From NCBI GenBank assembly GCA_036382775.1, contig DASVHD010000046.1, forward strand, positions 1-64,000: a DNA stretch of 64,000 bases, written 5' to 3'. The notes under the pieces were generated by a model that saw nothing but the letters and a program-made list of their open reading frames with translations, was not told the DNA's origin and did no database searches. A program made the position numbers and the translations under genes. This document shows, in pieces, positions 1-64,000 of the stretch. How positions within the stretch are numbered: the stretch's first letter is position 1; every line of letters begins with the position of its first letter. The stretch comes from a bacterium. Its GTDB lineage: Bacteria > Hydrothermota > Tepidihabitantia > SM23-42 > JAOAFX01.

Positions 1-5
1 GCACT

Positions 6-1298
6 TTGTTCTTCAAATGCTCGCGCAAGATCTCAACCTTTTTCTCGGGACTGATTCGCTGCCGTTTGCCTTCCATTTCGCTCCTTCCTAACCACCTTAT
101 TCAGCTAGGCCCGATTGTCAAGTTCCATCTGAAGCAGGACACCGCGGCTGAGACTGATACAAGAGTAAGCCTTGATCTTGAGGGTGTGGATATTGTGTAT
201 GTGATCACGAAGATATCTGAGCAGCTCGGCGGCAGATACGACATTGTGTGCAGCAATGAAGTGAAGGGCTATGTCACTGTTAAAGTAAATAATATCTCCT
301 GGCGCGATGCATTATCAGCAGTCCTGCAAAATACCGGCTACGGATACAAACAATATGGGCATGTGTTGTTCGTCGACACACAAGAAAAAATTACTGAAGA
401 CGAGGAGGGTGGCGCGAAGCATATAGTCCTATATAATGTCTGGCCAAACGATGTCAACGAGATGTGTCGGCAGATCGAACCGTTACTCTCTTCTAAGGGG
501 CACGTTTTCCCTGATGAACGGACCGGGCAGGTGGTGGTCATTGATCATGCCGCAAAACAAAAGCAGGTCAAATTTTTAATCGCTAAGCTCAAGAAGCCCG
601 AGCGGCAGATACTTATCCAGGTTAGGATCATCAGCACAACAAATGTCATCAACGAGGCGATCGAACAGCGCTGGAACCTGCCGCTGTTGCGCCTGCCGGT
701 TATCGGCATTGTATATCAGCAAGAGCCGGCCATTCAAGGTTACGCTCATGTCACGGCGGGCGTCATCCCTTATTTTGACAGCTTGCTGGATATGCAGATC
801 CTGTCCGAACATACGCGAGGATATGAAAGCGTCACAGGAAGGCTATTGATCCTGGAAAACAGCGAAGGCACGCTCGCGACCGGTCAGAAATTCAGTGTCC
901 TGATACGGGACCAAGCCGGTAATGCGGTCAGCCAATTCTACTCCGCGGGGTTCAAGGTTTCGGCAAGGATCAACGCGCTTGAAGGTATAACGGACGGCCT
1001 TCCTTTGATGTTGAAAATAAAACTTAAGATCGAGATGAGCAGCTTTGACCGAGCATCGGTGCTTGCCGGCAGGCCGATCATTCCGAGTTATGAGTCAGAA
1101 CTTGAAACTTACGTGAGGGACGGCGAGACCGCGGTCATATGCAGGCGGATCGAAGGGCTGTTAGGCCAGCATGAAAAAGAACCGGGCTGTCTGCTGATCG
1201 CCAGGTTTCCCTTTATAAACCGTCTTTTCAGACCCTGGACACGTGTTGGCGACCTGACCCACCAGTACATTCTGATAACACCAAGGATCGTGAATTGA
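6..1298 (+). CDS. Secretin-family outer-membrane pore protein (PilQ/GspD-like), possibly 5'-incomplete
   Basis: Secretins form the multimeric outer-membrane channel of type IV pili and type II secretion. After a poorly conserved hydrophobic first ~35 residues comes an STN-like domain (about residues 50-125, LDLEGVDIVYVITKISEQLG). A NolW-like segment with the pattern IDHAAKQKQVKFLIAKL follows, and the C-terminal half matches the secretin core in shape, ending in YILITPRIVN, the usual ITPRIV end motif. The first codon is TTG at the very edge of the window and no ribosome-binding site is visible, so the true start may lie upstream and the first residues may not be native. At 430 residues or fewer it is short for PilQ. 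The family call is fairly safe; the pathway is not known because no pilus or type II genes are adjacent. Confidence 0.72.
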   Translation: MFFKCSRKISTFFSGLIRCRLPSISLLPNHLIQLGPIVKFHLKQDTAAETDTRVSLDLEGVDIVYVITKISEQLGGRYDIVCSNEVKGYVTVKVNNISWRDALSAVLQNTGYGYKQYGHVLFVDTQEKITEDEEGGAKHIVLYNVWPNDVNEMCRQIEPLLSSKGHVFPDERTGQVVVIDHAAKQKQVKFLIAKLKKPERQILIQVRIISTTNVINEAIEQRWNLPLLRLPVIGIVYQQEPAIQGYAHVTAGVIPYFDSLLDMQILSEHTRGYESVTGRLLILENSEGTLATGQKFSVLIRDQAGNAVSQFYSAGFKVSARINALEGITDGLPLMLKIKLKIEMSSFDRASVLAGRPIIPSYESELETYVRDGETAVICRRIEGLLGQHEKEPGCLLIARFPFINRLFRPWTRVGDLTHQYILITPRIVN

Positions 1299-1503
1299 TC
1301 ATACAAGGTACTTCTCCCGTTATACGGGATACTCGGTTTTGCATCCAAATCACAGATTTGGGCAAAAACGGTATCGATGCTCCCTCGATAAACTCGGGAT
1401 TAATCGAAAGATAAATTACTCATTACTGTTCGAGTGTAGTCGAGCGAAGTCGAGAACTACCTTACAAGGAATTTCTCGATGCGCGACACTTACTCGAAGA
1501 GTA
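1299..1503. repeat. Intergenic palindromic repeat debris
   Basis: No gene is seen here. The spacer holds short dyads: CCCGT-TAT-ACGGG near 1315, a CCCTCGATAAACTCGGG unit near 1381 related to the CCCTCGAT...CTCGGGAC units near 29220 and 30050, and one TCGAGTGTAGTCGAGCGAAG-type unit near 1430. Confidence 0.45.
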
Positions 1504-2415
1504 TTATTTTACGATAAACCGCTTTCGGAAAAGCTTGCGATTTGCATTGAACGAACAGTGAAATCGTGTCAGCGAATCGATCATAAATAATATCGGCAGG
1601 CGCTTGAAATACAATCGCGCCCGGTCCATCATGTGTTCGTCTTTTTTACCTTTGTATAATCGGAAAACTTTTTCGGCAAAACGCGGACCATATTCAAATA
1701 ACCCGGTAAAATCACCGGCCGGATCGCCAAGAACACGGTCGCTGAAATCAATAATATTGATGCGCTTTTTCTGGTTGTCCCACAGGATATGGATATAGGT
1801 CAGATCGCGGTGGATCAGTACTTTCCGTTTATTTTTTTCATATATTTCAAGGGCCGATCTCAGTTCATTGAGAAAGCGCTTTATGATCTGCTTGTCATTT
1901 TTTGTCAGATCGCGCGAGGGGAAAAGTAAAGTTTTAACATTACGCACAAACCGGTCATAATATAACCGTACGTTTTCGCTCCGGATGCGACAGCGTTTGA
2001 TCATATTTTGTGGTGTACTATGCAGGGTAGAGATGAATTCTGCCAATTGTTTGGCAATGGTTTGCCGGTCCTGGTCGGACAGTTTTTGAAATCGTGCGTT
2101 GGTCAATTCTTTCCCGGCAAGCATTTCATAGCCGGCAAATGATCTGTCTCTGGATACATAAGTGTATATAGGAATGCCAACATGCACTCTTTTTTTAAGA
2201 TAATTCAGCAATGCAATTTCATTGCCAAGCTCGCGCAGGTAATAGCCATCCCGCGATCTTATATTGGGAAAGCGAAAAACGATATTATTTTTGCCGTGAT
2301 CTCTCTCAAGGATCACTACGTGGTGGTCCCAGCCATGGGTAATAAAGCGGTATCTTTTCCACCGCAATCGCGGAAACTCGTTGTTTATTTTGTTAAGAAA
2401 GCGTTTACTATCCAT
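1504..2415 (-). CDS. Aminoglycoside phosphotransferase (APH/choline-kinase) family protein
   Basis: This is a protein-kinase-fold small-molecule phosphotransferase of the APH family. The catalytic loop is visible as VLIHRDLTYIHIL (H202, R203, D204), followed by the metal-binding IIDFSD (D223) and GDPAGDF (around D231-D235). The residue equivalent to the catalytic-loop Asn of most family members (NIL) appears as His in HIL, which is a deviation. The N-lobe is less clear. The 303-residue length is normal. It lies 35 bp downstream of abiEii on the same strand and could be co-transcribed with the AbiE pair. The substrate cannot be read from sequence: sugars, amino alcohols and antibiotics are all known in the family, so no resistance function should be assumed. 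Confidence 0.75.
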   Translation of the reverse strand: MDSKRFLNKINNEFPRLRWKRYRFITHGWDHHVVILERDHGKNNIVFRFPNIRSRDGYYLRELGNEIALLNYLKKRVHVGIPIYTYVSRDRSFAGYEMLAGKELTNARFQKLSDQDRQTIAKQLAEFISTLHSTPQNMIKRCRIRSENVRLYYDRFVRNVKTLLFPSRDLTKNDKQIIKRFLNELRSALEIYEKNKRKVLIHRDLTYIHILWDNQKKRINIIDFSDRVLGDPAGDFTGLFEYGPRFAEKVFRLYKGKKDEHMMDRARLYFKRLPILFMIDSLTRFHCSFNANRKLFRKRFIVK

Positions 2416-2450
2416 GAGCGTAAATCGAGTTTTTGAGCTGCTGAATTTTT

Positions 2451-3125
2451 TTACTCACCTTTAATTTTATCGTTTATTGCTGCTTTCAGAATCTTGAAAT
2501 TCTCTGCAATGTAATATTTCCGCTGGTCGCGTTCCAGGATCGAGCCCAGCTTGACCGTATAATCTTTTTTTGTAAATCCTTCGATTAGCTTTAGTGACTC
2601 CGATAGAGTAGATGGTTCATCGGGCAAGGCGATGCCCTTTTTGACAAGAAATTCAATGTCGAAGACATCCCGTATCTCTTTTCTGGTCATAAAACATTCG
2701 ATCTTATTTAGCATCATATCCTTCAGCGAAAGTGCGGTTAAAAGCACCTGAATAGTGGTATGCTTGCTGTAGGCGATCACTTTTTCAGTTTCGATCTTCC
2801 GACGGATTTCTTTTCTGATCTCGATCTTGAGACTGCGGGGATATATCTTTGATCTTAACTCAAAAAGCAGCGTGTGATATTTATTGGCCGCATCGCTCAG
2901 CGCGTAAAAGGCGCTGAGCGAAGTCCTTATACCCTTGAAGAGCTTGGCAATATCAAGCGGTTTCTTGACTATCCAGAAGTCCAGATCAACCGAATGGCGG
3001 TTCAAGCCATGGCAAAGCCGCAGCATAGTACCGCCACAGAAGACAAGGGATCTAAGATAGCCCAGACTATTGAGCTTATCCAGCACTTCGATCTCGAACT
3101 GCTCTTGTTTGATTAGATCCTGCAT
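2451..3125 (-). CDS. abiEii: AbiEii-family nucleotidyltransferase (toxin of a type IV toxin-antitoxin pair)
   Basis: AbiEii/AbiGii proteins are nucleotidyltransferase-like toxins, and related members modify tRNA acceptor ends. The signature runs LVFCGGTMLRLCHG followed by NRHSVDLDF, giving the GG(T/S) of the NTase fold (residues 31-33) and the metal-binding Asp pair D47/D49. The 224-residue length is on the short side of the family. The start overlaps the end of the abiEi gene by 13 bp, the usual arrangement for translational coupling of toxin to antitoxin. The gene has no promoter of its own. Family identification is strong; toxicity and target are inferred from the family. Confidence 0.85.
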   Translation of the reverse strand: MQDLIKQEQFEIEVLDKLNSLGYLRSLVFCGGTMLRLCHGLNRHSVDLDFWIVKKPLDIAKLFKGIRTSLSAFYALSDAANKYHTLLFELRSKIYPRSLKIEIRKEIRRKIETEKVIAYSKHTTIQVLLTALSLKDMMLNKIECFMTRKEIRDVFDIEFLVKKGIALPDEPSTLSESLKLIEGFTKKDYTVKLGSILERDQRKYYIAENFKILKAAINDKIKGE

Positions 3126-3715
3126 AAACTCTTTACGATTTTTTGGGTACGATTCGGGTAGATCCGGATAATCTTTCTGATCGCCCCGGAGTCGAGTTTG
3201 GCAAGGTCGAGCGCGTCGATGTCAATCTTGTATTTTCCGAATGAATAAAGATATAGGGCATCAACCAATGCTTTTTCTTTTGAGCTGATAAAGACATCGC
3301 TATTGCTAAGGCGGGAAAACCCAAAATAATACTGTTTTTTCAGCTTATAGTAATTGAAAACCGTTCCTTTTATGTCGTAGATCACCGTTCTTTTTTGTGC
3401 CACGCATTCGATGACATTTCTTTGCACCTGGGTGGTCACGCCGTAATAACTCAGCGCGGTCACCAGGGAGACATGCGAAGGCACCTGAATAATGTTGGCA
3501 AGCCGCATAAACTGCTCCAGCGTGTACGCGCGCCAGTTCGAAGCCAATACATAGACATCTTTCTTTATGCGCAGGAAAACATCCGCGCTTGCGTAGCGAG
3601 ATGCCATGACCCGCGCCGATTCCGGTTTGATGTCAAAAACACGGGCGAGGTCCGCGACCGTGAAATACAATCCGGATCCCAGTTCTTCAAATAGTCGAGC
3701 ATTTCTTCTGAGCAT
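3113..3715 (-). CDS. abiEi: AbiEi-family antitoxin/transcriptional regulator
   Basis: AbiEi antitoxins have an N-terminal winged helix that autoregulates the operon and a C-terminal domain that neutralises AbiEii without binding it. Here an N-terminal winged-helix region (YFTVADLARVFDIKPESARVM, residues ~17-37) is followed by the typical central segment PSHVSLVTALSYYG and a C-terminal domain containing SSKEKALVDALYLYS. The 200-residue length is normal. It is the first gene of the operon and overlaps abiEii. A strong promoter sits just upstream. The predicted leader is about 15 nt without a Shine-Dalgarno sequence. A 9-bp direct repeat flanking the leader is a plausible autoregulatory site. 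Confidence 0.85.
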   Translation of the reverse strand: MLRRNARLFEELGSGLYFTVADLARVFDIKPESARVMASRYASADVFLRIKKDVYVLASNWRAYTLEQFMRLANIIQVPSHVSLVTALSYYGVTTQVQRNVIECVAQKRTVIYDIKGTVFNYYKLKKQYYFGFSRLSNSDVFISSKEKALVDALYLYSFGKYKIDIDALDLAKLDSGAIRKIIRIYPNRTQKIVKSLCRI

Positions 3716-3716
3716 A

Positions 3717-3741
3717 GTTAATTATCACTTTTGTTAATTAT
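3717..3741. promoter_or_regulatory. Candidate AbiEi operator: 9-bp direct repeat
   Basis: GTTAATTAT occurs at 3717-3725 and again at 3733-3741, 16 bp apart. It overlaps the -10 element and the leader of abiEi, and each half contains the self-complementary TAATTA. AbiEi proteins are known to bind repeats in their own promoter; binding here is inferred. Confidence 0.45.
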
Positions 3742-3764
3742 ATATATTTAATAAATTTTGTCAA
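3737..3764 (-). promoter_or_regulatory. Promoter of abiEi-abiEii
   Basis: Minus strand: TTGACA (3759-3764), 16-nt spacer, TATAAT (3737-3742). Both elements match the consensus perfectly. Confidence 0.8.
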
Positions 3765-3780
3765 TAAGTCATTTCGAATC

Positions 3781-3808
3781 TTGACAATCGGCAAGGCGGT
3801 ATTATAAT
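3781..3808 (+). promoter_or_regulatory. Promoter of the 3834 lipoprotein gene
   Basis: TTGACA (3781-3786), 16-nt spacer, TATAAT (3803-3808). It diverges from the abiE promoter only 17 bp away. Confidence 0.8.
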
Positions 3809-3833
3809 ATTGTATGTATAAAAGGAAGGAAAG

Positions 3834-4313
3834 ATGGAGATGAAAAAAATCTCTTTGATAGCACCTGTATTATGCCTGGTGCTACTTTCCTGCCATCATG
3901 TATCCCTTCGATGCGAGCCGGATGTGGTGGTAACTAATATTGATTATACATCTGACCCGTGTTCTGTGCCGTATGGAGATGCGCATCAGAAATTTGCTGA
4001 TAACTACTACGGTACTGACTTGTCCTTTGATCTAAAAAACGCCCTGGTCGACCGGATGGCGGAGATCGCGGATTCCCTGGGTGAGGATGGTGATGTTCTG
4101 AAGGAGTGCGTTATCGCTGCGTACGGTGATTCGTGGGATAGCCAGCCCATGCGAATCCCATGCTATGCGGAAAAATGCGTTTATGATAGCAGTGAAGTCT
4201 GGGCGATCGTCTTTAACCGTGAAAACGACTACAACTCCAATATCGTTCATTTTGACCTTTTTTTCATATCGCTAGATACAAAGGCAGTTTTGTATACGGA
4301 TGGATGTTATTGA
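3834..4313 (+). CDS. Small predicted lipoprotein of unknown function
   Basis: I do not recognise the family. The N-terminus is a lipoprotein signal (KKISLIAPVLCLVLLSC), with the lipobox LLSC placing the lipidated Cys near residue 20. The mature part is ~140 residues, acidic, and contains several Cys (C29, C42, and others near the centre) that could form disulfides in the periplasm. A purine-rich Shine-Dalgarno sequence (GGAAGGAAAG) ends 1 nt before the chosen ATG; a second in-frame ATG two codons later (MKK) is equally plausible. A consensus promoter precedes the gene. It lies between the divergent abiE operon and another secreted protein on the same strand. Confidence 0.65.
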   Translation: MEMKKISLIAPVLCLVLLSCHHVSLRCEPDVVVTNIDYTSDPCSVPYGDAHQKFADNYYGTDLSFDLKNALVDRMAEIADSLGEDGDVLKECVIAAYGDSWDSQPMRIPCYAEKCVYDSSEVWAIVFNRENDYNSNIVHFDLFFISLDTKAVLYTDGCY

Positions 4314-4408
4314 ATGCCTTTAAAACGATATCATACAAATCCAGACTGTCTTGTTTTATATGGTTTTTACATGGCAAACGGGATAATCCCGAAAAAAAAG
4401 GATGAATT

Positions 4409-5482
4409 ATGAAGATAGCAAGAATAAATATATCACTTACACTTGTATTTCTTTTTTCTTTAGTAAGGAGTATAAATTCACAAGGACTGACAGTAACATC
4501 AGCCGAAAATCGACCAGGGGTGAGTTATCCTGATGGTTACGTGAATTCGATACGACTTAAACTCCATTTGCCATCCATGCCACGAGTCGGGGAAGTTTTC
4601 GAAGCGGAATTCACGGTTTTTTGTATTAATGATTTAGAAAATATCAAATTTGGACCAAATTATACAGTTACTTTTTCTAGTAATGCAGCTACGATAACAA
4701 CTGGGAAAGAACATAATTTCTCTGGTTTTATGAAAAAGGGTGATTTTAAACAATTTAAAGTAAAAATGAAAATTAATAAAGCTGTGCCTACGGTTAGTAT
4801 AGGTAGTGCTATTACTTCCAAAAAATGGCCAGCTCGAGAACTCGTATTAGTTATTTTTCTGATTGATTCACTAACTGGTCGGTATGGGACAAAGGAAGAG
4901 TATGAGAGGAAGTTGCCAGTTGAATACCGTTATGATTTTATTGACGGATCATTTATTGGTGCATACGACCAGACTCGTGTGTCATTGGAAGAGAACAGAC
5001 AAATCATTAAAATGATGAAGCTGTTAGAGCCTGCATTGAGTGATTCAGAAGCCCTGCTTCTTCATTCAGATATGTATCGGATTGGAATTCCCAAAGGTGC
5101 AGCAATATGGGATGAAGTGAATAAACGGTGGATTGAAAAAGGAATATTTGAATATTATCTGAAAGATGGGTGGTACAAAGCGTTGCAACAGGGAATGCTC
5201 GAACAATGGCGGGAGGATGAAAAAAGAAAGATCGAAAACGAAGGAAAGGAAGGCAGTATTAATTTTTTTCATAGCGGTGATAGTAATAATGAAACAAAAC
5301 TGACCTGCCCTGCTTCTAATAAATACATGGTAATAGGATTATTCAATATTATGGAGTTAAGCCGTAAGGCTTTTATTAAACTCTCACGAGTTAATTCCCA
5401 GCCTTTTGTCTTCCCGGATTCGTCCTTTTTGGTAAGTGCCTTCGCACCATTCGGCGACCGCCAACCCGTGTTCTTATCTTAA
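4409..5482 (+). CDS. Secreted protein of unknown function with a repeat-derived C-terminus
   Basis: The N-terminus is a signal peptide (KIARINISLTLVFLFSLVRSINSQG). The next ~110 residues look like a beta-rich periplasmic or extracellular domain (VGEVFEAEFTVFCINDLENIKF), and the middle is more helical and charged. Function is unknown. From about residue 316 onward (LSRKAFIKLSRVNS) the reading frame runs through a palindromic intergenic repeat that also occurs at 21473 and 30208. The last ~40 residues are therefore probably not ancestral and the gene looks 3'-truncated by repeat insertion. The stop overlaps the 3' end of the convergent SBBP gene by 9 bp. Base composition is AT-rich relative to neighbours. 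A Shine-Dalgarno-like AAAAGGATG precedes the ATG. Confidence 0.6.
   Translation: MKIARINISLTLVFLFSLVRSINSQGLTVTSAENRPGVSYPDGYVNSIRLKLHLPSMPRVGEVFEAEFTVFCINDLENIKFGPNYTVTFSSNAATITTGKEHNFSGFMKKGDFKQFKVKMKINKAVPTVSIGSAITSKKWPARELVLVIFLIDSLTGRYGTKEEYERKLPVEYRYDFIDGSFIGAYDQTRVSLEENRQIIKMMKLLEPALSDSEALLLHSDMYRIGIPKGAAIWDEVNKRWIEKGIFEYYLKDGWYKALQQGMLEQWREDEKRKIENEGKEGSINFFHSGDSNNETKLTCPASNKYMVIGLFNIMELSRKAFIKLSRVNSQPFVFPDSSFLVSAFAPFGDRQPVFLS
5352..5400. repeat. GAGTTAAGCC...GAGTTAA palindromic repeat, copy 1 (in CDS)
   Basis: The unit has two small hairpins, AAGCCGTAAGGCTT and ACTCTCACGAGTT. The same unit occurs inverted at 21473-21522 and at 30208-30256. This copy lies inside an open reading frame. 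Confidence 0.75.
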
Positions 5483-7171
5483 GAGTATCACTTTTTCGGT
5501 CTGTTGATAATCTCCCGCCTCTTGGTGCACGAAATAGATCCCGGCGGGAAGCCGACGGCCATGGGCGTCATCGCCGGACCAACATAGATTTGATTCATGA
5601 TACATGATGCATGATTCAAAATTATTAGTTAAATCGTTAACAATTCGGCCTGAGATATCGTAAATCTTTAACGAGAAGTTTTTTATCCCGTAGCCTGCAT
5701 CGTGCATCATAGATCTGATTTCTGTCTTTTCACTGAACGGATTTGGATGAACCTGTAAATTGTTACTTTCGGCGTTTGGATATAGTATTACCTTTTCATT
5801 TAATCCAACAAGAGGCGCTTTATATTTGTATTTTATAGTACAGTATTGCCAGAAGATGGATGTGGGATCATTACTCTGTCCCGTTACATAAATATAAACT
5901 GTATCATCCGTGCCGTGACTGCAGGCAACATCATAAGCCCGGTCATAATCTCCTACGCCCTGGTCATAATATATTGTCCAGATCGTATCACCATCTTTGG
6001 TGTAAGCTGTGGTTAGATAATCGTCATAATAAGGAGGTGTACTGCTACCCATGCCGGATATATAAATATTACCGTAATTATCCACTGCTACGCCATAGGC
6101 TTCGTCATAACCACCGTCATCATAAGCTCGAGCCCAACATTCATTCCCATTAATGTCGTATTTTATAGTGACATAATCAACCGCAGCCGAGTTCCAGTTC
6201 CCCTCGCCGGTAATAATGATATTATTCCATTGGTCAATCGCCATATCCCGAGGGACATCAGAGGCGCCTTGATAATCATGCCAGCGTATCCATTGCTCGT
6301 TTCCCAATGAGTCATATTTGATCGTCAAAAAATCCCAGCCGGTTCCACTGCCAAAGCCAATACCTGTTACATAGATATTCTGTAGATTATCAGTTCTGAT
6401 CACCATTGCCTCATCCTGAGAGCTGGTATCATACCGACGGACCCAGAGTGTATCTCCATCAGGGTTGTATTTAATTGTTGCATAATCTTCGTCAGAAGAA
6501 CCTCCTCCAATGAGATGGTCACTATATCCCGTCACTAATATATTTCCCGTTGCATCAAGAGCGATGCTGACAGCAACATCAGAATCAATGCTATCTGTGC
6601 AGCAATATTCCCGCACCCAAAGTTCATTGCCACCAGGAGAATATTTGATCGTTGCATAGTCAAGACCTGTTACAGTATTTTTTGCAAAACCGGCAACATA
6701 AACATTTCCTAATTCATCAGCGATCACTGCTTGTCCTCTGTCAGAACCAGCATTGAATGTGCCGGTATGTCTTCTTACCCACAGTTCAGTACCATTGGTG
6801 TTATATTTTATCGTGGCAATATCCTGAGAAGTAGTGAACCCTCCGTTACTTTCTCCTGTTACATAAACATTACCCGCAGAATCTACGTATAAAGCGAACG
6901 GCTCATCATTATTGTTTCCTGGACCGTTATAGACCTTTTTCCATATCTGATTCCCTTGAGCATTATACTTAAAAGTTACATAGTCTCTTGAGGTGGAAGA
7001 GGATTCAATACTCCAGCCGGTTATATAAATGTTGCCGGCGGCATCCACACCGACACATTTGGCACCAGCGCTGCCATTTGCAGGGCCATATCTCTTTACC
7101 CATTCGGTCTGGACTTGAGCAAACGATATGACAAAGAGACAAACCTCTAAATATATTAAACCTCTAATCAT
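5474..7171 (-). CDS. Secreted SBBP-type beta-propeller repeat protein with C-terminal sorting domain
   Basis: A signal peptide (GLIYLEVCLFVISFAQVQ) is followed by about eight to nine ~50-60-residue repeats. Each carries an 'AGNIYITG / GNVYVTGESN' strand and a 'YATIKY(N/S)..G' strand, the pattern of SBBP (seven-bladed beta-propeller) repeats. The last ~90 residues form a FlgD-like/type IX-style sorting tail: HPNPFSEKTEIRS, LKIYDISGRIVNDL, GRRLPAGIYFVHQEA, and a final EKVILLR. This predicts export and surface attachment or release by a type IX-like route, which is known for the tail family but not shown here. A strong AAGGAGG precedes the ATG. The gene lies downstream of and on the same strand as the large regulator but has its own promoter. 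Confidence 0.82.
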   Translation of the reverse strand: MIRGLIYLEVCLFVISFAQVQTEWVKRYGPANGSAGAKCVGVDAAGNIYITGWSIESSSTSRDYVTFKYNAQGNQIWKKVYNGPGNNNDEPFALYVDSAGNVYVTGESNGGFTTSQDIATIKYNTNGTELWVRRHTGTFNAGSDRGQAVIADELGNVYVAGFAKNTVTGLDYATIKYSPGGNELWVREYCCTDSIDSDVAVSIALDATGNILVTGYSDHLIGGGSSDEDYATIKYNPDGDTLWVRRYDTSSQDEAMVIRTDNLQNIYVTGIGFGSGTGWDFLTIKYDSLGNEQWIRWHDYQGASDVPRDMAIDQWNNIIITGEGNWNSAAVDYVTIKYDINGNECWARAYDDGGYDEAYGVAVDNYGNIYISGMGSSTPPYYDDYLTTAYTKDGDTIWTIYYDQGVGDYDRAYDVACSHGTDDTVYIYVTGQSNDPTSIFWQYCTIKYKYKAPLVGLNEKVILYPNAESNNLQVHPNPFSEKTEIRSMMHDAGYGIKNFSLKIYDISGRIVNDLTNNFESCIMYHESNLCWSGDDAHGRRLPAGIYFVHQEAGDYQQTEKVILLR

Positions 7172-7190
7172 TTTTTCCTCCTTTTAATAT

Positions 7191-7218
7191 AGTATATTAT
7201 ATTCTAAATTGTTGACAA
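7191..7218 (-). promoter_or_regulatory. Promoter of the SBBP-repeat gene
   Basis: Minus strand: TTGTCA (7213-7218), 16-nt spacer, TATACT (7191-7196). The leader carries AAAAGGAGG ahead of the start. Confidence 0.6.
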
Positions 7219-7244
7219 ATCTGTTGACAGAATTTCAGAGCTGT

Positions 7245-10200
7245 TCAGGAAAGTAACCGGCGGTATTCCAACTCGATTTCCTGTGACGGTGTTAATTCCA
7301 ATTCTTCTCTGAGCAATGTCTTCAGCTTCTTGTATTGCGAGACAACTGCATTTTTATTCTTTAATGCGCTAAAACATTTTATCAACAGCAGATGTATGTT
7401 TTCAAGGAACGGATTGATGCTCAAGATCTTCTGAGATATGTCGATAGCCCCGGCATAATCCTTGTGCTCGAAATTTTTCAAGGCGATCGCTGACAATGCT
7501 CTTAAATGGCCTTCTTGATGGTATCTCCTTAGTTCTTCGATCCAATCTTCATAGAATTCTTCAAGAAACGGCGCCCGGTAGCGATTTATCGCTTTCGTAT
7601 ACTGTGAGATCGACTCTTCACTTTTTCCCTGAGATTCCAAGACTTTTGCTTCTTTTATTCTTTCATCAAATTCCACCGCATCGATCCAGATCTTGAATTC
7701 CTGGTTTAAAAAATATTTTTGATCCTTAAAGATAATAACTTTCAAAGGCGGTATTCCCGACATCTCGGCTATGGTTGCACGAATGTGATATAAGGCTGAA
7801 CGGAGGTTCATTGATGCGCTTCGGGGACCGAGTTTAGGCCAAAACTTATCGAATAATTCGTCTTTGGTGAATTTTTTGGACTGGTTTATCAGGAAAAAAA
7901 TAAATATTGCCTGCAGTGATCTTGTTCGCCAGTTTTTTTCCTGAACAGCGTTCCCTTTGTGAAATAGATCGAATTTTCCAAAGAGCAAGGCGGCTAAGTC
8001 GGCCTCCCTTGCTTCTGAGGGCAGTTTGATAAGTTCTTCTTGCGGCTGTTTTAACTGATCGTAGAGTTTTTTTACATAATCCATGGGTCCAACCTGCTTC
8101 TCCAAAGCAAATGATAAAAGATGTGAGCTTTCCGACTGATCTACAATAAATCTATCATACTTTTTTTCACACGCTAAGATCAGGACGCTGCTAAAATTTT
8201 CTTTGAATTTCTTAATATTTTTCGATCTTAAAAAGCAGTCGGCAAGATAAAAATATGCCTGTATTGTTTCATACTGAGCTTTGAATTTAATGTAAATCTT
8301 CAGGGCTTCATTAATGGCACGGATCGCAGAACGGATCCTTTTCGTATCCCTTGCAACAAGTCCTTTTGAGACCAGGAAGTTGGCATAGGCGATGTCTTTT
8401 TCTCGTGTCGGGATGCTTACGGATAGTTCACTCAGACACTCTTCTGCTTTAAGATAATTTTTTATCGAGCGGTAATCGTCGGCAAGGGCGGTCAAGATCT
8501 CGAAACACAGATTATCTTGCGCCATTTTTTGGCATAATTCCAGGGCTTCACGGCGGAGTTCAATTGCTCTGCTTTTTTTATTTAATTGAGATAACAATTC
8601 TGCTTGGATCAATTTGACGCTGAGCAGTTCTTTCTCATCATTGAAGTCATGTGCCAGTTTATACGCTTCCTGTAAATAACTCTCGGCCTTTTTGTAATCG
8701 CCCATCTCCACCATAATGCTCGCCACATTTCGATAGGATGTACATACACCCTGTATTTTACGATACTGATAGATTTTTATCGCCTTGCCGTACAGTTCAA
8801 GCGCCTTCGAGAAATCTCCAATGAGGTCATAGAGTGAACCCAGGTTATTCATTAATGTCATTTCAAGTCTCAGGTCGTCGGTTCCTGCGACCAGCCTTAA
8901 TGCCTGATTAAAGCTGGTTATTCCATTTTCGTAGTTACCTGTATATTCGTAGAAGATACCTGTGAGATTGAGGATCCTGGTTTTTAACTTATTCAAATGA
9001 GAACCGGAGATCAATTTGTATGCAGATCTCGCGGCTCGCAAACCCAGACTGTGTTTGCCTCGATTTAAACTGATCAAACACCTGCCATAGAGCGATGTTG
9101 CCAATCCTTTTTTGTCCTTTTTGCGTCTAAAAAATCTACCAGCCTTAAGGTAAATAGCATCAGCCACGTCCAAACGACCTTGCCACCGCGCTATCTCGCC
9201 TTTAATAAAAAGCAGGTTGGGTTGTTTTTCGATCAGCGTATCGGGCAGCATTGAAAGCCAATTTTTCACAGTATCATATTTGCCTTTTTCGATTACATCC
9301 TCGCCGATTTTCTCTACAATCTGCGCTACCTTGCGGTATTCATTAATATCTTTATAGTGTCTGATCGCAGACTCGTAATTTCCGGTTTTCAAGAAATAAT
9401 CACCAGCGCGTAAATGCATTGCATTGATTTGATGCTCATCAGTTTCTTTTTTGCATTTTTGGCTAAGAAAATCTTTGAAAAGCGGGTGATATTGATAACT
9501 GCTTTCTTGAAAATACGATAGAAAAATATGCTCGTTTTTTAAAAAGGATAGCATTTCATCCGAGTTCTCTATATCCAAAGTATGATCACATATTTCCGGA
9601 TTCAGGTATTCCAGGATTGAAGTTTTAATTAAGAATTTTTGGATGTCTTGCGACTGGTTCTCAAAAACCTCTCCGGCAAAGTAGTTGAAGATCTCTTCGC
9701 CGGATGCGATATAGCCATTCAGGGTATCTTTCGCTTTATCTTCGCCAGAAGTACTGATTTTCTGCAAAATCAACTGAATTGCGGTTATCCAACCCTCAGA
9801 ATGCTCTTCAATGCGCCCAATCTCGGGATCAGAAATCTTTAGTGCATAAACCTCTTTCAAGAGGTCCTGGATTTCTTTAAGATCGAATTGCAGTTGGTCT
9901 TTTTCGAGTTTAAATAGTTCCTGCTTGGCAAAATAATACGGCAGGTTCAAAGGCGGGGTAGAACGGGATGAAATGATCAAATGCAGATTTGCGGGCAGAT
10001 GGCGCAATAAATAATCCAGGGCATTGCTAATTTCTCGGTTCTGCTGCAAATGCTGATAGTCGTCAAGGATAAGATAAAACTCATGCTCTCCCTTTATTCC
10101 TATTCCCTTTAGGGAGAGGGTAGAGCGGGAGGAATGTTCCCCAAATTCATTAATGAATGTGCCCACTAAGATCTCGATGTTTCTGGTCTGGAGAATGATG

Positions 10201-10502
10201 CTTTTTGTCCTCTGTCCAAAATCCCGAAAATACCTCTGAATGCCGCTGACCAGATAATTAAAGAATACCGCAATGTCATTATCCGATGCATCCAGGCTAT
10301 AAAACACAAATGGTTTATCGAATTTAGCGCAACACAGGGCTAAGAGCGTGGTCTTGCCATAACCGGCATCCGCACAGATGAGAATGAGTTTTTTGTCTAA
10401 ATTCCCATTGAGTAAATGTAAAAGCCGGTCGCGGTGCAGAATCTTCCCTTTTATCTGCGGCGGCTGGAGTTTGGTCTGAAGAATCATATCTTCCATAGAC
10501 AT
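7245..10502 (-). CDS. MalT-like STAND ATPase / TPR / BTAD transcriptional regulator
   Basis: A large (1085 aa) signal-transduction regulator. A MalT-type STAND NTPase comes first: Walker A DAGYGKTTLL (residues ~45-53) and Walker B FYLILDDYQ (~142-150), with winged-helix and sensor regions to ~370. TPR repeats follow (~375-790; LGSLYDLIGDFSKALELYGKAIKIY is typical). The C-terminus is a SARP-like winged helix (TKDELFDKFWPKLGPRSASMNLRSALYHIR) and a bacterial transcriptional activator domain to the end. MalT-like proteins normally end in a LuxR HTH, whereas here the output is SARP/BTAD. Residues ~122-140 between the Walker motifs are encoded by a palindrome resembling the intergenic CCCTCTCCC repeats. 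The effector and targets are unknown. The start ATG has GAGAG upstream; a second ATG two codons later is possible. Confidence 0.85.
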   Translation of the reverse strand: MSMEDMILQTKLQPPQIKGKILHRDRLLHLLNGNLDKKLILICADAGYGKTTLLALCCAKFDKPFVFYSLDASDNDIAVFFNYLVSGIQRYFRDFGQRTKSIILQTRNIEILVGTFINEFGEHSSRSTLSLKGIGIKGEHEFYLILDDYQHLQQNREISNALDYLLRHLPANLHLIISSRSTPPLNLPYYFAKQELFKLEKDQLQFDLKEIQDLLKEVYALKISDPEIGRIEEHSEGWITAIQLILQKISTSGEDKAKDTLNGYIASGEEIFNYFAGEVFENQSQDIQKFLIKTSILEYLNPEICDHTLDIENSDEMLSFLKNEHIFLSYFQESSYQYHPLFKDFLSQKCKKETDEHQINAMHLRAGDYFLKTGNYESAIRHYKDINEYRKVAQIVEKIGEDVIEKGKYDTVKNWLSMLPDTLIEKQPNLLFIKGEIARWQGRLDVADAIYLKAGRFFRRKKDKKGLATSLYGRCLISLNRGKHSLGLRAARSAYKLISGSHLNKLKTRILNLTGIFYEYTGNYENGITSFNQALRLVAGTDDLRLEMTLMNNLGSLYDLIGDFSKALELYGKAIKIYQYRKIQGVCTSYRNVASIMVEMGDYKKAESYLQEAYKLAHDFNDEKELLSVKLIQAELLSQLNKKSRAIELRREALELCQKMAQDNLCFEILTALADDYRSIKNYLKAEECLSELSVSIPTREKDIAYANFLVSKGLVARDTKRIRSAIRAINEALKIYIKFKAQYETIQAYFYLADCFLRSKNIKKFKENFSSVLILACEKKYDRFIVDQSESSHLLSFALEKQVGPMDYVKKLYDQLKQPQEELIKLPSEAREADLAALLFGKFDLFHKGNAVQEKNWRTRSLQAIFIFFLINQSKKFTKDELFDKFWPKLGPRSASMNLRSALYHIRATIAEMSGIPPLKVIIFKDQKYFLNQEFKIWIDAVEFDERIKEAKVLESQGKSEESISQYTKAINRYRAPFLEEFYEDWIEELRRYHQEGHLRALSAIALKNFEHKDYAGAIDISQKILSINPFLENIHLLLIKCFSALKNKNAVVSQYKKLKTLLREELELTPSQEIELEYRRLLS
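10085..10135. repeat. CCCTCTCCC-type palindrome inside the STAND regulator gene
   Basis: CTCTCCCT (10085-10092) pairs with AGGGAGAG (10110-10117). On the minus strand the segment TACCCTCTCCCTAAAGGGA closely matches the intergenic unit near 27298. The reading frame is kept open through it. Confidence 0.6.
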
Positions 10503-10516
10503 GGTCTCTCAATTGA

Positions 10517-10544
10517 ATCTTAACTAAAAATCAAGCAAAATCAA
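10517..10544 (-). promoter_or_regulatory. Promoter of the STAND/BTAD regulator
   Basis: Minus strand: TTGATT (10539-10544), 16-nt spacer, TAAGAT (10517-10522). The start codon is 14 nt beyond the -10. Confidence 0.5.
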
Positions 10545-10697
10545 GGAATTTAAGATGCTTTAACAGGGCTTGGCGTGCGGATTACCGCCTACGGTCCATG
10601 GGTATTATTATCACTGCGCTGTCGTTTGCGTCTCGCTTCCTAAAACGATGTATTTATATAGGAAAATAAAAACGAGGAAATCGAATAAGCTATATAC

Positions 10698-12248
10698 CTA
10701 TAGTTTATTCCAGACATCCTTATCCAGACTCCGGTACTGTATCGCCTCGGCGATGTGCTGGATCTTGATACTGGAACTGGACTCCAGGTCCGCGATGGTC
10801 CGGCCGACTTTGAGGATCTTGTCGTAAGCCCGGGCCGAAAGCCCGAATTTTTCGATCGCGGTCTTTAAAAGATTCTGGGATTCGTCGTCGATCGGGCAGT
10901 ATTTCCGGATCGCTTTTGCTTCCATATGGGCGTTGCAGTAGATCTTCCTGCCTTTTTCTTTTTCCGAAAACCTCTCGAGCTGAGTTTCCCGCGCCTTGTT
11001 CACGCGGGCGCGGATCGTTTCGGACGGCTCGCCCGGCGTGGCGGTCTTCAATTCGTCGTATTTCAAACCCGGAACTTCGATGTGAATATCAATGCGGTCA
11101 AGCAGGGGACCTGAGATCCTGGCGCGGTAGTGCTGGATCTGGTAAGGCGTGCACCGGCATTCATGATAGGGATCGGTAAAATATCCGCAGGGGCAGGGGT
11201 TCATGGCTGCAGCCAGCATAAATCGTGCAGGATATGTCAGGGTTATTTTTGCCCTGCCAATGGTGACTGAACCATCCTCAAGAGGCTGCCGTAAAACTTC
11301 AAGAACATTTTTATGGAATTCAGGCAATTCATCCAGGAACAAGACGCCATTGTGCGCCAATGATACTTCCCCTGGTTTTGGAACATGCCCGCCGCCGATT
11401 ATGCCCGCGTCTGAAATTGTATGATGAGGCGAGCGGAATGGACGTGTGCCAACCAGCGGGTCGCCCGTCTGTAATGTTCCCGCGACTGAATGAATCTTTG
11501 TCGTTTCCAAAGCTTCATCAAGGGTCATCCTGGGGAGTATTGTAACAAGCCGCCTTGCGAGCATTGTTTTGCCAGTGCCGGGAGGCCCGATCATAAGGAT
11601 ATTGTGACCGCCGGCCGCGGCGATCTCCAGCGCCCGCTTGGCGTGGTACTGACCTTTGACCTCGGCAAAGTCGATCGAATACTGCGACGCGGCATTAAAT
11701 ATTTCGTTGCGGTCAACCTGGGTCGGGTTAACCGCGATCTCGCCGTTTAAAAAAGCGACGACCTCGATCAAATTTTCAAAAGCGAAAACATCAATGCCTT
11801 CGACGATCGCCGCTTCTTTGCCGTTCTGTTTGGGAACAATTACGCCGGAAAGCTTGTTTTGCTTGGCGGCAAGCGCGATCGAGATCGCGCCTTTTATCGG
11901 ACGCAGTGAACCATCCAGCGAAAGCTCGCCCAGGATAGCGTATTTCTTCATGGACGTTTCGCGGATCGTCGCTGACGCGGCTAAAATACCGATTGCGATC
12001 GGCAGGTCAAAACTTGAACCTTCTTTCTTAATGTCAGCTGGCGCCAGATTGACGGTTATTTTCTTGGTTGGAAACCTGAAACCCGCATTCTTTATCGCCG
12101 CGAAAACCCGATCCTTTGATTCCTTGACCGCGTTATCGGGCAGACCGACCGTGGTGAAGGCGGGCAGGCCGCCGGACAGGTCAACTTCCACATCCACGAG
12201 ATATCCCTCGATCCCGTACGTCGCACAAGATAGGATTTTTGATAACAT
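10698..12248 (-). CDS. comM: ComM/YifB-family Mg-chelatase-like AAA+ ATPase
   Basis: ComM is a hexameric branch-migration helicase that promotes integration of DNA during natural transformation. The N-terminal ChlI domain begins MLSKILSCATYGIEGYLVDVEV. The AAA+ core has Walker A GPPGTGKTMLARR and Walker B GVLFLDELPEF, the family motif FRSPHHTISDAG, and a Mg-chelatase C-terminal domain ending near DLESSSSIKIQHIAEAIQYRSL. The CPCG.....ECRCT Cys cluster is also typical. The length of 516 aa is normal. The open frame extends 18 codons further upstream, but a -10 element lies 7 nt before this ATG, so the shorter, leaderless start is preferred. A decayed second copy lies near 15.5 kb. Confidence 0.93.
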   Translation of the reverse strand: MLSKILSCATYGIEGYLVDVEVDLSGGLPAFTTVGLPDNAVKESKDRVFAAIKNAGFRFPTKKITVNLAPADIKKEGSSFDLPIAIGILAASATIRETSMKKYAILGELSLDGSLRPIKGAISIALAAKQNKLSGVIVPKQNGKEAAIVEGIDVFAFENLIEVVAFLNGEIAVNPTQVDRNEIFNAASQYSIDFAEVKGQYHAKRALEIAAAGGHNILMIGPPGTGKTMLARRLVTILPRMTLDEALETTKIHSVAGTLQTGDPLVGTRPFRSPHHTISDAGIIGGGHVPKPGEVSLAHNGVLFLDELPEFHKNVLEVLRQPLEDGSVTIGRAKITLTYPARFMLAAAMNPCPCGYFTDPYHECRCTPYQIQHYRARISGPLLDRIDIHIEVPGLKYDELKTATPGEPSETIRARVNKARETQLERFSEKEKGRKIYCNAHMEAKAIRKYCPIDDESQNLLKTAIEKFGLSARAYDKILKVGRTIADLESSSSIKIQHIAEAIQYRSLDKDVWNKL

Positions 12249-12255
12249 GGGGGTA

Positions 12256-12283
12256 AATATAATCAGAACGCTATCGATGTCAA
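12256..12283 (-). promoter_or_regulatory. Promoter of comM (leaderless start)
   Basis: Minus strand: TTGACA (12278-12283), 16-nt spacer, TATATT (12256-12261). Only 7 nt separate it from the ATG, so transcription should start at or next to the start codon. Confidence 0.72.
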
Positions 12284-12302
12284 TATCATTGTGATCGATC
12301 AC

Positions 12303-12460
12303 CTCGGTAGGTATTAAAAAATGAAGTTATGAGGATGAGAGGTTATGAGGATATGATTATATGAGGATATGAAGATAGGAAGTTATGAGGTTATGATATC
12401 TTATAAACTAAAAAGACGAAAAAGACAAAATAGACCATTGAAACAATGATGTATTAACCC
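12303..12460. repeat. Low-complexity GAGGTTATGAGGATATGA repeats
   Basis: Between about 12319 and 12400 the units TTATGAGG, ATATGAGG and GATATGAAGATAGG are tandemly iterated. Similar purine-rich strings occur at 39940-40024 and 59899-59945. No gene is seen. Confidence 0.6.
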
Positions 12461-12488
12461 TTGACACTGCGTAGTATGTTATTAAAAT
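12461..12488 (+). promoter_or_regulatory. Promoter of the 12531 secreted-protein gene
   Basis: TTGACA (12461-12466), 16-nt spacer, TAAAAT (12483-12488). Confidence 0.6.
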
Positions 12489-12530
12489 AAAGAAGCAGGA
12501 TGTGTGCATATTAAAACAGGATGGCAAAAA

Positions 12531-13427
12531 ATGAAGACCTTTGTTTTTGCGCTTCTAATCGTAAGCATAAGTTTAGGTCATGCTCAAACAGAAACAACAG
12601 CAGATACGGTGATAAATAGCGGCTGGGTGATAGCGTATGGGCGTTTACTGAATAAACCGTATAAATTAACAATGCTAAATGACACAACATATGTTAATGG
12701 TATAGAAATGGAGCCTCCGCATGATTATTACCCTCTTCAGCCAAGAACACAACCAATGGGTTTAATAAATACAGATACCGGAGAAATAGTCATTCCCAAA
12801 ATGCACGCTTTTCATTTAAAGCTTAGGGATTTATGTGAAAAATGGAAAAAGAATTATAATAATGACAGCATAGTAAAAAAAATGTTGTCTGCGTATATCG
12901 ATACACAGCATCTGGTTAGGATAAAAGAATATGTTTTTTATGGCAGCGGCGTAAAAATAACGTATGATTATAAGTGGAAGGATCTCTACCTAAATCTTGA
13001 AAGCGACGAAAGGCAATTAGATACTTTGTACATGGGAATCTATGCGGATCTTCCCATAGATATAAAGTCCGATTATGAGCAATACCAGGCAAAGCATGCA
13101 TCCGATTTTGAGCAATTCAAAGCAAAGTATGCAATGGAAAAGGAAAATCGTGATAAGAGAAAACAAACTCAGCGTAAACTTATGTTTAATATGATAAAGG
13201 GTATTTTAAATCAAAGGGGACTATTTTTTGTTGATAACTGGGATATGATGACGATGTCAGCTGAAGTCGCGGACAGCGTTGTATTAGCCATAAGAAAAAT
13301 AATTAATACACAAATACCTGATTCTCTGAAAGTAATTGAGATCCAGCGTTTTGTACATATGCCGGATGAAGGTGCAATGGAAATCCTAAATAACAGCGAT
13401 TCGTGGAAAGAGGATAATGATAAATAA
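12531..13427 (+). CDS. Secreted protein of unknown function
   Basis: I do not recognise the family. The chosen ATG gives a clean signal peptide (KTFVFALLIVSISLGHAQ) and has AGGATGG 7 nt upstream; an upstream in-frame GTG at 12504 would bury the signal. The mature protein (~280 aa) has an early beta-rich part (WVIAYGRLLNKPYKLTMLNDTTYVNGIEM), then a charged helical region. That region contains a short tandem duplication, YEQYQAKHASDFEQ / FEQFKAKYAMEKEN, likely coiled coil. It is followed 75 bp later by another unknown gene on the same strand, so the two may share a transcript. The AT-rich codon use suits the accessory character of this region. Confidence 0.6.
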   Translation: MKTFVFALLIVSISLGHAQTETTADTVINSGWVIAYGRLLNKPYKLTMLNDTTYVNGIEMEPPHDYYPLQPRTQPMGLINTDTGEIVIPKMHAFHLKLRDLCEKWKKNYNNDSIVKKMLSAYIDTQHLVRIKEYVFYGSGVKITYDYKWKDLYLNLESDERQLDTLYMGIYADLPIDIKSDYEQYQAKHASDFEQFKAKYAMEKENRDKRKQTQRKLMFNMIKGILNQRGLFFVDNWDMMTMSAEVADSVVLAIRKIINTQIPDSLKVIEIQRFVHMPDEGAMEILNNSDSWKEDNDK

Positions 13428-13501
13428 TCAATGGAAGATGGCAAGGTGCATTGTATTATATCAATTTCTTTGTTATGATATGATATATTCATGGAGAAAT
13501 C

Positions 13502-14104
13502 ATGTCTATCTATAAATCATGGGAAGAATATTTTAACCGATTGCTGCGCGACATAGCCGCAAAATACCAAGGTAAGGTAAACGAACCGAAAAAAGTGAGA
13601 TTGGACGAGATTTTTCATTATTCCGACTATTCGGGTACAATCAATGCTCATTATGTTATTATAGTGATCAATCAGTTCGTATCTTTAGACCAGGGCATCA
13701 CGCAAATATCAGGCAGCGATGATATTGAATATCTTCATTTGAAAATCAAAACGAATAGCAGATTAAATTTTCAATTGACTAAAGAAGATCTATCCACCAA
13801 AGTGGCTAAATTCATGCATCTTGAAAGTGAATTCAAGACCGGTAATACAAAATTTGATACCAAGTTTTTAGTTAAAATAAGATCAGAAGAAGATAAAACA
13901 ATAATTTCAGATTCTCGTCTGCAGGAACTAGTGTATAAATTGGAACCGTTTGTTCTCCTTGAGTTAAAGGACGGCATTCTACATTGGGCGCAAACGATCA
14001 TAAGGGGAGAACAGCTTAGATTTAGTGAGGTCGACAAATATCTGGGATATTTATTAACACTTGCCGATATGTTTACACAACATCTGCGGGGGAATAGTGA
14101 TTAG
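13502..14104 (+). CDS. Hypothetical cytosolic protein
   Basis: No family is recognised. The 200-residue soluble protein has no signal or membrane segment. It alternates strand and helix, with a conserved-looking centre: HLESEFKTGNTKFDTKFLVKIRSEEDKTIISD. This outline, a short region with 'KFD.KF.V' followed by a charged loop, resembles several uncharacterised DUF families but cannot be assigned. TGGAGAAATC precedes the ATG, giving a good Shine-Dalgarno sequence. It follows the 12531 gene on the same strand. No terminator is visible behind it; 14105-14306 is purine-rich filler in which no gene is seen. Confidence 0.55.
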   Translation: MSIYKSWEEYFNRLLRDIAAKYQGKVNEPKKVRLDEIFHYSDYSGTINAHYVIIVINQFVSLDQGITQISGSDDIEYLHLKIKTNSRLNFQLTKEDLSTKVAKFMHLESEFKTGNTKFDTKFLVKIRSEEDKTIISDSRLQELVYKLEPFVLLELKDGILHWAQTIIRGEQLRFSEVDKYLGYLLTLADMFTQHLRGNSD

Positions 14105-14306
14105 AGAATATAAGAATAGTGGACCGGTGGAAGACGGGAAGTGGAGTAACCATAATAACTGAAGAAGTAAGAAGTAGGAAGTGAAAGGAATAAAAGAAGA
14201 AGATGAAGATTAAAGGAAATTTGGATGAAGACGAGAAAGTATGTTGTATTTTATCGGGGGATGTGGAAGGGACGATAAAGGCGATGGAAGTAGTTGTTGA
14301 TATAAA

Positions 14307-15230
14307 CTAGTCGTTTGTTTTTTTGTTGATATTCTCCATCAATTTTGATATTAACTGTTTTACGAGCGATCCAAGCCGTAAAGATAATCTATGCAGTCGT
14401 TCTCTCTCAATGCCTTTATGGGTAAATTTACCTCGAGCCCTTATGATTTCACGGATACTTATCTCACTGTCATTATCCGGAATCTTATATTTTTCTAAAG
14501 TTCTTATAATATTATTTGCATTACTCTCAGTCTTCAAGGCACCAATTCGACTACATATTGTTGTGATACTATCTGGTGCGATTTGTTTATCATTGCAAAT
14601 ACGCCTGGCATTTTCTATTATTTCATCGATAAGTGTAGGATCATATGGGACTGAAAATTCTTCGGTAAGGCTTTCTAATGCTATGAAGAGTAAAATAAAT
14701 CGTAAACCTTCTTTTTCTTGAAAATGGGATATACGATATAAAGATAAAGCATTTTCAATTTTGTTATACAATTCGATGTTGTCATATTTTTTAACTGTAT
14801 CTTTTAATGCTTCCTCTATTTTATATTTGATATCCGGGTCATAAAATTGACCGCCTGCTATTCTAACTAATGGAATAAGCCTTTTTTCATATATTAAATC
14901 CCCGTGTTTATTTTTGTCATACGGATAGATGTAGTAGGATATTTCATCGAAAGCGTGATTACATCTTATGGTCAAAAAATTCAAAAATCTTCTGAAGTTT
15001 TCAAGGCTGTTATAAAAGAAACCATCATCATCATCGGTTTGATCTTCAAGTATATACGCAAAAATTCCTTGAGCTAAATCGCCAGAAATACCCTTGCTTA
15101 ATGGAATTATTGTGATATTTTTCCAAGTCAGCTCTTCCATCGGTCTAAAATCAAAAATCCTATAAATTTCACCAGGAAAGTATATTGGAAAAATGGAGGT
15201 TGCGTATAAACATATGGCTTGATTTTTCAT
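14307..15230 (-). CDS. HEPN-like protein of unknown function
   Basis: A 307-residue soluble protein. The C-terminal third contains a helical segment LRFILLFIALESLTEEF, then IREIIRARGKFTHKG, in which R266 and H271 make an R-x4-H motif. Both the helix-with-LE and the R-x4-6-H arrangement are typical of HEPN domains (ApeA-like proteins, many of which are RNases in defence or toxin-antitoxin systems). The N-terminal ~150 residues are unassigned. No partner nucleotidyltransferase is adjacent; the AbiE pair is 11 kb away. It has its own promoter. RNase activity is an inference from the motif only, and other HEPN proteins are inactive adaptors. Confidence 0.55.
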   Translation of the reverse strand: MKNQAICLYATSIFPIYFPGEIYRIFDFRPMEELTWKNITIIPLSKGISGDLAQGIFAYILEDQTDDDDGFFYNSLENFRRFLNFLTIRCNHAFDEISYYIYPYDKNKHGDLIYEKRLIPLVRIAGGQFYDPDIKYKIEEALKDTVKKYDNIELYNKIENALSLYRISHFQEKEGLRFILLFIALESLTEEFSVPYDPTLIDEIIENARRICNDKQIAPDSITTICSRIGALKTESNANNIIRTLEKYKIPDNDSEISIREIIRARGKFTHKGIERERLHRLSLRLGSLVKQLISKLMENINKKTND

Positions 15231-15255
15231 ATTTATTCCATGTTTTATCTGCTAG

Positions 15256-15283
15256 ATAATATAACAATATAATCCTAAGTCAA
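15256..15283 (-). promoter_or_regulatory. Promoter of the HEPN-like gene
   Basis: Minus strand: TTGACT (15278-15283), 16-nt spacer, TATTAT (15256-15261). Confidence 0.65.
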
Positions 15284-15294
15284 TACTTCCGTTA

Positions 15295-15473
15295 TTTCAA
15301 ACGGCACCTTTAATATTTCCCCTGCTGTTTGTCCCGTTAGAGAAAATTGCCTATCTAAATCGGTGGTTGTTTTCCAACAAAGCAGACAGAGGTTCAATAT
15401 TACCATTGCGCATTCATGTTAGATCGTAGAGTTCTCTAACGGGATTTGTTGTCTATGACACCAGGATGTTGTG
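15295..15473 (+). repeat. Structured ~175-bp repeat, copy 1
   Basis: The outer inverted repeat is CCCGTTAGAGAA (15333-15344) and TTCTCTAACGGG (15432-15443), flanked left by a TTCAAACGG...CTGCTGTTTGT arm and right by ATTTGTTGTCTATGACACCAG. This is the most diverged interior of the family. The right end runs directly into a comM relic. Confidence 0.88.
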
Positions 15474-15602
15474 CCCGCCGGCCGTTCAACTTGGGGAGGA
15501 TGATGCCGTCCAGGCCGTTCTCCCGGCTGGCCAAGTCCACCTCAACCTCGACGAGATAGCCGTCGATGCCGAACGTCGCGCAGGAAAGGACTTTGGCTAA
15601 AT
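15463..15602 (-). pseudogene. comM relic, three collapsed fragments
   Basis: Translated on the minus strand, this stretch gives AKVLSCATFGIDGYLVEVEV, which matches the ComM N-terminus seen at residues 3-22 of the intact copy. It is joined to GLDGIILPKLNG, matching the ComM segment SGVIVPKQNG, and then in another frame to GGHNILV, the residues just before Walker A. The pieces are in the correct order but everything between them is deleted, and there is no start codon. It is a remnant of a second, diverged comM gene whose end coincides with the right end of repeat copy 1. The neighbouring intact comM is ~3.2 kb upstream. Confidence 0.75.
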
Positions 15603-15606
15603 GGAT

Positions 15607-15771
15607 TTACAGACCGAGCAAGATTACAACACCGGTCGCGATGGCCAAGATCGCCATTATCAAATACAGACCTGCAATGTTCACATGGAATAATGAGAAC
15701 AGACCGGTCAGAATAAGCCAGATGCTCAGCAAGATCATGCCCACGCTTTTTGTTAGTTTAATATTACTCAT
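15607..15771 (-). CDS. 54-aa membrane protein of unknown function
   Basis: The small protein has two predicted transmembrane helices: VGMILLSIWLILTGLFSLF, and a second from NIAGLYLIMAILAIATGVVILLGL to the C-terminus. The start is set by a strong AAAAGGAGG a few nt before this ATG; an upstream in-frame ATG (15798) has no such signal. A consensus promoter lies upstream. Function is unknown. It stands alone between two copies of the structured repeat. Confidence 0.65.
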   Translation of the reverse strand: MSNIKLTKSVGMILLSIWLILTGLFSLFHVNIAGLYLIMAILAIATGVVILLGL

Positions 15772-15848
15772 TGTGTTACCTCCTTTTGTTGTTTTCAATT
15801 GAAAATCAACTCTTTTTAATTATTCGGTATCATTAACAAAATCAGGAA

Positions 15849-15876
15849 ATTATAATTCTATTTTATGATTTGTCAA
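15849..15876 (-). promoter_or_regulatory. Promoter of the 54-aa membrane protein gene
   Basis: Minus strand: TTGACA (15871-15876), 16-nt spacer, TATAAT (15849-15854). The leader is about 70 nt. Confidence 0.75.
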
Positions 15877-16062
15877 TCCCCAAGGCAACGTTTCGGCATG
15901 ATCTTTATAGCTCAAACAAGTTGTAAAAGAAACGAATTGAATCGATATTAATCCGATAAATAGGTGCCACGTTGCTGATTACCCGGGGTTGGTGGGGTAG
16001 ATTGACGCCCTGATTCGACAGTCGGCAATTTTCTCTCCATTATCCAAATTTACTTGTAACTT

Positions 16063-16237
16063 CAAACGGAATTCTGAAACATTTACTGCCTGTTTGTCCC
16101 GTTAGAGAAAATCACTGGTTTCAATCGGTGGTTGTTTTCGAACCAATAGATAGTGATTTAATACCAAAGCCGCGCATTGCCGTGAAAGGGCAGAGTTCTC
16201 TAACGGGATTTGTTGTCTATAACGCCAGGATGTTGTG
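16063..16237 (+). repeat. Structured ~175-bp repeat, copy 2
   Basis: Left arm CTTGTAACTTCAAACGG, outer stem CCCGTTAGAGAA / TTCTCTAACGGG, inner hairpin CACTG...CGGTG (with one T-G wobble), second hairpin TGCC...GGCA, right end TTGTCTATAACGCCAGGATG. The 15877-16062 stretch before it holds no gene that I can see. Confidence 0.9.
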
Positions 16238-16319
16238 GCATGATATATAAGGGGTTGGTTAGTGACAGTGAAGAGAAGGTCGAAAATAAGAAGCTGGTGA
16301 TCGTGTAATCCCGTCCACA

Positions 16320-16347
16320 TTGACTTCAGTAATAAATTATATATAAT
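16320..16347 (+). promoter_or_regulatory. Promoter of the 16363 membrane protein gene
   Basis: TTGACT (16320-16325), 16-nt spacer, TATAAT (16342-16347), then CAGGAGG ahead of the ATG. Confidence 0.7.
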
Positions 16348-16362
16348 TTTCAGGAGGATATT

Positions 16363-16920
16363 ATGACCAAAAGAATGCTTATGTCCCTTGTATTGAAGAT
16401 TTTAGCTGTGATGGCTATAATGTACGGTATTACACTTGTTCCATTAATATTTTTTGCATTAACAGTTCAATTTTCTCCACTGCATGTTGATGCCATGAGT
16501 TGGTATGCATGGCATTGGTATTTAGTAATGGCAATAGCACAACCGCTTGTTTTCTTCGTATTGGCATTTATATTATTACGATGGTGCGATTTCTTCGCCA
16601 GGAAATTAATAACTGATGATAGCTTAATCACAAGTGCCATAGGAGATGAGTGGGAAAAACAATTCTTTACGCTTGCATTACGCATAATAGGTGTTGTATG
16701 CGTGGTATATGGAATCCCGCTATTAGTAGAGAATGCATGTCAACTTAAATTTATGTCATGGTGGGGTAATCCCTTTGAATGGGCAAAAATAGTAAGTGGT
16801 TTTGTTTTGATCTTCACTGGCATATATTTATTATCAGGTGGTAAACGAGTTGTCGCATATGCTTTTAGGGTGCCACATCATAAAGATGAATCCTCAAACA
16901 ATGGTAATACCAATCAATAA
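16363..16920 (+). CDS. Four-helix membrane protein of unknown function
   Basis: No family recognised. The 185-residue protein has four predicted membrane helices: ILAVMAIMYGITLVPLIFFAL; WHWYLVMAIAQPLVFFVLAF; the third around LRIIGVVCVVYGIPLLV; and the fourth around IVSGFVLIFTGIYLLSGG. A hydrophilic tail (HHKDESSNNGNTNQ) follows. The two halves resemble each other (IMYGI...PL and VVYGIPLL), suggesting an internal duplication of a two-helix unit. CAGGAGGATATT precedes the ATG. It sits alone between repeat copies 2 and 3. Confidence 0.6.
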   Translation: MTKRMLMSLVLKILAVMAIMYGITLVPLIFFALTVQFSPLHVDAMSWYAWHWYLVMAIAQPLVFFVLAFILLRWCDFFARKLITDDSLITSAIGDEWEKQFFTLALRIIGVVCVVYGIPLLVENACQLKFMSWWGNPFEWAKIVSGFVLIFTGIYLLSGGKRVVAYAFRVPHHKDESSNNGNTNQ

Positions 16921-16942
16921 CAACTAAGATTCTTATTGAGCC

Positions 16943-16967
16943 GTATAAAAATATCTATTTTTTATAC
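16943..16967 (+). terminator. AT-rich hairpin after the 16363 gene
   Basis: GTATAAAAA pairs with TTTTTATAC around a 7-nt loop, 22 bp after the stop codon. The stem is weak (mostly A-T), so this is a possible rather than a proven terminator. Confidence 0.4.
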
Positions 16968-17047
16968 AGGCATTTAATAATTGACTAGTCGACAAATGAT
17001 CCAAGGATTGATTCATTGAGTAATATCCTTATTTTTAACCAACCTCA

Positions 17048-17230
17048 CTTGTAACTTCAAACGGAATTCTGATATATTTACTGCCTATTTGTCCCGTTAG
17101 AGAAAATCACTGGTTTCAATCGGTGGTTGTTTTCGAATTAACAGACAGTGATCTAATGCCAGCGTCGCGCATTGCCGCGAATGGGCAGAGTTCTCTAACG
17201 GGATTTGTTGTCGATAACACCAGGATGATA
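17048..17230 (+). repeat. Structured ~175-bp repeat, copy 3
   Basis: It has the same arms and outer stem as copy 2. After ACACCAGGATG it continues with GATAGCGCCTACCTG and an ACGCGCACCCTGAAGGGTGC hairpin, an extension shared only with copy 5. Confidence 0.9.
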
Positions 17231-17244
17231 GCGCCTACCTGTAA

Positions 17245-17360
17245 AAAATACGCGCACCCTGAAGGGTGCGGCTACATTTTCAGGAAATCACGACTGGATT
17301 CCCGATTGCTCGGGAATGACACCCCTCACCCTTACCCTCTCCCACAAGGGGCGAGGGAAT
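17245..17360. repeat. Mosaic of short palindromic repeats (17.2 kb)
   Basis: Three unit types are joined: the CGCACCCTGAAGGGTGCG hairpin, GGATTCCCGATTGCTCGGGA with AATGAC, and a CCCCTCACCCTTACCCTCTC unit. The same units recur near 19.1, 21.65, 23.5, 24.9 and 27.3 kb. No gene is seen from here to 17535. Confidence 0.8.
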
Positions 17361-17535
17361 GAAATATTGGAACATAAGATTGCTTCATCGCTTGACTGAG
17401 GATAAAATAATCATATACTATTGCGAAGAGTGGAGATGATAGAAACGGGAAATTGGGGATGATTGGGTTGATGTGTCGCTATACATCACATTCAGTCAGG
17501 TTCTGACAGGGGCATTAAGCCAATAGGAGGTTAAA

Positions 17536-19023
17536 GTGTTTGATAGAAAAATGTACTTGCTGGTAGGCTTCATCCTGGTGAGTTTGATCTATGCTCTGCC
17601 AGTGGAACAGAGTACCGCAGAAGCAGTAGCGAATTCCAGATTGGTTCATGATGGTCGGCAGGAAGATCATTCGATCGCCTCCCTCACTGTCATCAAGGAC
17701 GATGAGACCGCTTCTGCACTGGCCTATGTATTTGAACTGGACCCGACTGGTTACGTGATAGTGGGAGCGGATAATCAGCTCCCGCCGGTCATTGCATATT
17801 CCTATACGAATCTCTGCCGGGATGACCGGTATGACAGGAACATCCTTTTCGACATTGTAAAGAGAGATATCATCGCCCGGCTCGCCAACGCCGGCAGCAT
17901 TCCGAAGGGGATCAAGACCAAGTACGAAAAACAATGGCATGAGTATATCACGAGGGATTTTGTCACTCTGGCACCGGCTCTGTTTGAACAATGGCCTCCT
18001 GCCGGTTCGACGCCCACCGGAGGATGGCTCATGGAAAACTGGAGCCAGGGTGCTCCGTACAATTCCTACTGTCCCATGGATAATAATGCCGGGCAGAGGA
18101 GTGTCGCGGGATGTCCCGCAGTAGCCATGGCAGCCATCGTGAACTTTCAGGAGAAGATAAACGGAACGCGATTCGATGATAGTGATGACTACTACCACAA
18201 CTTCTATGAGCAATACTGGATCGACGATGATCATGTGGCTCATGATTTCCCATCCTGGCCGGAGTTGGACGTGTACCTGGATACGCTGGAAAACCACTAC
18301 GCCCAGTCGATCCCACCTACTTCATCTGACAAGGCGGCTCTGGTGTTCGCCAGCGGGGTTGCATGTCATCAGGTATATTCGGCCTCGATTTCCGGTACCT
18401 ACGGCATCACCCAAGCAGCAATCGCATATCAAAGATTCAACTTTGTTGAATCTGAACTCCTGTATGATTCATCTGCATACCTGTTCGAGAGATTGTCTCA
18501 GAATATGATGGACGCCATGCCGGCACATATGGGCATAGTGGATGAGGGGCCGACCTACGGCCACAATATAGTTGTTGATGGTTACAATACCGATTCTTTC
18601 TACCACTTCAATTTTGGCTGGAGTGGCAGCTACAATGGATGGTATCAGTTCCCGCTGACCGGTATGCCATACGGCATGAACATCATAGAAGGGATCATTC
18701 TCGATATCGGTGACAGTAGTCAGTACCGGGTAAAAGACGCAGATGACCTACAATCGGGCGGAATATTCCTGACCATGGCATGCTCAGGCAATCCGGTCAG
18801 ATCAGATCTTGGCATCCGCATTACTCTGCGGCAAACTTGCCATGTGAATCTGGCGATTTACAGCATAACCGGCAGGCTTGTTGCAATACTGGCTGACCGG
18901 GAATTCAGCCGCGGCTCGCATAGACTCAACTGGAATGCGGATGGATTAGCCTCAGGTGTATACATAGTCAGTGCAATGAGCCCTCAGGGAAGGGTTTCGG
19001 AGAAGATCATAGTACTGAAGTGA
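17536..19023 (+). CDS. Secreted C10 (streptopain-like) cysteine protease with C-terminal sorting domain
   Basis: C10 peptidases are secreted papain-fold enzymes made as zymogens. A signal peptide (MYLLVGFILVSLIYAL) is followed by an I69-type prodomain (~25-145; FELDPTGYVIVGADNQLPPVIAYS is characteristic). The catalytic domain has NWSQGAPYNSYCP and AGCPAVAMAAI (nucleophile C193), YGHNIVVDGY (H343) and FNFGWSGSYNGWY. Cys/His spacing matches streptopain numbering closely. The last ~85 residues are a sorting tail (VNLAIYSITGRLVAILADREFSRGSHRLNW...GVYIVSAMSPQGRVSEKIIVLK). A GTG start follows TAGGAGG by 5 nt. A serpin is encoded 3 kb downstream; although serpins usually inhibit serine proteases, some inhibit papain-like enzymes, so the pairing is notable but unproven. 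Confidence 0.88.
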   Translation: MFDRKMYLLVGFILVSLIYALPVEQSTAEAVANSRLVHDGRQEDHSIASLTVIKDDETASALAYVFELDPTGYVIVGADNQLPPVIAYSYTNLCRDDRYDRNILFDIVKRDIIARLANAGSIPKGIKTKYEKQWHEYITRDFVTLAPALFEQWPPAGSTPTGGWLMENWSQGAPYNSYCPMDNNAGQRSVAGCPAVAMAAIVNFQEKINGTRFDDSDDYYHNFYEQYWIDDDHVAHDFPSWPELDVYLDTLENHYAQSIPPTSSDKAALVFASGVACHQVYSASISGTYGITQAAIAYQRFNFVESELLYDSSAYLFERLSQNMMDAMPAHMGIVDEGPTYGHNIVVDGYNTDSFYHFNFGWSGSYNGWYQFPLTGMPYGMNIIEGIILDIGDSSQYRVKDADDLQSGGIFLTMACSGNPVRSDLGIRITLRQTCHVNLAIYSITGRLVAILADREFSRGSHRLNWNADGLASGVYIVSAMSPQGRVSEKIIVLK

Positions 19024-19079
19024 TTCCCTGTAGACCATGAGGAGCAGTATTGGCATCGACGAGCTCATACGAAAGATAC

Positions 19080-19390
19080 TATTTACGCGCACCCTGAAGG
19101 GTGCGGCTACAATTGTGACAATCAAGACTGGATTCCCGCTTGCGCGGGAATGACATATTGGAACATGAGATTGCTTCGCACAGAGATCACTCGCAATGAC
19201 ACCCCTCACCCTTACCCTCTCTCCCATAGGGACTCCAGCATCAAACTTTCTATAATGTTGCCTCAAGGGGCGAGGGAAACAAGTGTGACTACATTTTCAG
19301 GAAATCAAGACTGGATTCCCGCTTGCGCGGGAATGACATATTAGAACATGAGATTGCTTCACCCTGCCACGCAGGGTTCGCAATGACAAA
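19080..19390. repeat. Mosaic of short palindromic repeats (19.1 kb)
   Basis: CGCACCCTGAAGGGTGCG, two copies of GGATTCCCGCTTGCGCGGGA with AATGACA, a CCTCACCCTTACCCTCTC unit and two GAGATTGCTTC...CGCAATGAC units. No gene is seen between 19024 and 19490; 19391-19490 is purine/AT-rich filler. Confidence 0.8.
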
Positions 19391-19490
19391 TTAACTTAAC
19401 AGATAGTAAGCGTATCAGATTATCAGACAATCAGGTAGTGGATATCAGGTTATCAGGAGACCAGATTAACAAGAAAAGCAAAAAAGGATA

Positions 19491-21305
19491 TTACTTAATT
19501 GCAATGATTTTCTTGTTAAGGCGTTTATCCGTGGATTCCAGCGATACAATATAAACGCCGCTTGGTGCTTTTTTGCCTTGATCGTCGGTCCGATCCCAAT
19601 AAATCTTGAATTGTCCGGTGCCTTTGATCTTAAAAAGATTCTTCACAACCCTGCCCGCGGCATCATATATAGCTATTTTTGTATTGCCATACCCATATGT
19701 GCTGATATCCATCCAGACGCGATCGGAAAATTGCGTCGGGTAGACATTAAGTTCGCTAATTTGTGCCAACGGTTGTGCCTTTTGCTCATCGACCGCAACC
19801 AGTGGCAGGATCGTGAAATTCATATGAGTCACGGCTATTGCCGTATCCGAACTTGTGGTTGCAGTGTAGCGGATATAGCAGTTGGTCGAGGTCGGAGAAC
19901 CTGCCGGAATGAGCCATTGATACCGGCCATTGTTAGGTACGCTCGCCACTATCTGGGTCCAGGGACCCGCAGAGCCATTGGTCGAAAGTTCAAGCCTGAC
20001 CGACGCGGTATTGCCCGCGGGAACACCGCAGGTCCAGTTGATGAAATGCACCGAGTTCCGATAAAGCTTCTCGCCGCCCCTGGGAAACACGGGAAAAATA
20101 AACAGGCTTTCCGGAACCGAGCTTTCCTTATAGAAGCGCAGCCGGTTTACCGGGTTCATGCCGGTGCCTTCTCTGCTGACCAGGGCAATGTCGGGGTAGC
20201 CGTTATGATCTGCATCCGCTGCCACGCGGAAAGCCGCCATGTAGCCGGGATAGGTCGTTTTGAAGGTTGTATCGAGGGTCCAGTTCCCGCTGCCGTTTCC
20301 CAGCCAGACCGAGACAACGCTGTCGCCGAACGCGCTCAAATCCATAAAACCGTCAATGTTCATATCGCAGAGCTGGGTATTGTAGTAAGGCCCGGATGTC
20401 GGCAGGGTCCCGGAGAAATTAGCCCAGGTATTGCCGCCCAGCCATTGCCACACTTCCACGCCGCCGCTGGCATTGCGAAAGGCAAAATCCTGGTCGCCGT
20501 CATTGTCAACGTCGCCAATAGAAGGACCGCGCCTGCCCGAAGTGCCGCCGGGCGGCAGGTTTCCGTCGGCCAGGGTAAATCCTCCGCTGCCGTTGCCCAG
20601 ATAAACGCTGCCGTACTGGTGACCGGCGCAGTAGTCTGCGTAACCGTCGGCGTTGACGTCACAAAACAAAAAATCCATCGAGGAATTGCCGCCCAGGAAT
20701 CCGAAACACTGATGCCAGGTTCCGTCAAGGTGATTGATGAAAATATGGTTGCCGTCATCGGCACCGAACGCGTTGCCGCCCAGATCAAGGTCGCCATCGT
20801 TATCAATATCGGCGAAATCCGTGCAAAACATCCCCCATGCGTTAGGATCGCCGATCGAAATGCCGTCGTCCCACGGCGTCCAGTTCTGGCCCGTGCCGTC
20901 GCCCAGCGCGGCTTCGATCACTGAATCGCCGAAATCAACGCCGGAATAGTTGTGGTGCATGCCGTAACCAATATCCATGAAGCCGTCGTTATTAATGTCG
21001 CCGATCGCGATGCCGCCGTAGCCGAATTCACCGTTCTGGTAAACGCTCCATGAACCCAGGCCATTGCCGAACCAGACCATGACCCCGTGCTCCTGGGTGT
21101 TGACATAGGGACTGCCATGGTCGCCGATCGACAGGATGTCGATATTACCGTCAGCGTTGATGTCCGCCATTTCAAGTTCGGTCCTGCCTGCTTCCATCTG
21201 AGGGGTACTGAGGCCCTGCGATGATTCCACGTAGCTCAGCGCATGAACCGTCAGCGGTATAAAACAGAGAAACAATATATTGACTAGTTTTGTGTTGTTC
21301 TTCAT
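19491..21305 (-). CDS. Secreted FG-GAP/VCBS repeat protein with C-terminal sorting domain
   Basis: A signal peptide (LVNILFLCFIPLTVHALS) is followed by a beta-propeller of FG-GAP/VCBS repeats. Each repeat carries a calcium-binding loop of the type DxNxDGxxD: DINADGNID, DINNDGFMD, DIDNDGDLD, DVNADGYAD, DVDNDGDQD, DMNIDGFMD, DADHNGYPD. A linker Ig-like region (GEKLYRNSVHFINWTCG...) leads to a sorting tail (LNVYPTQFSDRVWMDIS, TKIAIYDAAGRVVKNLF, KKAPSGVYIVSLES, final KKIIAIK). It is predicted surface-exposed, probably adhesive or carbohydrate-binding, but no ligand can be read. The chosen ATG has GGAGG 5 nt upstream; the longer frame (ATG 21326) lacks it. Confidence 0.85.
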   Translation of the reverse strand: MKNNTKLVNILFLCFIPLTVHALSYVESSQGLSTPQMEAGRTELEMADINADGNIDILSIGDHGSPYVNTQEHGVMVWFGNGLGSWSVYQNGEFGYGGIAIGDINNDGFMDIGYGMHHNYSGVDFGDSVIEAALGDGTGQNWTPWDDGISIGDPNAWGMFCTDFADIDNDGDLDLGGNAFGADDGNHIFINHLDGTWHQCFGFLGGNSSMDFLFCDVNADGYADYCAGHQYGSVYLGNGSGGFTLADGNLPPGGTSGRRGPSIGDVDNDGDQDFAFRNASGGVEVWQWLGGNTWANFSGTLPTSGPYYNTQLCDMNIDGFMDLSAFGDSVVSVWLGNGSGNWTLDTTFKTTYPGYMAAFRVAADADHNGYPDIALVSREGTGMNPVNRLRFYKESSVPESLFIFPVFPRGGEKLYRNSVHFINWTCGVPAGNTASVRLELSTNGSAGPWTQIVASVPNNGRYQWLIPAGSPTSTNCYIRYTATTSSDTAIAVTHMNFTILPLVAVDEQKAQPLAQISELNVYPTQFSDRVWMDISTYGYGNTKIAIYDAAGRVVKNLFKIKGTGQFKIYWDRTDDQGKKAPSGVYIVSLESTDKRLNKKIIAIK

Positions 21306-21357
21306 ATAAACCTCCATTTTTATCAAAAGTTGTACATTTATTAATTATTACTACTAT

Positions 21358-21385
21358 ATTATATGAAATAATCACGCAAAAACAA
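21358..21385 (-). promoter_or_regulatory. Promoter of the VCBS-repeat gene
   Basis: Minus strand: TTGTTT (21380-21385), 16-nt spacer, TATAAT (21358-21363). The leader carries GGAGG. Confidence 0.65.
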
Positions 21386-21472
21386 GGGGAGAGGTTGAGA
21401 TCAAATCCGTATACCGTAGGCTGTAATCCGTAATCGGCATACGACAGCGCAGTGATGCAGTGTAGCAAAAAA

Positions 21473-21522
21473 GGGAGTCAACTCGTAAGAGTTTTATATA
21501 AAAGCCTCACGGCTTAACTCCC
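21473..21522. repeat. GAGTTAACTC...GGCTTAACTCC palindromic repeat, copy 2
   Basis: Inverted relative to the copy inside the 4409 gene; same twin-hairpin layout. Confidence 0.8.
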
Positions 21523-21639
21523 CGGCTTAAATCCACCTCTTAAGGTTGTTCTCCCGCTTATGGAGCGCGGGATGCTCATTGTTGTAGTCACATCAAAGAT
21601 GTGAACAAAATTGGCATCGACAAGCTCATACGAAAGATA

Positions 21640-21765
21640 CTATTTACGCGCACCCTGAAGGGTGCGGCTACATTTTCAGGAAATCAAGACTGGATTCCCG
21701 ATTGCTCGGGAATGACAGAAAAAACATGAGATTGCTTCGTCCCGCTGTGCGGGGCTCGCAATGAC
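21640..21765. repeat. Mosaic of short palindromic repeats (21.7 kb)
   Basis: CGCACCCTGAAGGGTGCG, GGATTCCCGATTGCTCGGGA with AATGACA, and a GAGATTGCTTCGTCCC...CGCAATGAC unit in sequence. No gene is seen between 21306 and 22161. Confidence 0.8.
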
Positions 21766-21895
21766 GACGGGGGTTGAAACGACAATAAGGCACAAAAGCG
21801 TTCCTCGAACCATATTTCCAAAAATGTCAAGTAGTAGTAGACATATTTAGCCCAATTTTGTCTACCAATCCCAGCTGCTTTTTTCAGTTGGTCAG

Positions 21896-22059
21896 TATTT
21901 CCCCTACTGTTTGTCCCGTTAGAGAAAATCACCGATTTCAATTAGTGGTTGTTTTCGAATAAAACAGATAGAGGTTCAATATTGCCCTCGCGCATTCCCG
22001 CAATGGGGAGAGTTCCGGTGCTCTAACGGGATTTGTCGTCCATAACACCAGGATATTGT
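21896..22059 (+). repeat. Structured ~175-bp repeat, copy 4
   Basis: The left arm starts later than in other copies (TTTCCCCTACTGTTTGT). Left outer stem CCCGTTAGAG; the right arm has a small insertion, GTTCCGGTGCTCTAACGGG. Hairpin II is TCCC...GGGA where copies 2 and 3 have TGCC...GGCA, a compensatory change. It ends 5 nt before the serpin -35 element. Confidence 0.88.
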
Positions 22060-22064
22060 ACATA

Positions 22065-22092
22065 TTGACTTCACCCAAAAACCTCATATAAT
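22065..22092 (+). promoter_or_regulatory. Promoter of the serpin gene
   Basis: TTGACT (22065-22070), 16-nt spacer, TATAAT (22087-22092). It abuts repeat copy 4. Confidence 0.72.
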
Positions 22093-22161
22093 AGACAAAC
22101 GATAAAGTAAGATATGGATGGTAGTATCAAAATGAATTGTAAGATTTGGAAGGAGGCTAAT

Positions 22162-23433
22162 ATGAAGAATATGATGTATGGTTTTATAAGGGTCGCCGGT
22201 TCATTCTTTTTAATGCTGATCATCTTCTGCATTATTATATCCTGTAAAACTAAAAATAAAGATGCCGGAGCAGATAAGAACAAATCGGTTCCTGGTAGTG
22301 TTAGTGCAGTCGTAGATGCCAGCAACCAGTTCGCCTTTGAACTTTATCGAAAATTCAATGAAAGATCAAAGGACGAAAATATATTTTATTCACCATTCAG
22401 CATCACAGTCGCTTTAACCATGGCTTATGAGGGTGCGAGAGGACAGACCGCAAAAGAAATGCAAAAAGTCCTTCATATCCCCGAAACCGCTGATTTAAGA
22501 AGAATAATTTTTGCAAAAATAATAAATGAGATAAATAAGAAGGACAGAAAATACAAACTTTCCACAGCTAACGCTTTATGGGCGCAGATGGATTACAAGT
22601 TCCTTGCTGAATATTTATATACTATTGATAAATATTACGGCGGGAAGGCAGCTAATCTTGATTTCGAAAGGCATTGCGAAGAATCCCGCGATACGATCAA
22701 TTCTTGGGTTGAAGACCAGACTAATGGTAAGATCAAAGACCTAATTCCACCGGGAAAAATTGACGCTTCTACCAAGCTGGTTTTAACCAATGCTATCTAT
22801 TTCAAAGGAACGTGGGTTATGCAATTCGATAAAAAACGCACAAGGGAAGGGGATTTTGAAACAAGTCCAGTTCAAAAGGTAATGGTTCCCATGATGCGTC
22901 TTACCGGCGGAAATACAGAATTAAAATATGCCGAAACAGAAGATGTACAGATACTGGAAATGCCATATGAAGGCAAAGACCTATCGATGGTGATAATTCT
23001 TCCCAGAGGAAAAAGATTGGATGAAATAGAAAAATCCATCACTTTAAAAAAATGGTCAGAATGGCGGAGCATGCTCAGGGAAAAAAGCGTGGATGTTTAC
23101 ATCCCGAAGTTCAAATTTGATGCGAAGTATTATATGAACGAGTTTTTGAAAAAAATGGGTATGCGGTCGTCATTTGGCGAACATGCTGACTTTTCGGGAA
23201 TGGACGGTACACAAATGCTTTATATTGAAAATGTGATCCATCAGGCATTCGTTGAAGTAAACGAAGAGGGGACTGAAGCCGCAGCCGCAACTGAGGTGAC
23301 CATGGATTATATAAGTGATGAAATATTTGAAGAATTCAATGCCAACCATCCTTTTATCTTTGCCATACAAGAGCGGAATACGGGAAATATACTATTCTTA
23401 GGAAGAGTCAGCGATCCCAGTAAATCCCTTTAA
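22162..23433 (+). CDS. Lipoprotein serpin (serine/cysteine protease inhibitor)
   Basis: Serpins trap proteases by inserting the cleaved reactive loop into a beta-sheet. Landmarks are visible in order: NIFYSPFSITVALTMAYEGARGQTAKEM, LSTANALWAQ, LVLTNAIYFKGTW, DLSMVIILPRG, VIHQAFVEVNEEGTEAAAATEV (hinge with small residues, as in inhibitory serpins) and FNANHPFIFAIQERNTGNILFLGRV. The N-terminus carries a lipoprotein signal ending IIISC, so the inhibitor should be membrane-anchored. The start is set by GGAAGGAGG; an upstream in-frame ATG (22114) is not supported. The scissile P1-P1' bond lies in the DYISDEIFEEF region but is not assigned. The gene is bounded by repeat copy 4 and a strong terminator. 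Confidence 0.9.
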   Translation: MKNMMYGFIRVAGSFFLMLIIFCIIISCKTKNKDAGADKNKSVPGSVSAVVDASNQFAFELYRKFNERSKDENIFYSPFSITVALTMAYEGARGQTAKEMQKVLHIPETADLRRIIFAKIINEINKKDRKYKLSTANALWAQMDYKFLAEYLYTIDKYYGGKAANLDFERHCEESRDTINSWVEDQTNGKIKDLIPPGKIDASTKLVLTNAIYFKGTWVMQFDKKRTREGDFETSPVQKVMVPMMRLTGGNTELKYAETEDVQILEMPYEGKDLSMVIILPRGKRLDEIEKSITLKKWSEWRSMLREKSVDVYIPKFKFDAKYYMNEFLKKMGMRSSFGEHADFSGMDGTQMLYIENVIHQAFVEVNEEGTEAAAATEVTMDYISDEIFEEFNANHPFIFAIQERNTGNILFLGRVSDPSKSL

Positions 23434-23451
23434 AGATTAAGGACAATACAA

Positions 23452-23494
23452 TTCTCCAGCAGGATTTGTTGTCTATAACACCAGGATGTTGTGC
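23452..23494 (+). repeat. Structured repeat, right-end fragment (copy 6)
   Basis: Only the right arm is present, as GGATTTGTTGTCTATAACAC followed by CAGGATGTTGTGC, directly after the serpin gene. Confidence 0.8.
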
Positions 23495-23507
23495 ACGTTC
23501 GCAAAAT

Positions 23508-23581
23508 CATTCGCACCCTTAAGGGTGCGGCTACATTGTTTTCGTTAGCAAAAAGGGTTGGTTTTCACCAACCCCTTTTTG
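23508..23581 (+). terminator. Hairpin repeat plus rho-independent terminator
   Basis: A CGCACCCTTAAGGGTGCG unit is followed by AAAGGGTTGGT-TTTC-ACCAACCCC-TTTTT. The stem, flanked by A and T runs on either side, can act in both directions. It separates the serpin gene from the convergent methyltransferase gene. Confidence 0.82.
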
Positions 23582-23731
23582 TGTGCTGTTTTTGTGTGGA
23601 GCATTTGCCAAAACTGAAATGAAGATACGGAAAAAGCATCTTGCCTTTGTTAATTATTCGGACTAATAATCCTTTTAGGCACTTTTGGCTTCAAACCAGC
23701 GTTTGGTTGACCCTTTCATTTTTCTGGCGGG

Positions 23732-24643
23732 TCACACTTTCTGAAAAACCTTGCTGAGGTATATTCTCTTGCGGTTCTCCAGCGATTTATATACTCTTGT
23801 TCCTTTTACTGCCGCGAATTCGCGCATCATCTTGTGCATGAACTTTGGCGCCAGGTATTTTATTGTGTTTAGTTTTCCGTCGTGATCAAGTTTAAGTGCG
23901 CGGAGAACCGATGAGGTGATATCCCATTCCCTTATCGCGCGGAGCCCGGAATCCCGGAAATGCCGGTTAGTTCTATCTGAGCAGCGTTTCCAGAGTATGT
24001 CGGTCCAGGAAAAGAAACCGCCCGGCCTCAAGACCCGTACTGCTTCACGGATAAAATCGTTCATGGATTGATAACAATGTGAAGATTCAACGTTGATAAC
24101 GGCATCAAATGATCGGTCGGGAAATGGTATTTTCATGGCATCGCCGACCCGGAACGAAAGATTGGGTTGCGAATATATACGGTTGCACAGATCTACTGCG
24201 TTCTTGGAAAAATCTATACCGACAATGGATTTTGGCTTAAGATACCGGGCCAAATAAAAACAACCGCCACCCCGGCCCGATCCGACCTCCAGAACATCTT
24301 TGTTCATTATGTTTGCGGGAGCGGCCACGTGATGATAGAGTTGAATGCAATACCGATCAGCCTCGTCACTGGTAAGCAAAGCCAATTTTTCCTCACCGTT
24401 CAAATGGGCATAGCCATAATTCATAAATGTCCATTCACGTTGGGTATACCGGGCAGTAAGATGTTGATACCAGCAGTTTATTAAACGGCTTCTTATTCCT
24501 GGGGTAAGAAATAAAATGGATTCAATGAATTGATTTAGCATTGCAAACGGCGATTTCCATCCATTAAAGGGCATATTAACCATAATTTTGAAAAAGTCAA
24601 GGAAATTATTAGAGAACTCTGAAGAAATATTCATCGCTCTCAT
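23732..24643 (-). CDS. Class I SAM-dependent methyltransferase, phthiotriol-methyltransferase-like
   Basis: The 303-residue enzyme has the Rossmann methyltransferase motif I VLEVGSGRGGGCFYLAR, acidic motif II SIVGIDFSKNAV, and a motif with SFDAVINVESSHCY followed by VRVLRPGGFF. The pre-domain FMNYGYAHL and the DEADRYCIQLYHHVA segment resemble mycobacterial phthiotriol/phenolphthiotriol O-methyltransferases, as does the ESSHCY pairing. That points to a lipid or polyketide alcohol substrate, but the true substrate is unknown. The gene stands alone; no lipid biosynthesis genes are adjacent. The start ATG lacks an obvious Shine-Dalgarno sequence and an in-frame ATG follows at codon 3. Confidence 0.78.
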   Translation of the reverse strand: MRAMNISSEFSNNFLDFFKIMVNMPFNGWKSPFAMLNQFIESILFLTPGIRSRLINCWYQHLTARYTQREWTFMNYGYAHLNGEEKLALLTSDEADRYCIQLYHHVAAPANIMNKDVLEVGSGRGGGCFYLARYLKPKSIVGIDFSKNAVDLCNRIYSQPNLSFRVGDAMKIPFPDRSFDAVINVESSHCYQSMNDFIREAVRVLRPGGFFSWTDILWKRCSDRTNRHFRDSGLRAIREWDITSSVLRALKLDHDGKLNTIKYLAPKFMHKMMREFAAVKGTRVYKSLENRKRIYLSKVFQKV

Positions 24644-24712
24644 GATTGAATAAAAATTTTGGGGTCACCTATGAAAAAATTGCTGTGCACAAATTTATCC
24701 AGTATTCTTCAC

Positions 24713-24890
24713 GATTTCAAATGGAACCTTCAGCATTTCCCTGCTGTTTGTCCCATTAGAGAAAATCACCGACTTCAATCGGTGGTTGGTTCCTAACAAA
24801 GCAGACAGAGGTTCAATAATACTGTTGCGCATTCCTATGTAATAGTAGAGTTCTCTAACGGGATTTGTTGTCTATAACACCAGGATGATA
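24713..24890 (+). repeat. Structured ~175-bp repeat, copy 5
   Basis: Left arm ATTTCAAATGG..., outer stem CCCATTAGAGAA / TTCTCTAACGGG, a perfect inner hairpin CACCGA-CTTCAA-TCGGTG (24767-24784), and right end TTGTCTATAACACCAGGATG. It shares the GATAGCGCCTACCTG extension with copy 3. Confidence 0.9.
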
Positions 24891-24904
24891 GCGCCTACCT
24901 GCAT

Positions 24905-25105
24905 AAGATACGCGCACTCTGAAGGGTGCGGCTGCATTTTAAAAAACCAAAACCGGATTCCCGATTGCTCGGGAATGACCCCGATTGGAAATGCTATTGC
25001 TGACGGGGCGGACAGAAAACAGATGAGATTGCTTCCCCTCGTTCCTCGGGACACCAGCATTTTAATTTTCCTAATGTAGCGCACAAAGATCGCTCGCAAT
25101 GACAA
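24905..25105. repeat. Mosaic of short palindromic repeats (24.9 kb)
   Basis: CGCACTCTGAAGGGTGCG, GGATTCCCGATTGCTCGGGA with AATGAC, and GAGATTGCTTCCCCTCG...CGCAATGAC. No gene is seen between 24644 and 25199. Confidence 0.78.
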
Positions 25106-25199
25106 AAAAGGGACTGCGAAATCTAATGGTGATATATTTCTTTAAATAGATGGCAGCCTTAAACCAAATAGACTAAAAAAACCAAATAGACCAAAAAGA

Positions 25200-27242
25200 C
25201 TATTTCCGTTTTTTTATTTCTTCCACCACTTCCGGCGGTACCGGGAAGCCCAGGGAGCGGGCTTTAAGCACATCCTCGAGCGCCTTCTCAGACATCCCCA
25301 GCTGGTATTCGGCCATGCCGCGGTAGTAATAGGCGGTGGTGTACATTGTATCCAGTTCCAAGGCTTTGTTATAATCTGCCAGCGCCAGCCCGAACTCCGC
25401 CGCGTTCAAATAGATATTGCCGCGGTTGTGGTATGCCGCGGCCTTTTTGGGATCCAGGATCAGCGCGCGGTCGTAATCAGCTATCGCCCGGTCATACTGC
25501 CCGGTCCTGCCATACGCCACGCCCCGGTTATAATAGGCATCGCTGTATCTATCGTTTAACTTAATACTCCGGGAATAGTCATCGATCGCGTCAAAATACC
25601 TTTTTTGCACAAACCGCAGGTCACCGCGGTTCATGTACGCCATGGGTAATTTAGGGTTTATCTTCAATGCCTGATTATAGTCGGCTAGAGCTTTTCCCAG
25701 ATCGCCGGAGTTGAAATAAATAATGCCGCGGTCATTGTACACCTGTGCATATGTTGGGTCGAGCTCGAGCGCGCGGTTGTAGTCAGCCAGCGCTTCATCG
25801 AACTTATGAGTTTTTTGATACAAAAAGCCGCGCTGCTCGTGGAAGTAAGCAATGTTTGGTTCGATGGCGATCGCACGGTTAAAATCTGCCAGTGCTTTGC
25901 TGTAATAATCGGTCCTGTCCAAACCCGGGACGGTCGAGTCAGCTATTTGAAAATATGCTAAGCCGCGGTTATTCAATGCCACAGGGTTATCAGGGAATTG
26001 CGTGAGCACATTATTCCAAAGCGTAATGCTGTCTTTCCAGGCATAGCAGCGGTTGAAACTCAGGACCGCAAGCGCGACAATGACCCCGGCCAGGATAAAA
26101 GATACCGCATTCAGCCAGAACAGCCGATAATTCCGCTTTAGATAATTATACAGCCATAAAAATCCCAGAACAAGCAGGAAAAGAACTCCCAGCGATGGCG
26201 CATACATGTACCGTTCTGCCGCGATGGCAAAACCAACCAGAGGCACGAGCTGGATGACCGGGAAAACAGTGATGATAAAGAACAGGCTGGCGAATACGGC
26301 TCTTTTAGTTGTTTTCCGCACATACAGGAGCCACAGTATTACGCCAAACCCGATGACCGCAAGCGGCGCCAGGAGATAATCAAGGGGCAGGGACAGGATC
26401 CGATTGATGTTATTTGGGTAAGGGTAGAATGCAGATAGGTTAAAGGGCGCAAAGAGCTTGCTTAGATAAAATATTATATTGCGGCATGCCACAAAGATAT
26501 TTGCGGGTACTTTCAACTGCGCGCTGTGAAGCGTCTGTTGCGCCAGAATGTTGATTACGAGAAAGAGGATGGAGATACAGAACAGCGGGATCTTTTCCAA
26601 TAGTATTTTTATGGTCAGCCGGCGTTGGTGAAGATAATCAAACAGTACCAAAACGAGCGGTAGCGTCATTGCCATGGGCTTTGCGAAGATCGATAAAACA
26701 AACAGGAAAATAGTTAACAGATAATATGTAAGTTTACGACGGTTTAGAAAAATTATATAAATGATCAAGGCGCTTAAGAAAAACATCGAATAGAGCATAT
26801 CCTTACGTTCGGTCGCCCATGCGACAGATTCCACGTGGAGAGGGTGGAGAGCGAACAAGATAGATACAATAAAAGCTGTCGTCAGGTTTTGAGAGAGAAG
26901 ATAAAATAGATAAAATACGAGCAGGGTATTGAATAGATGTAAAACAAGATTAGTAGTGTGAGAGACTCGCGGGTTGAACATTTGACCTGAACACCGATAC
27001 TCCAGCGCGAATGAAAGCATGGTCAGGGGGATATACGTGCCGACATACGATGAAGATAAAATCGTCGCAATGTTTGACCATGACAATGTCTGAATATCGG
27101 AGTTTTCTAGGATCAGAGTGGAATCATCCCAGTTGGTATACCCGTTGTTAAGTGACGGCAAGAAAGTGAGGAAGGTGATAACAACAAGGACTACCATCAG
27201 AATAATGATGAGATTTTTTCTGGATCTGGTTTCCATGCGCAT
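25200..27242 (-). CDS. Polytopic glycosyltransferase-like membrane protein with C-terminal TPRs
   Basis: The architecture is that of TMTC-type / PMT-superfamily proteins: an N-terminal membrane domain with roughly ten helices (residues ~10-400) and then seven or eight TPRs (to ~660). The first periplasmic loop contains NNGYTNWDDSTLILEN, with the DD typical of GT-C catalytic loops, and later HPLHVESVAWATERKDMLY, a conserved TMTC motif. Repeats follow the pattern 'AYYNRGVAYGRTGQYDRAIADYDRAL'. Related proteins transfer mannose or other sugars from lipid carriers to secreted proteins, and such a role here is inferred. It has its own promoter, with the ATG about 4 nt after the -10 and another in-frame ATG two codons later. 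Confidence 0.8.
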   Translation of the reverse strand: MRMETRSRKNLIIILMVVLVVITFLTFLPSLNNGYTNWDDSTLILENSDIQTLSWSNIATILSSSYVGTYIPLTMLSFALEYRCSGQMFNPRVSHTTNLVLHLFNTLLVFYLFYLLSQNLTTAFIVSILFALHPLHVESVAWATERKDMLYSMFFLSALIIYIIFLNRRKLTYYLLTIFLFVLSIFAKPMAMTLPLVLVLFDYLHQRRLTIKILLEKIPLFCISILFLVINILAQQTLHSAQLKVPANIFVACRNIIFYLSKLFAPFNLSAFYPYPNNINRILSLPLDYLLAPLAVIGFGVILWLLYVRKTTKRAVFASLFFIITVFPVIQLVPLVGFAIAAERYMYAPSLGVLFLLVLGFLWLYNYLKRNYRLFWLNAVSFILAGVIVALAVLSFNRCYAWKDSITLWNNVLTQFPDNPVALNNRGLAYFQIADSTVPGLDRTDYYSKALADFNRAIAIEPNIAYFHEQRGFLYQKTHKFDEALADYNRALELDPTYAQVYNDRGIIYFNSGDLGKALADYNQALKINPKLPMAYMNRGDLRFVQKRYFDAIDDYSRSIKLNDRYSDAYYNRGVAYGRTGQYDRAIADYDRALILDPKKAAAYHNRGNIYLNAAEFGLALADYNKALELDTMYTTAYYYRGMAEYQLGMSEKALEDVLKARSLGFPVPPEVVEEIKKRK

Positions 27243-27246
27243 AAAT

Positions 27247-27274
27247 ATGGTATTCAGACTGGATTCCGTGTCAA
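27247..27274 (-). promoter_or_regulatory. Promoter of the TPR glycosyltransferase gene (near-leaderless)
   Basis: Minus strand: TTGACA (27269-27274), 16-nt spacer, TACCAT (27247-27252). The -10 is weak and 4 nt separate it from the ATG. Confidence 0.5.
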
Positions 27275-27284
27275 CAGTTAAGGA

Positions 27285-27660
27285 TACCCCTCACCCTTAC
27301 CCTCTCCCCATAAAGGGATATCAGTTATTATTGAAAGTTGATGTTTTGATGTTGCCACAAGGGGAGAGGAATTTTAAGAGTTGGGAAGAGCTTAGTCTTC
27401 GCCCGTCACTCCTGCGAACGCAGGAGTCCAGATGAAAAGAACTGAATTCCGTGTTAAACACGGAATGACAAATACGGACTGGGTTCCCGCTGGAGTTTAC
27501 CCCGTACTTGATACGGGGCGGGAATGACATAGAAAAAGTAGGGCAAGGTCATGATCCCGCAATACGGGGCTTGCCTCCAGAACCAATGGTTCTTACGGAA
27601 CCATTGGTTAGTTTTGCTTAAAACATCATAATCCGCAAACCTGAAGGTTTGTCCCACATT
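27285..27660. repeat. Mosaic of palindromic repeats (27.3-27.7 kb)
   Basis: Units in order: CCTCACCCTTACCCTCTCCC...GGGGAGAGG; CTGCGAACGCAG; TTCCGTGTTAAACACGGAA; GGTTCCCGC...GCGGGAATGAC; GGTCATGATCCCGCAATACG; AACCAATGGTTCTTACGGAACCATTGGTT-type hairpin; GCAAACCTGAAGGTTTG. The third- and first-from-last units recur at 43447-43530. No gene is seen. Confidence 0.75.
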
Positions 27661-27744
27661 TTTAAATAGTTAGACACGCCAATTCATGCTTGTATTCTGT
27701 GACATAATGTATAAAATATGACCATAATCGAAGGGAGTATCGGC

Positions 27745-29211
27745 ATGCGGCCAAAACTGAAGTTTTTAGATGATGAACTGATAAAGAAAATAATCTCTGA
27801 AGCCCGCGTAATTTTGTGCCAACTGGGCATGACTATCCATAACAAGACAGTGCTTGACCTGCTGGCTGAAAATGGGGCAGAGGTCAAGGGAGAAGATTAT
27901 CATGTTAAATTCACCAATGATTTGATCGACCGGTCGCTTAAAACAGTTCCGCGTTCGTTCAAACTGTACGATGTTACGGGAAATCAAACCCATGACTTCT
28001 CAGGCTATAATGTCTATTTCACGCCCGGTTCAGCCGCGCTCAATATCCTGGACCAATCAGGCAGGATTAGGCGGCCTGTGACCGCGGATTATGTCATGTA
28101 CGCAAAGCTGGTGAGCCGCCTGAAAAATATCGCGTCCCAGGCGACCGCGTTCATTCCTTCGGACGTGCACGAAAAAATATCTGACAGTTATAGGTTATTT
28201 TTAAGTCTGCTTTACTGCGAAAAGCCCGTGGTCACGGGCGCATTCACGATCGATTCGTTCAATGTGATGAAAGACATGCAGATCGCAGTGCGCGGCAGTG
28301 AAAAGTCGCTCGCGGAAAAACCCTTAACAGTATTTTCCTGCTGTCCGTCCGCGCCTTTGAAATGGAGCGACGCGACGAGCCAGAACCTTTTGGACTGCGC
28401 GCGCTACGGCATCCCCGTGGAGATAATTTCCATGCCATTGGCCGGTTTCATGGCGCCCGTGACCCTGGTGGGAACATTGATCCAGCACACGGCGGAAACC
28501 ATTAGCGGGATCGTTTTGAGCCAGCTTGCTAACCCCGGCACGCCGGTCCTTTATGGCGGATCGCCGGCGATCTTTGACGTGCGGTACGAGACCACGCCCA
28601 TGGGCGCGATCGAGACCCAGATGATCGATTGCGCGTATAACGAGATCGGAAAATATCTTGGATTACCCACGCAGGCCTATATCTCGCTGAGTGACGCCAA
28701 ACTTTTAGACGCGCAGGCCGGTCTGGAATCGGCAATGGGCGCGACCCTGGCGGCGCTTGCCGGAATAAATAACATATCGGGTCCGGGCATGCTGGATTTT
28801 GAATCCTGCCAGAGCCTGGAAAAACTGGTGGTCGACAACGAAATCTGCGGCATGGTATTGCGCATGACCCGGGGCATTGAACCAAGAGACGATGATTTCC
28901 CGGCGATGGGGCTTTTCCAGGAGTTGTTAAAGAATAAGCACCTGCTGATCTCCAAGCACACGCGCACGCACCTTAAACAAGAGCATTATATGCCGGGCAA
29001 CGTTATTGACCGGGCGAACCGGCCGCGGTGGCAGGAAACCGGGGCCAAAACGATCGATCAGAGAGCGCTTGCCGAGGTCAAAAAACTGATAAGCGAATAC
29101 GAGCCATCGAAACTTGAAGATAAGGTGAAAGAGGAACTGGGAAAGTTGATAAAAAATGAGGCAATTAGATACGGGATGGAGAAATTACCGGAGAGGTCAT
29201 GCGATTGCTGA
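27745..29211 (+). CDS. MttB-family (trimethylamine methyltransferase-like) corrinoid-dependent methyltransferase, non-pyrrolysine type
   Basis: MttB-superfamily proteins transfer a methyl group from a quaternary or tertiary amine to a cognate corrinoid protein. The 488-residue sequence shows the family's YFTPGSAALNILDQSGRIRRPVTADYV, the barrel segments GIPVEIISMPLAGFMAPVT and TPVLYGGSPAIFDVRYETTPMGAIE, and DAQAGLESAMGATLAALAG. No in-frame UAG is needed, so this is a non-pyrrolysine member. In that class the known substrates include glycine betaine, proline betaine, carnitine and butyrobetaine; which applies here is unknown. The next two genes supply the corrinoid protein and a methyl acceptor enzyme. 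The start is chosen because GAAGGGAG lies ~7 nt upstream; an ATG nine codons earlier lacks a Shine-Dalgarno sequence. Confidence 0.87.
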   Translation: MRPKLKFLDDELIKKIISEARVILCQLGMTIHNKTVLDLLAENGAEVKGEDYHVKFTNDLIDRSLKTVPRSFKLYDVTGNQTHDFSGYNVYFTPGSAALNILDQSGRIRRPVTADYVMYAKLVSRLKNIASQATAFIPSDVHEKISDSYRLFLSLLYCEKPVVTGAFTIDSFNVMKDMQIAVRGSEKSLAEKPLTVFSCCPSAPLKWSDATSQNLLDCARYGIPVEIISMPLAGFMAPVTLVGTLIQHTAETISGIVLSQLANPGTPVLYGGSPAIFDVRYETTPMGAIETQMIDCAYNEIGKYLGLPTQAYISLSDAKLLDAQAGLESAMGATLAALAGINNISGPGMLDFESCQSLEKLVVDNEICGMVLRMTRGIEPRDDDFPAMGLFQELLKNKHLLISKHTRTHLKQEHYMPGNVIDRANRPRWQETGAKTIDQRALAEVKKLISEYEPSKLEDKVKEELGKLIKNEAIRYGMEKLPERSCDC

Positions 29212-29217
29212 TAATAA

Positions 29218-29400
29218 GGGATCCCTCGATGCGCTTTGCAGCGCATAAACCTCGGGACGCTCAAATTTTCAACCAAATTATACATAGGATTTGGGAAAAT
29301 TTGGCGGAAGCGAAAAAATATGGGATGGGAAAGCTGCCCCTCTCCCTTACCCTCCCCCTCGAGGGGGGAGGATAGAGGTGGGGGTGAAAGGAGGATATGC
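29218..29400. repeat. Repeat insertion between the MttB-like and corrinoid-protein genes
   Basis: A CCCTCGATGCG...CGCATAAACCTCGGGACG unit continues with GCTCAAATTTTCAACCAAAT...ATTTGG, then a CCCTCCCCCTCGAGGGGGGA palindrome. The first unit recurs at 30048-30133. The Shine-Dalgarno sequence of the next gene (AAAGGAGG) lies at its right edge. Confidence 0.75.
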
Positions 29401-29403
29401 CGA

Positions 29404-30045
29404 ATGAATATTGTTAAGCAGATAGAAACGGCTTTGGTGCAAGGCGATGATACAGGCGTGGGAAAGCTCACGCAGGACGCGGTAAAGCAGGGGATCGCGG
29501 CCAAAGATATATTGAATAAGGGACTAATTTCCGGTATGGAGATCGTGGGCGCGAAGTTCAAGGAACATGAGATATTTCTGCCTGAAGTGCTGTTATCAGC
29601 GCAGGCCATGAATGCCGGCATGGATATCATCAAGCCATTGCTAGAAAAGAGCGGTGCACCCGGTTTGGGCAGGGTCGTACTGGGCACGGTCCAGGGTGAT
29701 ATCCATGATATCGGCAAGAACCTGGTGGGCATCATGCTTAAAGGCGCGGGGTTTGAGGTCATCGACCTGGGCAGTGATGTGTCGCCGGATAAGTTCGTGG
29801 CAACTGCACAAAAGGAGAAGGCCCAGGTGATCGGCATGTCTTCTCTATTAACCACCACCATGCCCGTTATGAAAGAAGTAGTGGATCTGGTCAAAGAAAA
29901 AAAATTGAAAGTTAAAACCATTATCGGAGGCGCGCCCGTGACTCAGGAATACGCGAAAGAGATCGGCGCGGATTCGTATGGGTATGATGCCGTGAGTGCG
30001 GTGGAACGGGTGAAGGCGTTAATAATGCAACGTAGAGCCAAATGA
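29404..30045 (+). CDS. Corrinoid-binding methyl carrier protein (MtbC/MttC/MtgC-like)
   Basis: The protein shuttles the methyl group on a cobalamin between methyltransferases. The N-terminal helical cap (residues ~1-85, with LPEVLLSAQAMNAGMDIIKPLL) precedes a B12-binding Rossmann domain bearing the signature GDIHDIGKNLVGIMLKGAGF (DxHxxG; the His is the lower axial cobalt ligand), then VIGMSSLLTTTM and IIGGAPVT. The length of 213 aa is standard. The first codons of the longer open frame are repeat sequence, so the ATG behind AAAGGAGG is used. The last few codons (LIMQRRAK) are followed by a repeat and then a second copy of the preceding sequence, so the C-terminus was probably altered by that insertion. 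Confidence 0.92.
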   Translation: MNIVKQIETALVQGDDTGVGKLTQDAVKQGIAAKDILNKGLISGMEIVGAKFKEHEIFLPEVLLSAQAMNAGMDIIKPLLEKSGAPGLGRVVLGTVQGDIHDIGKNLVGIMLKGAGFEVIDLGSDVSPDKFVATAQKEKAQVIGMSSLLTTTMPVMKEVVDLVKEKKLKVKTIIGGAPVTQEYAKEIGADSYGYDAVSAVERVKALIMQRRAK

Positions 30046-30047
30046 AA

Positions 30048-30178
30048 TCCCTCGATGCGCTATACGCGCATAAACCTCGGGACGCTCAAATTTTCAGCCA
30101 AATCACACTGAAGATTTGGAAAATTTGGCGGATGCCGTGAGCGCGGTGGAACGGGTGAAAGCAATGATGAAGAGATGA
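30048..30178. repeat. Repeat insertion plus duplicated 3' end of the corrinoid-protein gene
   Basis: The CCCTCGATGCG...CTCGGGACG / CAAATTTTC...ATTTGG unit (30048-30131) is followed by GATGCCGTGAGCGCGGTGG... (30132 onward). That sequence repeats the gene's own 3' end at about 29988 with 2 differences in ~30 nt and ends in its own in-frame AAGAGATGA stop. Confidence 0.75.
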
Positions 30179-30207
30179 AGGGAAGAGGGGAAGATAAGGA
30201 TGAAGAG

Positions 30208-30256
30208 CATAGGAGTTAACTCGTAAGAGTTTTATAAAAGCCTGACGGCTTAACTC
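30208..30256. repeat. GAGTTAACTC...GGCTTAACTCC palindromic repeat, copy 3
   Basis: It ends immediately before the Shine-Dalgarno sequence (CAGGAAA) of the homocysteine methyltransferase gene. Confidence 0.8.
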
Positions 30257-30266
30257 CAGGAAAATT

Positions 30267-31154
30267 ATGAAAAAATTCTCTAAAAGATTAAAAGAAAAAC
30301 GCATAATTATCGCTGACGGCGCAATGGGAACTATGCTCATTGATCGCGGTCTTAAAGCCGGCGAATGCCCTGAACTTTTTAATGAGACAAACCCGGAGAT
30401 GATCTCAGAAATAAACCGCAAGTACCTTGACGCAGGCGCCGAGATCCTGGAAACATGCACTTTCGGTGCAAATCCCTTGAAACTCGCCCGGCACAAGCTC
30501 GAGCACCGTTTTAAGGAGATCAATAAAGCCGCGGTGGCTATAACCAGAGCAGTGGCTGGCAGCAAAGCCTATGTCGCCGCCTGTATCGGACCATCGGGCA
30601 GGATCATGAAGCCTTTTGGCGATACAGAACCGGCAGCCGTGCAAAGCAGTTATGAAAGGCAGATGCAGGTGCTTATTCATGCCGGGATCGATATCATATG
30701 GGTTGAAACCATGACCGACCTGAGGGAAGCGGTGATCGCGGTCCAGGCCGCGAAAAAAGAAGCGCCGCATATCCCCGTTTTCGCAGCCATGACCTTTGAT
30801 AAAACCCGGCGCGGGTATTTTACGATCATGGGTAACAACATAGAGCAAGTGGTAAAGGAACTCGAGGCCGTGGGCGCCGACGCGGTCGGGTCAAATTGCG
30901 GCAACGGCATCGGGAACATGATAGAAATAGCAACGCAATTCGCCAGGTCGGCGCGTGTGCCTATATCCATCCGGCCGAATGCAGGCCTGCCCGTGCTCAA
31001 GGCAAATAAGCCGGTTTATCCCGAGAGTCCCGGCTTTTTCGCTGAAAAAGCACAAGCTCTGGTCAGCGCTGGCGTCCGGATCATCGGTGGCTGCTGTGGG
31101 ACAACGCCTTTACATATAGCTGTAATCAGAAACAAAATGGATTCTACACTCTAA
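30267..31154 (+). CDS. Homocysteine S-methyltransferase (MetH N-terminal-domain type)
   Basis: The enzyme accepts a methyl group onto homocysteine to give methionine. It is a single (beta/alpha)8 barrel: DGAMGTMLIDRGL (residues ~17-29) at the N-terminus, the zinc ligands in GSNCGNG (C210) and GGCCGTTP (C276, C277) at the C-terminus, and VETMTDLREA in the middle. The length (295 aa) corresponds to the homocysteine module of MetH without folate, cobalamin and reactivation modules. Directly downstream of an MttB-like methyltransferase and a corrinoid protein, it probably takes its methyl group from that corrinoid protein, making a split, folate-independent methionine-forming system. This last step is inference from context. 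Confidence 0.88.
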   Translation: MKKFSKRLKEKRIIIADGAMGTMLIDRGLKAGECPELFNETNPEMISEINRKYLDAGAEILETCTFGANPLKLARHKLEHRFKEINKAAVAITRAVAGSKAYVAACIGPSGRIMKPFGDTEPAAVQSSYERQMQVLIHAGIDIIWVETMTDLREAVIAVQAAKKEAPHIPVFAAMTFDKTRRGYFTIMGNNIEQVVKELEAVGADAVGSNCGNGIGNMIEIATQFARSARVPISIRPNAGLPVLKANKPVYPESPGFFAEKAQALVSAGVRIIGGCCGTTPLHIAVIRNKMDSTL

Positions 31155-31213
31155 ATACAAGATTCCAAATACTGAACAATAGATAGGTTCTTAATTTAGA
31201 ATTCTATGAAATT

Positions 31214-31275
31214 CTCCTCACCCTTACCCTCTCCCCCTTTAAAAGGGGGAGAGGAAACAGGTGAGGGGGTTTTGA
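31214..31275. repeat. CCTCACCCTTACCCTCTCCC hairpin repeat
   Basis: CTCTCCCCCTTT pairs with AAAGGGGGAGAG, with outer CCTCACC / GGTGAGG arms. No gene is seen in 31155-31447. Confidence 0.75.
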
Positions 31276-31447
31276 TTGTGTGTGTTCAGCTATTGTGTTG
31301 TCAGTATGTCAGATCACGGGAAAAGGCATCAAGACATCAGGACATCAGGAAAACAGGTTCCTAATACCATGACAATCTTGTAAGAAATCCTCTAATAAAT
31401 GGTGTCCCTGTGGGATAATCTGATCTTCTGATACGCTGAATTCCTGC

Positions 31448-31475
31448 TTGACAATTGGTCAATAATATGTATAAT
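31448..31475 (+). promoter_or_regulatory. Promoter of the DUF4389 gene
   Basis: TTGACA (31448-31453), 16-nt spacer, TATAAT (31470-31475). A ~65-nt leader ends in AAAGGAGG. Confidence 0.8.
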
Positions 31476-31544
31476 ATAGATAATAATAAGTGATTTCTGG
31501 CTACAAATCATAGGCGAAACAGCTGCTTAAAAAAAGGAGGTAGC

Positions 31545-31847
31545 ATGGAAGGATCGCCAGTTAAATTTACAGTTGATTATCCCGAGAAACTTTCTCGTGG
31601 AATATTGATTCTGAGGACCTTGTTCGGCGGTATCTATGTCGGGATACCTCATGGTTTTTGTTTGTTCTTCTATAGCATAGCGGCCTCGGTCGTGATGTTT
31701 ATCGCCTGGTGGGCCATCCTTTTCACCGGGAAGTACCCGAAAGGAATGTTCGATTTTGTTCTGGGGCTATATCGCTGGGGTTTGCGCGTCAATGTCTATA
31801 TGTCGAATATGACCGACAAATACCCGCCTTTTAGCGGCAAAGAATAA
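31545..31847 (+). CDS. DUF4389 family membrane protein
   Basis: The 100-residue protein matches the DUF4389 outline: an N-terminal VDYPEKLSRGILILRTLFG, two membrane segments (GGIYVGIPHGFCLFFYSIA and SVVMFIAWWAILFTG), then GKYPKGMFDFVLGLYRWGLRVNVYMSNMTDKYPPF. The terminal YPPF is a family hallmark. Members are membrane proteins of unknown role, often near envelope or stress genes. AAAGGAGGTAGC precedes the ATG. It forms a single-gene unit with its own consensus promoter and a strong terminator. Confidence 0.85.
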   Translation: MEGSPVKFTVDYPEKLSRGILILRTLFGGIYVGIPHGFCLFFYSIAASVVMFIAWWAILFTGKYPKGMFDFVLGLYRWGLRVNVYMSNMTDKYPPFSGKE

Positions 31848-31875
31848 ACCAAAAAAATCAATCAGAAAAAATACC

Positions 31876-31916
31876 CCGCTGGATATGTTTACACCGGCGG
31901 GGTATTCTTTTCTTAG
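31876..31916. terminator. Bidirectional rho-independent terminator
   Basis: AATACCCCGC-TGG pairs with CCG-GCGGGGTATT around a ~14-nt loop, with A-rich sequence to the left and TCTTTTCTT to the right. It ends the DUF4389 unit and can also end the convergent cyclase gene. Confidence 0.82.
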
Positions 31917-32013
31917 AGAAAAAAGAGTTTACAAATGTTACGAAAGGCAACCAATGAATCGAATATTTTATGATTAATTCGCTTAATTCGCTATCATTCG
32001 TTTTATTCGCTAT

Positions 32014-35000
32014 TTATTTCTGGATCGTCTTCAGCAAATTTTCGATTTTTTTAAGCTTTATTTTACTCTTCAACCGCGTGTATATCTCCTTTGCCTGGTT
32101 TAAATATTCAAGCGCCTGTTTTTCTTTCTTGCATGCAATGAGCGCTTCGGCGAGCGCCAGCTGGCTGTCAGCGATGTCCGGGATATACCCGATCTCGCTG
32201 GCGATGCTGATCGCCCGTTTGATGTTCATCAGACCTTCCACTATATCTTTATCCTGACCGGTCATTACCTGCGTCTTGCCAAGGATCCGCAAGCCATGGA
32301 TCTCGTGCTCCTTGGTTTTTGATTCGGTCGCGAGCCTAAAAGCTTCCTGCGCCGCGATCAGGGCTTCAGGGCTGCCTTTAAGCGAAAGGATGAGCGCGTA
32401 TTGCAGCTTGAGATCGGTGACCAGGGCTTTGTTTCCGAGTTTGAGGACATTTTCCTTAATGCCATCGATGATCGCCAGGGCTTGATCGACGTCGTCGGCA
32501 AGGAGCAGGTCGGTCGATATATGCTCTTTTACCGTATAGATCAGCAGGTCGTCATGCGTGGCTTCGGCCATCGCCAGCACTTTTTTATGAAGTTCGCGCG
32601 CCTGGTCGATTTCATTCATTGCCATCATCAAGGGACTGAATGAGAGCATGTTGTTTATCTGTCCCCGCAGATCATTGACTCTTTCCAGGATATCCTGCGC
32701 TTTGTGGTAGTATTCCAGGGCTTTATCCCAGTCCCCGGTCTGGTTGTAGATTATACCGATATTGCCGTACGCGATCGCGGCGCCGCGTTCATCGCCGATC
32801 TCATTCCTCAGCGCGAGATTTTTTTCATGGCTGGCAAGCCCGCTTTTAATATCGCCGAGAAGATTATAATAAATGCCCAGATTATTGTGCGCGATCGCCT
32901 GCAGTTTCTTGCTGCCGATGCGCGCCGCAATATCAATGGATTTCTCTAGATGATCGATCGCCGTGGGGATGTTGCCCATGGACCGCGAGACCACGCCCAT
33001 AAGCACGTACAGCGATGCAAGGTCGTTCTTGCTGTCGACGGACAGATAGGTCTGTTCCGCTTCCTTGAGCAGTTTCATTGATGAATTGCTGTCACCTTTG
33101 CGCCACACGATCTGTCCTTTCATGCGGAGACCGTGGCCGATAGATTTGGTGTCGTTGATCCGTTGAGCAATGGCGATCGCGCTATCGATCAGCTCCGCAG
33201 CCTGAGCCAGGTCCGCTTTCCTTTCCAGTAACAGATCAGCAAGATAAAAGGACAGGTGCAGATAATTGATGTTGTTCTGGTCGCGGTACCCGGACAGCGC
33301 CTGTTTCATCATGGCTAGACCATCATCCAGCTTTCCCATATCCGCTATCAGCTTGCCTTTCATGCCGGTAAGATGGGCTATGGTTTCAGGGTCTTTGGCC
33401 CATTCCAGGGCTTCGTTCACGTGTTTATACGCGTCGTCGATCCTGCCCGTGAGATGTTCCAGTTCGCACATTTTTTCAAGGATCGCAACTTTGTCGGCAT
33501 TGTTTTCAGCGATCGCCAATCCCTGGCTGTAATACTTGAAAGCTTCATCACTGGCAAAAATGGCAGCGGCTTCATTGCCGGCTTTCACCGAATACTCAAG
33601 AGCTTTCGGCAGATCCTGGCAGTTCAAGAAATGATACGCCAGGGTCGCGTTGTATCCTTCAATATCATCTTTACCATTAAACTGCGTCTCGACCGTATCC
33701 GCAATGACTTTATGATAGATCGCCCGCTCGCTCTTCAGCAGGCTGTGATAAGTGACTTCTTGAAAGATCGGATGCCGGAACGAATAATAGATCATATTTT
33801 TATGGTTGACCTTGATCAAAAATTCACCGTTTTCCAGTTCTTCGACATGCCGGTAGATTTCCTTTTCCTTGATAACCTCTTCTAATAGCCTTAAGGGAAA
33901 GAACCGGCCGATGATCGATGCGGTTTTGATGATGTGTTTGGCTTCCTTGCTCAGCGCGTCAAGCCTTGATGTGACAGCCGACTCTATAGAACCCGGGACC
34001 TGGATCCTGCTTTTGTCACGGCCATGAACCTCAGGTCCATCCGATCTGCCCGCAGGTGTTTTTGTGCCGGTTTCGAGCATATTCCGGACGATCTCCTCGA
34101 TAAAAAATGGATTACCGCCGCTTTTCTCAATGATCTGCTTTTTTAGATCTTCTGAGATCGTTGTTCCCGCAAGGTTACCGACGAGCCGCGCGCTGTCTTC
34201 AGGACCAAGGTTGTTGAGCGTTATCTCGGTCGTGTGATCAGCAAGCTCGTTTTTTAGCGTCTCAAAGATCTTCTTGAGATTTTCCGGCTCGCCGCTGCGG
34301 TAGCTGAGGTAGAAAGAAACACTTCCTTTCTTTACCATCGACAGCAGGAAACTGATGAGCTCATTGGATGTCAGGTCTGACCATTGCAGATCGTCGAATA
34401 TAAAGATCACTCTTTTTTTCTCGGCAAGCTTCTCGACGAGAGTTGCCACGGCCAGGAATATCTGCAGCTGCAGTGAATGGCTGTCCAGGTGGATGATCTT
34501 TTCCTGGTCGTCCTTGCAGAGTTCGATATTGAGCAGTTTGTAAAGGTATGGCGCTATATCGGGGGCATCCGCACCCAGGAGGTCGTTGATCTTCGCGATG
34601 ATCTTGTCCTTTGACGCCTCGGTTATTTTCATCTCATCACTGAGAAAATAACGGGTGAAACAATCATAGAATGATTTGAGGGGGATCGAGCTTTCATAGG
34701 ATACACCGCGGTCTTCAAGCAACACGATATCCGGGGCCGTGATCGACAGGTATTTCCTGAATTCATACAAAAGCCGGGATTTGCCGACGCCGATCTCGCC
34801 TTTGATAAGAAAGTTTCGCGGTTTGTTTTTGATCAGTTCCGTATATCCTTCCTTGAGTTTGTTTAACTCCTTGTCCCGGCCGATCAGATCCGAATGTACC
34901 GTGCTGGATCCGAATTCGGAACCCCATTTTCGACCGATGACCTCGTAGGGATTAATACTTTCCGCCTTGCCCTTCAACTGGACCGGCTCAGAACTCATGT

Positions 35001-35664
35001 AATCGAAGGCGTGACGGGTCCGGCGGAAGGTCTCGGGACCGACGACGATCGTTCCCGGCGTAGCGATATCCTTGAGCCTCTGGGCGACATTGACCGTGTC
35101 GCCCATGACCGTATAATCCATCTGGAGGTCGGACCCGACTTTGCCGGCGATAACCTCGCCCGAGTTGATCCCGGTATGGATCTCCAGTTTCTTGAATGTT
35201 TTGCCGGTCTGGGTTTCCAGACGTGCGTTGATCTCGTTGATAGCGGTCTGCAGATCGAGACCGGCCAGTACCGCCCGTTCCGGGTCGTCCTCGTGCGTGA
35301 CCGGCGCGCCGAAGATCGCCATGATGCAGTCGCCGATAAATTTATCGATGATGCCTTCGTAGCGGTAGACCATCATGGACAGCTTGCGGAAACACTCGTT
35401 CATTAGCGCGGTGAGCTCCTCGGGATCCAGCTTTTCCGACATCGTCGTGAACCCCGAGATGTCGGCGAAGATGACCGTGACATTACGACGCTCCTTTTCA
35501 ATGGTGTCCTTCACGCCCAGGATCTTTTTTACCAGCGCGTCGGGGATGTCTTTTTTGATGATGTTCATGCGGTCGACCGCGGCGGTCGCTTTCAGGTTGA
35601 AACCGCACTCGCCGCAGAATTTATTCTGCGCGGGATTTTCAACGCCGCATTGGGGACACTTCAC
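32014..35664 (-). CDS. Class III adenylate cyclase / AAA ATPase / TPR signalling protein
   Basis: The 1216-residue multidomain protein begins with a zinc ribbon (CPQCGVENPAQNKFCGECG). A class III cyclase domain follows (~60-250), with metal-binding D68 (VIFADISGFT) and D112, substrate-selecting K108 in IDKFIGD, and TVMGDTVNVAQRL carrying the transition-state Asn/Arg. All main catalytic residues appear present, and the Lys favours ATP. An AAA-type ATPase comes next (Walker A GEIGVGKSRLL, ~300; Walker B VIFIFDDLQWSD), then about ten TPRs to the end (IAYGNIGIIYNQTGDWDKALEYYHKAQ). Related proteins make cAMP in response to unidentified signals. A GTG start is used and the -10 lies 5 nt upstream, so the message is probably leaderless. 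Confidence 0.9.
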   Translation of the reverse strand: MKCPQCGVENPAQNKFCGECGFNLKATAAVDRMNIIKKDIPDALVKKILGVKDTIEKERRNVTVIFADISGFTTMSEKLDPEELTALMNECFRKLSMMVYRYEGIIDKFIGDCIMAIFGAPVTHEDDPERAVLAGLDLQTAINEINARLETQTGKTFKKLEIHTGINSGEVIAGKVGSDLQMDYTVMGDTVNVAQRLKDIATPGTIVVGPETFRRTRHAFDYMSSEPVQLKGKAESINPYEVIGRKWGSEFGSSTVHSDLIGRDKELNKLKEGYTELIKNKPRNFLIKGEIGVGKSRLLYEFRKYLSITAPDIVLLEDRGVSYESSIPLKSFYDCFTRYFLSDEMKITEASKDKIIAKINDLLGADAPDIAPYLYKLLNIELCKDDQEKIIHLDSHSLQLQIFLAVATLVEKLAEKKRVIFIFDDLQWSDLTSNELISFLLSMVKKGSVSFYLSYRSGEPENLKKIFETLKNELADHTTEITLNNLGPEDSARLVGNLAGTTISEDLKKQIIEKSGGNPFFIEEIVRNMLETGTKTPAGRSDGPEVHGRDKSRIQVPGSIESAVTSRLDALSKEAKHIIKTASIIGRFFPLRLLEEVIKEKEIYRHVEELENGEFLIKVNHKNMIYYSFRHPIFQEVTYHSLLKSERAIYHKVIADTVETQFNGKDDIEGYNATLAYHFLNCQDLPKALEYSVKAGNEAAAIFASDEAFKYYSQGLAIAENNADKVAILEKMCELEHLTGRIDDAYKHVNEALEWAKDPETIAHLTGMKGKLIADMGKLDDGLAMMKQALSGYRDQNNINYLHLSFYLADLLLERKADLAQAAELIDSAIAIAQRINDTKSIGHGLRMKGQIVWRKGDSNSSMKLLKEAEQTYLSVDSKNDLASLYVLMGVVSRSMGNIPTAIDHLEKSIDIAARIGSKKLQAIAHNNLGIYYNLLGDIKSGLASHEKNLALRNEIGDERGAAIAYGNIGIIYNQTGDWDKALEYYHKAQDILERVNDLRGQINNMLSFSPLMMAMNEIDQARELHKKVLAMAEATHDDLLIYTVKEHISTDLLLADDVDQALAIIDGIKENVLKLGNKALVTDLKLQYALILSLKGSPEALIAAQEAFRLATESKTKEHEIHGLRILGKTQVMTGQDKDIVEGLMNIKRAISIASEIGYIPDIADSQLALAEALIACKKEKQALEYLNQAKEIYTRLKSKIKLKKIENLLKTIQK

Positions 35665-35669
35665 GGTTA

Positions 35670-35697
35670 ATGATAGTTAAAAAAGCACCAAAATCAA
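35670..35697 (-). promoter_or_regulatory. Promoter of the cyclase gene (leaderless GTG)
   Basis: Minus strand: TTGATT (35692-35697), 16-nt spacer, TATCAT (35670-35675); 5 nt to the GTG. Confidence 0.6.
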
Positions 35698-35797
35698 GAT
35701 AATTAGATTCTTCCCCTTCGTTTCTCTCCGGGTCAGAAGGATAGATGGAAGGGTCATTCTGAGGGTTTCGCAAGGAACCCGAAGAATCTCACTTTTA

Positions 35798-36172
35798 TCA
35801 AAAGGCGTCTTCGATGAGCTCGTACTCGATCTTGCCCCGGGACGACTCGGATATCGCCAGGACGTCAAAATGGAAATCGCAGTCGGTGTTCATGACCGAA
35901 ACATGGCGCAGACGCAGCCAGTACGTCGCCGCATTGCGGATCCGCCGCTGTTTTTTCCGGATTACCGACTCCTGGGGCAGGCCATATTCCATGGACCGCC
36001 GGAATTTCACCTCGACGAACCTGAAGGATTTGTCCTTTCTCAGAACAAGGTCGATCTCGCCGTAGCGGCAGCGGAAATTGCGGGCGACCACGATGTAGCT
36101 TTTGTCCGTGAAGAACTTGCGGGCGAGTAGTTCCCCGCGGTCACCGATTTTCTTACGGTTTAATCCGATCAT
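35798..36172 (-). CDS. yraN: YraN-family (UPF0102) endonuclease-like protein
   Basis: Small (124 aa) Holliday-junction-resolvase-fold protein of uncertain function. It has the family pattern IGDRGELLARKFF, then IVVARNFRCRYGEIDLVLR and FRFVEVKFRRS, which includes the PD-(D/E)xK-like E...D...ExK set (GEID...VEVK). A C-terminal DFHFDVLAI is also typical. It is the last gene of the rpsP-khpA-trmD-rplS-rnhB-yraN series, a conserved neighbourhood. A 232-bp gap separates it from rnhB, filled by repeats, and no clear promoter is visible there. Confidence 0.9.
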   Translation of the reverse strand: MIGLNRKKIGDRGELLARKFFTDKSYIVVARNFRCRYGEIDLVLRKDKSFRFVEVKFRRSMEYGLPQESVIRKKQRRIRNAATYWLRLRHVSVMNTDCDFHFDVLAISESSRGKIEYELIEDAF

Positions 36173-36209
36173 CTTGTCAAAGAACGTATAAATTCTAAAT
36201 AAGTTCCGT

Positions 36210-36404
36210 CATTGCGAGTGATTCCTGTGCGAAGCAATCTAAGTTTTTCTTTTCGGTTCATCGAGATTGCTTCGTCGTCCCTGCGGGACTCCTCGCAATG
36301 ACAAAAAAGGAAGCAGGGTTCATCGTGTGTTTTGTAATCTTATTTTTATTTTTCACTTGGTATTTGAGATTTGTTTGGGATTTGGCACTTGGAATTTGGA
36401 ATTT
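36210..36404. repeat. Repeats between yraN and rnhB
   Basis: A GTCATTGCGAG...GCGAAGCAATCT / GAGATTGCTTCGTCG...CTCGCAATGAC palindrome (about 36208-36302) is followed by an ATTTGG/ACTTGG-rich string (36350-36404). Strings of the same ATTTGG/ATTTAG kind occur at 41945-42010 and 58801-58845. No gene is seen. Confidence 0.7.
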
Positions 36405-36995
36405 TTAAAGTAATTTAAACGTCATCCGATGGATCGGGCAGGGGCCGTGTTTTTGAATGCACGAACGGTGCAGCCTGGTCGGATATCCTTTGTGCTGGTC
36501 AAAATGGTACTGGGGGTATTTTTCATGGTACTTACGCATAATGGCGTCCCGGTGGACTTTGGCCAGGATCGAAGCGGCCGCGATCGATATGCTCAGGGTG
36601 TCACCTTTAATCAGGGACATCTGCTCGTACCCCGCGGGCAGATCCGGGATCTTGACCGCATCGATGAGCACGACCTCCGGTACCGGCGACAGACTGATGA
36701 CCGCCTGGTACATGGCTTTTTTCGTGGCATTTAGAATGTTGATGCGATCGATGGTTTCGTGGTCAACTATGCCGAACGCGTACGAAACTGCCGAGTGGAT
36801 AATGACTTTGAACAGCTTTTCACGCTGTACAGCGGTCAGTTTTTTGGAATCGTCGATTTCTGGATCTTCGAAATTTCTGGGAAGTATTACAGCTGCGGCT
36901 ACGACCGGTCCGGCAAGCGGTCCTCGTCCTGCCTCATCGCAGCCGGCAATGTAATTATGCTTTATCCATAGGCTTTTGTCCGGGAGCGCCAGCAC
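36405..36995 (-). CDS. rnhB: Ribonuclease HII
   Basis: RNase HII cleaves RNA in RNA-DNA hybrids and at single ribonucleotides. The active site is seen in [14 protein letters not shown] (DEAGRG) and [12 protein letters not shown]; later motifs include [17 protein letters not shown] and the C-terminal [18 protein letters not shown]. The length (197 aa) is typical. The open frame extends to 37109, but that part is the rplS tail read in another frame. I choose the GTG at 36995 because AAGGAGA lies 6-7 nt upstream. The gene therefore starts 41 bp inside the end of rplS, implying translational coupling. Confidence 0.93.
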
Positions 36996-37464
36996 CTGGT
37001 TTCTCCTTGCCTTTCTCCTTTTCCTTCTCTTGAATTTTTTCTTTGCCCTTTTGTTCGGGCTTCTCAGCTGGCTTCTCAGGCGGTTTTTCTGTCGGCTTTC
37101 CACTGGCAACCGTTTCCGCAGCCTCGGTCTTTACCTCTGTTGTCTCCGCGCCAGTTGTTTCCGCAGTTTTCATCTTTCTGGCCTTTTTCTGACGCAGGTA
37201 CGTCAATTTCGCACGCCGCACCTTGCCGGCTTTCTTTAGTTCAATTTTCTGGATCATCGGTGAGTGAAAGGGGAAAATGCGCTCGATACCGATACCCGCC
37301 GATACTTTTCTAACGGTAAATGTCTTACTGATACCGCTTCCTTTAGTGGCGATCACCACGCCTTGGAACGGCGCGATCCTTGTTTTGTCGCCTTCAACGA
37401 TCTTGATATATACCCGGATCAGGTCACCCGGTCTAAACGTTGCGGTCTTAGCTGTCTTTGTCAT
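36955..37464 (-). CDS. rplS: 50S ribosomal protein L19 with a long charged C-terminal tail
   Basis: L19 sits at the 30S-50S interface. The core is visible as [61 protein letters not shown] and [14 protein letters not shown] (residues ~10-105). Canonical L19 ends about here at ~115 residues. This protein continues for ~65 residues of Lys/Glu/Pro/Thr-rich low complexity ([19 protein letters not shown]), probably disordered. The start is set by TTGGAGGTCC upstream; it overlaps the end of trmD by 17 bp. The tail also overlaps the rnhB start. Confidence 0.93.
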
Positions 37465-38194
37465 TGAGGACCTCCAATAAAATTCCCAGATCATTCTTTG
37501 TGTACTTTTTAACGGGGATCAGGTCCGGACGTCTTGCCAGCGTCAGCCGTAATGATTCTTTTTGGCGCCATTCAGCTGTCGCTTTGTGATTCCCGTTTCT
37601 TAAGACTTGCGGAACCTCAAATTTTCTGAAAACGCAAGGCCGTGTATAGATCGGCGCTTCCAACAGCCCATTGTGCAGGGAGTCGGTTTCAGCCGAATCT
37701 TTATTGCCCAGCACGCCTGGAAGCAGGCGCGTGACCGCCTCGATAACGGTCAGGGCCGCGGTTTCACCGCCGGCCAGGATATAATCACCGATCGACATGT
37801 GGGTCAGATCGAACATTTCGTCAATGCGGGCATCGATACCTTTGTACCGGCCGCAGATCAAAATATAATTTTCATTTTTTGTTGCCAGCTTTTTCACCAT
37901 ATCCTGGTTAAGCAAATTCCCTTTCGGCGTAAAATCAATAAGGATCGGCGGGTTGGTGACAGCCTTCAGCTTTTTTTGCGCGTCGGCAATGGCCCTGGCC
38001 AGTGGCTCGGGCTGCAGCACCATGCCGGCGCCGCCGCCGAACATGTAGTCATCGACATAGCCGCCATCCGCAAAATCACGGGGATTCGTGAAGGCAACGC
38101 CGACCAACCCTTTCTCCCGGGCGATCCTCAGAATACCGCAATTTAACGCGCCGTTAAAATATTCAGGGAATAGTGTTATGATATTAAAGTTCAT
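37448..38194 (-). CDS. trmD: tRNA (guanine-N1-)-methyltransferase
   Basis: TrmD makes m1G37 in tRNAs reading CNN codons, preventing frameshifts. The SPOUT trefoil-knot motifs are clear: [13 protein letters not shown] at the start, [58 protein letters not shown] and [31 protein letters not shown]. The C-terminal domain ends near LARRPDLI. The length (248 aa) is normal. Upstream, where rimM normally precedes it, there is a 159-bp gap with a perfect palindrome. Confidence 0.96.
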
Positions 38195-38233
38195 GGGATA
38201 AAAATAGCGCTGACGCGGGATCTATATTCTGCC

Positions 38234-38265
38234 CACTTTACCTCCCCCCGGGGGGAGGTAAAGTG
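38234..38265. repeat. Perfect 32-bp palindrome between khpA and trmD
   Basis: CACTTTACCTCCCCCC (38234-38249) is followed without a gap by its exact reverse complement (38250-38265). It lies where rimM would be expected. No T-run follows on the minus strand. A related palindrome, CCTCCCCCTCGAGGGGGGAG, occurs at about 29352. Confidence 0.9.
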
Positions 38266-38353
38266 AAGAATTATGAAAAAGGCACGAAACGTTCATTCGC
38301 ATGCGCATGGTTTCATCTGTTTTCGATTGGGTTCTATCCGTCGTTGCGAGGTG

Positions 38354-38584
38354 TTACTCGATGATTTCCAGCACCGCGCGCTTGCCCTGCTTCATGGCGG
38401 CCGCGGTGATTATCGTTCTGATCGCTTTCGCAGTTCTGCCTTCTTTGCCAATGACCTTGCCTAGATCGCCTTCACCGACTCGCAGCTCATATATGATGCT
38501 CTTCTCGCCAGCGACCTCTTTGATGTCCACTTTATCTGGATTGTCGACCAGGCCCTTAACGATGTATTCAATTAGTTCCTTCAT
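38354..38584 (-). CDS. khpA: KH-domain RNA-binding protein KhpA (YlqC)
   Basis: A 76-residue single KH domain of the KhpA family, which binds RNA (often as a heterodimer with KhpB) and affects cell division and ribosome biogenesis in Firmicutes. The motif [21 protein letters not shown] contains the KH GxxG loop (GKEG). It overlaps the end of rpsP by 17 bp, as expected for this conserved gene pair. Confidence 0.93.
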
Positions 38585-38873
38585 CAGAACCTCCTTTACC
38601 TTCTTCCTTATCTGGTTCTAGCTCTTTCTCTTTTTCAATTTCCTTGTTGCTGTCTTTAGCGATTATTTTAGCCACCCTGACAGTAGGTTGAGCGCCTTTT
38701 GAGATCCAGTACTCAATGCGATCCCGGTCGATCTTTACTTCTTTGGTCCGGGGATCGTAATGGCCAACGTTCTCGATGTATTTGCCGTCTCTTGCCTTCT
38801 TCGAGTCGATAACAACTATGCGGTAGACCGGTATTTTTCGTCTGCCTATTCTTGTGAGTCGAATTTTTACCAT
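38568..38873 (-). CDS. rpsP: 30S ribosomal protein S16
   Basis: S16 is an early-binding 30S assembly protein. The start [20 protein letters not shown] and the following [19 protein letters not shown] are diagnostic. The core ends at about residue 78, and the last ~22 residues are acidic/lysine-rich ([16 protein letters not shown]), a mild extension like that of L19 in the same operon. It is the first gene of the operon. A consensus -10 lies 5 nt before the ATG, so the operon mRNA is predicted to be leaderless at rpsP. Confidence 0.96.
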
Positions 38874-38878
38874 GTCCT

Positions 38879-38906
38879 ATTATAGTAAAACGGCGCGGAT
38901 TGTCAA
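38879..38906 (-). promoter_or_regulatory. Promoter of the rpsP operon (leaderless)
   Basis: Minus strand: TTGACA (38901-38906), 16-nt spacer, TATAAT (38879-38884); only AGGAC separates it from the ATG. Confidence 0.82.
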
Positions 38907-39022
38907 TAGTTGAGAGCGCTCAGAAAAAAATTCGCGCTCTCATGATTACAGCGATTACGGAACGATCTCAGCGATATTTAGTCGATGTTTCATCGCGGTG
39001 ATCTATTTTTTTATCACTGTAA

Positions 39023-39688
39023 TCATGGGGATTTGTTAAAATCCACTAGAAGCCACTGGCAAGCTCGAAAAACCTCTCTTGCCGGCGGAGGAGAATGTTC
39101 TCCTTTCAGTATTACCAATGTATCGCGGATGTCATTGGCGCGGAACAGGTCGTGGAGGTATCGGTTCTGCTCGAGATTCCAGTCTTTTTTCCGGGATATC
39201 AGGTATATAGCTTTACCGCTTTTGCCCAATGCCTGCCATTGGGCCATGGATAAGGTTCCCGCATGGCCGCACGCCGAAACCAGCCCCTGGAAGACATCCG
39301 GGTGTATGAACAGCGCCAGCATTGCCTGAACACCCTGGCCTGAGAAACCATAAACATACACGCGGGACGCGTCGACCGGGTATTTCGTGAGCAGTTTCTC
39401 CGTTGTCTTCATGATATCCGCATCGTTAAGGTTTGCGCTCCGATGATTTTTGCTCGCGTGACAGGTGGCCAATACCAGGTTCAAGCTGTCGGCAACAAAG
39501 GTCAGGGAATCAAGGTCTGCTCTGCCGGCGCCGGTGCAGCTCAGGATGATCAGCGCGGGGGAGAGGACGGGTTGGATCCCGGAAGTCGAATCTGGAACCG
39601 GGGATGGAGGCAAATAAAACCAATCCGAATCAGCGTCGCAGACAGCTTGACCACCGGCGCTTATTATCGCGATCAAGATAAGTGTCAT
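39023..39688 (-). CDS. Secreted alpha/beta-hydrolase, esterase-like
   Basis: An N-terminal signal (TLILIAIISAGGQAVC) is followed by an alpha/beta-hydrolase fold: ALIILSCTGAG near the oxyanion strand and VYVYGFSGQGVQAMLAL with the nucleophile elbow G-x-S-x-G (GFSGQG). The candidate catalytic His is in LKGEHSPPP. The fold resembles PHB-depolymerase/dienelactone-hydrolase-type esterases. The length (221 aa) is short but complete. The substrate is unknown. It is the last gene downstream of the DUF2089-LiaF-SHOCT-DUF4097 series on the same strand, 42 bp after a small LiaF-like protein, so it may belong to that unit. Confidence 0.65.
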   Translation of the reverse strand: MTLILIAIISAGGQAVCDADSDWFYLPPSPVPDSTSGIQPVLSPALIILSCTGAGRADLDSLTFVADSLNLVLATCHASKNHRSANLNDADIMKTTEKLLTKYPVDASRVYVYGFSGQGVQAMLALFIHPDVFQGLVSACGHAGTLSMAQWQALGKSGKAIYLISRKKDWNLEQNRYLHDLFRANDIRDTLVILKGEHSPPPAREVFRACQWLLVDFNKSP

Positions 39689-39730
39689 TTTTTATTCTTC
39701 ATACGGACGGACCATGATGCGGTGATGCAT

Positions 39731-39916
39731 TTATTCTCTACTTTTTTGCTTCCAGAACCTTCTGCGACGCAGTTTTAGAAAGATCCATAAGCCAATGATT
39801 ACGATCAATACGGGCCAGTCGCGGTAGAAAGAAAAAAATGTGATCCCGTAGTTGGACGCCCATATCCACGCACCGGTAAAGATCATCAAAAACGCAAAAA
39901 ACAGACCGCAGCCCAT
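39731..39916 (-). CDS. Small LiaF-TM/DUF5668-like membrane protein
   Basis: 61 residues with two short membrane segments, GLFFAFLMIFTGAWIWASN and WPVLIVIIGLWIFLK. The sequence between them, YGITFFSFYRDWPVLIVIIG, matches the recurring 'G(I/V)...WPlllI..G' pattern of the LiaF/YvqF transmembrane region. It is similar to the 56-residue protein encoded at 41245-41415 in the same operon (NLGIIHITWYRDWPAILIAL), suggesting paralogues. ATGGG at the start is preceded by GAAGGGGG, a good Shine-Dalgarno sequence. The role is unknown; LiaF-type proteins sense or repress envelope-stress systems. Confidence 0.7.
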   Translation of the reverse strand: MGCGLFFAFLMIFTGAWIWASNYGITFFSFYRDWPVLIVIIGLWIFLKLRRRRFWKQKSRE

Positions 39917-39939
39917 GTTACCCCCTTCATTGAGGATCG

Positions 39940-40023
39940 AAGATAGGAAGGTATGAAGTTAAGAGGTTATGACAATAAAAAATAAAAATATCAAATCTTC
40001 CGATCTTCATAGCTTCATAACTT
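39940..40023. repeat. GAAGATAGGAAGGTATGAAG-type purine repeat
   Basis: A short low-complexity string (GAAGATAGGAAGGTATGAAG, then TTAAGAGGTTATGA) is followed by its approximate inverse (CTTCCGATCTTCATAGCTTC). It is related to strings at 12319 and 59899. Confidence 0.55.
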
Positions 40024-40812
40024 CTATTTTTTTTGTATCGCCACGTCGCCGTATTCATTCCTGATAAAAATTTTTCCGCCTGGTTTGTTGATAGTACCCT
40101 TCAAGTAACCGTTTTTCTCCACCGCATCTTTAAGCTCAAACTCGCAGTCAATCTCGCCTTCGCGAGTCTCCACTTCGATTTCCGCTTCTGTGTCTTTACT
40201 TATCGTAATGGAAACATCACCAGTTTTTTCTTTAATTTCGATCTTGTCGATCATGCTATATTCAAGTTCAACATCACCAGAAACTATGTCCGCTTTCAAG
40301 CTGCCTGACAGGTCCTTGCCGCAAATATCGGCTGATACCGTGGCGATTTCGATAATACCGTTCACATGGGCAATATTGAGGTCTCCGGAAACGCCTTTTA
40401 TGCCAAGGTTGATGGCTTTGGGAACTGTGATTTCAAGGTTTCCGCTGAGTGCTTTGATCTGGAGCGTATCCGGGCTTTCGTTTACGCCCACAAAACCATC
40501 TTTCTCAATCGTTATGATATCAGTGTCTTTTCCTGAGATGTCAATATCACCACTGACACCCTTGAGTTCCAACTTCTGTTTTTTTGAAAATTTCAAGGTT
40601 TCTTCAGCTGATGCGTGGCCAAACGCACCATGAATGGCGGAAGTGACCATCTCAGGAATGGAATCCATGGTATGCCAGAAACTGAACGCATGAGGAGGGC
40701 CATGTCGCTTTCTTGATTCACCGCCGTTAAGCGCTTCCAACAGACGGGCTGCTTCCTCGGCATTTATCTTACCCTCTTCAAGCAGTTTCAGGATCCGCAG
40801 ACGTTCACTCAA
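40024..40812 (-). CDS. DUF4097-family beta-helix protein with N-terminal SHOCT-like domain
   Basis: N-terminal SHOCT/YvlB-type helix pair (SERLRILKLLEEGKINAEEAARLLEAL, residues ~2-30), then a DUF4097 domain. The latter is a run of short beta repeats: LKGVSGDIDISGKDTDIITIEKDG, LGIKGVSGDLNIAHVNGIIEIATVSADI, LKADIVSGDVELEYS, IEIKEKTGDVSITI. Such proteins act with LiaF/PspC-type envelope-stress modules, though their biochemical role is unsettled. I choose a TTG start because GGAGGTG lies 5 nt upstream and because it overlaps the preceding stop codon; the longer open frame is a shadow of the upstream gene. Confidence 0.82.
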   Translation of the reverse strand: MSERLRILKLLEEGKINAEEAARLLEALNGGESRKRHGPPHAFSFWHTMDSIPEMVTSAIHGAFGHASAEETLKFSKKQKLELKGVSGDIDISGKDTDIITIEKDGFVGVNESPDTLQIKALSGNLEITVPKAINLGIKGVSGDLNIAHVNGIIEIATVSADICGKDLSGSLKADIVSGDVELEYSMIDKIEIKEKTGDVSITISKDTEAEIEVETREGEIDCEFELKDAVEKNGYLKGTINKPGGKIFIRNEYGDVAIQKK

Positions 40813-41200
40813 TGTACACCTCCACGTATTCATTCTTTTCCTCGTCCGTGACCTGCGCCAGGACAAACCTGCCGCCTTCGGCGATCTCGCTGACCACTTT
40901 GTCGATGATCTCAGGATCAAAATCATCCAGCTTCATTTCTTTGCCGCTGACATTGACCGTGAACCCGTCCGGCATTACGCCTTTGAAGATCGTGCCCATC
41001 CTGGAGGCAAGTTTGAGCACGCCGACCGGTATATCAACTTTCACTTTGGGTTTATCACTGCCTTTGTTATAGACCCGGACCCGGAAGAACCGCGCGCGCG
41101 CCTCGTTGTCTTTTAGCGCGCCGAGCAGGCGGTCGGCCTCGTCGGGCGTGATCTTGCCCTGGGCTACCATTTCTAAAATCTTTTTTCTTTCATCGGACAT
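40805..41200 (-). CDS. SHOCT-like domain protein
   Basis: 131 residues. The N-terminus SDERKKILEMVAQGKITPDEADRLLGAL is the same SHOCT-like helix pair that starts the next protein in the operon, so the two share a module. A beta-rich middle follows (FFRVRVYNKGSDKPKVKVDIPVGVLKLASRM), then a helical part (DDFDPEIIDKVVSEIAEGG) and a last strand pair (FVLAQVTDEEKNEYVEVYIE). No catalytic motif is visible. A strong AAAGGAG precedes the ATG, and its stop overlaps the TTG start of the DUF4097 gene by 8 bp. Confidence 0.78.
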   Translation of the reverse strand: MSDERKKILEMVAQGKITPDEADRLLGALKDNEARARFFRVRVYNKGSDKPKVKVDIPVGVLKLASRMGTIFKGVMPDGFTVNVSGKEMKLDDFDPEIIDKVVSEIAEGGRFVLAQVTDEEKNEYVEVYIE

Positions 41201-41244
41201 GATATACTCCTTTCAAATAATTAAGGCAATTGAGGGCGTGACCA

Positions 41245-41415
41245 TTATTTCTTTATGAAATATCTTATTACGCCTACAATACCGAGGGCGATCAGGATCG
41301 CAGGCCAGTCGCGGTACCAGGTGATATGGATGATGCCAAGGTTGGAGAGCCAGATTACAGCACCAATCACGATCAAAAGAATGCCGTTGAAAACAGAATG
41401 GAACCAGAATTTCAT
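41245..41415 (-). CDS. 56-aa LiaF-TM-like membrane protein
   Basis: This short gene, translated directly from the minus strand, starts MKFWFHSVFNGILLIVIGAV, continues with IWLSNLGIIHITWYRDWPAI and LIALGIVGVIRYF, and ends in IKK. Two transmembrane segments flank a YRDWP turn, as in the 61-residue protein further down the operon. AAAGGAG lies 6 nt before the ATG. The ATG overlaps the stop of the DUF2089 gene (ATGA). Operon position and the conserved motif make this a real gene despite its length. Confidence 0.8.
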   Translation of the reverse strand: MKFWFHSVFNGILLIVIGAVIWLSNLGIIHITWYRDWPAILIALGIVGVIRYFIKK

Positions 41416-41771
41416 TTTTTTCTCCTTTGTTTCAGAATGCCGACTGCTTCATCCACGGATATTTTTCCATTAGATAGCGCTTCGATCGGATCATCCGCGT
41501 CAACCAGGGGAGAGAGCTTCAAACTTTTCAGCAGATCGTCGATCTTTGATTTTATCGTGGGGTAGGAAGTATCCAGCGCTTTCTCCATATCAGTGATCCT
41601 GCCCTGGGTGCGAAGAAAGACCATGAGAAATTCGTAGTCGTCCTCATTCAACTGGCAAAAAGGACATAGTGAGATGTCTTTACTCACTCTCAGATCACAT
41701 TTCGGGCACTTCAATTCGCTAATAACCATCTCTTGCCCGCAAGATGGACACTCCTTAATTTTTTTAACCAT
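41412..41771 (-). CDS. DUF2089 zinc-ribbon protein, likely regulator of the envelope operon
   Basis: 119 residues. The N-terminal zinc ribbon has three CxxC knuckles (CPSCG, CPKC, CPFC). An HTH-like segment follows: LMVFLRTQGRITDMEKALDTSYPTIKSKIDDLLKSL, in which 'SYPTIKSKIDDLL' looks like a recognition helix. A C-terminal SHOCT-like helix pair (DPIEALSNGKISVDEAVGILKQ) matches the module in the two downstream proteins. DUF2089 proteins are uncharacterised but look like transcription regulators. The start is placed at MVKKIKEC because the -10 lies 7 nt upstream, which predicts a leaderless message. A 20-bp palindrome adjoins the -35. Confidence 0.8.
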   Translation of the reverse strand: MVKKIKECPSCGQEMVISELKCPKCDLRVSKDISLCPFCQLNEDDYEFLMVFLRTQGRITDMEKALDTSYPTIKSKIDDLLKSLKLSPLVDADDPIEALSNGKISVDEAVGILKQRRKK

Positions 41772-41778
41772 ATATGTC

Positions 41779-41806
41779 ATTATAATCAATTTTTTTAATT
41801 TGTCAA
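41779..41806 (-). promoter_or_regulatory. Promoter of the DUF2089-LiaF-SHOCT-DUF4097 operon (leaderless)
   Basis: Minus strand: TTGACA (41801-41806), 16-nt spacer, TATAAT (41779-41784); 7 nt to the ATG. Confidence 0.8.
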
Positions 41807-41812
41807 GGGGTG

Positions 41813-41832
41813 AAATTGACTAAAGTCAATTT
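41813..41832. promoter_or_regulatory. 20-bp palindrome, candidate operator of the DUF2089 operon
   Basis: AAATTGACTAAAGTCAATTT is a perfect inverted repeat (9-bp arms, 2-bp centre) located 6 bp upstream of the -35 element. The position fits binding by a dimeric regulator, possibly the DUF2089 protein itself. Confidence 0.6.
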
Positions 41833-42017
41833 TCGATGTCCTCGCTTTTGTAATATAAAAATGATTATGATGAAGCGAGACGCAGACGATAGCGTAGTGA
41901 TAAACACAATGATAACAGTGATAAAAGAAAAAGTATTGAAAAATCATGGTTTTTTGTTTATTATTTTGAATTTAGGATTTGTTTAGGATTTAGTAATTAG
42001 AATTTAGTGCTTGATCT

Positions 42018-43307
42018 TTAAGGATATATCTTTTCCAGCATCCTCGGGAACGGTATTGTCTCTCTTACATGCGCAATGCCGCAGATCCAGGCGATCGTGC
42101 GTTCCAGGCCCAGCCCAAAACCGCCATGGGGGTAGGTGCCGAAAAGCCGCAGATCCAGATACCATTTGTAAGCCTGCTCAGGGAGCTTGTGTTCCTTTAT
42201 TCTCTTGACCAGCGCCGCATGATCGTCCTCGCGCTGGCCGCCGCCGATGATCTCGCCGTAACCTTCGGACGCGATCATGTCAACGCTTAAAGATAAGGAG
42301 TCGTCCCCGGGATCGCGCTTCATATAGAAAGCCTTGCAGTGCGCCGGGTAATGATGGACCAGGATCGGACGGTCAAAGCTTTCGCCCAATAAAGTCTCCT
42401 GGGGCGCGCCAAAATCATCGCCGTCCTTGAATGTTTTATCCTTTTTGTGGATCATTTCCACGGCTTCCTTATATGTGATCCTCGGGAATGGTTTTTTTAT
42501 TGTCTCCAGTTTGCCAAGGTCGCGTTCCAGGATCTTCAACTCCTCTTTTCTCTTTTCCAGGACTCGTTCAACGACATATGAAACCATATTTTCTTCAGTA
42601 TCCATGATGTCGTTGAGACCAGCAAAGGCGATCTCGGGTTCCAGCATCCAGAACTCGGTCAGATGGCGTCGGGTCTTTGATTTTTCCGCGCGGAATGTCG
42701 GTCCGAAGCAATAAACCTTACCCAGTGACGCCGCGGTCGCTTCGTTGTACAACTGGCCGCTCTGGGTGAGATACACGGTTTCGTCGTAATACTCGACCGG
42801 GAACAGCGTGGTCGTGCCCTCAACCGCAGCAGGTGTGAGGATCGGCGTGTCGGCATTGATGAACCCCTGGTTGTCAAGGAAATCCCTCAAGCCCTTTATT
42901 ACCTCGTGCCGGATCCGCAGGATCGCGTTCTGCTTTTTGGAACGGATCCATAAGTGCCGTAACGGCAACAGGAACTCAATGGAATGTTCTTTGGGCGTGA
43001 TCGGATAATCTTTGGCATATTGGATGATCCTGATGTCCTTTGCAATGATCTCGTAGCCACCTGGCGCCCGCTTGTCAGCGCGCACCGTGCCCGTGATGAC
43101 CAGGGATGACTCCTGGGTTAGTTTGTCGGCGATCTCGAAGATCTCGGGTTTTGCGTCATCCTGGCTGATGACCGACTGGATGATGCCGGTGCCGTCACGG
43201 ATGAGCAGAAAGCAGACCTTGCCCGATGAGCGCACGTTGTAAAGCCAGCCTTTTATCTCGACTTCCTTGCCTTCGTACTTGCCGATCTCCTCGATATATG
43301 CCTGCAT
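42018..43307 (-). CDS. asnS: Asparaginyl-tRNA synthetase
   Basis: Class IIb synthetase charging tRNA-Asn. An N-terminal OB-fold anticodon-binding domain ([28 protein letters not shown]) is followed by the catalytic core. Motif 2 is seen as [28 protein letters not shown], and motif 3 as [36 protein letters not shown] is typical of AsnRS. The 429-residue length is normal. Discrimination from AspRS rests on overall motif context ([11 protein letters not shown]). The -10 lies 6 nt before the ATG, so the gene is predicted leaderless. Confidence 0.95.
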
Positions 43308-43313
43308 GGAGAG

Positions 43314-43341
43314 AATATATTCTATTTTATAGCAAAGTCAA
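43314..43341 (-). promoter_or_regulatory. Promoter of asnS (leaderless)
   Basis: Minus strand: TTGACT (43336-43341), 16-nt spacer, TATATT (43314-43319); 6 nt to the ATG. Confidence 0.7.
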
Positions 43342-43439
43342 GCAGAAAGCACTATTGACGCCATATACTATTGACATGGTTATTATTTTTGACAGGGGGA
43401 ATTGGGGTCAGCCCTCGAAATTAGAAATCATCTGCTGAA

Positions 43440-43535
43440 TAGATAGATGCGCAAGCCTGAAGGCTTGCCCTACAGTAAAGAGATTGCCGTTGTAGGGCAG
43501 GGTCATGATCCCGCAAAGCGGGGCTTTAGCCTTGC
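43440..43535. repeat. Palindromic repeats (43.5 kb)
   Basis: GCAAGCCTGAAGGCTTGC and TAGGGCAGGGTCATGATCCC with GCAAAGCGGGGC. The same pair occurs in inverted relative order at 27540-27658. No gene is seen in 43308-43576. Confidence 0.75.
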
Positions 43536-43576
43536 CAATATATTATTAGCTATTATGCAATCAGGTGTGCGACCCT

Positions 43577-43604
43577 TTGACAAATAAGAATAAATGAATA
43601 TAAT
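43577..43604 (+). promoter_or_regulatory. Promoter of the glycosyltransferase operon (leaderless)
   Basis: TTGACA (43577-43582), 16-nt spacer, TATAAT (43599-43604); 5 nt to the ATG. Confidence 0.82.
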
Positions 43605-43609
43605 CAGAT

Positions 43610-44506
43610 ATGAAAGTATCAATTTTGGTCCCCGCGTATAATGAAGTTGAGAACATCCCATACCTGGTCGAGGAATTAGACAAATTCATGAAAAACCATA
43701 AGGATTATGAAGTTATCGTCATTGACGACGGTTCCAGAGACAGCACTTTTGATGCCGTGAACAAGCATAAAAGAGACTATTTAAAGGTTGTCCGGCACAA
43801 GCGGAACCTGGGTAAGACCCAGGCGGTTTTGACCGGCGCAGCCGCGGCGGCGGGCGAGATCCTTGTGATCTTTGATGCTGACCTGCAGTTCGACCTTTAT
43901 GACATACCAAAACTTGTGGAATTGATCGATAACGGTGCGGACGTGGCGACCGGTTGGAAACAAGGCGTTTACGAGAAAAAATTCGTTTCCAATGTTTACA
44001 ACTGGTGCGGCCGTAGACTATTCAGGCTCAAAGTCCACGACATGAACGCGATCAAAGCGTTCAAGAAAGATGTTCTGCAGGCGATCCCGTTGCGCAAGGA
44101 GTGGCACCGGTATATTGTGCCCCTTGCCCATGAGTACGGATTCAAGATCGAGGAAATAAAAGTAACATTAAGACTGCGTAAATACGGTACTCCCAAGTAT
44201 CAGCAGAAATCAAGGATCGTCGTCGGCCTGTTCGATCTGCTGGCCGTGAAATTCCACGCGACGTTCATGCAGAAGCCGCTTCTTTATTTCGGCACGATCG
44301 GCATGATCTCCTTTTTGCTGGGCGTCGTGGCGGGGATCGTTGCGATCGTGCTCAGGATATTCGGCCACGGGTTCAGGCCGCTACTGTACCTCGTCGTTTT
44401 GCTCGTGGTGTCGGGCATATTGTTCTTTTCCCTTGGTTTGATCGGAGAATCGATCCGTTCGGTCCTTGACCGCCTGGAAAAGAACGATGCAGAGAAGCAT
44501 CGATGA
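43610..44506 (+). CDS. Family 2 glycosyltransferase with C-terminal membrane helices (DPM1/ArnC-like)
   Basis: GT-A glycosyltransferase that probably charges a polyprenyl phosphate or builds an envelope glycan. The first 230 residues contain SILVPAYNEVENIPYLVEEL, EVIVIDDGSRDST and LVIFDADLQFDLYDIPKL (DxD as DAD, with the QF/QD following motif). Two C-terminal membrane helices (GTIGMISFLLGVVAGIVAIV and LLYLVVLLVVSGILFFSLGLI) anchor it. It is the first gene of a run with a flippase-like protein, ugd, uxs and mscS. That context suggests a sugar derived from UDP-glucuronate or UDP-xylose, but the donor is not defined by sequence. Confidence 0.87.
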   Translation: MKVSILVPAYNEVENIPYLVEELDKFMKNHKDYEVIVIDDGSRDSTFDAVNKHKRDYLKVVRHKRNLGKTQAVLTGAAAAAGEILVIFDADLQFDLYDIPKLVELIDNGADVATGWKQGVYEKKFVSNVYNWCGRRLFRLKVHDMNAIKAFKKDVLQAIPLRKEWHRYIVPLAHEYGFKIEEIKVTLRLRKYGTPKYQQKSRIVVGLFDLLAVKFHATFMQKPLLYFGTIGMISFLLGVVAGIVAIVLRIFGHGFRPLLYLVVLLVVSGILFFSLGLIGESIRSVLDRLEKNDAEKHR

Positions 44507-44563
44507 TCCCATTTCTTAAACTTCTGTAATGAAAAATGGGACGTATACTTCAACGCCGTGATG
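44505..44563. repeat. CCCATTT...AAATGGG hairpin repeat, copy 1
   Basis: TCCCATTT pairs with AAAATGGGA around ~18 nt, followed by CGTATACTTCAACGCCGTGA. The reverse complement of the whole unit occurs at 48651-48715, and a third, diverged hairpin at 48775-48812. It lies between the glycosyltransferase and flippase-like genes. Confidence 0.8.
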
Positions 44564-44573
44564 TAACCGAGAC

Positions 44574-45515
44574 ATGAAATGGGTGTGGACGGTCCTGCGG
44601 ATAGTCATCGGTCTGGCGCTGATCGCGTTTTTGCTGTGGAAGTGCAACCTTGGTCGGATCCTCCAGTACGTGCGCAATATGGATATAAGGTATTTGGCGC
44701 TGGCGCTGTTGGTTTATCTGGTTTTTATAATCATATCAGCCTGGCGCTGGCAGCTCCTGCTTGAGCATAAGAAGATCTCCATGCCTTTCTTCAGGACTCT
44801 ATCAGTTTATTTCATATCCATATTTTTCAGCAATGTATTCCCGACAACCATTGGCGGTGACGTGATGCGCATCGTATACGGACCGTCAACCAGCCGGACC
44901 GAATCGCTGGGTACGGTAATTGTCGACCGCATCCTTGGGTTCATCGGACTGTTTCTATTCGCTCTTGTTTGGGTGCTGTATGTAATGATATTCCAAGGTC
45001 GGGTTGAATTTCTGTCCTTTACGGTGATCGGTCTGGCTGTGCTGCTGCTTCTGACCTATTTTCTTTTTTCGGAAAAAGTGTACGCATTTTTCACGCCGTG
45101 GCTGCAAAAAATAAGGATCTTTCGGCTGGGCGAACGCCTGAGCAATCTCCACCGGATGATGACCGGCTATGGCGGCGCGTGGGGGCTTCTTGCCTTCTGC
45201 GTGCTCCAGTCCATGGTGATCCAGGCGCTCCTGGCGATCGCGCCGATGTTCGTTCTCCGCAGTCTGGGAAATTTTCAGACCGGCATCCTGCCTTTTTTCA
45301 TCTACGTGCCGATCATCAACATCATTTCCATGATCCCGGTTTCTTTGAACGCGCTGGGCGTGCGGGAGAACGCTTACGTGATCTTCTTTTCCAGGGTGGG
45401 GCTTGACAGCGCGGTTTCGTTCACGATGTCGCTGGTGTCGTTCTTCATGTTCTTTATCCTGACGTTGATCGGCGGCATCTGTTTTTTATTCTATCGGAAT
45501 AAGAAAAAGACCTGA
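44574..45515 (+). CDS. Flippase-like membrane protein (UPF0104 / LPG-synthase TM domain)
   Basis: 313 residues with about eight membrane helices. Family signs are WRWQLLLEHKKISMPFFRTLSVYFISIFFSNVFPTTIGGDVMRI near the N-terminus (the NxFPTxxGGDxxR motif) and IPVSLNALGVRENAYV in the second half. These proteins resemble the membrane part of MprF and archaeal AglD and are thought to move lipids or lipid-linked sugars; activity here is inferred. Only 10 bp separate it from ugd. No clear Shine-Dalgarno sequence precedes the ATG, and a hairpin repeat fills the spacer before it. Confidence 0.82.
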   Translation: MKWVWTVLRIVIGLALIAFLLWKCNLGRILQYVRNMDIRYLALALLVYLVFIIISAWRWQLLLEHKKISMPFFRTLSVYFISIFFSNVFPTTIGGDVMRIVYGPSTSRTESLGTVIVDRILGFIGLFLFALVWVLYVMIFQGRVEFLSFTVIGLAVLLLLTYFLFSEKVYAFFTPWLQKIRIFRLGERLSNLHRMMTGYGGAWGLLAFCVLQSMVIQALLAIAPMFVLRSLGNFQTGILPFFIYVPIINIISMIPVSLNALGVRENAYVIFFSRVGLDSAVSFTMSLVSFFMFFILTLIGGICFLFYRNKKKT

Positions 45516-45525
45516 TGGGGGTGCC

Positions 45526-46821
45526 ATGAGAGTGTGCATGATAGGGACGGGCTACGTGGGCTTGGTGACCGGCGCTTGTTTCGCGGATATCGGCCATAAC
45601 GTCATATGCGTCGACAACGATGCCCGGAAGATCGAGGTTTTGAAAAAAGGCGGGATACCGATCTATGAACCGGGACTCGAAGAACTGGTAAAAAAGAATG
45701 TTAAAGCCGGCCGGTTGAAATTTTCAAACTCGATCGCCGAAGGCGTCAACGAATCGGAGATCTTGTTCATTGCGGTCGGCACGCCGCCCAAGGAAAACGG
45801 CGAACCGGATCTTTCCAGCGTGGAGCAGGTCGCGATGGAGATCGGTGCCGCCATGAAGGATTACCGCGTGATCGTTGAAAAAAGCACGGTCCCGGTCCAA
45901 ACCGGGAAATGGGTGCGGACAGTAGTGGAGCGGTTCAGCAAAAACGCGAAGGAATTCGATGTGGCGTCCAACCCCGAGTTCTTGAGAGAGGGTTCAGCGA
46001 TAAGTGATTTCTCAAACCCCGACCGTATCGTGCTGGGCGTGGAAAGCGAACGGGCAAAGGAAAAACTGCTCGAACTTTACAAACCGATAAACGCGCCCAA
46101 GATCGTCACCGATATCGCGAGCGCCGAGCTCATCAAGCACGCATCGAACTCGTTTCTTTCCACGAAAATCTCATTTATCAACGCCGTGTCGGTGATTTGC
46201 GAGCGTTCCGGCGCGGATGTCCTTAAGGTCGCCGAGGGCATGGGCCTGGACAAGAGGATCGGCCGGGATTTCCTGAACGCGGGGCTCGGGTTCGGCGGTT
46301 TCTGCTTTCCCAAAGATCTAAAAGCGTTCATCGGGATCTCGTCCAGACTGGGATACGACTTCCGGCTGCTCAAAGAAGTAGAGAACGTCAACGAGGAGCA
46401 AATGCTCAGGGCGGTTAAGCGGCTGGAGGACATGCTGTGGAACCTGAAGGATAAGAAGATCGGCGTGCTGGGACTGGCGTTCAAGCCGAACACTGATGAC
46501 ATGCGCTTCGCACCGTCGATCACGATCATCGGCGAACTGCAAAAACAGGGCGCCATGGTCAAGGGTTATGACCCGGTGTCGATGGAGCGGGCGAAGGAGA
46601 TCATGCCGGATATCGAATATTGCCGGAATGCGTACGAGGTCGCCCAGGGTGTTGACGCGATAATCCTGGTGACCGAGTGGGACGAATTCCGATCGGACAA
46701 GCTCGACATGAAAAAAGTATTGGTTTCCATGCGGCAGCCGGTCCTGCTGGACGGCAGGAACCTGTATGATCCACTGGCCATGAAAAAACTTGGGTTCCTC
46801 TACGCGGGGATCGGGCGATGA
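45526..46821 (+). CDS. ugd: UDP-glucose 6-dehydrogenase
   Basis: Oxidises UDP-glucose to UDP-glucuronate with two NAD+. The Rossmann start is MRVCMIGTGYVGLVTGACFADIGH; further motifs are FIAVGTPPKENGEPD, ASNPEFLREGSAISDF (catalytic Glu in EFLREG) and the nucleophile C260 in GFGGFCFPKDL. The C-terminal domain has GVLGLAFKPNTDDMRFAPS. The length (431 aa) is typical. GDP-mannose dehydrogenases share most of these motifs, but the following UDP-glucuronate decarboxylase supports UDP-glucose as substrate. The stop overlaps the next start (ATGA). Confidence 0.92.
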   Translation: MRVCMIGTGYVGLVTGACFADIGHNVICVDNDARKIEVLKKGGIPIYEPGLEELVKKNVKAGRLKFSNSIAEGVNESEILFIAVGTPPKENGEPDLSSVEQVAMEIGAAMKDYRVIVEKSTVPVQTGKWVRTVVERFSKNAKEFDVASNPEFLREGSAISDFSNPDRIVLGVESERAKEKLLELYKPINAPKIVTDIASAELIKHASNSFLSTKISFINAVSVICERSGADVLKVAEGMGLDKRIGRDFLNAGLGFGGFCFPKDLKAFIGISSRLGYDFRLLKEVENVNEEQMLRAVKRLEDMLWNLKDKKIGVLGLAFKPNTDDMRFAPSITIIGELQKQGAMVKGYDPVSMERAKEIMPDIEYCRNAYEVAQGVDAIILVTEWDEFRSDKLDMKKVLVSMRQPVLLDGRNLYDPLAMKKLGFLYAGIGR

Positions 46822-47747
46822 GGGTGGTCATAACGGGCGGCGCCGGATTTATCGGATCGCACCTGACCGATCATTACCTGGCGCACGGCCACGAGGTCAT
46901 CACAGTGGACAACTTGATCACGGGCCGTAAGGAGAATATCGCTCACCACGCGCGCGCGGCGCGGTTCGAATTCATCCGTCACGATATCAGCCGGCCATTT
47001 AACATCAAGGGACGGGTAGATCTAATACTCCAGTTCGCCTCGCCGGCCAGCCCGTTCGATTATCTTAAATACCCGATCGAAACGATGAAGACCGCTTCGT
47101 TCGGCACCTACAACATGCTCGAACTGGCGCGGCAAAAAAAGGCCAAGTTCCTGCTGGCTTCCACCAGCGAGGTCTATGGCGATCCTGAGGTTCACCCGCA
47201 GCGCGAGGAATACTGGGGCAACGTGAATTCAGTCGGACCACGGGCAGTTTACGACGAAGGCAAGAGGTTCGCGGAGGCGATGACAGTCGCGTACCACTCC
47301 AGGTACGGCCTCAGAGTGAACATCGTGCGTATCTTCAACACCTACGGCGAGCGGATGCGAGAAGGCGACGGCCGGGTCATCCCGGCGTTCATCTGTGCGG
47401 CCCTGCGCGGCCAGCCTATGCCTATTTTTGGTACGGGCAAGCAGACGCGGAGCTTCTGTTACGTAAACGACCTGGTCGACGGGATCGCGCGCCTTGCCCG
47501 TTGCGGTTATTTCATGCCGGTCAATCTCGGAAACCCTGGTGAATACACCATGCTCGAACTTGCCCGCATGGTCAAGAGACTGACGAAGAGCAAAAGTATG
47601 CTGAAGTTTCATCCCCTGCCTCAGGACGACCCGAGGAAGCGGAAACCGAATATCTCAAGGGCGCGGAAACTGCTGGGCTGGCAGCCCATGGTGGGACTGG
47701 AAAAAGGTTTGAAAAAGACCATCAAGTGGTTTGGGGATGAAATATGA
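46818..47747 (+). CDS. UDP-glucuronate decarboxylase-type NAD-dependent epimerase/dehydratase
   Basis: Extended SDR enzyme predicted to convert UDP-glucuronate to UDP-xylose. It has GGAGFIGSHL (NAD-binding), ILQFASPASPFDYLKYPIETMKT (a hallmark of UDP-xylose synthases) and STSEVYGDPEVHPQ. The catalytic tyrosine and lysine are in VYDEGKR (Y145, K149), and IVRIFNTYGERM and GTGKQTRSFCYVNDLVDG are also present. The length is 309 aa. The position directly after ugd, with a 4-bp overlap, fits the pathway UDP-Glc to UDP-GlcA to UDP-Xyl. The usual YDExKR motif is preserved as YDEGKR. Confidence 0.9.
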   Translation: MRVVITGGAGFIGSHLTDHYLAHGHEVITVDNLITGRKENIAHHARAARFEFIRHDISRPFNIKGRVDLILQFASPASPFDYLKYPIETMKTASFGTYNMLELARQKKAKFLLASTSEVYGDPEVHPQREEYWGNVNSVGPRAVYDEGKRFAEAMTVAYHSRYGLRVNIVRIFNTYGERMREGDGRVIPAFICAALRGQPMPIFGTGKQTRSFCYVNDLVDGIARLARCGYFMPVNLGNPGEYTMLELARMVKRLTKSKSMLKFHPLPQDDPRKRKPNISRARKLLGWQPMVGLEKGLKKTIKWFGDEI

Positions 47748-48580
47748 TCGAGTGGCTGAGACAACACGGACTGAGGATCGCTTTTATACTGGCACTCGGA
47801 GTGTGCTTTTATATTCTACTCCGGGGGCTGATCCCCCGTCTGGTCAAACGCACGGTGGTCCTGTCCATGAAGGACAAGCCGGGTGTCGAAGCGGAGAAAA
47901 GGATCCGTACGATCGGTCGCGTGCTGAACAACACACTGGGCGTCATCATCATACTGATCGTGCTATTCACGATCGGCGCCGAGACCGGTATAAACATCGG
48001 ACCAGCGCTTGCCAGCCTGGGGATCATCGGCATTGCCGTCGGTTTCGGCGCGCAGAGCTTGATCAAAGACCTGATCAACGGATTTTTCATCCTGCTGGAA
48101 AACCAGTACGGCGTTGGCGATGTCGTTAAAATAGTGGATATCGCGGGTCAGGTCGAGGAGATCAATCTGCGCCGGACTGTCCTGCGAGACATGGACGGTA
48201 TTGTCCATATTGTCCCTAACGGGACCATTAATGTTGTCAGCAACTTTACCAAAGAGTTTTCTCGGGTCAACATGAATATCACCGTTGCTTACAAGGAGGA
48301 TATTGATGCCGTGATCGCGGTCGTGAACCGGGTGTGTACGGAACTCGCCGCGGATCCCCAGTGGGGCGCGAAGATCATCAAGACGCCCCAGGTACTGCGT
48401 GTCGATTCCCTGGGTGCTTCCGGAGTAGAAATAAAGATCTGGGGTGAGACCCTGCCGATCCTGCAATGGCAGGTCATGGGCGAGCTTCGGAAAAGAATAA
48501 AGAAGGAATTCGACCGGAAAGGAATTGAGATCCCGTACCCGCACATGAAAGTCCATTTGGAAAACCCGCCAAAGGATTAA
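47744..48580 (+). CDS. mscS: MscS-family mechanosensitive channel
   Basis: 278 residues. An N-terminal helix (GLRIAFILALGVCFYILLRG), a second helix (TLGVIIILIVLFTIGAETGINIGPAL) and the pore-lining TM3 (ASLGIIGIAVGFGAQSLIKDLINGFFILLENQYGVGDVV) are characteristic, with the Gly/Ala packing and the beta-domain YGVGDVVKI. A C-terminal alpha/beta domain ends at PYPHMKVHLENPP. Such channels release solutes on hypo-osmotic shock. It overlaps the end of the decarboxylase gene by 4 bp and is the last member of the operon. Confidence 0.9.
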   Translation: MIEWLRQHGLRIAFILALGVCFYILLRGLIPRLVKRTVVLSMKDKPGVEAEKRIRTIGRVLNNTLGVIIILIVLFTIGAETGINIGPALASLGIIGIAVGFGAQSLIKDLINGFFILLENQYGVGDVVKIVDIAGQVEEINLRRTVLRDMDGIVHIVPNGTINVVSNFTKEFSRVNMNITVAYKEDIDAVIAVVNRVCTELAADPQWGAKIIKTPQVLRVDSLGASGVEIKIWGETLPILQWQVMGELRKRIKKEFDRKGIEIPYPHMKVHLENPPKD

Positions 48581-48650
48581 AGCTCTCAATCCCTGTTCTT
48601 TCATCACCGTAATCTTGTTCTTTTCTCATCACTGTAATCTATGCTTCTGT

Positions 48651-48715
48651 GCATCACTGCGTTGAAGTATACGTCCCATTTTTCATTAAAGAAGTTACAG
48701 AAAATGGGGCGTTGA
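48651..48715. repeat. CCCATTTT...AAAATGGG hairpin repeat, copy 2 (inverted)
   Basis: CCCATTTT pairs with AAAATGGG, flanked by GTTGAAGTATACGT on one side and GTTGAAGTACACGT on the other. It is the reverse complement of the unit at 44505-44563. Confidence 0.8.
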
Positions 48716-48774
48716 AGTACACGTCTTACATTGTGATATCGTGAAAATGACATACTGGTTATCCCGTTCAGGGA

Positions 48775-48812
48775 CCATTTATCATTATAGAATTCAAAAA
48801 AAATGGGGCAAT
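48775..48812. repeat. CCATTT...AAATGG hairpin repeat, diverged copy 3
   Basis: A shorter relative of the preceding hairpin with the same spacing between arms. No gene is seen in 48581-48830. Confidence 0.55.
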
Positions 48813-48830
48813 CGAGCAGTATGTTGGCTA

Positions 48831-48858
48831 TTGACGGGAATAAATTCTCAATTATAAT
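48831..48858 (+). promoter_or_regulatory. Promoter of the SBP-TonB fusion gene
   Basis: TTGACG (48831-48836), 16-nt spacer, TATAAT (48853-48858). A ~63-nt leader ends in AAAGGAGG. Confidence 0.75.
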
Positions 48859-48927
48859 GTATAATAAATAGCGGACAGCTAATAGCATATGGCTAATAGC
48901 AAAAAATACACCACCAAAGGAGGTTTC

Positions 48928-50961
48928 ATGAAGAAATTATTTTTCATTCTGATCAGCGCGGCACTTATCATCGCGGGATGTGCGCAGAAGACCGAGCCCC
49001 TTACGGGTGAACCGGGTGGCAAGCTCGTGATCGGCACCACCGAGTTCCCCGAAGAACTCTCGCCTTTGTCGCCCTCAGTTTTCAGTTCCAATGATATTCT
49101 GGACCTTTTATATATGCACCTTCACCGCATTGATCCTGAGACCGGTAAAATGAAACCGGAACTCGCTTCGTCCTGGGAATTTTCCGAGGACCTGTCTTCG
49201 ATCACCTATTACCTGCGCACTGACGTCAAGTGGTGGGATGGCGAACCCGTAACGGCCGAGGACGTTCTGTATACCTACGAAAGAATGACTGATCCTGATT
49301 TCGGCTACTCCGATATCGCCCGGATAAGGTTCATAAAAAAAGCTGAACTAATTGGCACCCATGCGATCCGTTTCACTTTCGACCGCGTGTACGCCGACCT
49401 GCTGACCGATTCCGATATCATGCCTGTGCCCAAACACGTGTATGAAAAACTCAAGGCCGATTTCGGAAAAAAGCCGATCGGCAATGGTCCGTACAAAGTC
49501 AAGGAGTTCAACGCCGGCAGTTCGTTGATCATGGTCGCGAACGAGGGGTACTACCGGGGCAAGCCGCCGCTTGATGAGATCGACCTGATCAATTTCACAA
49601 ACCCGGATTCCATGATCGCGGCATTTTCGCAGGGCAGCCTGGACTTGATACTTGATATCGCGCCGACCGCGGCTAAGTCCCTGAGTGCCAACAAGAACGT
49701 GACCGTGGATTCCCGGCCCGGCAACAGTTACACGTACGTCGGCTGGAATCTCAACAACGAAGACCTGAAGGACAAGGATGTGAGAAAGGCGATCAGCATG
49801 GCGATAAACCGGTCCAAGATCCTCAATGATATCTTTGCGGGTATGGGTACGCTTTCGCTGGGGCCTTTACCGCCGACATCATGGGGATACAGCGAAGACA
49901 TCGCGCCCGTCGAGTACAATCCCGCGAAGGCCAAGGAGATCCTAAGGCAGAAGGGATACGGCGACAAGAACAAAAATGGATATCTGGAAAAGAACAACCA
50001 GGAGTTCACTCTCAACATCATTACCAATATCGAAAACCCGGACCGCGTGGCTATCCTGGGTAATATCGTGAACGACCTTAAAAGTTTGGGCATCAAAGTG
50101 AATGCGCGTGATCTTGACGCCGCCGCGTTCATCCAGTCCCTCGTGAGCAGGAATTTTGACGGATTTGTCATGGGTTGGAGCGTCGGTGAAAAGATCGATC
50201 CGACCGCGTACTGGTATTCAGAACCGGCCAGGGGCAAGTTCAATTTCATATCATACAAAAACCGCACGGCCGATTCGCTTATCGATGAAGGCGTAACCAT
50301 GCTGAACCGCAAGAAGGCCAAGGAAACATGGGGTCAATTCCAGAAGATAGTGTACGAGGACCAACCTTACACGTTCCTGATCGTGCCCAATCGGATCTCG
50401 GCAAGTTATCTGCGGGTTAAAGGCGCGGGTGAAGGCATCCAGCTGGCGAGCGTCTATTCTTATTGGATACCCGAAGCAGAACGCAGGGTGGCGGTCGCTT
50501 ATGTACCGCCGAAGAAGCCAGAGGTCGTGACGCCCGCGGTCCCTGAAAAGGCCGAGAAGCTGCCAGAGATAAAACCCAAGACGGTCCTGGCCCCGGAGAA
50601 ACTGCTGGAAGCCGCCGCGAAGAAAGAAACCACAGCCGTTGCCGTGACAACCCCGCCGGTTGCGCCGCCTGTCATTCCGCCAAAAGCATCGGTTATTACC
50701 AGACCTATTCCTAAGAAACAGACATCGCCCAAGTATCCGGAATCAGCCCGTGCACTGGGTGCGACCGGACGGGTGGTCGTGAGGGTGATCGTGGGTATTG
50801 ACGGCAAGGTCAAAAACGTGATTATTTTATCAAGTTTCGGCAACCCCGCGTGTGAGGAAGCAGCTCTGGCTGCCGCGAAAAAGTGGGAGTTTGAGCCGGC
50901 TACAAAAGACGGCGTGCCGTTCGAGCAGAACACGGCGATCCCGTTCGATTTCAAACCATAG
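48928..50961 (+). CDS. Peptide-type ABC substrate-binding lipoprotein fused to a TonB C-terminal domain
   Basis: 677 residues. A lipoprotein signal (KKLFFILISAALIIAGC) precedes a family 5 solute-binding domain (~25-525): KLVIGTTEFPEELSPLS, PELASSWEFSEDLSSITYYLR, WWDGEPVTAEDVLYTYERM, GNGPYKVKEF and DKDVRKAISMAINR are all typical of DppA/OppA-like proteins. A Pro/Lys/Glu linker (~527-599) leads to a TonB_C domain (~600-677): SPKYPESARALGATGRVVVRV, VGIDGKVKNVIILSS, EEAALAAAKKWEFEPA. TonB proteins normally have an N-terminal membrane helix, so this combination is unusual. No permease or ATPase genes are adjacent. The start is fixed by AAAGGAGG; the 13 codons upstream are untranslated leader. Confidence 0.88.
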   Translation: MKKLFFILISAALIIAGCAQKTEPLTGEPGGKLVIGTTEFPEELSPLSPSVFSSNDILDLLYMHLHRIDPETGKMKPELASSWEFSEDLSSITYYLRTDVKWWDGEPVTAEDVLYTYERMTDPDFGYSDIARIRFIKKAELIGTHAIRFTFDRVYADLLTDSDIMPVPKHVYEKLKADFGKKPIGNGPYKVKEFNAGSSLIMVANEGYYRGKPPLDEIDLINFTNPDSMIAAFSQGSLDLILDIAPTAAKSLSANKNVTVDSRPGNSYTYVGWNLNNEDLKDKDVRKAISMAINRSKILNDIFAGMGTLSLGPLPPTSWGYSEDIAPVEYNPAKAKEILRQKGYGDKNKNGYLEKNNQEFTLNIITNIENPDRVAILGNIVNDLKSLGIKVNARDLDAAAFIQSLVSRNFDGFVMGWSVGEKIDPTAYWYSEPARGKFNFISYKNRTADSLIDEGVTMLNRKKAKETWGQFQKIVYEDQPYTFLIVPNRISASYLRVKGAGEGIQLASVYSYWIPEAERRVAVAYVPPKKPEVVTPAVPEKAEKLPEIKPKTVLAPEKLLEAAAKKETTAVAVTTPPVAPPVIPPKASVITRPIPKKQTSPKYPESARALGATGRVVVRVIVGIDGKVKNVIILSSFGNPACEEAALAAAKKWEFEPATKDGVPFEQNTAIPFDFKP

Positions 50962-50987
50962 AGCCGGCGTTAAAAGCATGGTCCATA

Positions 50988-51019
50988 CAAGGGGGAAAGC
51001 CCGGTCGGTTTCCCCCTTG
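50988..51019 (+). terminator. Terminator hairpin overlapping the next promoter
   Basis: CAAGGGGGAAA pairs with TTTCCCCCTTG (11-bp perfect stem, 10-nt loop). The last three bases of the 3' arm are the first three bases of the TTGACA -35 of the next gene. There is no T-run. Confidence 0.65.
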
Positions 51020-51044
51020 ACAATTTATGGAATATCAATATAAT
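51017..51044 (+). promoter_or_regulatory. Promoter of the 51102 gene
   Basis: TTGACA (51017-51022), 16-nt spacer, TATAAT (51039-51044). The leader carries AAGGAGG. Confidence 0.8.
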
Positions 51045-51101
51045 CTAACATGAAGAGCAATAAAGGATGGTCGATCATGATAGGATCTATCAAGGAGGTC
51101 C

Positions 51102-52196
51102 ATGAAACATATAACCGTGATACTCTTTCTTATATGTTGTTTATTCGGTGAATGGCAGCAAACTGAAGAAATAGTCCTACCAAAGGGCATACAAATAAAC
51201 GATATCGCGATCAGCAAGGAAGGCGAGATCTGGCTGCTTTCGTCGGCTACGATATTAAAGCTTGAGCCATCGTCTAAAACACCTTTGATAATAAGCGGGA
51301 TCTCGGGTGCTAGACTATTCGCGATCGGTGACGCCACGGTCTATCTGGTAAGGGACAATAACCGCCTGGCGCTATTTGACATCAATAAGGGAACCGACGA
51401 GGAATCCGAAGCCATATTCGCCGCACCGAGCAAGTTAAAGGTCGTGTCCGCGGCAGGCCAGAATTCCCTGATCGCACTGGAAGCAGGGCGCTTGACATTC
51501 TGGGAAAATGGGAAAATGGTGGGCGCGATCCCCGCGGATGCGCAAAAGTTCGCCACGGTACCGCTGGCTGATTATGCCGAATCATCAATACCGCTGTACA
51601 CGCTTAAGGATAACCGTGTCTACGCGTGGACCGGCGGGGCGTTCCAGCACGCAGAAAACTACCGGAACCGGGTCGTCTATAGTTCGTCCGGCACGATCCT
51701 CGATATAACTGCGGACAAGAGCGGCAAGCTTTATATGCTTTTCGCTGATTCCATCGTCGTGCTCAACAGCGAAGGCAAGTATACCGGCAAGGTTCAGACA
51801 CCGGGAATGCCATCTGAGAGCGAATTGATCGCTAATCCAGCAAACCAGAGTCTTGTACTGTTCGACAAAACCAACCGGAAACTGGTTATGTTCAACGAGA
51901 CCAAAAAGGACAACGGCGACCTTATTACTTTGAACAAGAACTCGCCTAACCCGGTCGACAATTACACCGAGATCGAGTTCACGCTCGGCCGGTCGCTGAA
52001 CATTACAATGACAGTTTATAATCTTATCGGCGAACCGGTCAGGGTGCTGGCCAAGGGACAGTTCGGTATGGGCACGCATCGCGTGCACTGGGATGCGTGC
52101 GACCAGAAAGGCAACCTCGTTCCCAACGGCGTTTATTTCTATCGCCTGGAATCGAATAAGGGCGTCGCGATAAAGCAGCTGGTCGTGCTAAGATAG
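51102..52196 (+). CDS. Secreted beta-propeller-like protein with FlgD-like C-terminal sorting domain
   Basis: A short signal peptide (KHITVILFLICCLFGEW) starts the 364-residue protein. The middle is a series of short strand pairs of the type 'GEIWLLSSATILKLEPSS', 'GDATVYLVRDNNRLALFDI', 'KSGKLYMLFADSIVVLNSEGKY', consistent with a six- or seven-bladed propeller that I cannot assign to a family. The last ~85 residues form a FlgD Ig-like/sorting tail (NSPNPVDNYTEIEFTLG, ITMTVYNLIGEPVRVLA, GNLVPNGVYFYRLES, KQLVVLR). This is the fourth such tail in the window. CAAGGAGGTCC precedes the ATG. Confidence 0.78.
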   Translation: MKHITVILFLICCLFGEWQQTEEIVLPKGIQINDIAISKEGEIWLLSSATILKLEPSSKTPLIISGISGARLFAIGDATVYLVRDNNRLALFDINKGTDEESEAIFAAPSKLKVVSAAGQNSLIALEAGRLTFWENGKMVGAIPADAQKFATVPLADYAESSIPLYTLKDNRVYAWTGGAFQHAENYRNRVVYSSSGTILDITADKSGKLYMLFADSIVVLNSEGKYTGKVQTPGMPSESELIANPANQSLVLFDKTNRKLVMFNETKKDNGDLITLNKNSPNPVDNYTEIEFTLGRSLNITMTVYNLIGEPVRVLAKGQFGMGTHRVHWDACDQKGNLVPNGVYFYRLESNKGVAIKQLVVLR

Positions 52197-52220
52197 CATA
52201 CTGGTAAAGACCCGGACTGG

Positions 52221-52613
52221 ATGGCGCGGAGAAACGGTCGGTTGGTGGGGTTGATCCGGGAATCGTTGAGCATCTTCAACGTGGCGCTAGCGCACCAGAA
52301 GCAGGATGTGGTCGAAACGCTGCTGTTAAACTTGATCTACACCGGTCAGGTCGCCACCTGCCTGCCGAAACAATCGGTCATCCAGGGCCGGTTTTTTTTC
52401 ATCCGCCCGCTGTATTTTTTTGACAAGGAGCTGATCAAAAAAATCGCCCGCGCCTGCGGTATACCCGGTGATGCTAATACCTGTCCGTACAGTCAGGATA
52501 ACAAGCGGGAGAAAATAAGGCTCTTTCTGCGGGATGTCCAGCGTGATTACCCGGATGTTTATCGCGGGGTATTCAACGCCCTCTTCAACCTGAATAGAAG
52601 TTATCTGCCTTAA
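52221..52613 (+). pseudogene. N-terminally truncated TtcA/TilS-family (PP-loop) remnant
   Basis: The 130 codons align in pattern with the C-terminal half of TtcA-type tRNA-thiolating ATPases: NVALAHQKQDVVETLLLNLIYTGQ (the ALGHHxxDxxETxLLN motif), FFFIRPLYFFDKELIKKIARACGIP (IRPL...), and CPYSQDNKREKIRLFLRDV. The ATP-binding PP-loop (SGGxDS) and the CxxC pair that should precede them are absent, and only 24 bp separate this frame from the previous gene. It is therefore probably a decayed gene or a partial domain. The ARRNGRLVGLIRE at its start corresponds to the RRRR-G segment midway through TtcA. No clear Shine-Dalgarno sequence is present. Confidence 0.6.
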
Positions 52614-53155
52614 GGTGCGAGCGTAAATGTTCGGACCGGGTCGTACTTTGGTCCTTCCGGTCTGAGTGTCGATTTGAAAAGGGTGATGCGGTCGACCATG
52701 AAAGCGTCGGTGTGTAGTTCCTGCTTAAGGATGTCATCGACCGGGCAGAATGTTTTTACCCGGCCAAAAGTCAGGTGGGGATGGAATTTTTTATCTTCGA
52801 TCTTGCATCCGAACCGCGCCATGTTCCGGTCCAGGTTTTCTGCGATCGCGATCATCGAGTCGCCGCCCTGAATAACGCCGGCCCAGAGAACGCGGGGCTG
52901 CCGCGGACCGGGGAAACATCCGATTCCTGATACCTGAACCATGAATTGCGGCACCGACGCTACGGTTTCTGCGATCGCCGGGATGATTTCATCCTTCGCG
53001 GCATCAGATATTTCGCCCAGGAACTTCAAGGTAATGTGCAGGTTTTCGTACGCCACCCATTTTATCGACATTCTTTTTGCTTTTCCCGCTTCGATTATCT
53101 TGGATACTTTATCCCGGATAATGGCGGGCGTTTCGATGGCGATAAATGCTCTCAT
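52610..53155 (-). CDS. thpR: RNA 2',3'-cyclic phosphodiesterase (2H family)
   Basis: 2H phosphoesterase (LigT/ThpR) that opens 2',3'-cyclic phosphates in RNA. Both catalytic HxT motifs are present: NLHITLKFLGE (H40, T42) and HPHLTFGR (H127, T129). The N-terminus MRAFIAIETP is typical. The length is 181 aa. The open frame extends 18 codons upstream, but the ATG that overlaps the pncC stop (ATGA) is preferred. It is the last gene of a minus-strand run beginning with pdxJ. Its 3' end overlaps the TtcA remnant by 4 bp. Confidence 0.9.
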   Translation of the reverse strand: MRAFIAIETPAIIRDKVSKIIEAGKAKRMSIKWVAYENLHITLKFLGEISDAAKDEIIPAIAETVASVPQFMVQVSGIGCFPGPRQPRVLWAGVIQGGDSMIAIAENLDRNMARFGCKIEDKKFHPHLTFGRVKTFCPVDDILKQELHTDAFMVDRITLFKSTLRPEGPKYDPVRTFTLAP

Positions 53156-53691
53156 GACGCTTTGCCTTTGCTCACGAGCGCCTTCAAGGTTTGCAGGGAG
53201 CCAAGGCATGCATTTTTACGGATAAAAGCGCGGCTGCCGTGGAACTGAAAGCGTTGCACCAGACAGACATTTTTATCCGCCGCGGACACGTACACGAGCC
53301 CAACTGGTTTTGATCTGGTGCCGCCCGCAGGCCCGGCAATGCCCGTTATGCTGATCCCGATATCGGAGCCGGTTATCTGCCTGACGTGCTGCGCCATTTC
53401 CCGGGCCGTACGCGCGCTCACCGCGCCGGATGTCAGCAGGGTCCGCGATCTTACTCCGACGACGCGTTGTTTAACGGTATTAGCATAGGCGATGATCCCG
53501 CCGAGAAAATAAGCGGAACTGCCGGACCGGCTCGTGATCATACTGCCGAGCATGCCGCCGGTGCACGATTCGCAGACGCTGATCGTCAGGCCGCGGCTGG
53601 TCAGGGTATGTTGGAGATCCTTCAGAATATGCGGTACCCTGTCATTCGTTGTTCGGCGTCGCCGCTCGTATCGTTTTTCGTTCATCGCCAT
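53152..53691 (-). CDS. pncC: CinA C-terminal domain protein (nicotinamide-nucleotide amidohydrolase, PncC-like)
   Basis: Stand-alone CinA C-terminal domain; PncC deamidates NMN in NAD salvage. The motifs are ISVCESCTGGMLGSMIT (E-S-C-T-G-G), SAYFLGGIIAYANTVKQRVVGV, SGAVSARTAREMAQHVRQ and GISITGIAGPAGGT. The domain begins near residue 22 of this start. The first ~20 residues (NEKRYERRRRTTNDR) are highly basic and not typical, and no Shine-Dalgarno sequence is seen, so the start could be either of two ATGs (53691 or 53685). The gene overlaps thpR by 4 bp. Confidence 0.85.
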   Translation of the reverse strand: MAMNEKRYERRRRTTNDRVPHILKDLQHTLTSRGLTISVCESCTGGMLGSMITSRSGSSAYFLGGIIAYANTVKQRVVGVRSRTLLTSGAVSARTAREMAQHVRQITGSDIGISITGIAGPAGGTRSKPVGLVYVSAADKNVCLVQRFQFHGSRAFIRKNACLGSLQTLKALVSKGKAS

Positions 53692-53782
53692 ACGTAGTCC
53701 GTTACCGTACAACAACGCCGTGCAACGATACGGGCCGCCAGGACGTATAACGAAAAACGGTTTTTCAGGACAGTATTCATTG

Positions 53783-54247
53783 TTACTTGAACCTGATAAA
53801 CGCCTGCAGGACGATGACCACTACCATGGTATAGACCGCAGCTCCCAGGTCGTCCAGCATGATGCCCCAGCCGCCGGGAAGTTTCTCCAACTGGCGCAGG
53901 GGCGGTGGTTTGACGATGTCGAACAGCCGGAACAGCACAAAGGTAATGGCCAGCGGTATGATCTTTAGGGGTGTGAAAAAAAGGGGGAGCAGCAGGCAGG
54001 CATATTCGTCGATGACGATCTGTCGAGGGTCCTTACCCATGGTCTTTGACAACTGGTCGGACAGAAAGATCCCTGCGGCAAAAAGCCCGATACTGATAAC
54101 CAGGTAAAAGATCTTGAAAGATATAAGGCAATACCAGACGGCAACGCTGATCAGGCATGCGAAAGTCGCGGGCGCGAACGGAATGTAACCGGTGAAAAAT
54201 CCGGTGGCGAATAATAGACGCAGGAAACGCAGTAATCGCAGGATCAC
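53783..54247 (-). CDS. pgpA: Phosphatidylglycerophosphatase A
   Basis: Membrane enzyme removing phosphate from phosphatidylglycerophosphate in PG synthesis. The motifs are ATGFFTGYIPFAPATFACL (the G..P.APGT-like motif near the N-terminus) and DPRQIVIDEYACLLLPLFF (the catalytic I-DE segment). FVLFRLFDIVKPPPLRQLEKLPGGWGIMLDDLGAA is near-invariant in the family. The length of 154 aa from the GTG at 54247 fits PgpA; the frame remains open to 54370 but that part overlaps secF and includes an ATTCGTGTAATTCGTATA repeat. No Shine-Dalgarno sequence supports any start, so the N-terminus is uncertain. Confidence 0.88.
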   Translation of the reverse strand: MILRLLRFLRLLFATGFFTGYIPFAPATFACLISVAVWYCLISFKIFYLVISIGLFAAGIFLSDQLSKTMGKDPRQIVIDEYACLLLPLFFTPLKIIPLAITFVLFRLFDIVKPPPLRQLEKLPGGWGIMLDDLGAAVYTMVVVIVLQAFIRFK

Positions 54248-54308
54248 TTCGTTCGCAGGAGGCGCAGGATTCGTGTAATTCGTATATTTATATTCGTTGG
54301 ATTCGTTT

Positions 54309-55211
54309 CTATTTCTTGCCCTTCTTCGGGAAGCGTTCGTTCCAGTCGACGACCAGGGCGCAGACCACAAAGGTCGAGGAATAGGTTCCGAAGATCAGGC
54401 CGACGATCAGCGTGAATGCGAAATCGGCGATGACCGGTCCACCCACGAAGAACAGTAAAAATAGCGAAATGATCACGAAGGTACCGGTCAGTACGGTCCT
54501 TGAAAATGTCTCATTGACGCTGTTGTTGATCAGGTCCCGGTATGGCAAGCCGCGCATTTTTTTATAATCCTCGCGAACGCGGTCGGAGATGACGATCGTA
54601 TCATTGATCGAATAACCGAGGATCGTGAGAAGCGCGCCGATCACCGGGATGGTGAATTCGCGGCCGGTCAATACCAGCGCGCCGGTCGTGATCAGGATAT
54701 CGTGGAATAAGGAAATGACCGAGGCCGCGCCAAAGCGAAAGTCGAACCGGAACCATACGTAAACGCCCATCAGGAACAGGCAGAGCAGTACGGCGAATAT
54801 CGTGTTGCGGGTCAATTCCTGGCTGATTTTCGGTTCCACGGTTTCTTTTGCTCTGAGTTCGGGCAGATTGTCATTGAAATCCAGCTTTAACCGGGTGATG
54901 ACTTCATCGGCGAATTTTGCCGGGTCTTTTTTCTCAACGGAACGGATCACGAATTCATTGGTCCCGGCCAATTTCTGTATCGATGCCTGAGCCTGGCCGA
55001 TCTTACCCAGCGAAACGCGAATGTCGCCGGTTTCCACTGTTTTTTCGAACCTTACCCATATCAGGGCACCGCCCGTGAAATCCACGCCCAGCCGCGGTCC
55101 TTTGATAAAGATCAGCAGCAGGGCGATAACAACGCAGGCAAGCGAAAAAATATACGCGTACTTTCGAAAGCCCATAAAATCGAGATTGGGATTTTTAACC
55201 AGTTCAATCAT
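54309..55211 (-). CDS. secF: Protein translocase subunit SecF
   Basis: RND-type membrane protein that, with SecD, uses the proton motive force to complete Sec export. Diagnostic segments are FMGFRKYAYIFSLACVVIALLLI, GPRLGVDFTGGALIWVRF (the G-(I/V)DF-GG motif), IPVIGALLTILGYSINDTIVISDRVRED (the GYSxNDT motif in TM4) and SRTVLTGTFVIISLFLLFFVGG. Six membrane helices are predicted in 300 residues. It follows secD by 1 bp. Confidence 0.96.
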   Translation of the reverse strand: MIELVKNPNLDFMGFRKYAYIFSLACVVIALLLIFIKGPRLGVDFTGGALIWVRFEKTVETGDIRVSLGKIGQAQASIQKLAGTNEFVIRSVEKKDPAKFADEVITRLKLDFNDNLPELRAKETVEPKISQELTRNTIFAVLLCLFLMGVYVWFRFDFRFGAASVISLFHDILITTGALVLTGREFTIPVIGALLTILGYSINDTIVISDRVREDYKKMRGLPYRDLINNSVNETFSRTVLTGTFVIISLFLLFFVGGPVIADFAFTLIVGLIFGTYSSTFVVCALVVDWNERFPKKGKK

Positions 55212-55212
55212 G

Positions 55213-56727
55213 TTATATCCTCAGTTTTGATGTTTCAAACTTCAAAGTGAAGTAATCAAGCACCGCTTTCGTCACAAAGACCGCAGTGATCAAGTTCGTG
55301 ACCAACCCTATGATCAGGGTGAGGGCAAAGCCTTTTATCGGTCCGGTTCCGAAGATGTAGAGGACGATACCCGTGATGATGGTCGTCATATTGGAGTCGA
55401 ATATCGCCAGCCAGGCGCGCGAAAATCCCTGGCTGATGGCGGTCCTTATCGTCTTGCCGATCTTAAGTTCTTCGCGGATCCGTTCAAAGATCAGAATATT
55501 AGCGTCCACCGACATGCCGATAGTCAAGGCAATACCGGCGATCCCGGGCATGGTTAGCGTGCCATGGAACGCTGACAAAATGCCGATAAGCAGGATGATA
55601 TTGAGAGCCATCGCAAAGTCCGCGATCAACCCGGAAAGCGAGTAGTAGATCAACATGAAAAGGACAACCACGGCCGCGCCGAGAAGCGCTGCCCGTATGC
55701 CGCTGGTAATCGAGTCGCGGCCGAGCGATGGTCCGACCGAACGTTCTTCCACGATTTTGAGCGGAGCCGGCAGAGCGCCGGCCCTGAGCACGATCGCCAG
55801 GTCGCGTGCCTCATCGGCCTTGAACTGACCTGAGATCATGGCCCTGCCCTGAGGGATCCGCTCGCGGATCACCGGCGCCGACTGGACCATGTTATCAAGC
55901 ACGATCGCGAGCCGTTTGTTGATGTTCTTGCCGGTGATCGTGGCAAATCTCCGGGCAGCATCGCGTTTGAACTCCATTTCTATGTACCAGCTCCCGGTAT
56001 ACTGCAGTTCCGAACCCTGATACGGCTGGTGACGGGCATCGCGTATCGCTTCACCGGTCATTTCCGGTTCCTTTTTGAGCACGTAGATGCGCCTGACGTC
56101 CCGGCTTTCGTATTTTTCCTTGGGGCCGAAGGCGATCTGGATGTCCGCAGGCATTGCCGTTTGGGCCCTTGTCAGCAGGGCGTTGACCGAATCTTCATCC
56201 CTGACATCGATCCCGGCGTCGCGCTCCACGCTTATGAAATACGACGACAGCGGTTCCTCAAAAGCCATCGTGTCGCCGCCTTGAAGGAACCGGTCGACGG
56301 TCTTGAACACATCGTTCGCCCTTTCGTCCTCAACCAACTTGAATTCCAGGTGGGCTATCTTTCCGATAAGGTTAACGGCTCTATCGCGGTCGACTCCGGG
56401 CAGCTGGACAAGGATCCTTGATGTCGACTGTTTTTCGATGATCGGTTCGAAAACACCGAACTGGTCGATGCGGTTCTTGATGATCTCGAGCGCTCGGTCA
56501 CGCAGGTCAGAGGGATTTTCACTGGATACGGTCGTATCAACCTCGAGGATAAGGTGCATGCCGCCTTTGAGGTCGAGACCAAGGTGGATCGCCCGTTTCA
56601 TGAGCGCATTTTCTTCATTTTTAGAAAGTCCTTGTGCCGTGTATACTCTGATCGTAGGGTAGAGCGTGTAGATCCCGACCGCGAGCAATACCAGCACAAT
56701 TATCATTCTAAGACCGATATTCTTCAT
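55213..56727 (-). CDS. secD: Protein translocase subunit SecD
   Basis: 504 residues: N-terminal TM, a periplasmic P1 region ([43 protein letters not shown]), a second periplasmic piece with [43 protein letters not shown], and the RND membrane half. In that half [30 protein letters not shown] carries the family Gxx[11 protein letters not shown] motif. It overlaps the end of pdxJ by 4 bp and is followed by secF after 1 bp. Confidence 0.97.
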   Translation of the reverse strand: [504 protein letters not shown]

Positions 56728-57434
56728 CTTGCTCCTTTGATGATGGAAACCATTTCAGCGGTTGCCTGTCTCATGCCGACGAAAACTGCGCGCGCGATGA
56801 TCGCAAATCCGATGGAATATCCGCTGATCTCCGGGAACCGCAGCAGCGGCAGGATATTGCGGTAATCAATGCCGTGGCCGGCGTGGATCGTGAATCCTTC
56901 CCGGCGCGCGGCTTTTGCGGCGCGCGCTATCTGGATGAGCGCGTTCCGGTAATTTTTCAGTTTGGAATATTCATTGGTATTGATCTCAATATATTGTGCG
57001 CCGACGCGCACTGCTTCTTTGATCTGCTCGATATCGGAGTCAATAAAAATACCGACCCTGATACGCTGGTCCTTGAGACGGGATATGATCGGCCTGAGGT
57101 CTTCTTTGCTCTGCAGCAGGTTCAAGCCGCCTTGAGTAGTGACTTCGTCTGATGATTCAGGCACCAGGGTGACGCGGTGAGGTTTGACCGAAAGCGCGAT
57201 CTTCGCCATTTCCGGCGTTGCCGCCATTTCCAGATTTAACTCGGTTTTGATGATATCCCTGAGGAGCCTGAGATCCCGTTCCTTGATATGCCTGCGGTCG
57301 GCCCTGAGATGGATCGTGATACCGTCAGCGCCGGCCAGCTCGGCTTCGACCGCGGCGTAGACCGGGTCTGGAAAGTCTTCCCGGCGCGCTTCCCGCAAGG
57401 TCGCGATGTGATCGACATTGACGGATAATTCCAT
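56724..57434 (-). CDS. pdxJ: Pyridoxine 5'-phosphate synthase
   Basis: PdxJ condenses 1-deoxyxylulose 5-phosphate with 3-amino-2-oxopropyl phosphate to make pyridoxine phosphate (DXP-dependent B6 route). The TIM-barrel motifs are LSVNVDHIATLREARREDFPDPV, GADGITIHLRADRRHI, VTLVPESSDEVTTQGGL and IHAGHGIDYRNILPLL, ending YSIGFAIIARAVFVGM. The length is 236 aa. It heads the pdxJ-secD-secF run. The -10 lies 5 nt before the ATG, predicting a leaderless message. Confidence 0.96.
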   Translation of the reverse strand: MELSVNVDHIATLREARREDFPDPVYAAVEAELAGADGITIHLRADRRHIKERDLRLLRDIIKTELNLEMAATPEMAKIALSVKPHRVTLVPESSDEVTTQGGLNLLQSKEDLRPIISRLKDQRIRVGIFIDSDIEQIKEAVRVGAQYIEINTNEYSKLKNYRNALIQIARAAKAARREGFTIHAGHGIDYRNILPLLRFPEISGYSIGFAIIARAVFVGMRQATAEMVSIIKGAR

Positions 57435-57439
57435 GGGCT

Positions 57440-57467
57440 ATTATAACCAGAAAAACCATGGTGTCAA
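57440..57467 (-). promoter_or_regulatory. Promoter of pdxJ-secD-secF (leaderless)
   Basis: Minus strand: TTGACA (57462-57467), 16-nt spacer, TATAAT (57440-57445); 5 nt to the ATG. Confidence 0.82.
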
Positions 57468-57530
57468 CCTTGCTTATAATGAAGGCTTCGAGAGAGCGAT
57501 GAATATTTTTTCAAGGCTCTCTGGATCGTC

Positions 57531-57558
57531 TTGACACGGGAAGCGTTTTAATTAGAAT
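57531..57558 (+). promoter_or_regulatory. Promoter of the GGDEF gene (leaderless)
   Basis: TTGACA (57531-57536), 16-nt spacer, TAGAAT (57553-57558); 5 nt to the ATG. It diverges from the pdxJ promoter. Confidence 0.72.
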
Positions 57559-57563
57559 TAAAT

Positions 57564-58763
57564 ATGCCGCCATTAGGACAATTAGGGGTTATGACGATCA
57601 TCATTCTGATCGGAGCATTTGCGCTGGTCATAGCGATCATAGTCGCCATCAGCAAATCAGCGAGCGCCAGTTCCAAAACCAGCTTCTTAAACCAGATCGG
57701 CATCCTCACGGACGAACTGGACCGTCAAAAAAGAGAGAACATCGCGATACGTTCCGAGATCAAACGCATCAATTCGCAAGACAACCTGTTTTTCGCTTCG
57801 ATGATCCGGGTGGCGTCCAAGCAGGATCCCGTCGAGATCGCGAGAGAAACCACAGCCCTTGTGGCGAACTTTCTTAACGCGCCCGAAGTCGCGATCTTCA
57901 TGCGGGATGAGAAAGGGAAACGGCTGAATATCATGGCTCAGCACGGCTTGAACGAGAACTGGCTGCCGAAGCTTGTCTACGAAAAAGGCGAGGGCAAGGT
58001 CGGCACGACTCTGGAAAAGAGGATCCCGCTGAGCCCCCGGGAATTCGAAATGCTCAGGATCAAAGAACCTTTTCCGATCTTCGATCCCACATTTTGCCAG
58101 CCGATCGTGTATCAGCAAGATATCTATGGCGTGATCGCGATCGTGCGCAACAGCGAGTTCGAAGAAAGGGAGAGGAGCATGCTGGGCGTGGTCGCGTCCA
58201 TCACCGGGATCGCGCTCAACAATACGCTGAGTTTCGCGTCCCTGCGCGATCTCGCTTCCATGGACCCGCTGACTAAGCTCTACAATATCGGACACTTCCG
58301 GGACCGTCTTGCCGAAGAATTGAACCGGGCGCGCCGCTTTCAGCATGATCTATCCATTTCGATCCTGGACCTTGATAATTTTAAATACTATAACGACACG
58401 TACGGACACCAGTCCGGCGACCAGCTGCTCATGCAGCTGGCACAGCAAATGACCAAACATTTCCGGGATACCGATGTCGTCGGGCGGTACGGCGGCGATG
58501 AATTCATCATCATGTTCCTGGAAACCAAGAAGCCGGAGGCGGCAAAAACCCTCAGTATCCTGCTGAATGAACTGTCTCTCCGTGATTTTGCGCGGGGGCA
58601 GGAAGAGCGCCGGATCACTTTTTCGGCCGGTGTCTCTTCATATCCCGAGGATGGCAGCAACCCCGGTGAACTGATAAAATGCGCGGACAAGGCGCTGTAT
58701 GAGGCAAAGGGGGCGGGACGCAATACGGTCCGCATGCATTTCCATCAGTTGGAAAAGATTTAA
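57564..58763 (+). CDS. Membrane-anchored diguanylate cyclase (GAF-like + GGDEF)
   Basis: An N-terminal membrane helix (MTIIILIGAFALVIAIIVAI) and a short coiled coil lead into a GAF-like sensor (~85-230: REMTTALVANFLNAPEVAIFMRDEKGKRL-type strand/helix pattern, VYQQDIYGVIAIV). The C-terminal GGDEF domain has DPLTKLYNIGHFRDRL, SISILDLDNFKYYNDTYGHQSGD, the intact signature RYGGDEF (310-314) and an RxxD inhibitory site RDTD (301-304). The active-site and I-site residues suggest a working, product-inhibited cyclase making cyclic di-GMP. The input signal is unknown. Confidence 0.88.
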   Translation: MPPLGQLGVMTIIILIGAFALVIAIIVAISKSASASSKTSFLNQIGILTDELDRQKRENIAIRSEIKRINSQDNLFFASMIRVASKQDPVEIARETTALVANFLNAPEVAIFMRDEKGKRLNIMAQHGLNENWLPKLVYEKGEGKVGTTLEKRIPLSPREFEMLRIKEPFPIFDPTFCQPIVYQQDIYGVIAIVRNSEFEERERSMLGVVASITGIALNNTLSFASLRDLASMDPLTKLYNIGHFRDRLAEELNRARRFQHDLSISILDLDNFKYYNDTYGHQSGDQLLMQLAQQMTKHFRDTDVVGRYGGDEFIIMFLETKKPEAAKTLSILLNELSLRDFARGQEERRITFSAGVSSYPEDGSNPGELIKCADKALYEAKGAGRNTVRMHFHQLEKI

Positions 58764-58848
58764 GATCACGAATACTGCGAATTACAGCAAATACCACGAA
58801 TGTTAAATAGATTTGGATTTAGAATTTTGATATTGTTTAGAATTTCCA

Positions 58849-59898
58849 ATGAATAGTCCTGCTCAGTGCATAATCGCCGAGATTAAAAAGCTCTGTGACC
58901 GCCAGATAAACCTGATGGAGGTCTGCGGTACCCATACAATGGCGATCGCGGCTGCCGGCATCAGGAATATGATGCCCGGGAACCTGAAACTGCTATCAGG
59001 CCCGGGCTGCCCGGTTTGCGTCACGCCGCTGTCCGTTATTGATCACGCGATCGAACTCGCAAGGCAGTCGGACATGATCATCACGACCTTCGGCGACATG
59101 GTGCGCGTGCCTGGCTCACGGTCCAGCCTGGAGATATATCATCCGCGCATTGTCTATTCAGCCCGGGATGCCCTGGTGCTTGCCGAACAGAACCCCGGCC
59201 AGGAGATAATTTTTATCGGCATCGGGTTCGAGACGACTTCGCCTTCGATCGCCGCGACTATCATGGAAGCATCGAAAAAAAAGGTAAAGAATTTTTCGGT
59301 CCTGCCCGCCGTCAAATCGATCCCGCCCGCGCTTGATCTCATCGCCCGGTCCCGCCGGATCAATGTTCATGGTCTTATCCTGCCCGGCCACGTTTCGACC
59401 ATCATCGGCACGCACCCCTATCAGTTCCTTGCCGGGGTCCATCATATACCGGGCTGCGTGACTGGATTTGAGCCGATCGACATCCTGCAGGGTATTCTTG
59501 ACCTGGTGCGGCAGATCGTGAAAAATGAAGCGCGGATCGATAATGAATACGCGCGGGTCGTCAAGCCTGAGGGTAACCAGACCGCACTCACCATGCTGGC
59601 GCGTGTTTTTGTGCCGGCTGACAGCGAATGGCGCGGGATCGGTGTCATTCCCGGGTCCGGGCTAGCCATACGCGCCGAGTACCGGGATCATGACGCGAGC
59701 AGGAAATTCAAACTGAAGACACCGATAAGCGCGGAACCAAAAGGATGCATATGCGGCAAGGTTCTGCTGGGTTTGAAGACACCCGCTCAATGCGCGCTGT
59801 TCGGCAAGAAATGCACGCCGGCTTCGCCGGTCGGCGCTTGCATGGTCTCCAGCGAAGGTTCATGCGCGGCGTATTATAGATACGGCTTGAAAAAATAA
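58849..59898 (+). CDS. hypD: [NiFe]-hydrogenase maturation protein HypD
   Basis: HypD, with HypC, assembles the Fe(CN)2CO unit of NiFe hydrogenases. All landmark Cys are present: VCGTHTMAI (C26), GPGCPVC (C54, C57), and the C-terminal iron-sulfur cluster segment with CICGKVLLG, CALFGKKC and CMVSSEGSCAAYY. GIGFETTSPSIAA is another family motif. The length (349 aa) is typical. No other hyp gene lies in the window, so the rest of the maturation set must be elsewhere. TAGAAT lies 5 nt before the ATG but no good -35 is present at 16 nt. Confidence 0.95.
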   Translation: MNSPAQCIIAEIKKLCDRQINLMEVCGTHTMAIAAAGIRNMMPGNLKLLSGPGCPVCVTPLSVIDHAIELARQSDMIITTFGDMVRVPGSRSSLEIYHPRIVYSARDALVLAEQNPGQEIIFIGIGFETTSPSIAATIMEASKKKVKNFSVLPAVKSIPPALDLIARSRRINVHGLILPGHVSTIIGTHPYQFLAGVHHIPGCVTGFEPIDILQGILDLVRQIVKNEARIDNEYARVVKPEGNQTALTMLARVFVPADSEWRGIGVIPGSGLAIRAEYRDHDASRKFKLKTPISAEPKGCICGKVLLGLKTPAQCALFGKKCTPASPVGACMVSSEGSCAAYYRYGLKK

Positions 59899-60028
59899 TG
59901 AAGTTGGGAAGGTGAGAGGTTAGGAAGATAAGAAGTTGGGAGAAAACAGAAAATTATAAAGGGGAGCAAAAGATACACGCTTAGGCTGTAAACACGCTTT
60001 GCTGAAAAAAGCGAAATTAAGAGATAAG
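59899..60028. repeat. GAAGTTGGGAAGGTGAGAGG-type purine string
   Basis: Short iterated GAAGTTGGGA / GGTTAGGAAGATAAG units between hypD and the radical SAM gene, related to those at 12319 and 39940. No gene is seen. Confidence 0.5.
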
Positions 60029-60904
60029 ATGAAAAAAATTACACAAGAATTAATCAGCGAACTATATGACCTGTTATCGCCCTGCCGGCTCTGCCCTAAT
60101 GACTGCCGGGCGGAGCGTATAAAAGGGGAGACCGGGTCATGCCGCGCCGGGTCCGATCCGAAGGTTTCCTCCTATCACCAGCATTTCGGCGAAGAGCCAC
60201 AGCTGATCGGCACCAGCGGCTCAGGCACGATATTTTTTGCGCATTGCAACATGCACTGCGTGTTCTGTCAGAACTACGATGTCAGCCAATCCGGTATCGG
60301 AAAGCAGATTGGCGTCAGGCGTTTGTGCGAGATGATGCTCGAACTTCAGGAACTGGGCAGCCACAACATCAACCTGGTAACGCCGACGCCCTGGGTACCG
60401 CAGATCGTGGATGCCCTGATGCTGGCGCAGGCCGGCGGTCTGACCATCCCCGTGGTCTATAACTGCGGCGGTTATGAATCGACTCGAACGCTGAAATTAC
60501 TGGACGGCGTGATCGATATCTATATGCCGGACATTAAGTATAGTGATAATGCCTTGGCTTTCAAATATTCAGGGGTAAAAGACTACTGGGATACCGCGCG
60601 GCCGGCGCTTGTGGAAATGCATAGGCAGGTTGGGGATATGGTGACCGGCCAAGGAGGGATAGTGCAAAAGGGGCTATTGATCCGCCATCTGGTTTTACCC
60701 GGAGATCTGGCCGGTACTGCCGCCTGCCTGGAGTTTATCGGCATGAAGATCTCGCGCAAAGCAGCGGTGAACATCATGGCTCAGTACCATCCGGCGTTTC
60801 GGGCAAATGAGTTTCCGGAACTAAGCCGCCGGATCACGCCGGGGGAATACCAGAGGGCACTCAAGATCGCCGACGAATTCGGATTGGCCGATACACTTAT
60901 TTGA
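60029..60904 (+). CDS. PflX-like (COG1313) radical SAM protein
   Basis: Radical SAM enzyme of the PflA-homologue COG1313 type. An N-terminal Cys-rich module, CRLCPNDC...GETGSC (C19, C22, C26, C38), precedes the cluster motif HCNMHCVFCQNYD (C73, C77, C80). Further family features are LVTPTPWVPQIV, VYNCGGYESTRTLKLLDGVIDIYMPDIKYSD and IRHLVLPGD. The substrate is unknown; members are loosely called pyruvate-formate-lyase-activating-like, but no glycyl-radical enzyme is adjacent. The ATG giving MKKITQEL is chosen; the frame extends ten codons upstream from a TTG with no better signal. Confidence 0.85.
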   Translation: MKKITQELISELYDLLSPCRLCPNDCRAERIKGETGSCRAGSDPKVSSYHQHFGEEPQLIGTSGSGTIFFAHCNMHCVFCQNYDVSQSGIGKQIGVRRLCEMMLELQELGSHNINLVTPTPWVPQIVDALMLAQAGGLTIPVVYNCGGYESTRTLKLLDGVIDIYMPDIKYSDNALAFKYSGVKDYWDTARPALVEMHRQVGDMVTGQGGIVQKGLLIRHLVLPGDLAGTAACLEFIGMKISRKAAVNIMAQYHPAFRANEFPELSRRITPGEYQRALKIADEFGLADTLI

Positions 60905-60987
60905 ACGCGCATGGTCTTCCATAAATAAAATATAAAATAAATGAACGATCATAATTCTCGCCGGCATTGACCATATGAAAGGCATGC

Positions 60988-61015
60988 TTGACTGAATGCT
61001 ATTTTCTATTATAGT
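60988..61015 (+). promoter_or_regulatory. Promoter of the otsAB operon (leaderless)
   Basis: TTGACT (60988-60993), 16-nt spacer, TATAGT (61010-61015); 6 nt to the ATG. Confidence 0.72.
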
Positions 61016-61021
61016 AATATA

Positions 61022-63226
61022 ATGAAAATGATCATCGTGTCCAACCGACTGCCGGTCACTGTGGTCCAGGAGGGCGATGCCATGACGTTCAAAGAAAGCT
61101 CCGGTGGTTTGGTCTCAGGTCTGAGCGCTTATCTGGATTCGCTCAAGAGCTCGTCTTTTGCAAAGTCCGATTACACATGGCTGGGGTGGCCCGGTACTTC
61201 AATAGATAAAAAATTCAACAACAAGGTAAGGTCTGAACTGCTCGCTAAATTCCAGGCTTACCCGGTTTTTCTTACCGAGCAAGAGATGGATAAATTCTAC
61301 CTGGGATTCTGCAATAAGACGATCTGGCCGCTTTTCCATTATTTTCCCTCCTATGTCACGTACGATGATGATTACTGGATCCGATACAGATCGGTCAACG
61401 AGATGTTCTGCAACGCCGTGTTGGAAATTACAAAACCCGATGACGTTATATGGGTGCACGATTATCATCTTATGTTGTTACCTGGGCTTTTACGGGATAA
61501 AATGCCGGGATTGTCGATCGGATATTTCCATCACATTCCGTTTCCGTCCTTCGAATTATTCCGGCAGCTGCCGGGAAAGTGCCGGTTTGAACTTCTCAAC
61601 GGCCTGCTGGGTGCCGATTTGATAGGTTTCCATACCCAGGAATACACACAGTATTTTTTAAGATGCGTCTTGAGGATTTTGGGCTATGAACATGACATGG
61701 GTCTTATTAACATGACGAACCATGTCGCCAAGGCAGATACGTTTCCCATGGGCATAGACTACGCAAAATTCAACGAGGCCGGCACCGCGCCCGGCGTAAA
61801 AGAACAGGAAGAGGAACTCAAAAGCGAATTGGCCAAATACCGCGTTGTTCTTTCGATCGACCGTCTTGATTATACGAAGGGCGTGGTGAACCGGCTGCGC
61901 GGTTATGAACTTTTTCTCGAAAAAAATCCCGATTATCGAAAAAAAGTCGTGCTGGTTCTGATCCTCGTACCTTCCCGTATCGGCGTGGATAGTTATCAGA
62001 ATATGAAAAAACAGATCGATGAATTGGTAGGGAAGATCAATGGCAAGTTCGGTGATATTGATTGGACGCCCATAATTTATCAGTATAAATTCCTGCCTTT
62101 CGAGCCACTGCTAGCTCTGTACAGGACTGGTGACATCTGCCTGGTGACGCCCTTGAGGGACGGCATGAACCTGGTGGCAAAAGAGTACGTCGCTTCTCGA
62201 TCCGACCTTAAAGGCATACTTATCCTCAGCGAAATGGCCGGGGCGGCAAAGGAAATGGGTGAAGCGATCATAATCAACCCTAATAGCGTTGAGGAATTGA
62301 CCGCGGCGCTGAAGCAGGCACTGGATATGACCGAGGAAGAGCAAACGCATCGGAACCAAGCGATGCAGAACCGGCTGCAGCGTTATGATGTCGTGCGGTG
62401 GGCCACCGATTTCATCGATGAACTTCGATCGATCAAAAAGATGCAGGCGGAAAGATTCTATGCTAAACTCATAAATCCTGAAATAAAAAATCACCTGCTC
62501 GACGATTTTAAAAAGGCGCAGAGGAAACTGATCTTCCTGGACTATGACGGCACTATCGTTCCATTCACCGTCGATCCGCGCAAGGCTAAACCTACCAATG
62601 AGATCCTGACGACCCTCGGGCAGATCTCATCCAAGGAGGACATAGATCTGATCATTGTGAGCGGCCGTGACCGGGCAACTCTCACCGATTGGCTTGGCAA
62701 ATTGAATATCGGATTGGTGGCTGAACACGGCGTATGGATAAAAGAGCCGGAAAATGACTGGCAAATGATCAAGCCGATGCTGGGTGACTGGAAAGCGAAG
62801 ATCCTGCCGATCCTCATAACGTATGCGGACCGTTTACCTGGATCCTTCGTCGAAGAAAAGGAATTTTCGGTCGTGTGGCACTATCGCGGGGCCGATCCTG
62901 AACTTGGCGCCCTGCGCGCCAAGGAGCTGATGGATGAACTCGTCGAGTACACGGCCAACATGGACGTACAGGTCCTTCAGGGCAGCAAGGTCATTGAGGT
63001 AAGAAATGCCGGAGTGAATAAGGGCGTCGCAGCGATGCATTTCTTAACGGCACGGGATCATGATTTCATCATGGCGATCGGGGACGACTGGACCGATGAG
63101 GAGCTCTTTAAAGCCTTGCCGCCGAGATCGTATACGATCAGGGTCGGAGTTGTGTCTTCATACGCGCTCTATAATCTTCGCGATTATATGGAAGTCCGCC
63201 GGCTGCTTGAACAATTGGCGCGATGA
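61022..63226 (+). CDS. otsAB: Bifunctional trehalose-6-phosphate synthase/phosphatase (OtsA-OtsB fusion)
   Basis: 734 residues. The N-terminal GT20 domain (~1-480) has SNRLPVTV, SSGGLVSGL, WLGWPG, VIWVHDYHLMLLP, GYFHHIPFPS and VVLSIDRLDYTKGVVNRL, the full set of OtsA motifs, and would make trehalose 6-phosphate from UDP-glucose and glucose 6-phosphate. The C-terminal HAD phosphatase (from ~500) has IFLDYDGTIVPF (D507, D509), IIVSGRD and GDDWTDEELF, and would release trehalose. Both halves look complete. It overlaps the next gene by 4 bp. Trehalose protects against desiccation and osmotic or heat stress. The -10 lies 6 nt before the ATG. Confidence 0.94.
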   Translation: MKMIIVSNRLPVTVVQEGDAMTFKESSGGLVSGLSAYLDSLKSSSFAKSDYTWLGWPGTSIDKKFNNKVRSELLAKFQAYPVFLTEQEMDKFYLGFCNKTIWPLFHYFPSYVTYDDDYWIRYRSVNEMFCNAVLEITKPDDVIWVHDYHLMLLPGLLRDKMPGLSIGYFHHIPFPSFELFRQLPGKCRFELLNGLLGADLIGFHTQEYTQYFLRCVLRILGYEHDMGLINMTNHVAKADTFPMGIDYAKFNEAGTAPGVKEQEEELKSELAKYRVVLSIDRLDYTKGVVNRLRGYELFLEKNPDYRKKVVLVLILVPSRIGVDSYQNMKKQIDELVGKINGKFGDIDWTPIIYQYKFLPFEPLLALYRTGDICLVTPLRDGMNLVAKEYVASRSDLKGILILSEMAGAAKEMGEAIIINPNSVEELTAALKQALDMTEEEQTHRNQAMQNRLQRYDVVRWATDFIDELRSIKKMQAERFYAKLINPEIKNHLLDDFKKAQRKLIFLDYDGTIVPFTVDPRKAKPTNEILTTLGQISSKEDIDLIIVSGRDRATLTDWLGKLNIGLVAEHGVWIKEPENDWQMIKPMLGDWKAKILPILITYADRLPGSFVEEKEFSVVWHYRGADPELGALRAKELMDELVEYTANMDVQVLQGSKVIEVRNAGVNKGVAAMHFLTARDHDFIMAIGDDWTDEELFKALPPRSYTIRVGVVSSYALYNLRDYMEVRRLLEQLAR

Positions 63227-63867
63227 ACGAACCCTTTATTTTCTACACGCGGTTCAACCTTGTGCGTCTGCTCGGTATCAAAGTCTGCAGCCCGGCCGAG
63301 CTGTTGGTGGGGATAAAGTCGGTCCCACTATCCTCCATATATTACCATACCCACCGGTTCTTGCAGCAGCATAACTGCCTGTCGCCCGAGCCGCCCAATG
63401 ATTTCGCCTACTGGCTGACAAATACTGTAAACATGAAAGAGCTGGGCGAGGCATTTGCCAGCATTGACACGGTCTCTTACGACACCCTCGAGGGCATCAG
63501 GAGCGTATTTGTGAATACCCTGGAGAATTACCTGTCGAAAGGCCGGCAATCACCCCTTTGCGCGCCCGGCGAAGAATTTCATTTTATGAGCTGCACGACA
63601 TTCGTCATATCTACCGGATCCGAAGCGGCCGGCCTGGCAGAATTGGCCGATAATATAAAGAAGATCAGCGTTGATTCTCTTTATTATCACATGTTCGAAG
63701 CCCGCCTGCGGCTGGGCAAGGGCGGAAATGATTTTGCCCGGTGGTGCGACAGTATTAATGAAAAAACCCTGGCAGCGCAGCTGCGAAAGCTGGATCCTTA
63801 CACGTGCACGCTGGAGACTTTAAGGGCAAGAATTTTGTATTTGATATCAGAATATGCCGAACATTAA
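63223..63867 (+). CDS. DUF5752 family protein with internal duplication
   Basis: 214 residues, soluble. Two ~85-residue repeats are recognisable: LLVGIKSVPLSSIYYHTHRFL...NDFAYWLTNTVNMKELGEAF and LADNIKKISVDSLYYHMFEARL...NDFARWCDSINEKTLAAQL. Each has an 'S(I/L)YYH' and an 'NDFA.W' core and ends in a helix ('LEGIRSVFVNTLENYL', 'LETLRARILYLISEY'). DUF5752 is uncharacterised. Its position between OtsAB and a TreT-like glycosyltransferase, overlapping both, strongly suggests a role in trehalose or related glycoside metabolism, perhaps regulatory. The conserved His/Asp pairs could be functional; no catalytic assignment is possible. Confidence 0.75.
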   Translation: MNEPFIFYTRFNLVRLLGIKVCSPAELLVGIKSVPLSSIYYHTHRFLQQHNCLSPEPPNDFAYWLTNTVNMKELGEAFASIDTVSYDTLEGIRSVFVNTLENYLSKGRQSPLCAPGEEFHFMSCTTFVISTGSEAAGLAELADNIKKISVDSLYYHMFEARLRLGKGGNDFARWCDSINEKTLAAQLRKLDPYTCTLETLRARILYLISEYAEH

Positions 63868-64000
63868 CGATTATTCCTCGATCTGCGGTCAGAGCGTGGT
63901 CGATGAGTTGTTCCTGCTGGCTGAAAAAATCAGAGGCAGAGTGATCCAGAACATCAATTCCACGCCAGTCGGCGGCGGAGTCGCGGAGATCCTCACGAAT
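63854..64000 (+). CDS. TreT-like glycosyltransferase, 5' part only
   Basis: The first 49 codons run to the window edge. The sequence includes DYSSICGQSVVDELFLLAEKI and then VIQNINSTPVGGGVAEIL, the near-invariant N-terminal motif (NST..GGGVAE.L) of trehalose glycosyltransferring synthase and related GT4 enzymes. TreT joins a nucleotide-activated glucose to glucose to give trehalose in one step (reversible). It overlaps the DUF5752 gene by 14 bp. If complete, the locus would carry two different trehalose-forming routes. The C-terminal part cannot be seen. Confidence 0.75.
   Translation, partial: MPNINDYSSICGQSVVDELFLLAEKIRGRVIQNINSTPVGGGVAEILTN

Follow-up and report, generated by a model that had tools for sequence, protein, structure and literature searches.

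The window, which is the whole stretch of 64,000 nucleotides that was analysed, carries five full copies of a repeat and a right-end fragment at 23452, all on the plus strand, as a preliminary description of this DNA had reported. The repeated unit, which was given there as about 175 bp, is about 190 bp long. It had been taken for a single structured unit and turns out to be a composite, in which an inner palindrome of 110–116 bp (about 113 bp), CCCGTTAGAGAA...TTCTCTAACGGG, lies within another repeat. The inner palindrome is called B here, and the outer part, a separate intergenic repeat of about 65 bp that is split by B, is called A. CCCGTTAGAGAA with at most two mismatches occurs 15 times in the window, a number reached by 0 of 100 shuffles. 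The features are as follows.

15296–15473, plus strand: copy 1, whole A+B composite
15328–15331, plus strand: copy 1, left target duplication TTTG (the T at 15332 is the terminal base of B)
15333–15443, plus strand: copy 1, inner palindrome B
15445–15448, plus strand: copy 1, right target duplication TTTG (the A at 15444 is the terminal base of B)
16053–16232, plus strand: copy 2, A+B composite (halves of A before 16097 and after 16208)
16093–16096, plus strand: copy 2, left target duplication TTTG
16098–16207, plus strand: copy 2, inner palindrome B
16209–16212, plus strand: copy 2, right target duplication TTTG
17048–17227, plus strand: copy 3, A+B composite (TTTG duplications at 17088–17091 and 17204–17207)
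17093–17202, plus strand: copy 3, inner palindrome B
21896–22059, plus strand: copy 4, A+B composite with the left part of A shortened (TTTG duplications at 21910–21913 and 22032–22035)
21915–22030, plus strand: copy 4, inner palindrome B, right arm imperfect
23452–23493, plus strand: right-end fragment, a degraded B end with the right half of A
24716–24887, plus strand: copy 5, A+B composite (TTTG duplications at 24747–24750 and 24864–24867)
24752–24862, plus strand: copy 5, inner palindrome B, left arm CCCATTAG

The outer stem proposed earlier is present, although it is imperfect in copy 4 (TTCCGGTGCTCTAACGGG) and in the left arm of copy 5. Hairpin I and the exchange of TGCC/GGCA for TCCC/GGGA in hairpin II can be seen in the sequence. 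The shared orientation of the copies is real but is weak evidence at five to six copies. Other short GC-rich palindromic repeats occupy the same intergenic regions (17249–17321, 19084–19154, 21645–21717, and 24909–24981), with the motifs GCGCACCCTGAAGGGTGCGGCTACA, GATTCCCGMTTGCKCGGGAATGAC, and GAGATTGCTTC...CGCAATGAC. Two proteins are encoded between the repeats, at 17536–19023 and 22114–23433: a streptopain-like peptidase of the C10 type, which has an inhibitor propeptide as well as a C-terminal sorting domain, and a serpin of full length.

Repeat A and its empty sites

Repeat A occurs without B in 14 relatives, mostly of the same order (of 61 genomes searched, 15 have a match to A, including the own genome). 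Empty A sites in the relatives read CCTG-TTTG-TTGTCTATAACATCCTG, also written CCTGTTTGTTGTC, and carry a single TTTG, whereas the filled sites of the window read CCTGTTTGT[CCCG..GGG]ATTTGTTGTC, and all five copies show TTTG-T[CCCG..GGG]A-TTTG with two TTTG. This difference indicates that B inserted with a 4-bp target duplication. Repeat A is the older part of the composite, and most likely B entered it once, duplicating the 4 bp TTTG. The insertion point is identical in all five copies, and therefore the A+B composite would have spread locally to five nearby sites.

Repeat A (TGCCTGTTTGTTGTCTATAACATCCTGRTGAGTTGGAC) is intergenic and occurs across the order, forming clusters in the same orientation, for example at 16053–16232, 17048–17227, and other sites of the window, at G023:C98 1203–9459, and at G015:C77 16785–19727 and G015:C9 5676–8787. 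The earlier remark that the copies separate single-gene units holds for the host repeat A and not for B. A same-strand open reading frame lies downstream of 22 of 31 copies of A, and several copies have a promoter-like site 14–18 bp after the repeat. At two loci (L191 and L203, around position 1525), the right end of A continues directly into a frame with a Walker motif (LMIGPPGTGKTML), which is possibly an in-frame insertion of A in a ComM-like gene.

Ends, fold, and distribution of B

The ends of B consist of YCCCGTTA followed by a palindromic stem, usually GAGAA/TTCTC, with C:G as the terminal pair in 100 copies and T:A in 17. The targets are short and T-rich, mainly TTTA and more rarely TTGA, TTCA, CTTA, or TTTG. 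In 101 of 126 copies the two flanking 4-mers match each other exactly, whereas shuffles gave 63 on average and at most 76. Targets other than TTTA/TAAA include 15 matching duplications against 0.6 expected, and about half of the non-TTTA left targets differ from the right side. Insertion is oriented, since TTTA forms the left flank in 64 of 77 well-oriented copies and TAAA in only 1 of 77. Identical inverted ends alone would not give such a preference. The copies were also inspected by eye for an IS608-like guide stretch that covaries with the TTTAC site, and the idea was dropped because of counter-examples.

The preliminary description had suspected paired changes, and these are borne out in the internal hairpins across 73 distinct copies. 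Thirteen pairs within hairpins I and II show changes on both sides, and 108 both-side-changed cells were observed against 42 in shuffles, with 0 of 500 shuffles reaching the observed value. Strong folds are predicted for B. The rare stem variants GAAGC, GAAAG, and CTAATT have both arms altered, with CCCGTTA and the duplications kept. Together, the two-arm stem variants and the covarying hairpins suggest that the folded form of B matters. Hairpins I and II are not universal, because some subfamilies keep the ends around unrelated AT-rich interiors that lack them. An Omnitrophota genome has a 117-bp subfamily with a distinct interior (NHSGLACEKVLFLKGGYG...; L103 around 2030 and L088 around 3232), one copy of which abuts another copy and shares TTTAC with it.

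The own genome has about 12–13 copies of B on several contigs. One of them (L009) lies directly after a tRNA-Cys gene, and another (L007) sits in frame close to the beginning of a gene that encodes a lipoprotein-like signal sequence. Within the class the distribution is patchy, as the 12-bp end occurs in 15 of 65 genomes; genome G000 has 19 end matches, and the three genomes of its sister genus have none. The exact stem pattern, with both arms and a gap of 74–102 bp, was found in at least 118 stretches of genome contigs, a sample biased by the exact-end search and in which perfect outer stems are partly imposed by the pattern. Random sequence would be expected to give about 0.03 (an arithmetic estimate, 2.57e11 bases × 29 gap lengths / 4^24). 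According to the record titles among the matches listed, the carriers include Omnitrophota, Elusimicrobia, Stahlbacteria/WOR-3, Deltaproteobacteria, Nitrospirota, Auribacterota, Planctomycetes (Phycisphaerae and Scalindua), and several Patescibacteria, one of them a complete Wolfebacteria chromosome. This is a patchy spread over about eight phyla, in which some assignments may be affected by binning errors, as the carriers are mostly metagenome-assembled genomes (MAGs). Wholesale contamination is unlikely, because a complete chromosome and dozens of host genes are involved. Genomes carry up to about 50 copies, which within one genome are related and not fully independent, and up to 109 stem-end matches, compared with 0–1 for the reversed pattern. 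No copy of B matching the exact pattern was found in viral contigs, and none was found in phages or plasmids.

Copies of B inside genes

B is often found within conserved genes, and copies inside coding frames occur in either orientation. The frames through B read TPLEK...SLTG on one strand and PVRE...FSNG on the other, and inspection of the canonical sequence showed one open codon phase of three per orientation. Together, the element and its target duplication often have a length divisible by 3. Twenty-two copies have open frames of at least 70 codons on both sides, and 17 of them are in the open phase and in frame (p=3e-5 against one third); this result holds at flanking-frame thresholds of 60–100 codons.

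Pfam places inserts in or beside the domains of MutM, GlyS-beta, glutamate dehydrogenase, ProB, MtaB, a histidine kinase, YjeF, and DnaE, and one insert precedes a DapA domain. Residues 11–89 and 131–735 of GlyS-beta align to residues 1–79 and 84–693 of a solved homologue, and ProB and MutM are split likewise against theirs, as clean insertions. A Sungbacteria glutamate dehydrogenase has two separate in-frame inserts, one at RMD|DGS and one near the C-terminus, which likewise stand out as clean insertions against a solved homologue. Frame and homology thus show that surviving insertions add about 35–42 residues (often about 38) and leave the gene readable, and the inserts are presumably translated. 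In prepilins, the element lies between GFT and GFTLVE, within the leader and before the cleavage site (GFTPLEK...LTGFTLVE). The peptidase site follows the insert, so, going by known prepilin processing, cleavage of the leader would remove the extra peptide as well.

Nature of the palindrome and its possible movement

The mobility of B is well supported by these sequence comparisons. The preliminary description had offered two readings, a hairpin-recognised mobile unit and a small RNA or cis-RNA element. The former agrees with the empty sites, the 4-bp target duplications, the patchy multi-phylum spread, the high copy number, and the insertions in genes. Selection on the fold of a structured small RNA or a cis-regulatory RNA would account for the strong covariation and the strong predicted folds. 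However, the copies lie at unrelated sites, many of them in coding frames of both orientations, some subfamilies keep the ends around unrelated interiors, and 4-bp target duplications are present. In addition, a search of the region against Rfam gave only chance matches, with no family reaching the cut-off, and the RNA reading is therefore highly improbable. Slightly less probable still is an integron-like cassette array with the repeats as attC sites. Such sites are likewise folded single-strand palindromes, and repeat A does form same-orientation clusters between genes in several genomes. This candidate was rejected, as no integron integrase scored above the cut-off in seven genomes; moreover, inspection of A found no paired attC core boxes (RYYYAAC / GTTRRRY), and both strands carry genes between the copies of the window.

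The two remaining alternatives concern the moving enzyme. A classical MITE of a DDE-transposase insertion sequence would share with B the small size, terminal inverted repeats, 4-bp target duplications, high copy number, and absence of a transposase gene. No parental insertion sequence was found in more than 160 copies, no autonomous or cargo-bearing long copy was found among end pairs up to 4.5 kb, and no transposase with B ends was seen among the loci inspected; unpaired B ends are decayed copies, chance matches, or another repeat. Identical ends should also give no orientation preference, whereas 64 to 1 was observed, and the stem sequence of B may vary if pairing stays. A MITE is therefore conceivable but not favoured. 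It is rather unlikely that B is a REP/REPIN or another element of the IS200/IS605 type that a RAYT-like Y1 (HUH) transposase moves in trans, even though such systems also consist of hairpin units moved in trans with widespread single copies. The hairpin ends, the fixed orientation at TTTAC-like targets, and the Y1 transposase genes in all 11 carrier genomes tested speak for it. On the other hand, B ends were absent from all 30 Y1 loci inspected, and the loci among them that were read in detail have other repeats at their flanks. That duplications match at non-canonical sites is better explained by target duplication than by an element-owned cleavage site, and coding inserts also set B apart from REPINs. 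RAYT-like Y1 genes in carriers (flanks of L137 and L145) have their own different repeats, AGGTCTGACCC and CAGCTTTGTGCAAYTTACAGACT.

Taken together, the sequences indicate that B is very probably a non-autonomous mobile palindrome of the hairpin type that is spread across phyla, with oriented insertion at T-rich targets, a 4-bp duplication, internal hairpins, reading-frame-compatible inserts in genes, and local spread as a composite. The sequences show that B integrates in fixed orientation at short T-rich targets and duplicates 4 bp; in the proposed mechanism, a hairpin-recognising transposition enzyme would probably act on the ends and the base-paired form. The internal hairpins are kept by compensatory change in most copies. 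A length often in multiples of 3 and one open phase per strand would allow insertions in genes to survive as extra residues. In the window, one B inside the intergenic repeat A would have given rise to the composite at five nearby sites.

The closest functional parallel is provided by the Rickettsia palindromic elements (RPEs; Ogata et al. 2000), described in a 2024 review (PMC10969869). That review describes in-frame fusions as frequent for RPEs and regards a comparable process in other prokaryotes as merely conceivable. Unusually high frequencies of in-frame coding palindromes have been described for Rickettsia alone. Searches of the open-access literature for the B motif gave only unrelated primer-type matches among the matches listed. 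Both B and RPEs are palindromic, measure about 100–150 bp, occur in many copies, and give in-frame inserts in unrelated metabolic genes with an open frame and a conserved peptide. B would thus fit a functionally similar type, a mobile palindrome tolerated in genes when in phase. In contrast to RPEs, B has fixed ends CCCGTTAGAG, a clear 4-bp duplication, and an orientation-specific target, a distinction drawn on these traits. It is also found in unrelated host phyla, about eight among the matches listed and with no Rickettsia record among them, and prepilin leaders are a recurrent site.

A wider reading is quite possible, though it falls somewhat short of probable. Under it, B may represent a class of coding palindromes shared across phyla, whose movement would be due to a so far undescribed integration enzyme that recognises hairpins and is orientation-specific. 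This enzyme would require only CCCGTTA and a stem of free choice, and its action would add peptides again and again to housekeeping proteins and prepilin leaders of uncultured bacteria. How a small hairpin inserts in a fixed orientation is a concrete question in transposition. The inserts affect the annotation and structure prediction of MAG proteins, such as the prepilins with an insert within the leader. With a second family of this type that spans several phyla, one could test whether selfish DNA serves generally as a source of new protein segments.

Follow-up and report, generated by a model that had tools for sequence, protein, structure and literature searches.

A family-5 solute-binding protein and a TonB C-terminal domain are joined in a single lipoprotein in members of candidate division WOR-3/Stahlbacteria, which is the phylum of the carriers as judged from a scan of named genomes. 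We describe the gene as it occurs in the window, by which we mean the whole stretch of 64,000 nucleotides that was analysed; a profile search places the fusion family in 52 of the 147 genomes of the phylum, spread over 12 families and with one copy per genome. The architecture is solid at the level of the phylum and is a new combination of known domains; no description of such a fusion was found in the literature searched (open-licence PMC texts). As to its role, we tentatively propose a lipid-anchored binding protein that would dock via its TonB domain on outer-membrane receptors and capture or sense a ligand there, rather than feed a known importer. The gene and its parts are laid out as follows.

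48916..48923, plus strand: Shine-Dalgarno sequence AAAGGAGG, a strong ribosome site
48928..50961, plus strand: coding sequence of the fusion (lipoprotein SBP_bac_5, spacer, TonB_C), 677 aa
48928..48981, plus strand: signal peptide and lipobox Cys18, read by eye from the sequence
49006..50472, plus strand: solute-binding domain, residues ~27-515 (Pfam core 74-430)
50473..50733, plus strand: disordered Pro/charge-rich spacer, residues 516-602, with a short helix at 556-567
50725..50955, plus strand: TonB C-terminal domain, residues 600-676, with Cys642

The reading frame at 48928-50961 (+) is single and unbroken over 677 codons, and AAAGGAGG ends four bases ahead of the ATG at 48928. Both domains are complete in Pfam: SBP_bac_5 matches residues 74-430 (E 2.5e-84, profile positions 1-358 of 368, 283.9 bits against a cut-off of 32.4), and TonB_C matches residues 600-676 (E 2.9e-20, profile positions 2-78 of 79, 72.9 bits against a cut-off of 24.6). 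NCBIfam concurs in that its TonB family domain scores above its own cut-off, and the Opp4A, NikA and DppA matches of the fusion fall far under theirs. The first-pass annotation, which had read a binding domain, a Pro-rich linker and a complete TonB_C domain in one lipoprotein, is thus confirmed by Pfam, with the lipobox read by eye. Its linker is indeed rich in proline (20% Pro, 29% K/R/E/D) but longer than the ~70 residues proposed, spanning 87 from residue 515 to the YP at 603. Cys18 of the lipobox is invariant in 22/22 copies in alignment A1 and almost invariant in A2.

The binding domain is nearest by sequence to Bacillus subtilis AppA (best solved relative 1xoc, profile E 3e-96) and nearest by fold to AppA and NikZ (Foldseek E 5.5e-48 for AppA, 1xoc). 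The fusion therefore has the full domain in common with the AppA/DppA/NikA family-5 solute-binding proteins (PF00496), from which it differs by the added C-terminal spacer and TonB domain and in that no cognate permease was found for it. The stretch GWVSDNGDPDNF of two paralogues linked to methyl-accepting chemotaxis protein (MCP)-type regions corresponds to GWSVGEKIDPTAYW in the fusion; in DppA the peptide N-terminus is held by the Asp of this region.

The AlphaFold model of the whole fusion (mean pLDDT 81, 20 sequences) has an ordered binding domain and an ordered TonB domain, separated by a spacer with pLDDT <50 at 523-551 and 567-588. Structure prediction of the linker and the TonB_C domain had been suggested in the first-pass annotation, and it yields a spacer that is disordered but for the helix at 556-567, which covers a conserved PEKLLEAAA in model and alignment, followed by a TonB fold. 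Modelled alone, TonB_C reaches pLDDT 88, and its best solved matches, also by Foldseek, are TonB domains of Neisseria, Pseudomonas and E. coli, several of them in receptor complexes. The best six solved entries score Z 10.2-12.7, including TbpA-TonB (12.7), FoxA-TonB (11.6) and BtuB-TonB (10.2), and the top TonB match superimposes with an rmsd of 1.6 over 85 residues. TolA domains reach only Z <=7.0 against 10-12.7 for TonB on this predicted model; a true TonB fold is favoured by the model and a TolA-like domain is less likely, though it may be distantly related to TolA. No tolQRAB-type locus surrounds the fusion, the scanned neighbours not being tol genes. FusB, a TonB homologue that by its structure entry titles was solved with a protein cargo, ferredoxin, also has a fold close to the model (Z 9.2-9.7). 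FusB is not known to have a binding-protein domain.

With the TonB energy transducer (PF03544) the fusion shares the fold of the C-terminal domain and a similar spacer length; it differs in having a lipoprotein anchor in place of the ExbB-binding helix, and an intervening binding domain. PMC12204202 describes the ExbB-ExbD-binding N-terminal motif of TonB, of the Ser-x-His type, and notes that tonB is frequently, though not constantly, next to the ExbB/ExbD genes. The fusion sequence has no transducer membrane helix of this type but starts with a lipobox signal that lacks His, and for this reason the protein cannot be an ordinary TonB.

In a search of 61 genomes, full-length relatives at 51-65% identity were recovered from the genome's own family and order and from one more family of the class, and the carriers in the scan of named genomes include 'Ca. 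Hydrothermus pacificus' JdFR-72. WOR-3 also has a cultured strain, sy37 (AP038914, NBRC 116057; PMC12285271). The TonB domain and its YP are retained in every one of the 42 copies for which a full-length alignment was made (42/42), and their spacers measure 84-128 aa (median 96), with ends that depend on the alignment. Cys642 is present in 36/42 copies, with the usual Leu-Asp in the remaining six; the position is Leu in the canonical TonBs of the same genome, and the substitution may point to a changed partner. The lipobox reading over the 42 copies leaves out L021, L163 and L169, whose starts were mis-set by the ORF caller, which for L022 and L026 gave an earlier Cys. Scanning a collection of 67 loci, we found TonB_C in frame in 19 of 24 WOR-3 loci; in the remaining five the frame is cut by a contig end (four) or broken (one). 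TonB_C was found within the SBP frame at none of 43 loci outside WOR-3; two short SBP patterns served to choose these loci, so the search was not exhaustive. These various counts overlap, many of the loci L057-L080 stemming from the same genomes as those with G handles. The fusion of G003 (L074 8409-10398 (+)) is split by a frame break into pieces of 458 and 211 aa.

The full-length relatives at this identity and the occurrence in over a third of the phylum's genomes put the architecture far above chance. The genome is a draft and the window one of its contigs, as would suit an assembly chimera or a chance fusion. The same architecture, which the first-pass annotation had asked to be sought in close relatives, recurs in independent assemblies across the 52 carriers and rules out such an artefact; judged from the relatives a chimera is very unlikely, its probability being close to nil.

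Upstream of the fusion lies a run of genes that is conserved within the order.

43610..44506, plus strand: GT2 glycosyltransferase, a conserved neighbour
44574..45515, plus strand: LPG_synthase_TM membrane protein, a conserved neighbour
45526..46821, plus strand: UDP-glucose dehydrogenase, a conserved neighbour
46818..47747, plus strand: NAD-dependent epimerase family gene, a conserved neighbour, probably a UDP-glucuronate decarboxylase
47744..48580, plus strand: MscS channel gene, directly upstream of the fusion in 17/21 same-order loci
48831..48858, plus strand: promoter-like TTGACG-16-TATAAT, 11/12 match, ~70 bases before the start

The fusion gene comes last in this run, and MscS is on the same strand as the fusion in 17 of the 21 loci, a set that leaves out L066, L071, L075 and L078 (their upstream sequence was too short, or they belong to a different family). 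In L068 MscS is kept beside the fusion and the sugar genes are gone. The gap between the two genes is 347 bases in the window, where a spurious opposite-strand frame lies between them, against 28-106 in the other loci. Promoter-like sites are no more numerous than in shuffled sequence (4 versus 2.9, sd 1.6), which makes the one at 48831..48858 suggestive only. MscS as an obligatory partner was rejected, the association being limited to the lineage (0/20 distant loci). Distant families have other neighbours, such as M42/M23 peptidase genes in L078 and, elsewhere, genes resembling pyrR and pyrB as judged by their N-termini, and these differences speak against a function tied to a fixed operon. 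In several distant families the fusion adjoins a ~400-aa membrane protein whose C-terminal tail is charged (L174 2797-4041 (-), L167 3796-5028 (-), G000:C35:258967-260166); the L167 copy (= L075 8639-9868) has no Pfam match, and a role as dedicated partner was discarded as not specific, the protein being found in 136/147 phylum genomes.

That no ABC permease, ExbB/ExbD or receptor is adjacent, as initially annotated, holds for the immediate neighbours scanned, and across the loci compared no receptor is a constant neighbour. The sole locus with a receptor beside the fusion, named by eye from its N-terminus, is L162 of G075, where the receptor-like gene (235-2208 (-)) is divergent and has a TonB-box-like stretch near its start, again by eye. 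Downstream in the window, 51102-52196 (+) encodes a protein with a FlgD/secretion-tail-like C-terminus slightly under the Pfam cut-offs, preceded by a 12/12 promoter-like site at 51017-51044. The next frame, 52221-52613 (+), encodes a 130-aa PP-loop protein whose match to ATP_bind_3 is confined to profile positions 96-180 of 182; the relative in L074 has 242 aa, so the window copy may be shortened.

The genome, which is 95.6% complete, contains 11 TonB_C, 10 Plug and 7 ExbD matches; TonB-dependent receptors, which the first-pass annotation had proposed to look for, are therefore represented by ten plug domains. Five of the TonB_C proteins begin with a membrane helix and resemble ordinary TonBs, with 96-205 aa from helix to YP (four at 96-130, one at 205), and one (L196 890-1513 (-)) is a TolA candidate adjoining an ExbD/TolR-type gene. 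The transducer helix is lacking in the fusion, in a 266-aa lipobox-type protein (L197 1228-2025 (+)) and in a TPR protein (L198 497-2083 (-)), the latter two also without a binding domain; two further TonB_C proteins are short and of ambiguous type. TonB_C outside transducers is hence not unique to the fusion here, and the domain may be a general module in this genome.

The side on which the fusion is anchored can be argued both ways. No Asp directly follows the lipobox Cys in the copies whose start was read, and LolA exceeds its cut-off in 12/18 carriers, this genome among them, which fits an anchor in the outer membrane. Asp after Cys as a sorting rule for lipoproteins comes from E. coli and may not hold for WOR-3. 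A spacer similar in length to the spans of four of the genome's five TonBs fits an anchor in the inner membrane from which the TonB domain reaches outwards.

In the mechanism that we propose, the lipid anchor would fix the fusion in one of the two membranes, the family-5 domain would close on a peptide-like or metal-chelate ligand, and the TonB domain on its flexible spacer of 84-128 residues would bind the TonB box of a receptor by strand addition. The binding domain would thereby stay beside the receptor exit, and since the genome has no Opp/Dpp-type permease, a captured ligand would be held, buffered or reported instead of being passed to a cognate ABC importer. Docking draws support from the TonB-type model fold, the plug and ExbD genes, the TonB-like spacer length and the invariant YP. 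There is also a partial parallel: according to PMC3813593, E. coli TonB makes contact with the binding proteins FhuD and BtuF, and there, as in the fusion, a binding protein is brought to a TonB domain. The fusion differs in that the link is covalent, the binding protein is of family 5 and a matching permease is missing. Against docking speak the want of a constant receptor neighbour, the presence of TonB_C in other non-transducer proteins, the competition with working TonB into which a docked fusion would enter, and Cys642 in the place of the canonical Leu.

Two of these objections lend themselves to another reading, in which the sole use of TonB_C would be to fasten the lipoprotein to the cell wall or some other protein of the envelope, apart from the Ton system. 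A tether to the wall would draw on the murein binding ascribed to TonB_C. The same genome has other secreted proteins, the 266-aa lipobox-type protein and the TPR protein, in which TonB_C comes with no transducer helix. We consider such an anchor rather unlikely, as the fold is nearest to TonB domains, several of them solved with receptors. Somewhat less probable again is a regulator or sensor, in which ligand binding would alter the blocking of receptors by TonB_C or its pairing with TonB, and a periplasmic peptide signal would tune uptake. The MscS neighbour conserved within the order would suit it, and so would the two remaining SBP_bac_5 proteins that the genome encodes, 1048 and 1035 aa long (L132 7147-10293 (+) and L133 7615-10722 (+)), in which an MCP-type region precedes a C-terminal DppA-like domain. 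Family-5 domains are consequently not seen here as transport subunits. The L132 gene adjoins CheW and a response regulator, neither protein has a membrane segment in a simple hydropathy scan, and many relatives encode frames of about this length that show the SBP match too; the two are possible cytoplasmic peptide chemoreceptors. However, the fusion shows no signalling output, and the MCPsignal match of the L133 protein is below the Pfam cut-off (23.8 against 34.6 bits).

The first-pass annotation had also entertained that the fusion hands substrate from a receptor to an importer, and this did not hold up in this genome. The complete SBP fold near AppA and NikZ would befit the subunit of an importer, ABC or otherwise, whose genes lie elsewhere, and an importer of a family beyond those searched could be present in a genome of this completeness. 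Its BPD_transp_1 proteins are four only, namely PstC and PstA for phosphate and a UgpA/UgpE-like pair of the sugar type; no Opp/Dpp permease pair was found by this search, nor were OppC_N and oligo_HPY. Across the phylum OppC_N is over its cut-off in 7/147 genomes, among the 52 carriers only in G128. The test on its own is not fully sensitive, as permeases in G126 and G127 escaped it; these are the two of 31 carriers tested that have oligo_HPY (absent in 29/31). In both of these genomes a peptide operon with OppB-type permeases (named by eye) has separate binding proteins of its own, and the profile of the fusion matches these through the binding domain alone. We regard an importer subunit as improbable.

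If docking on receptors is correct, WOR-3 might have moved a peptide-binding protein from ABC transport into the Ton system, where it would capture or report at the receptor, leaving the soluble MCP-linked family-5 proteins to read peptides in the cell; this broader scenario is speculative and on balance doubtful. Were it true, the rewired protein would represent both a permease-free use of a binding protein and a natural covalent pair of binding protein and TonB. To our knowledge, the notion that binding protein, TonB and receptor meet during uptake has rested on the E. coli contacts with FhuD and BtuF. A natural fusion present across a phylum offers a ready test of the contact between binding protein and TonB, and that it has persisted with no peptide pump raises the question of what purpose such a domain serves.
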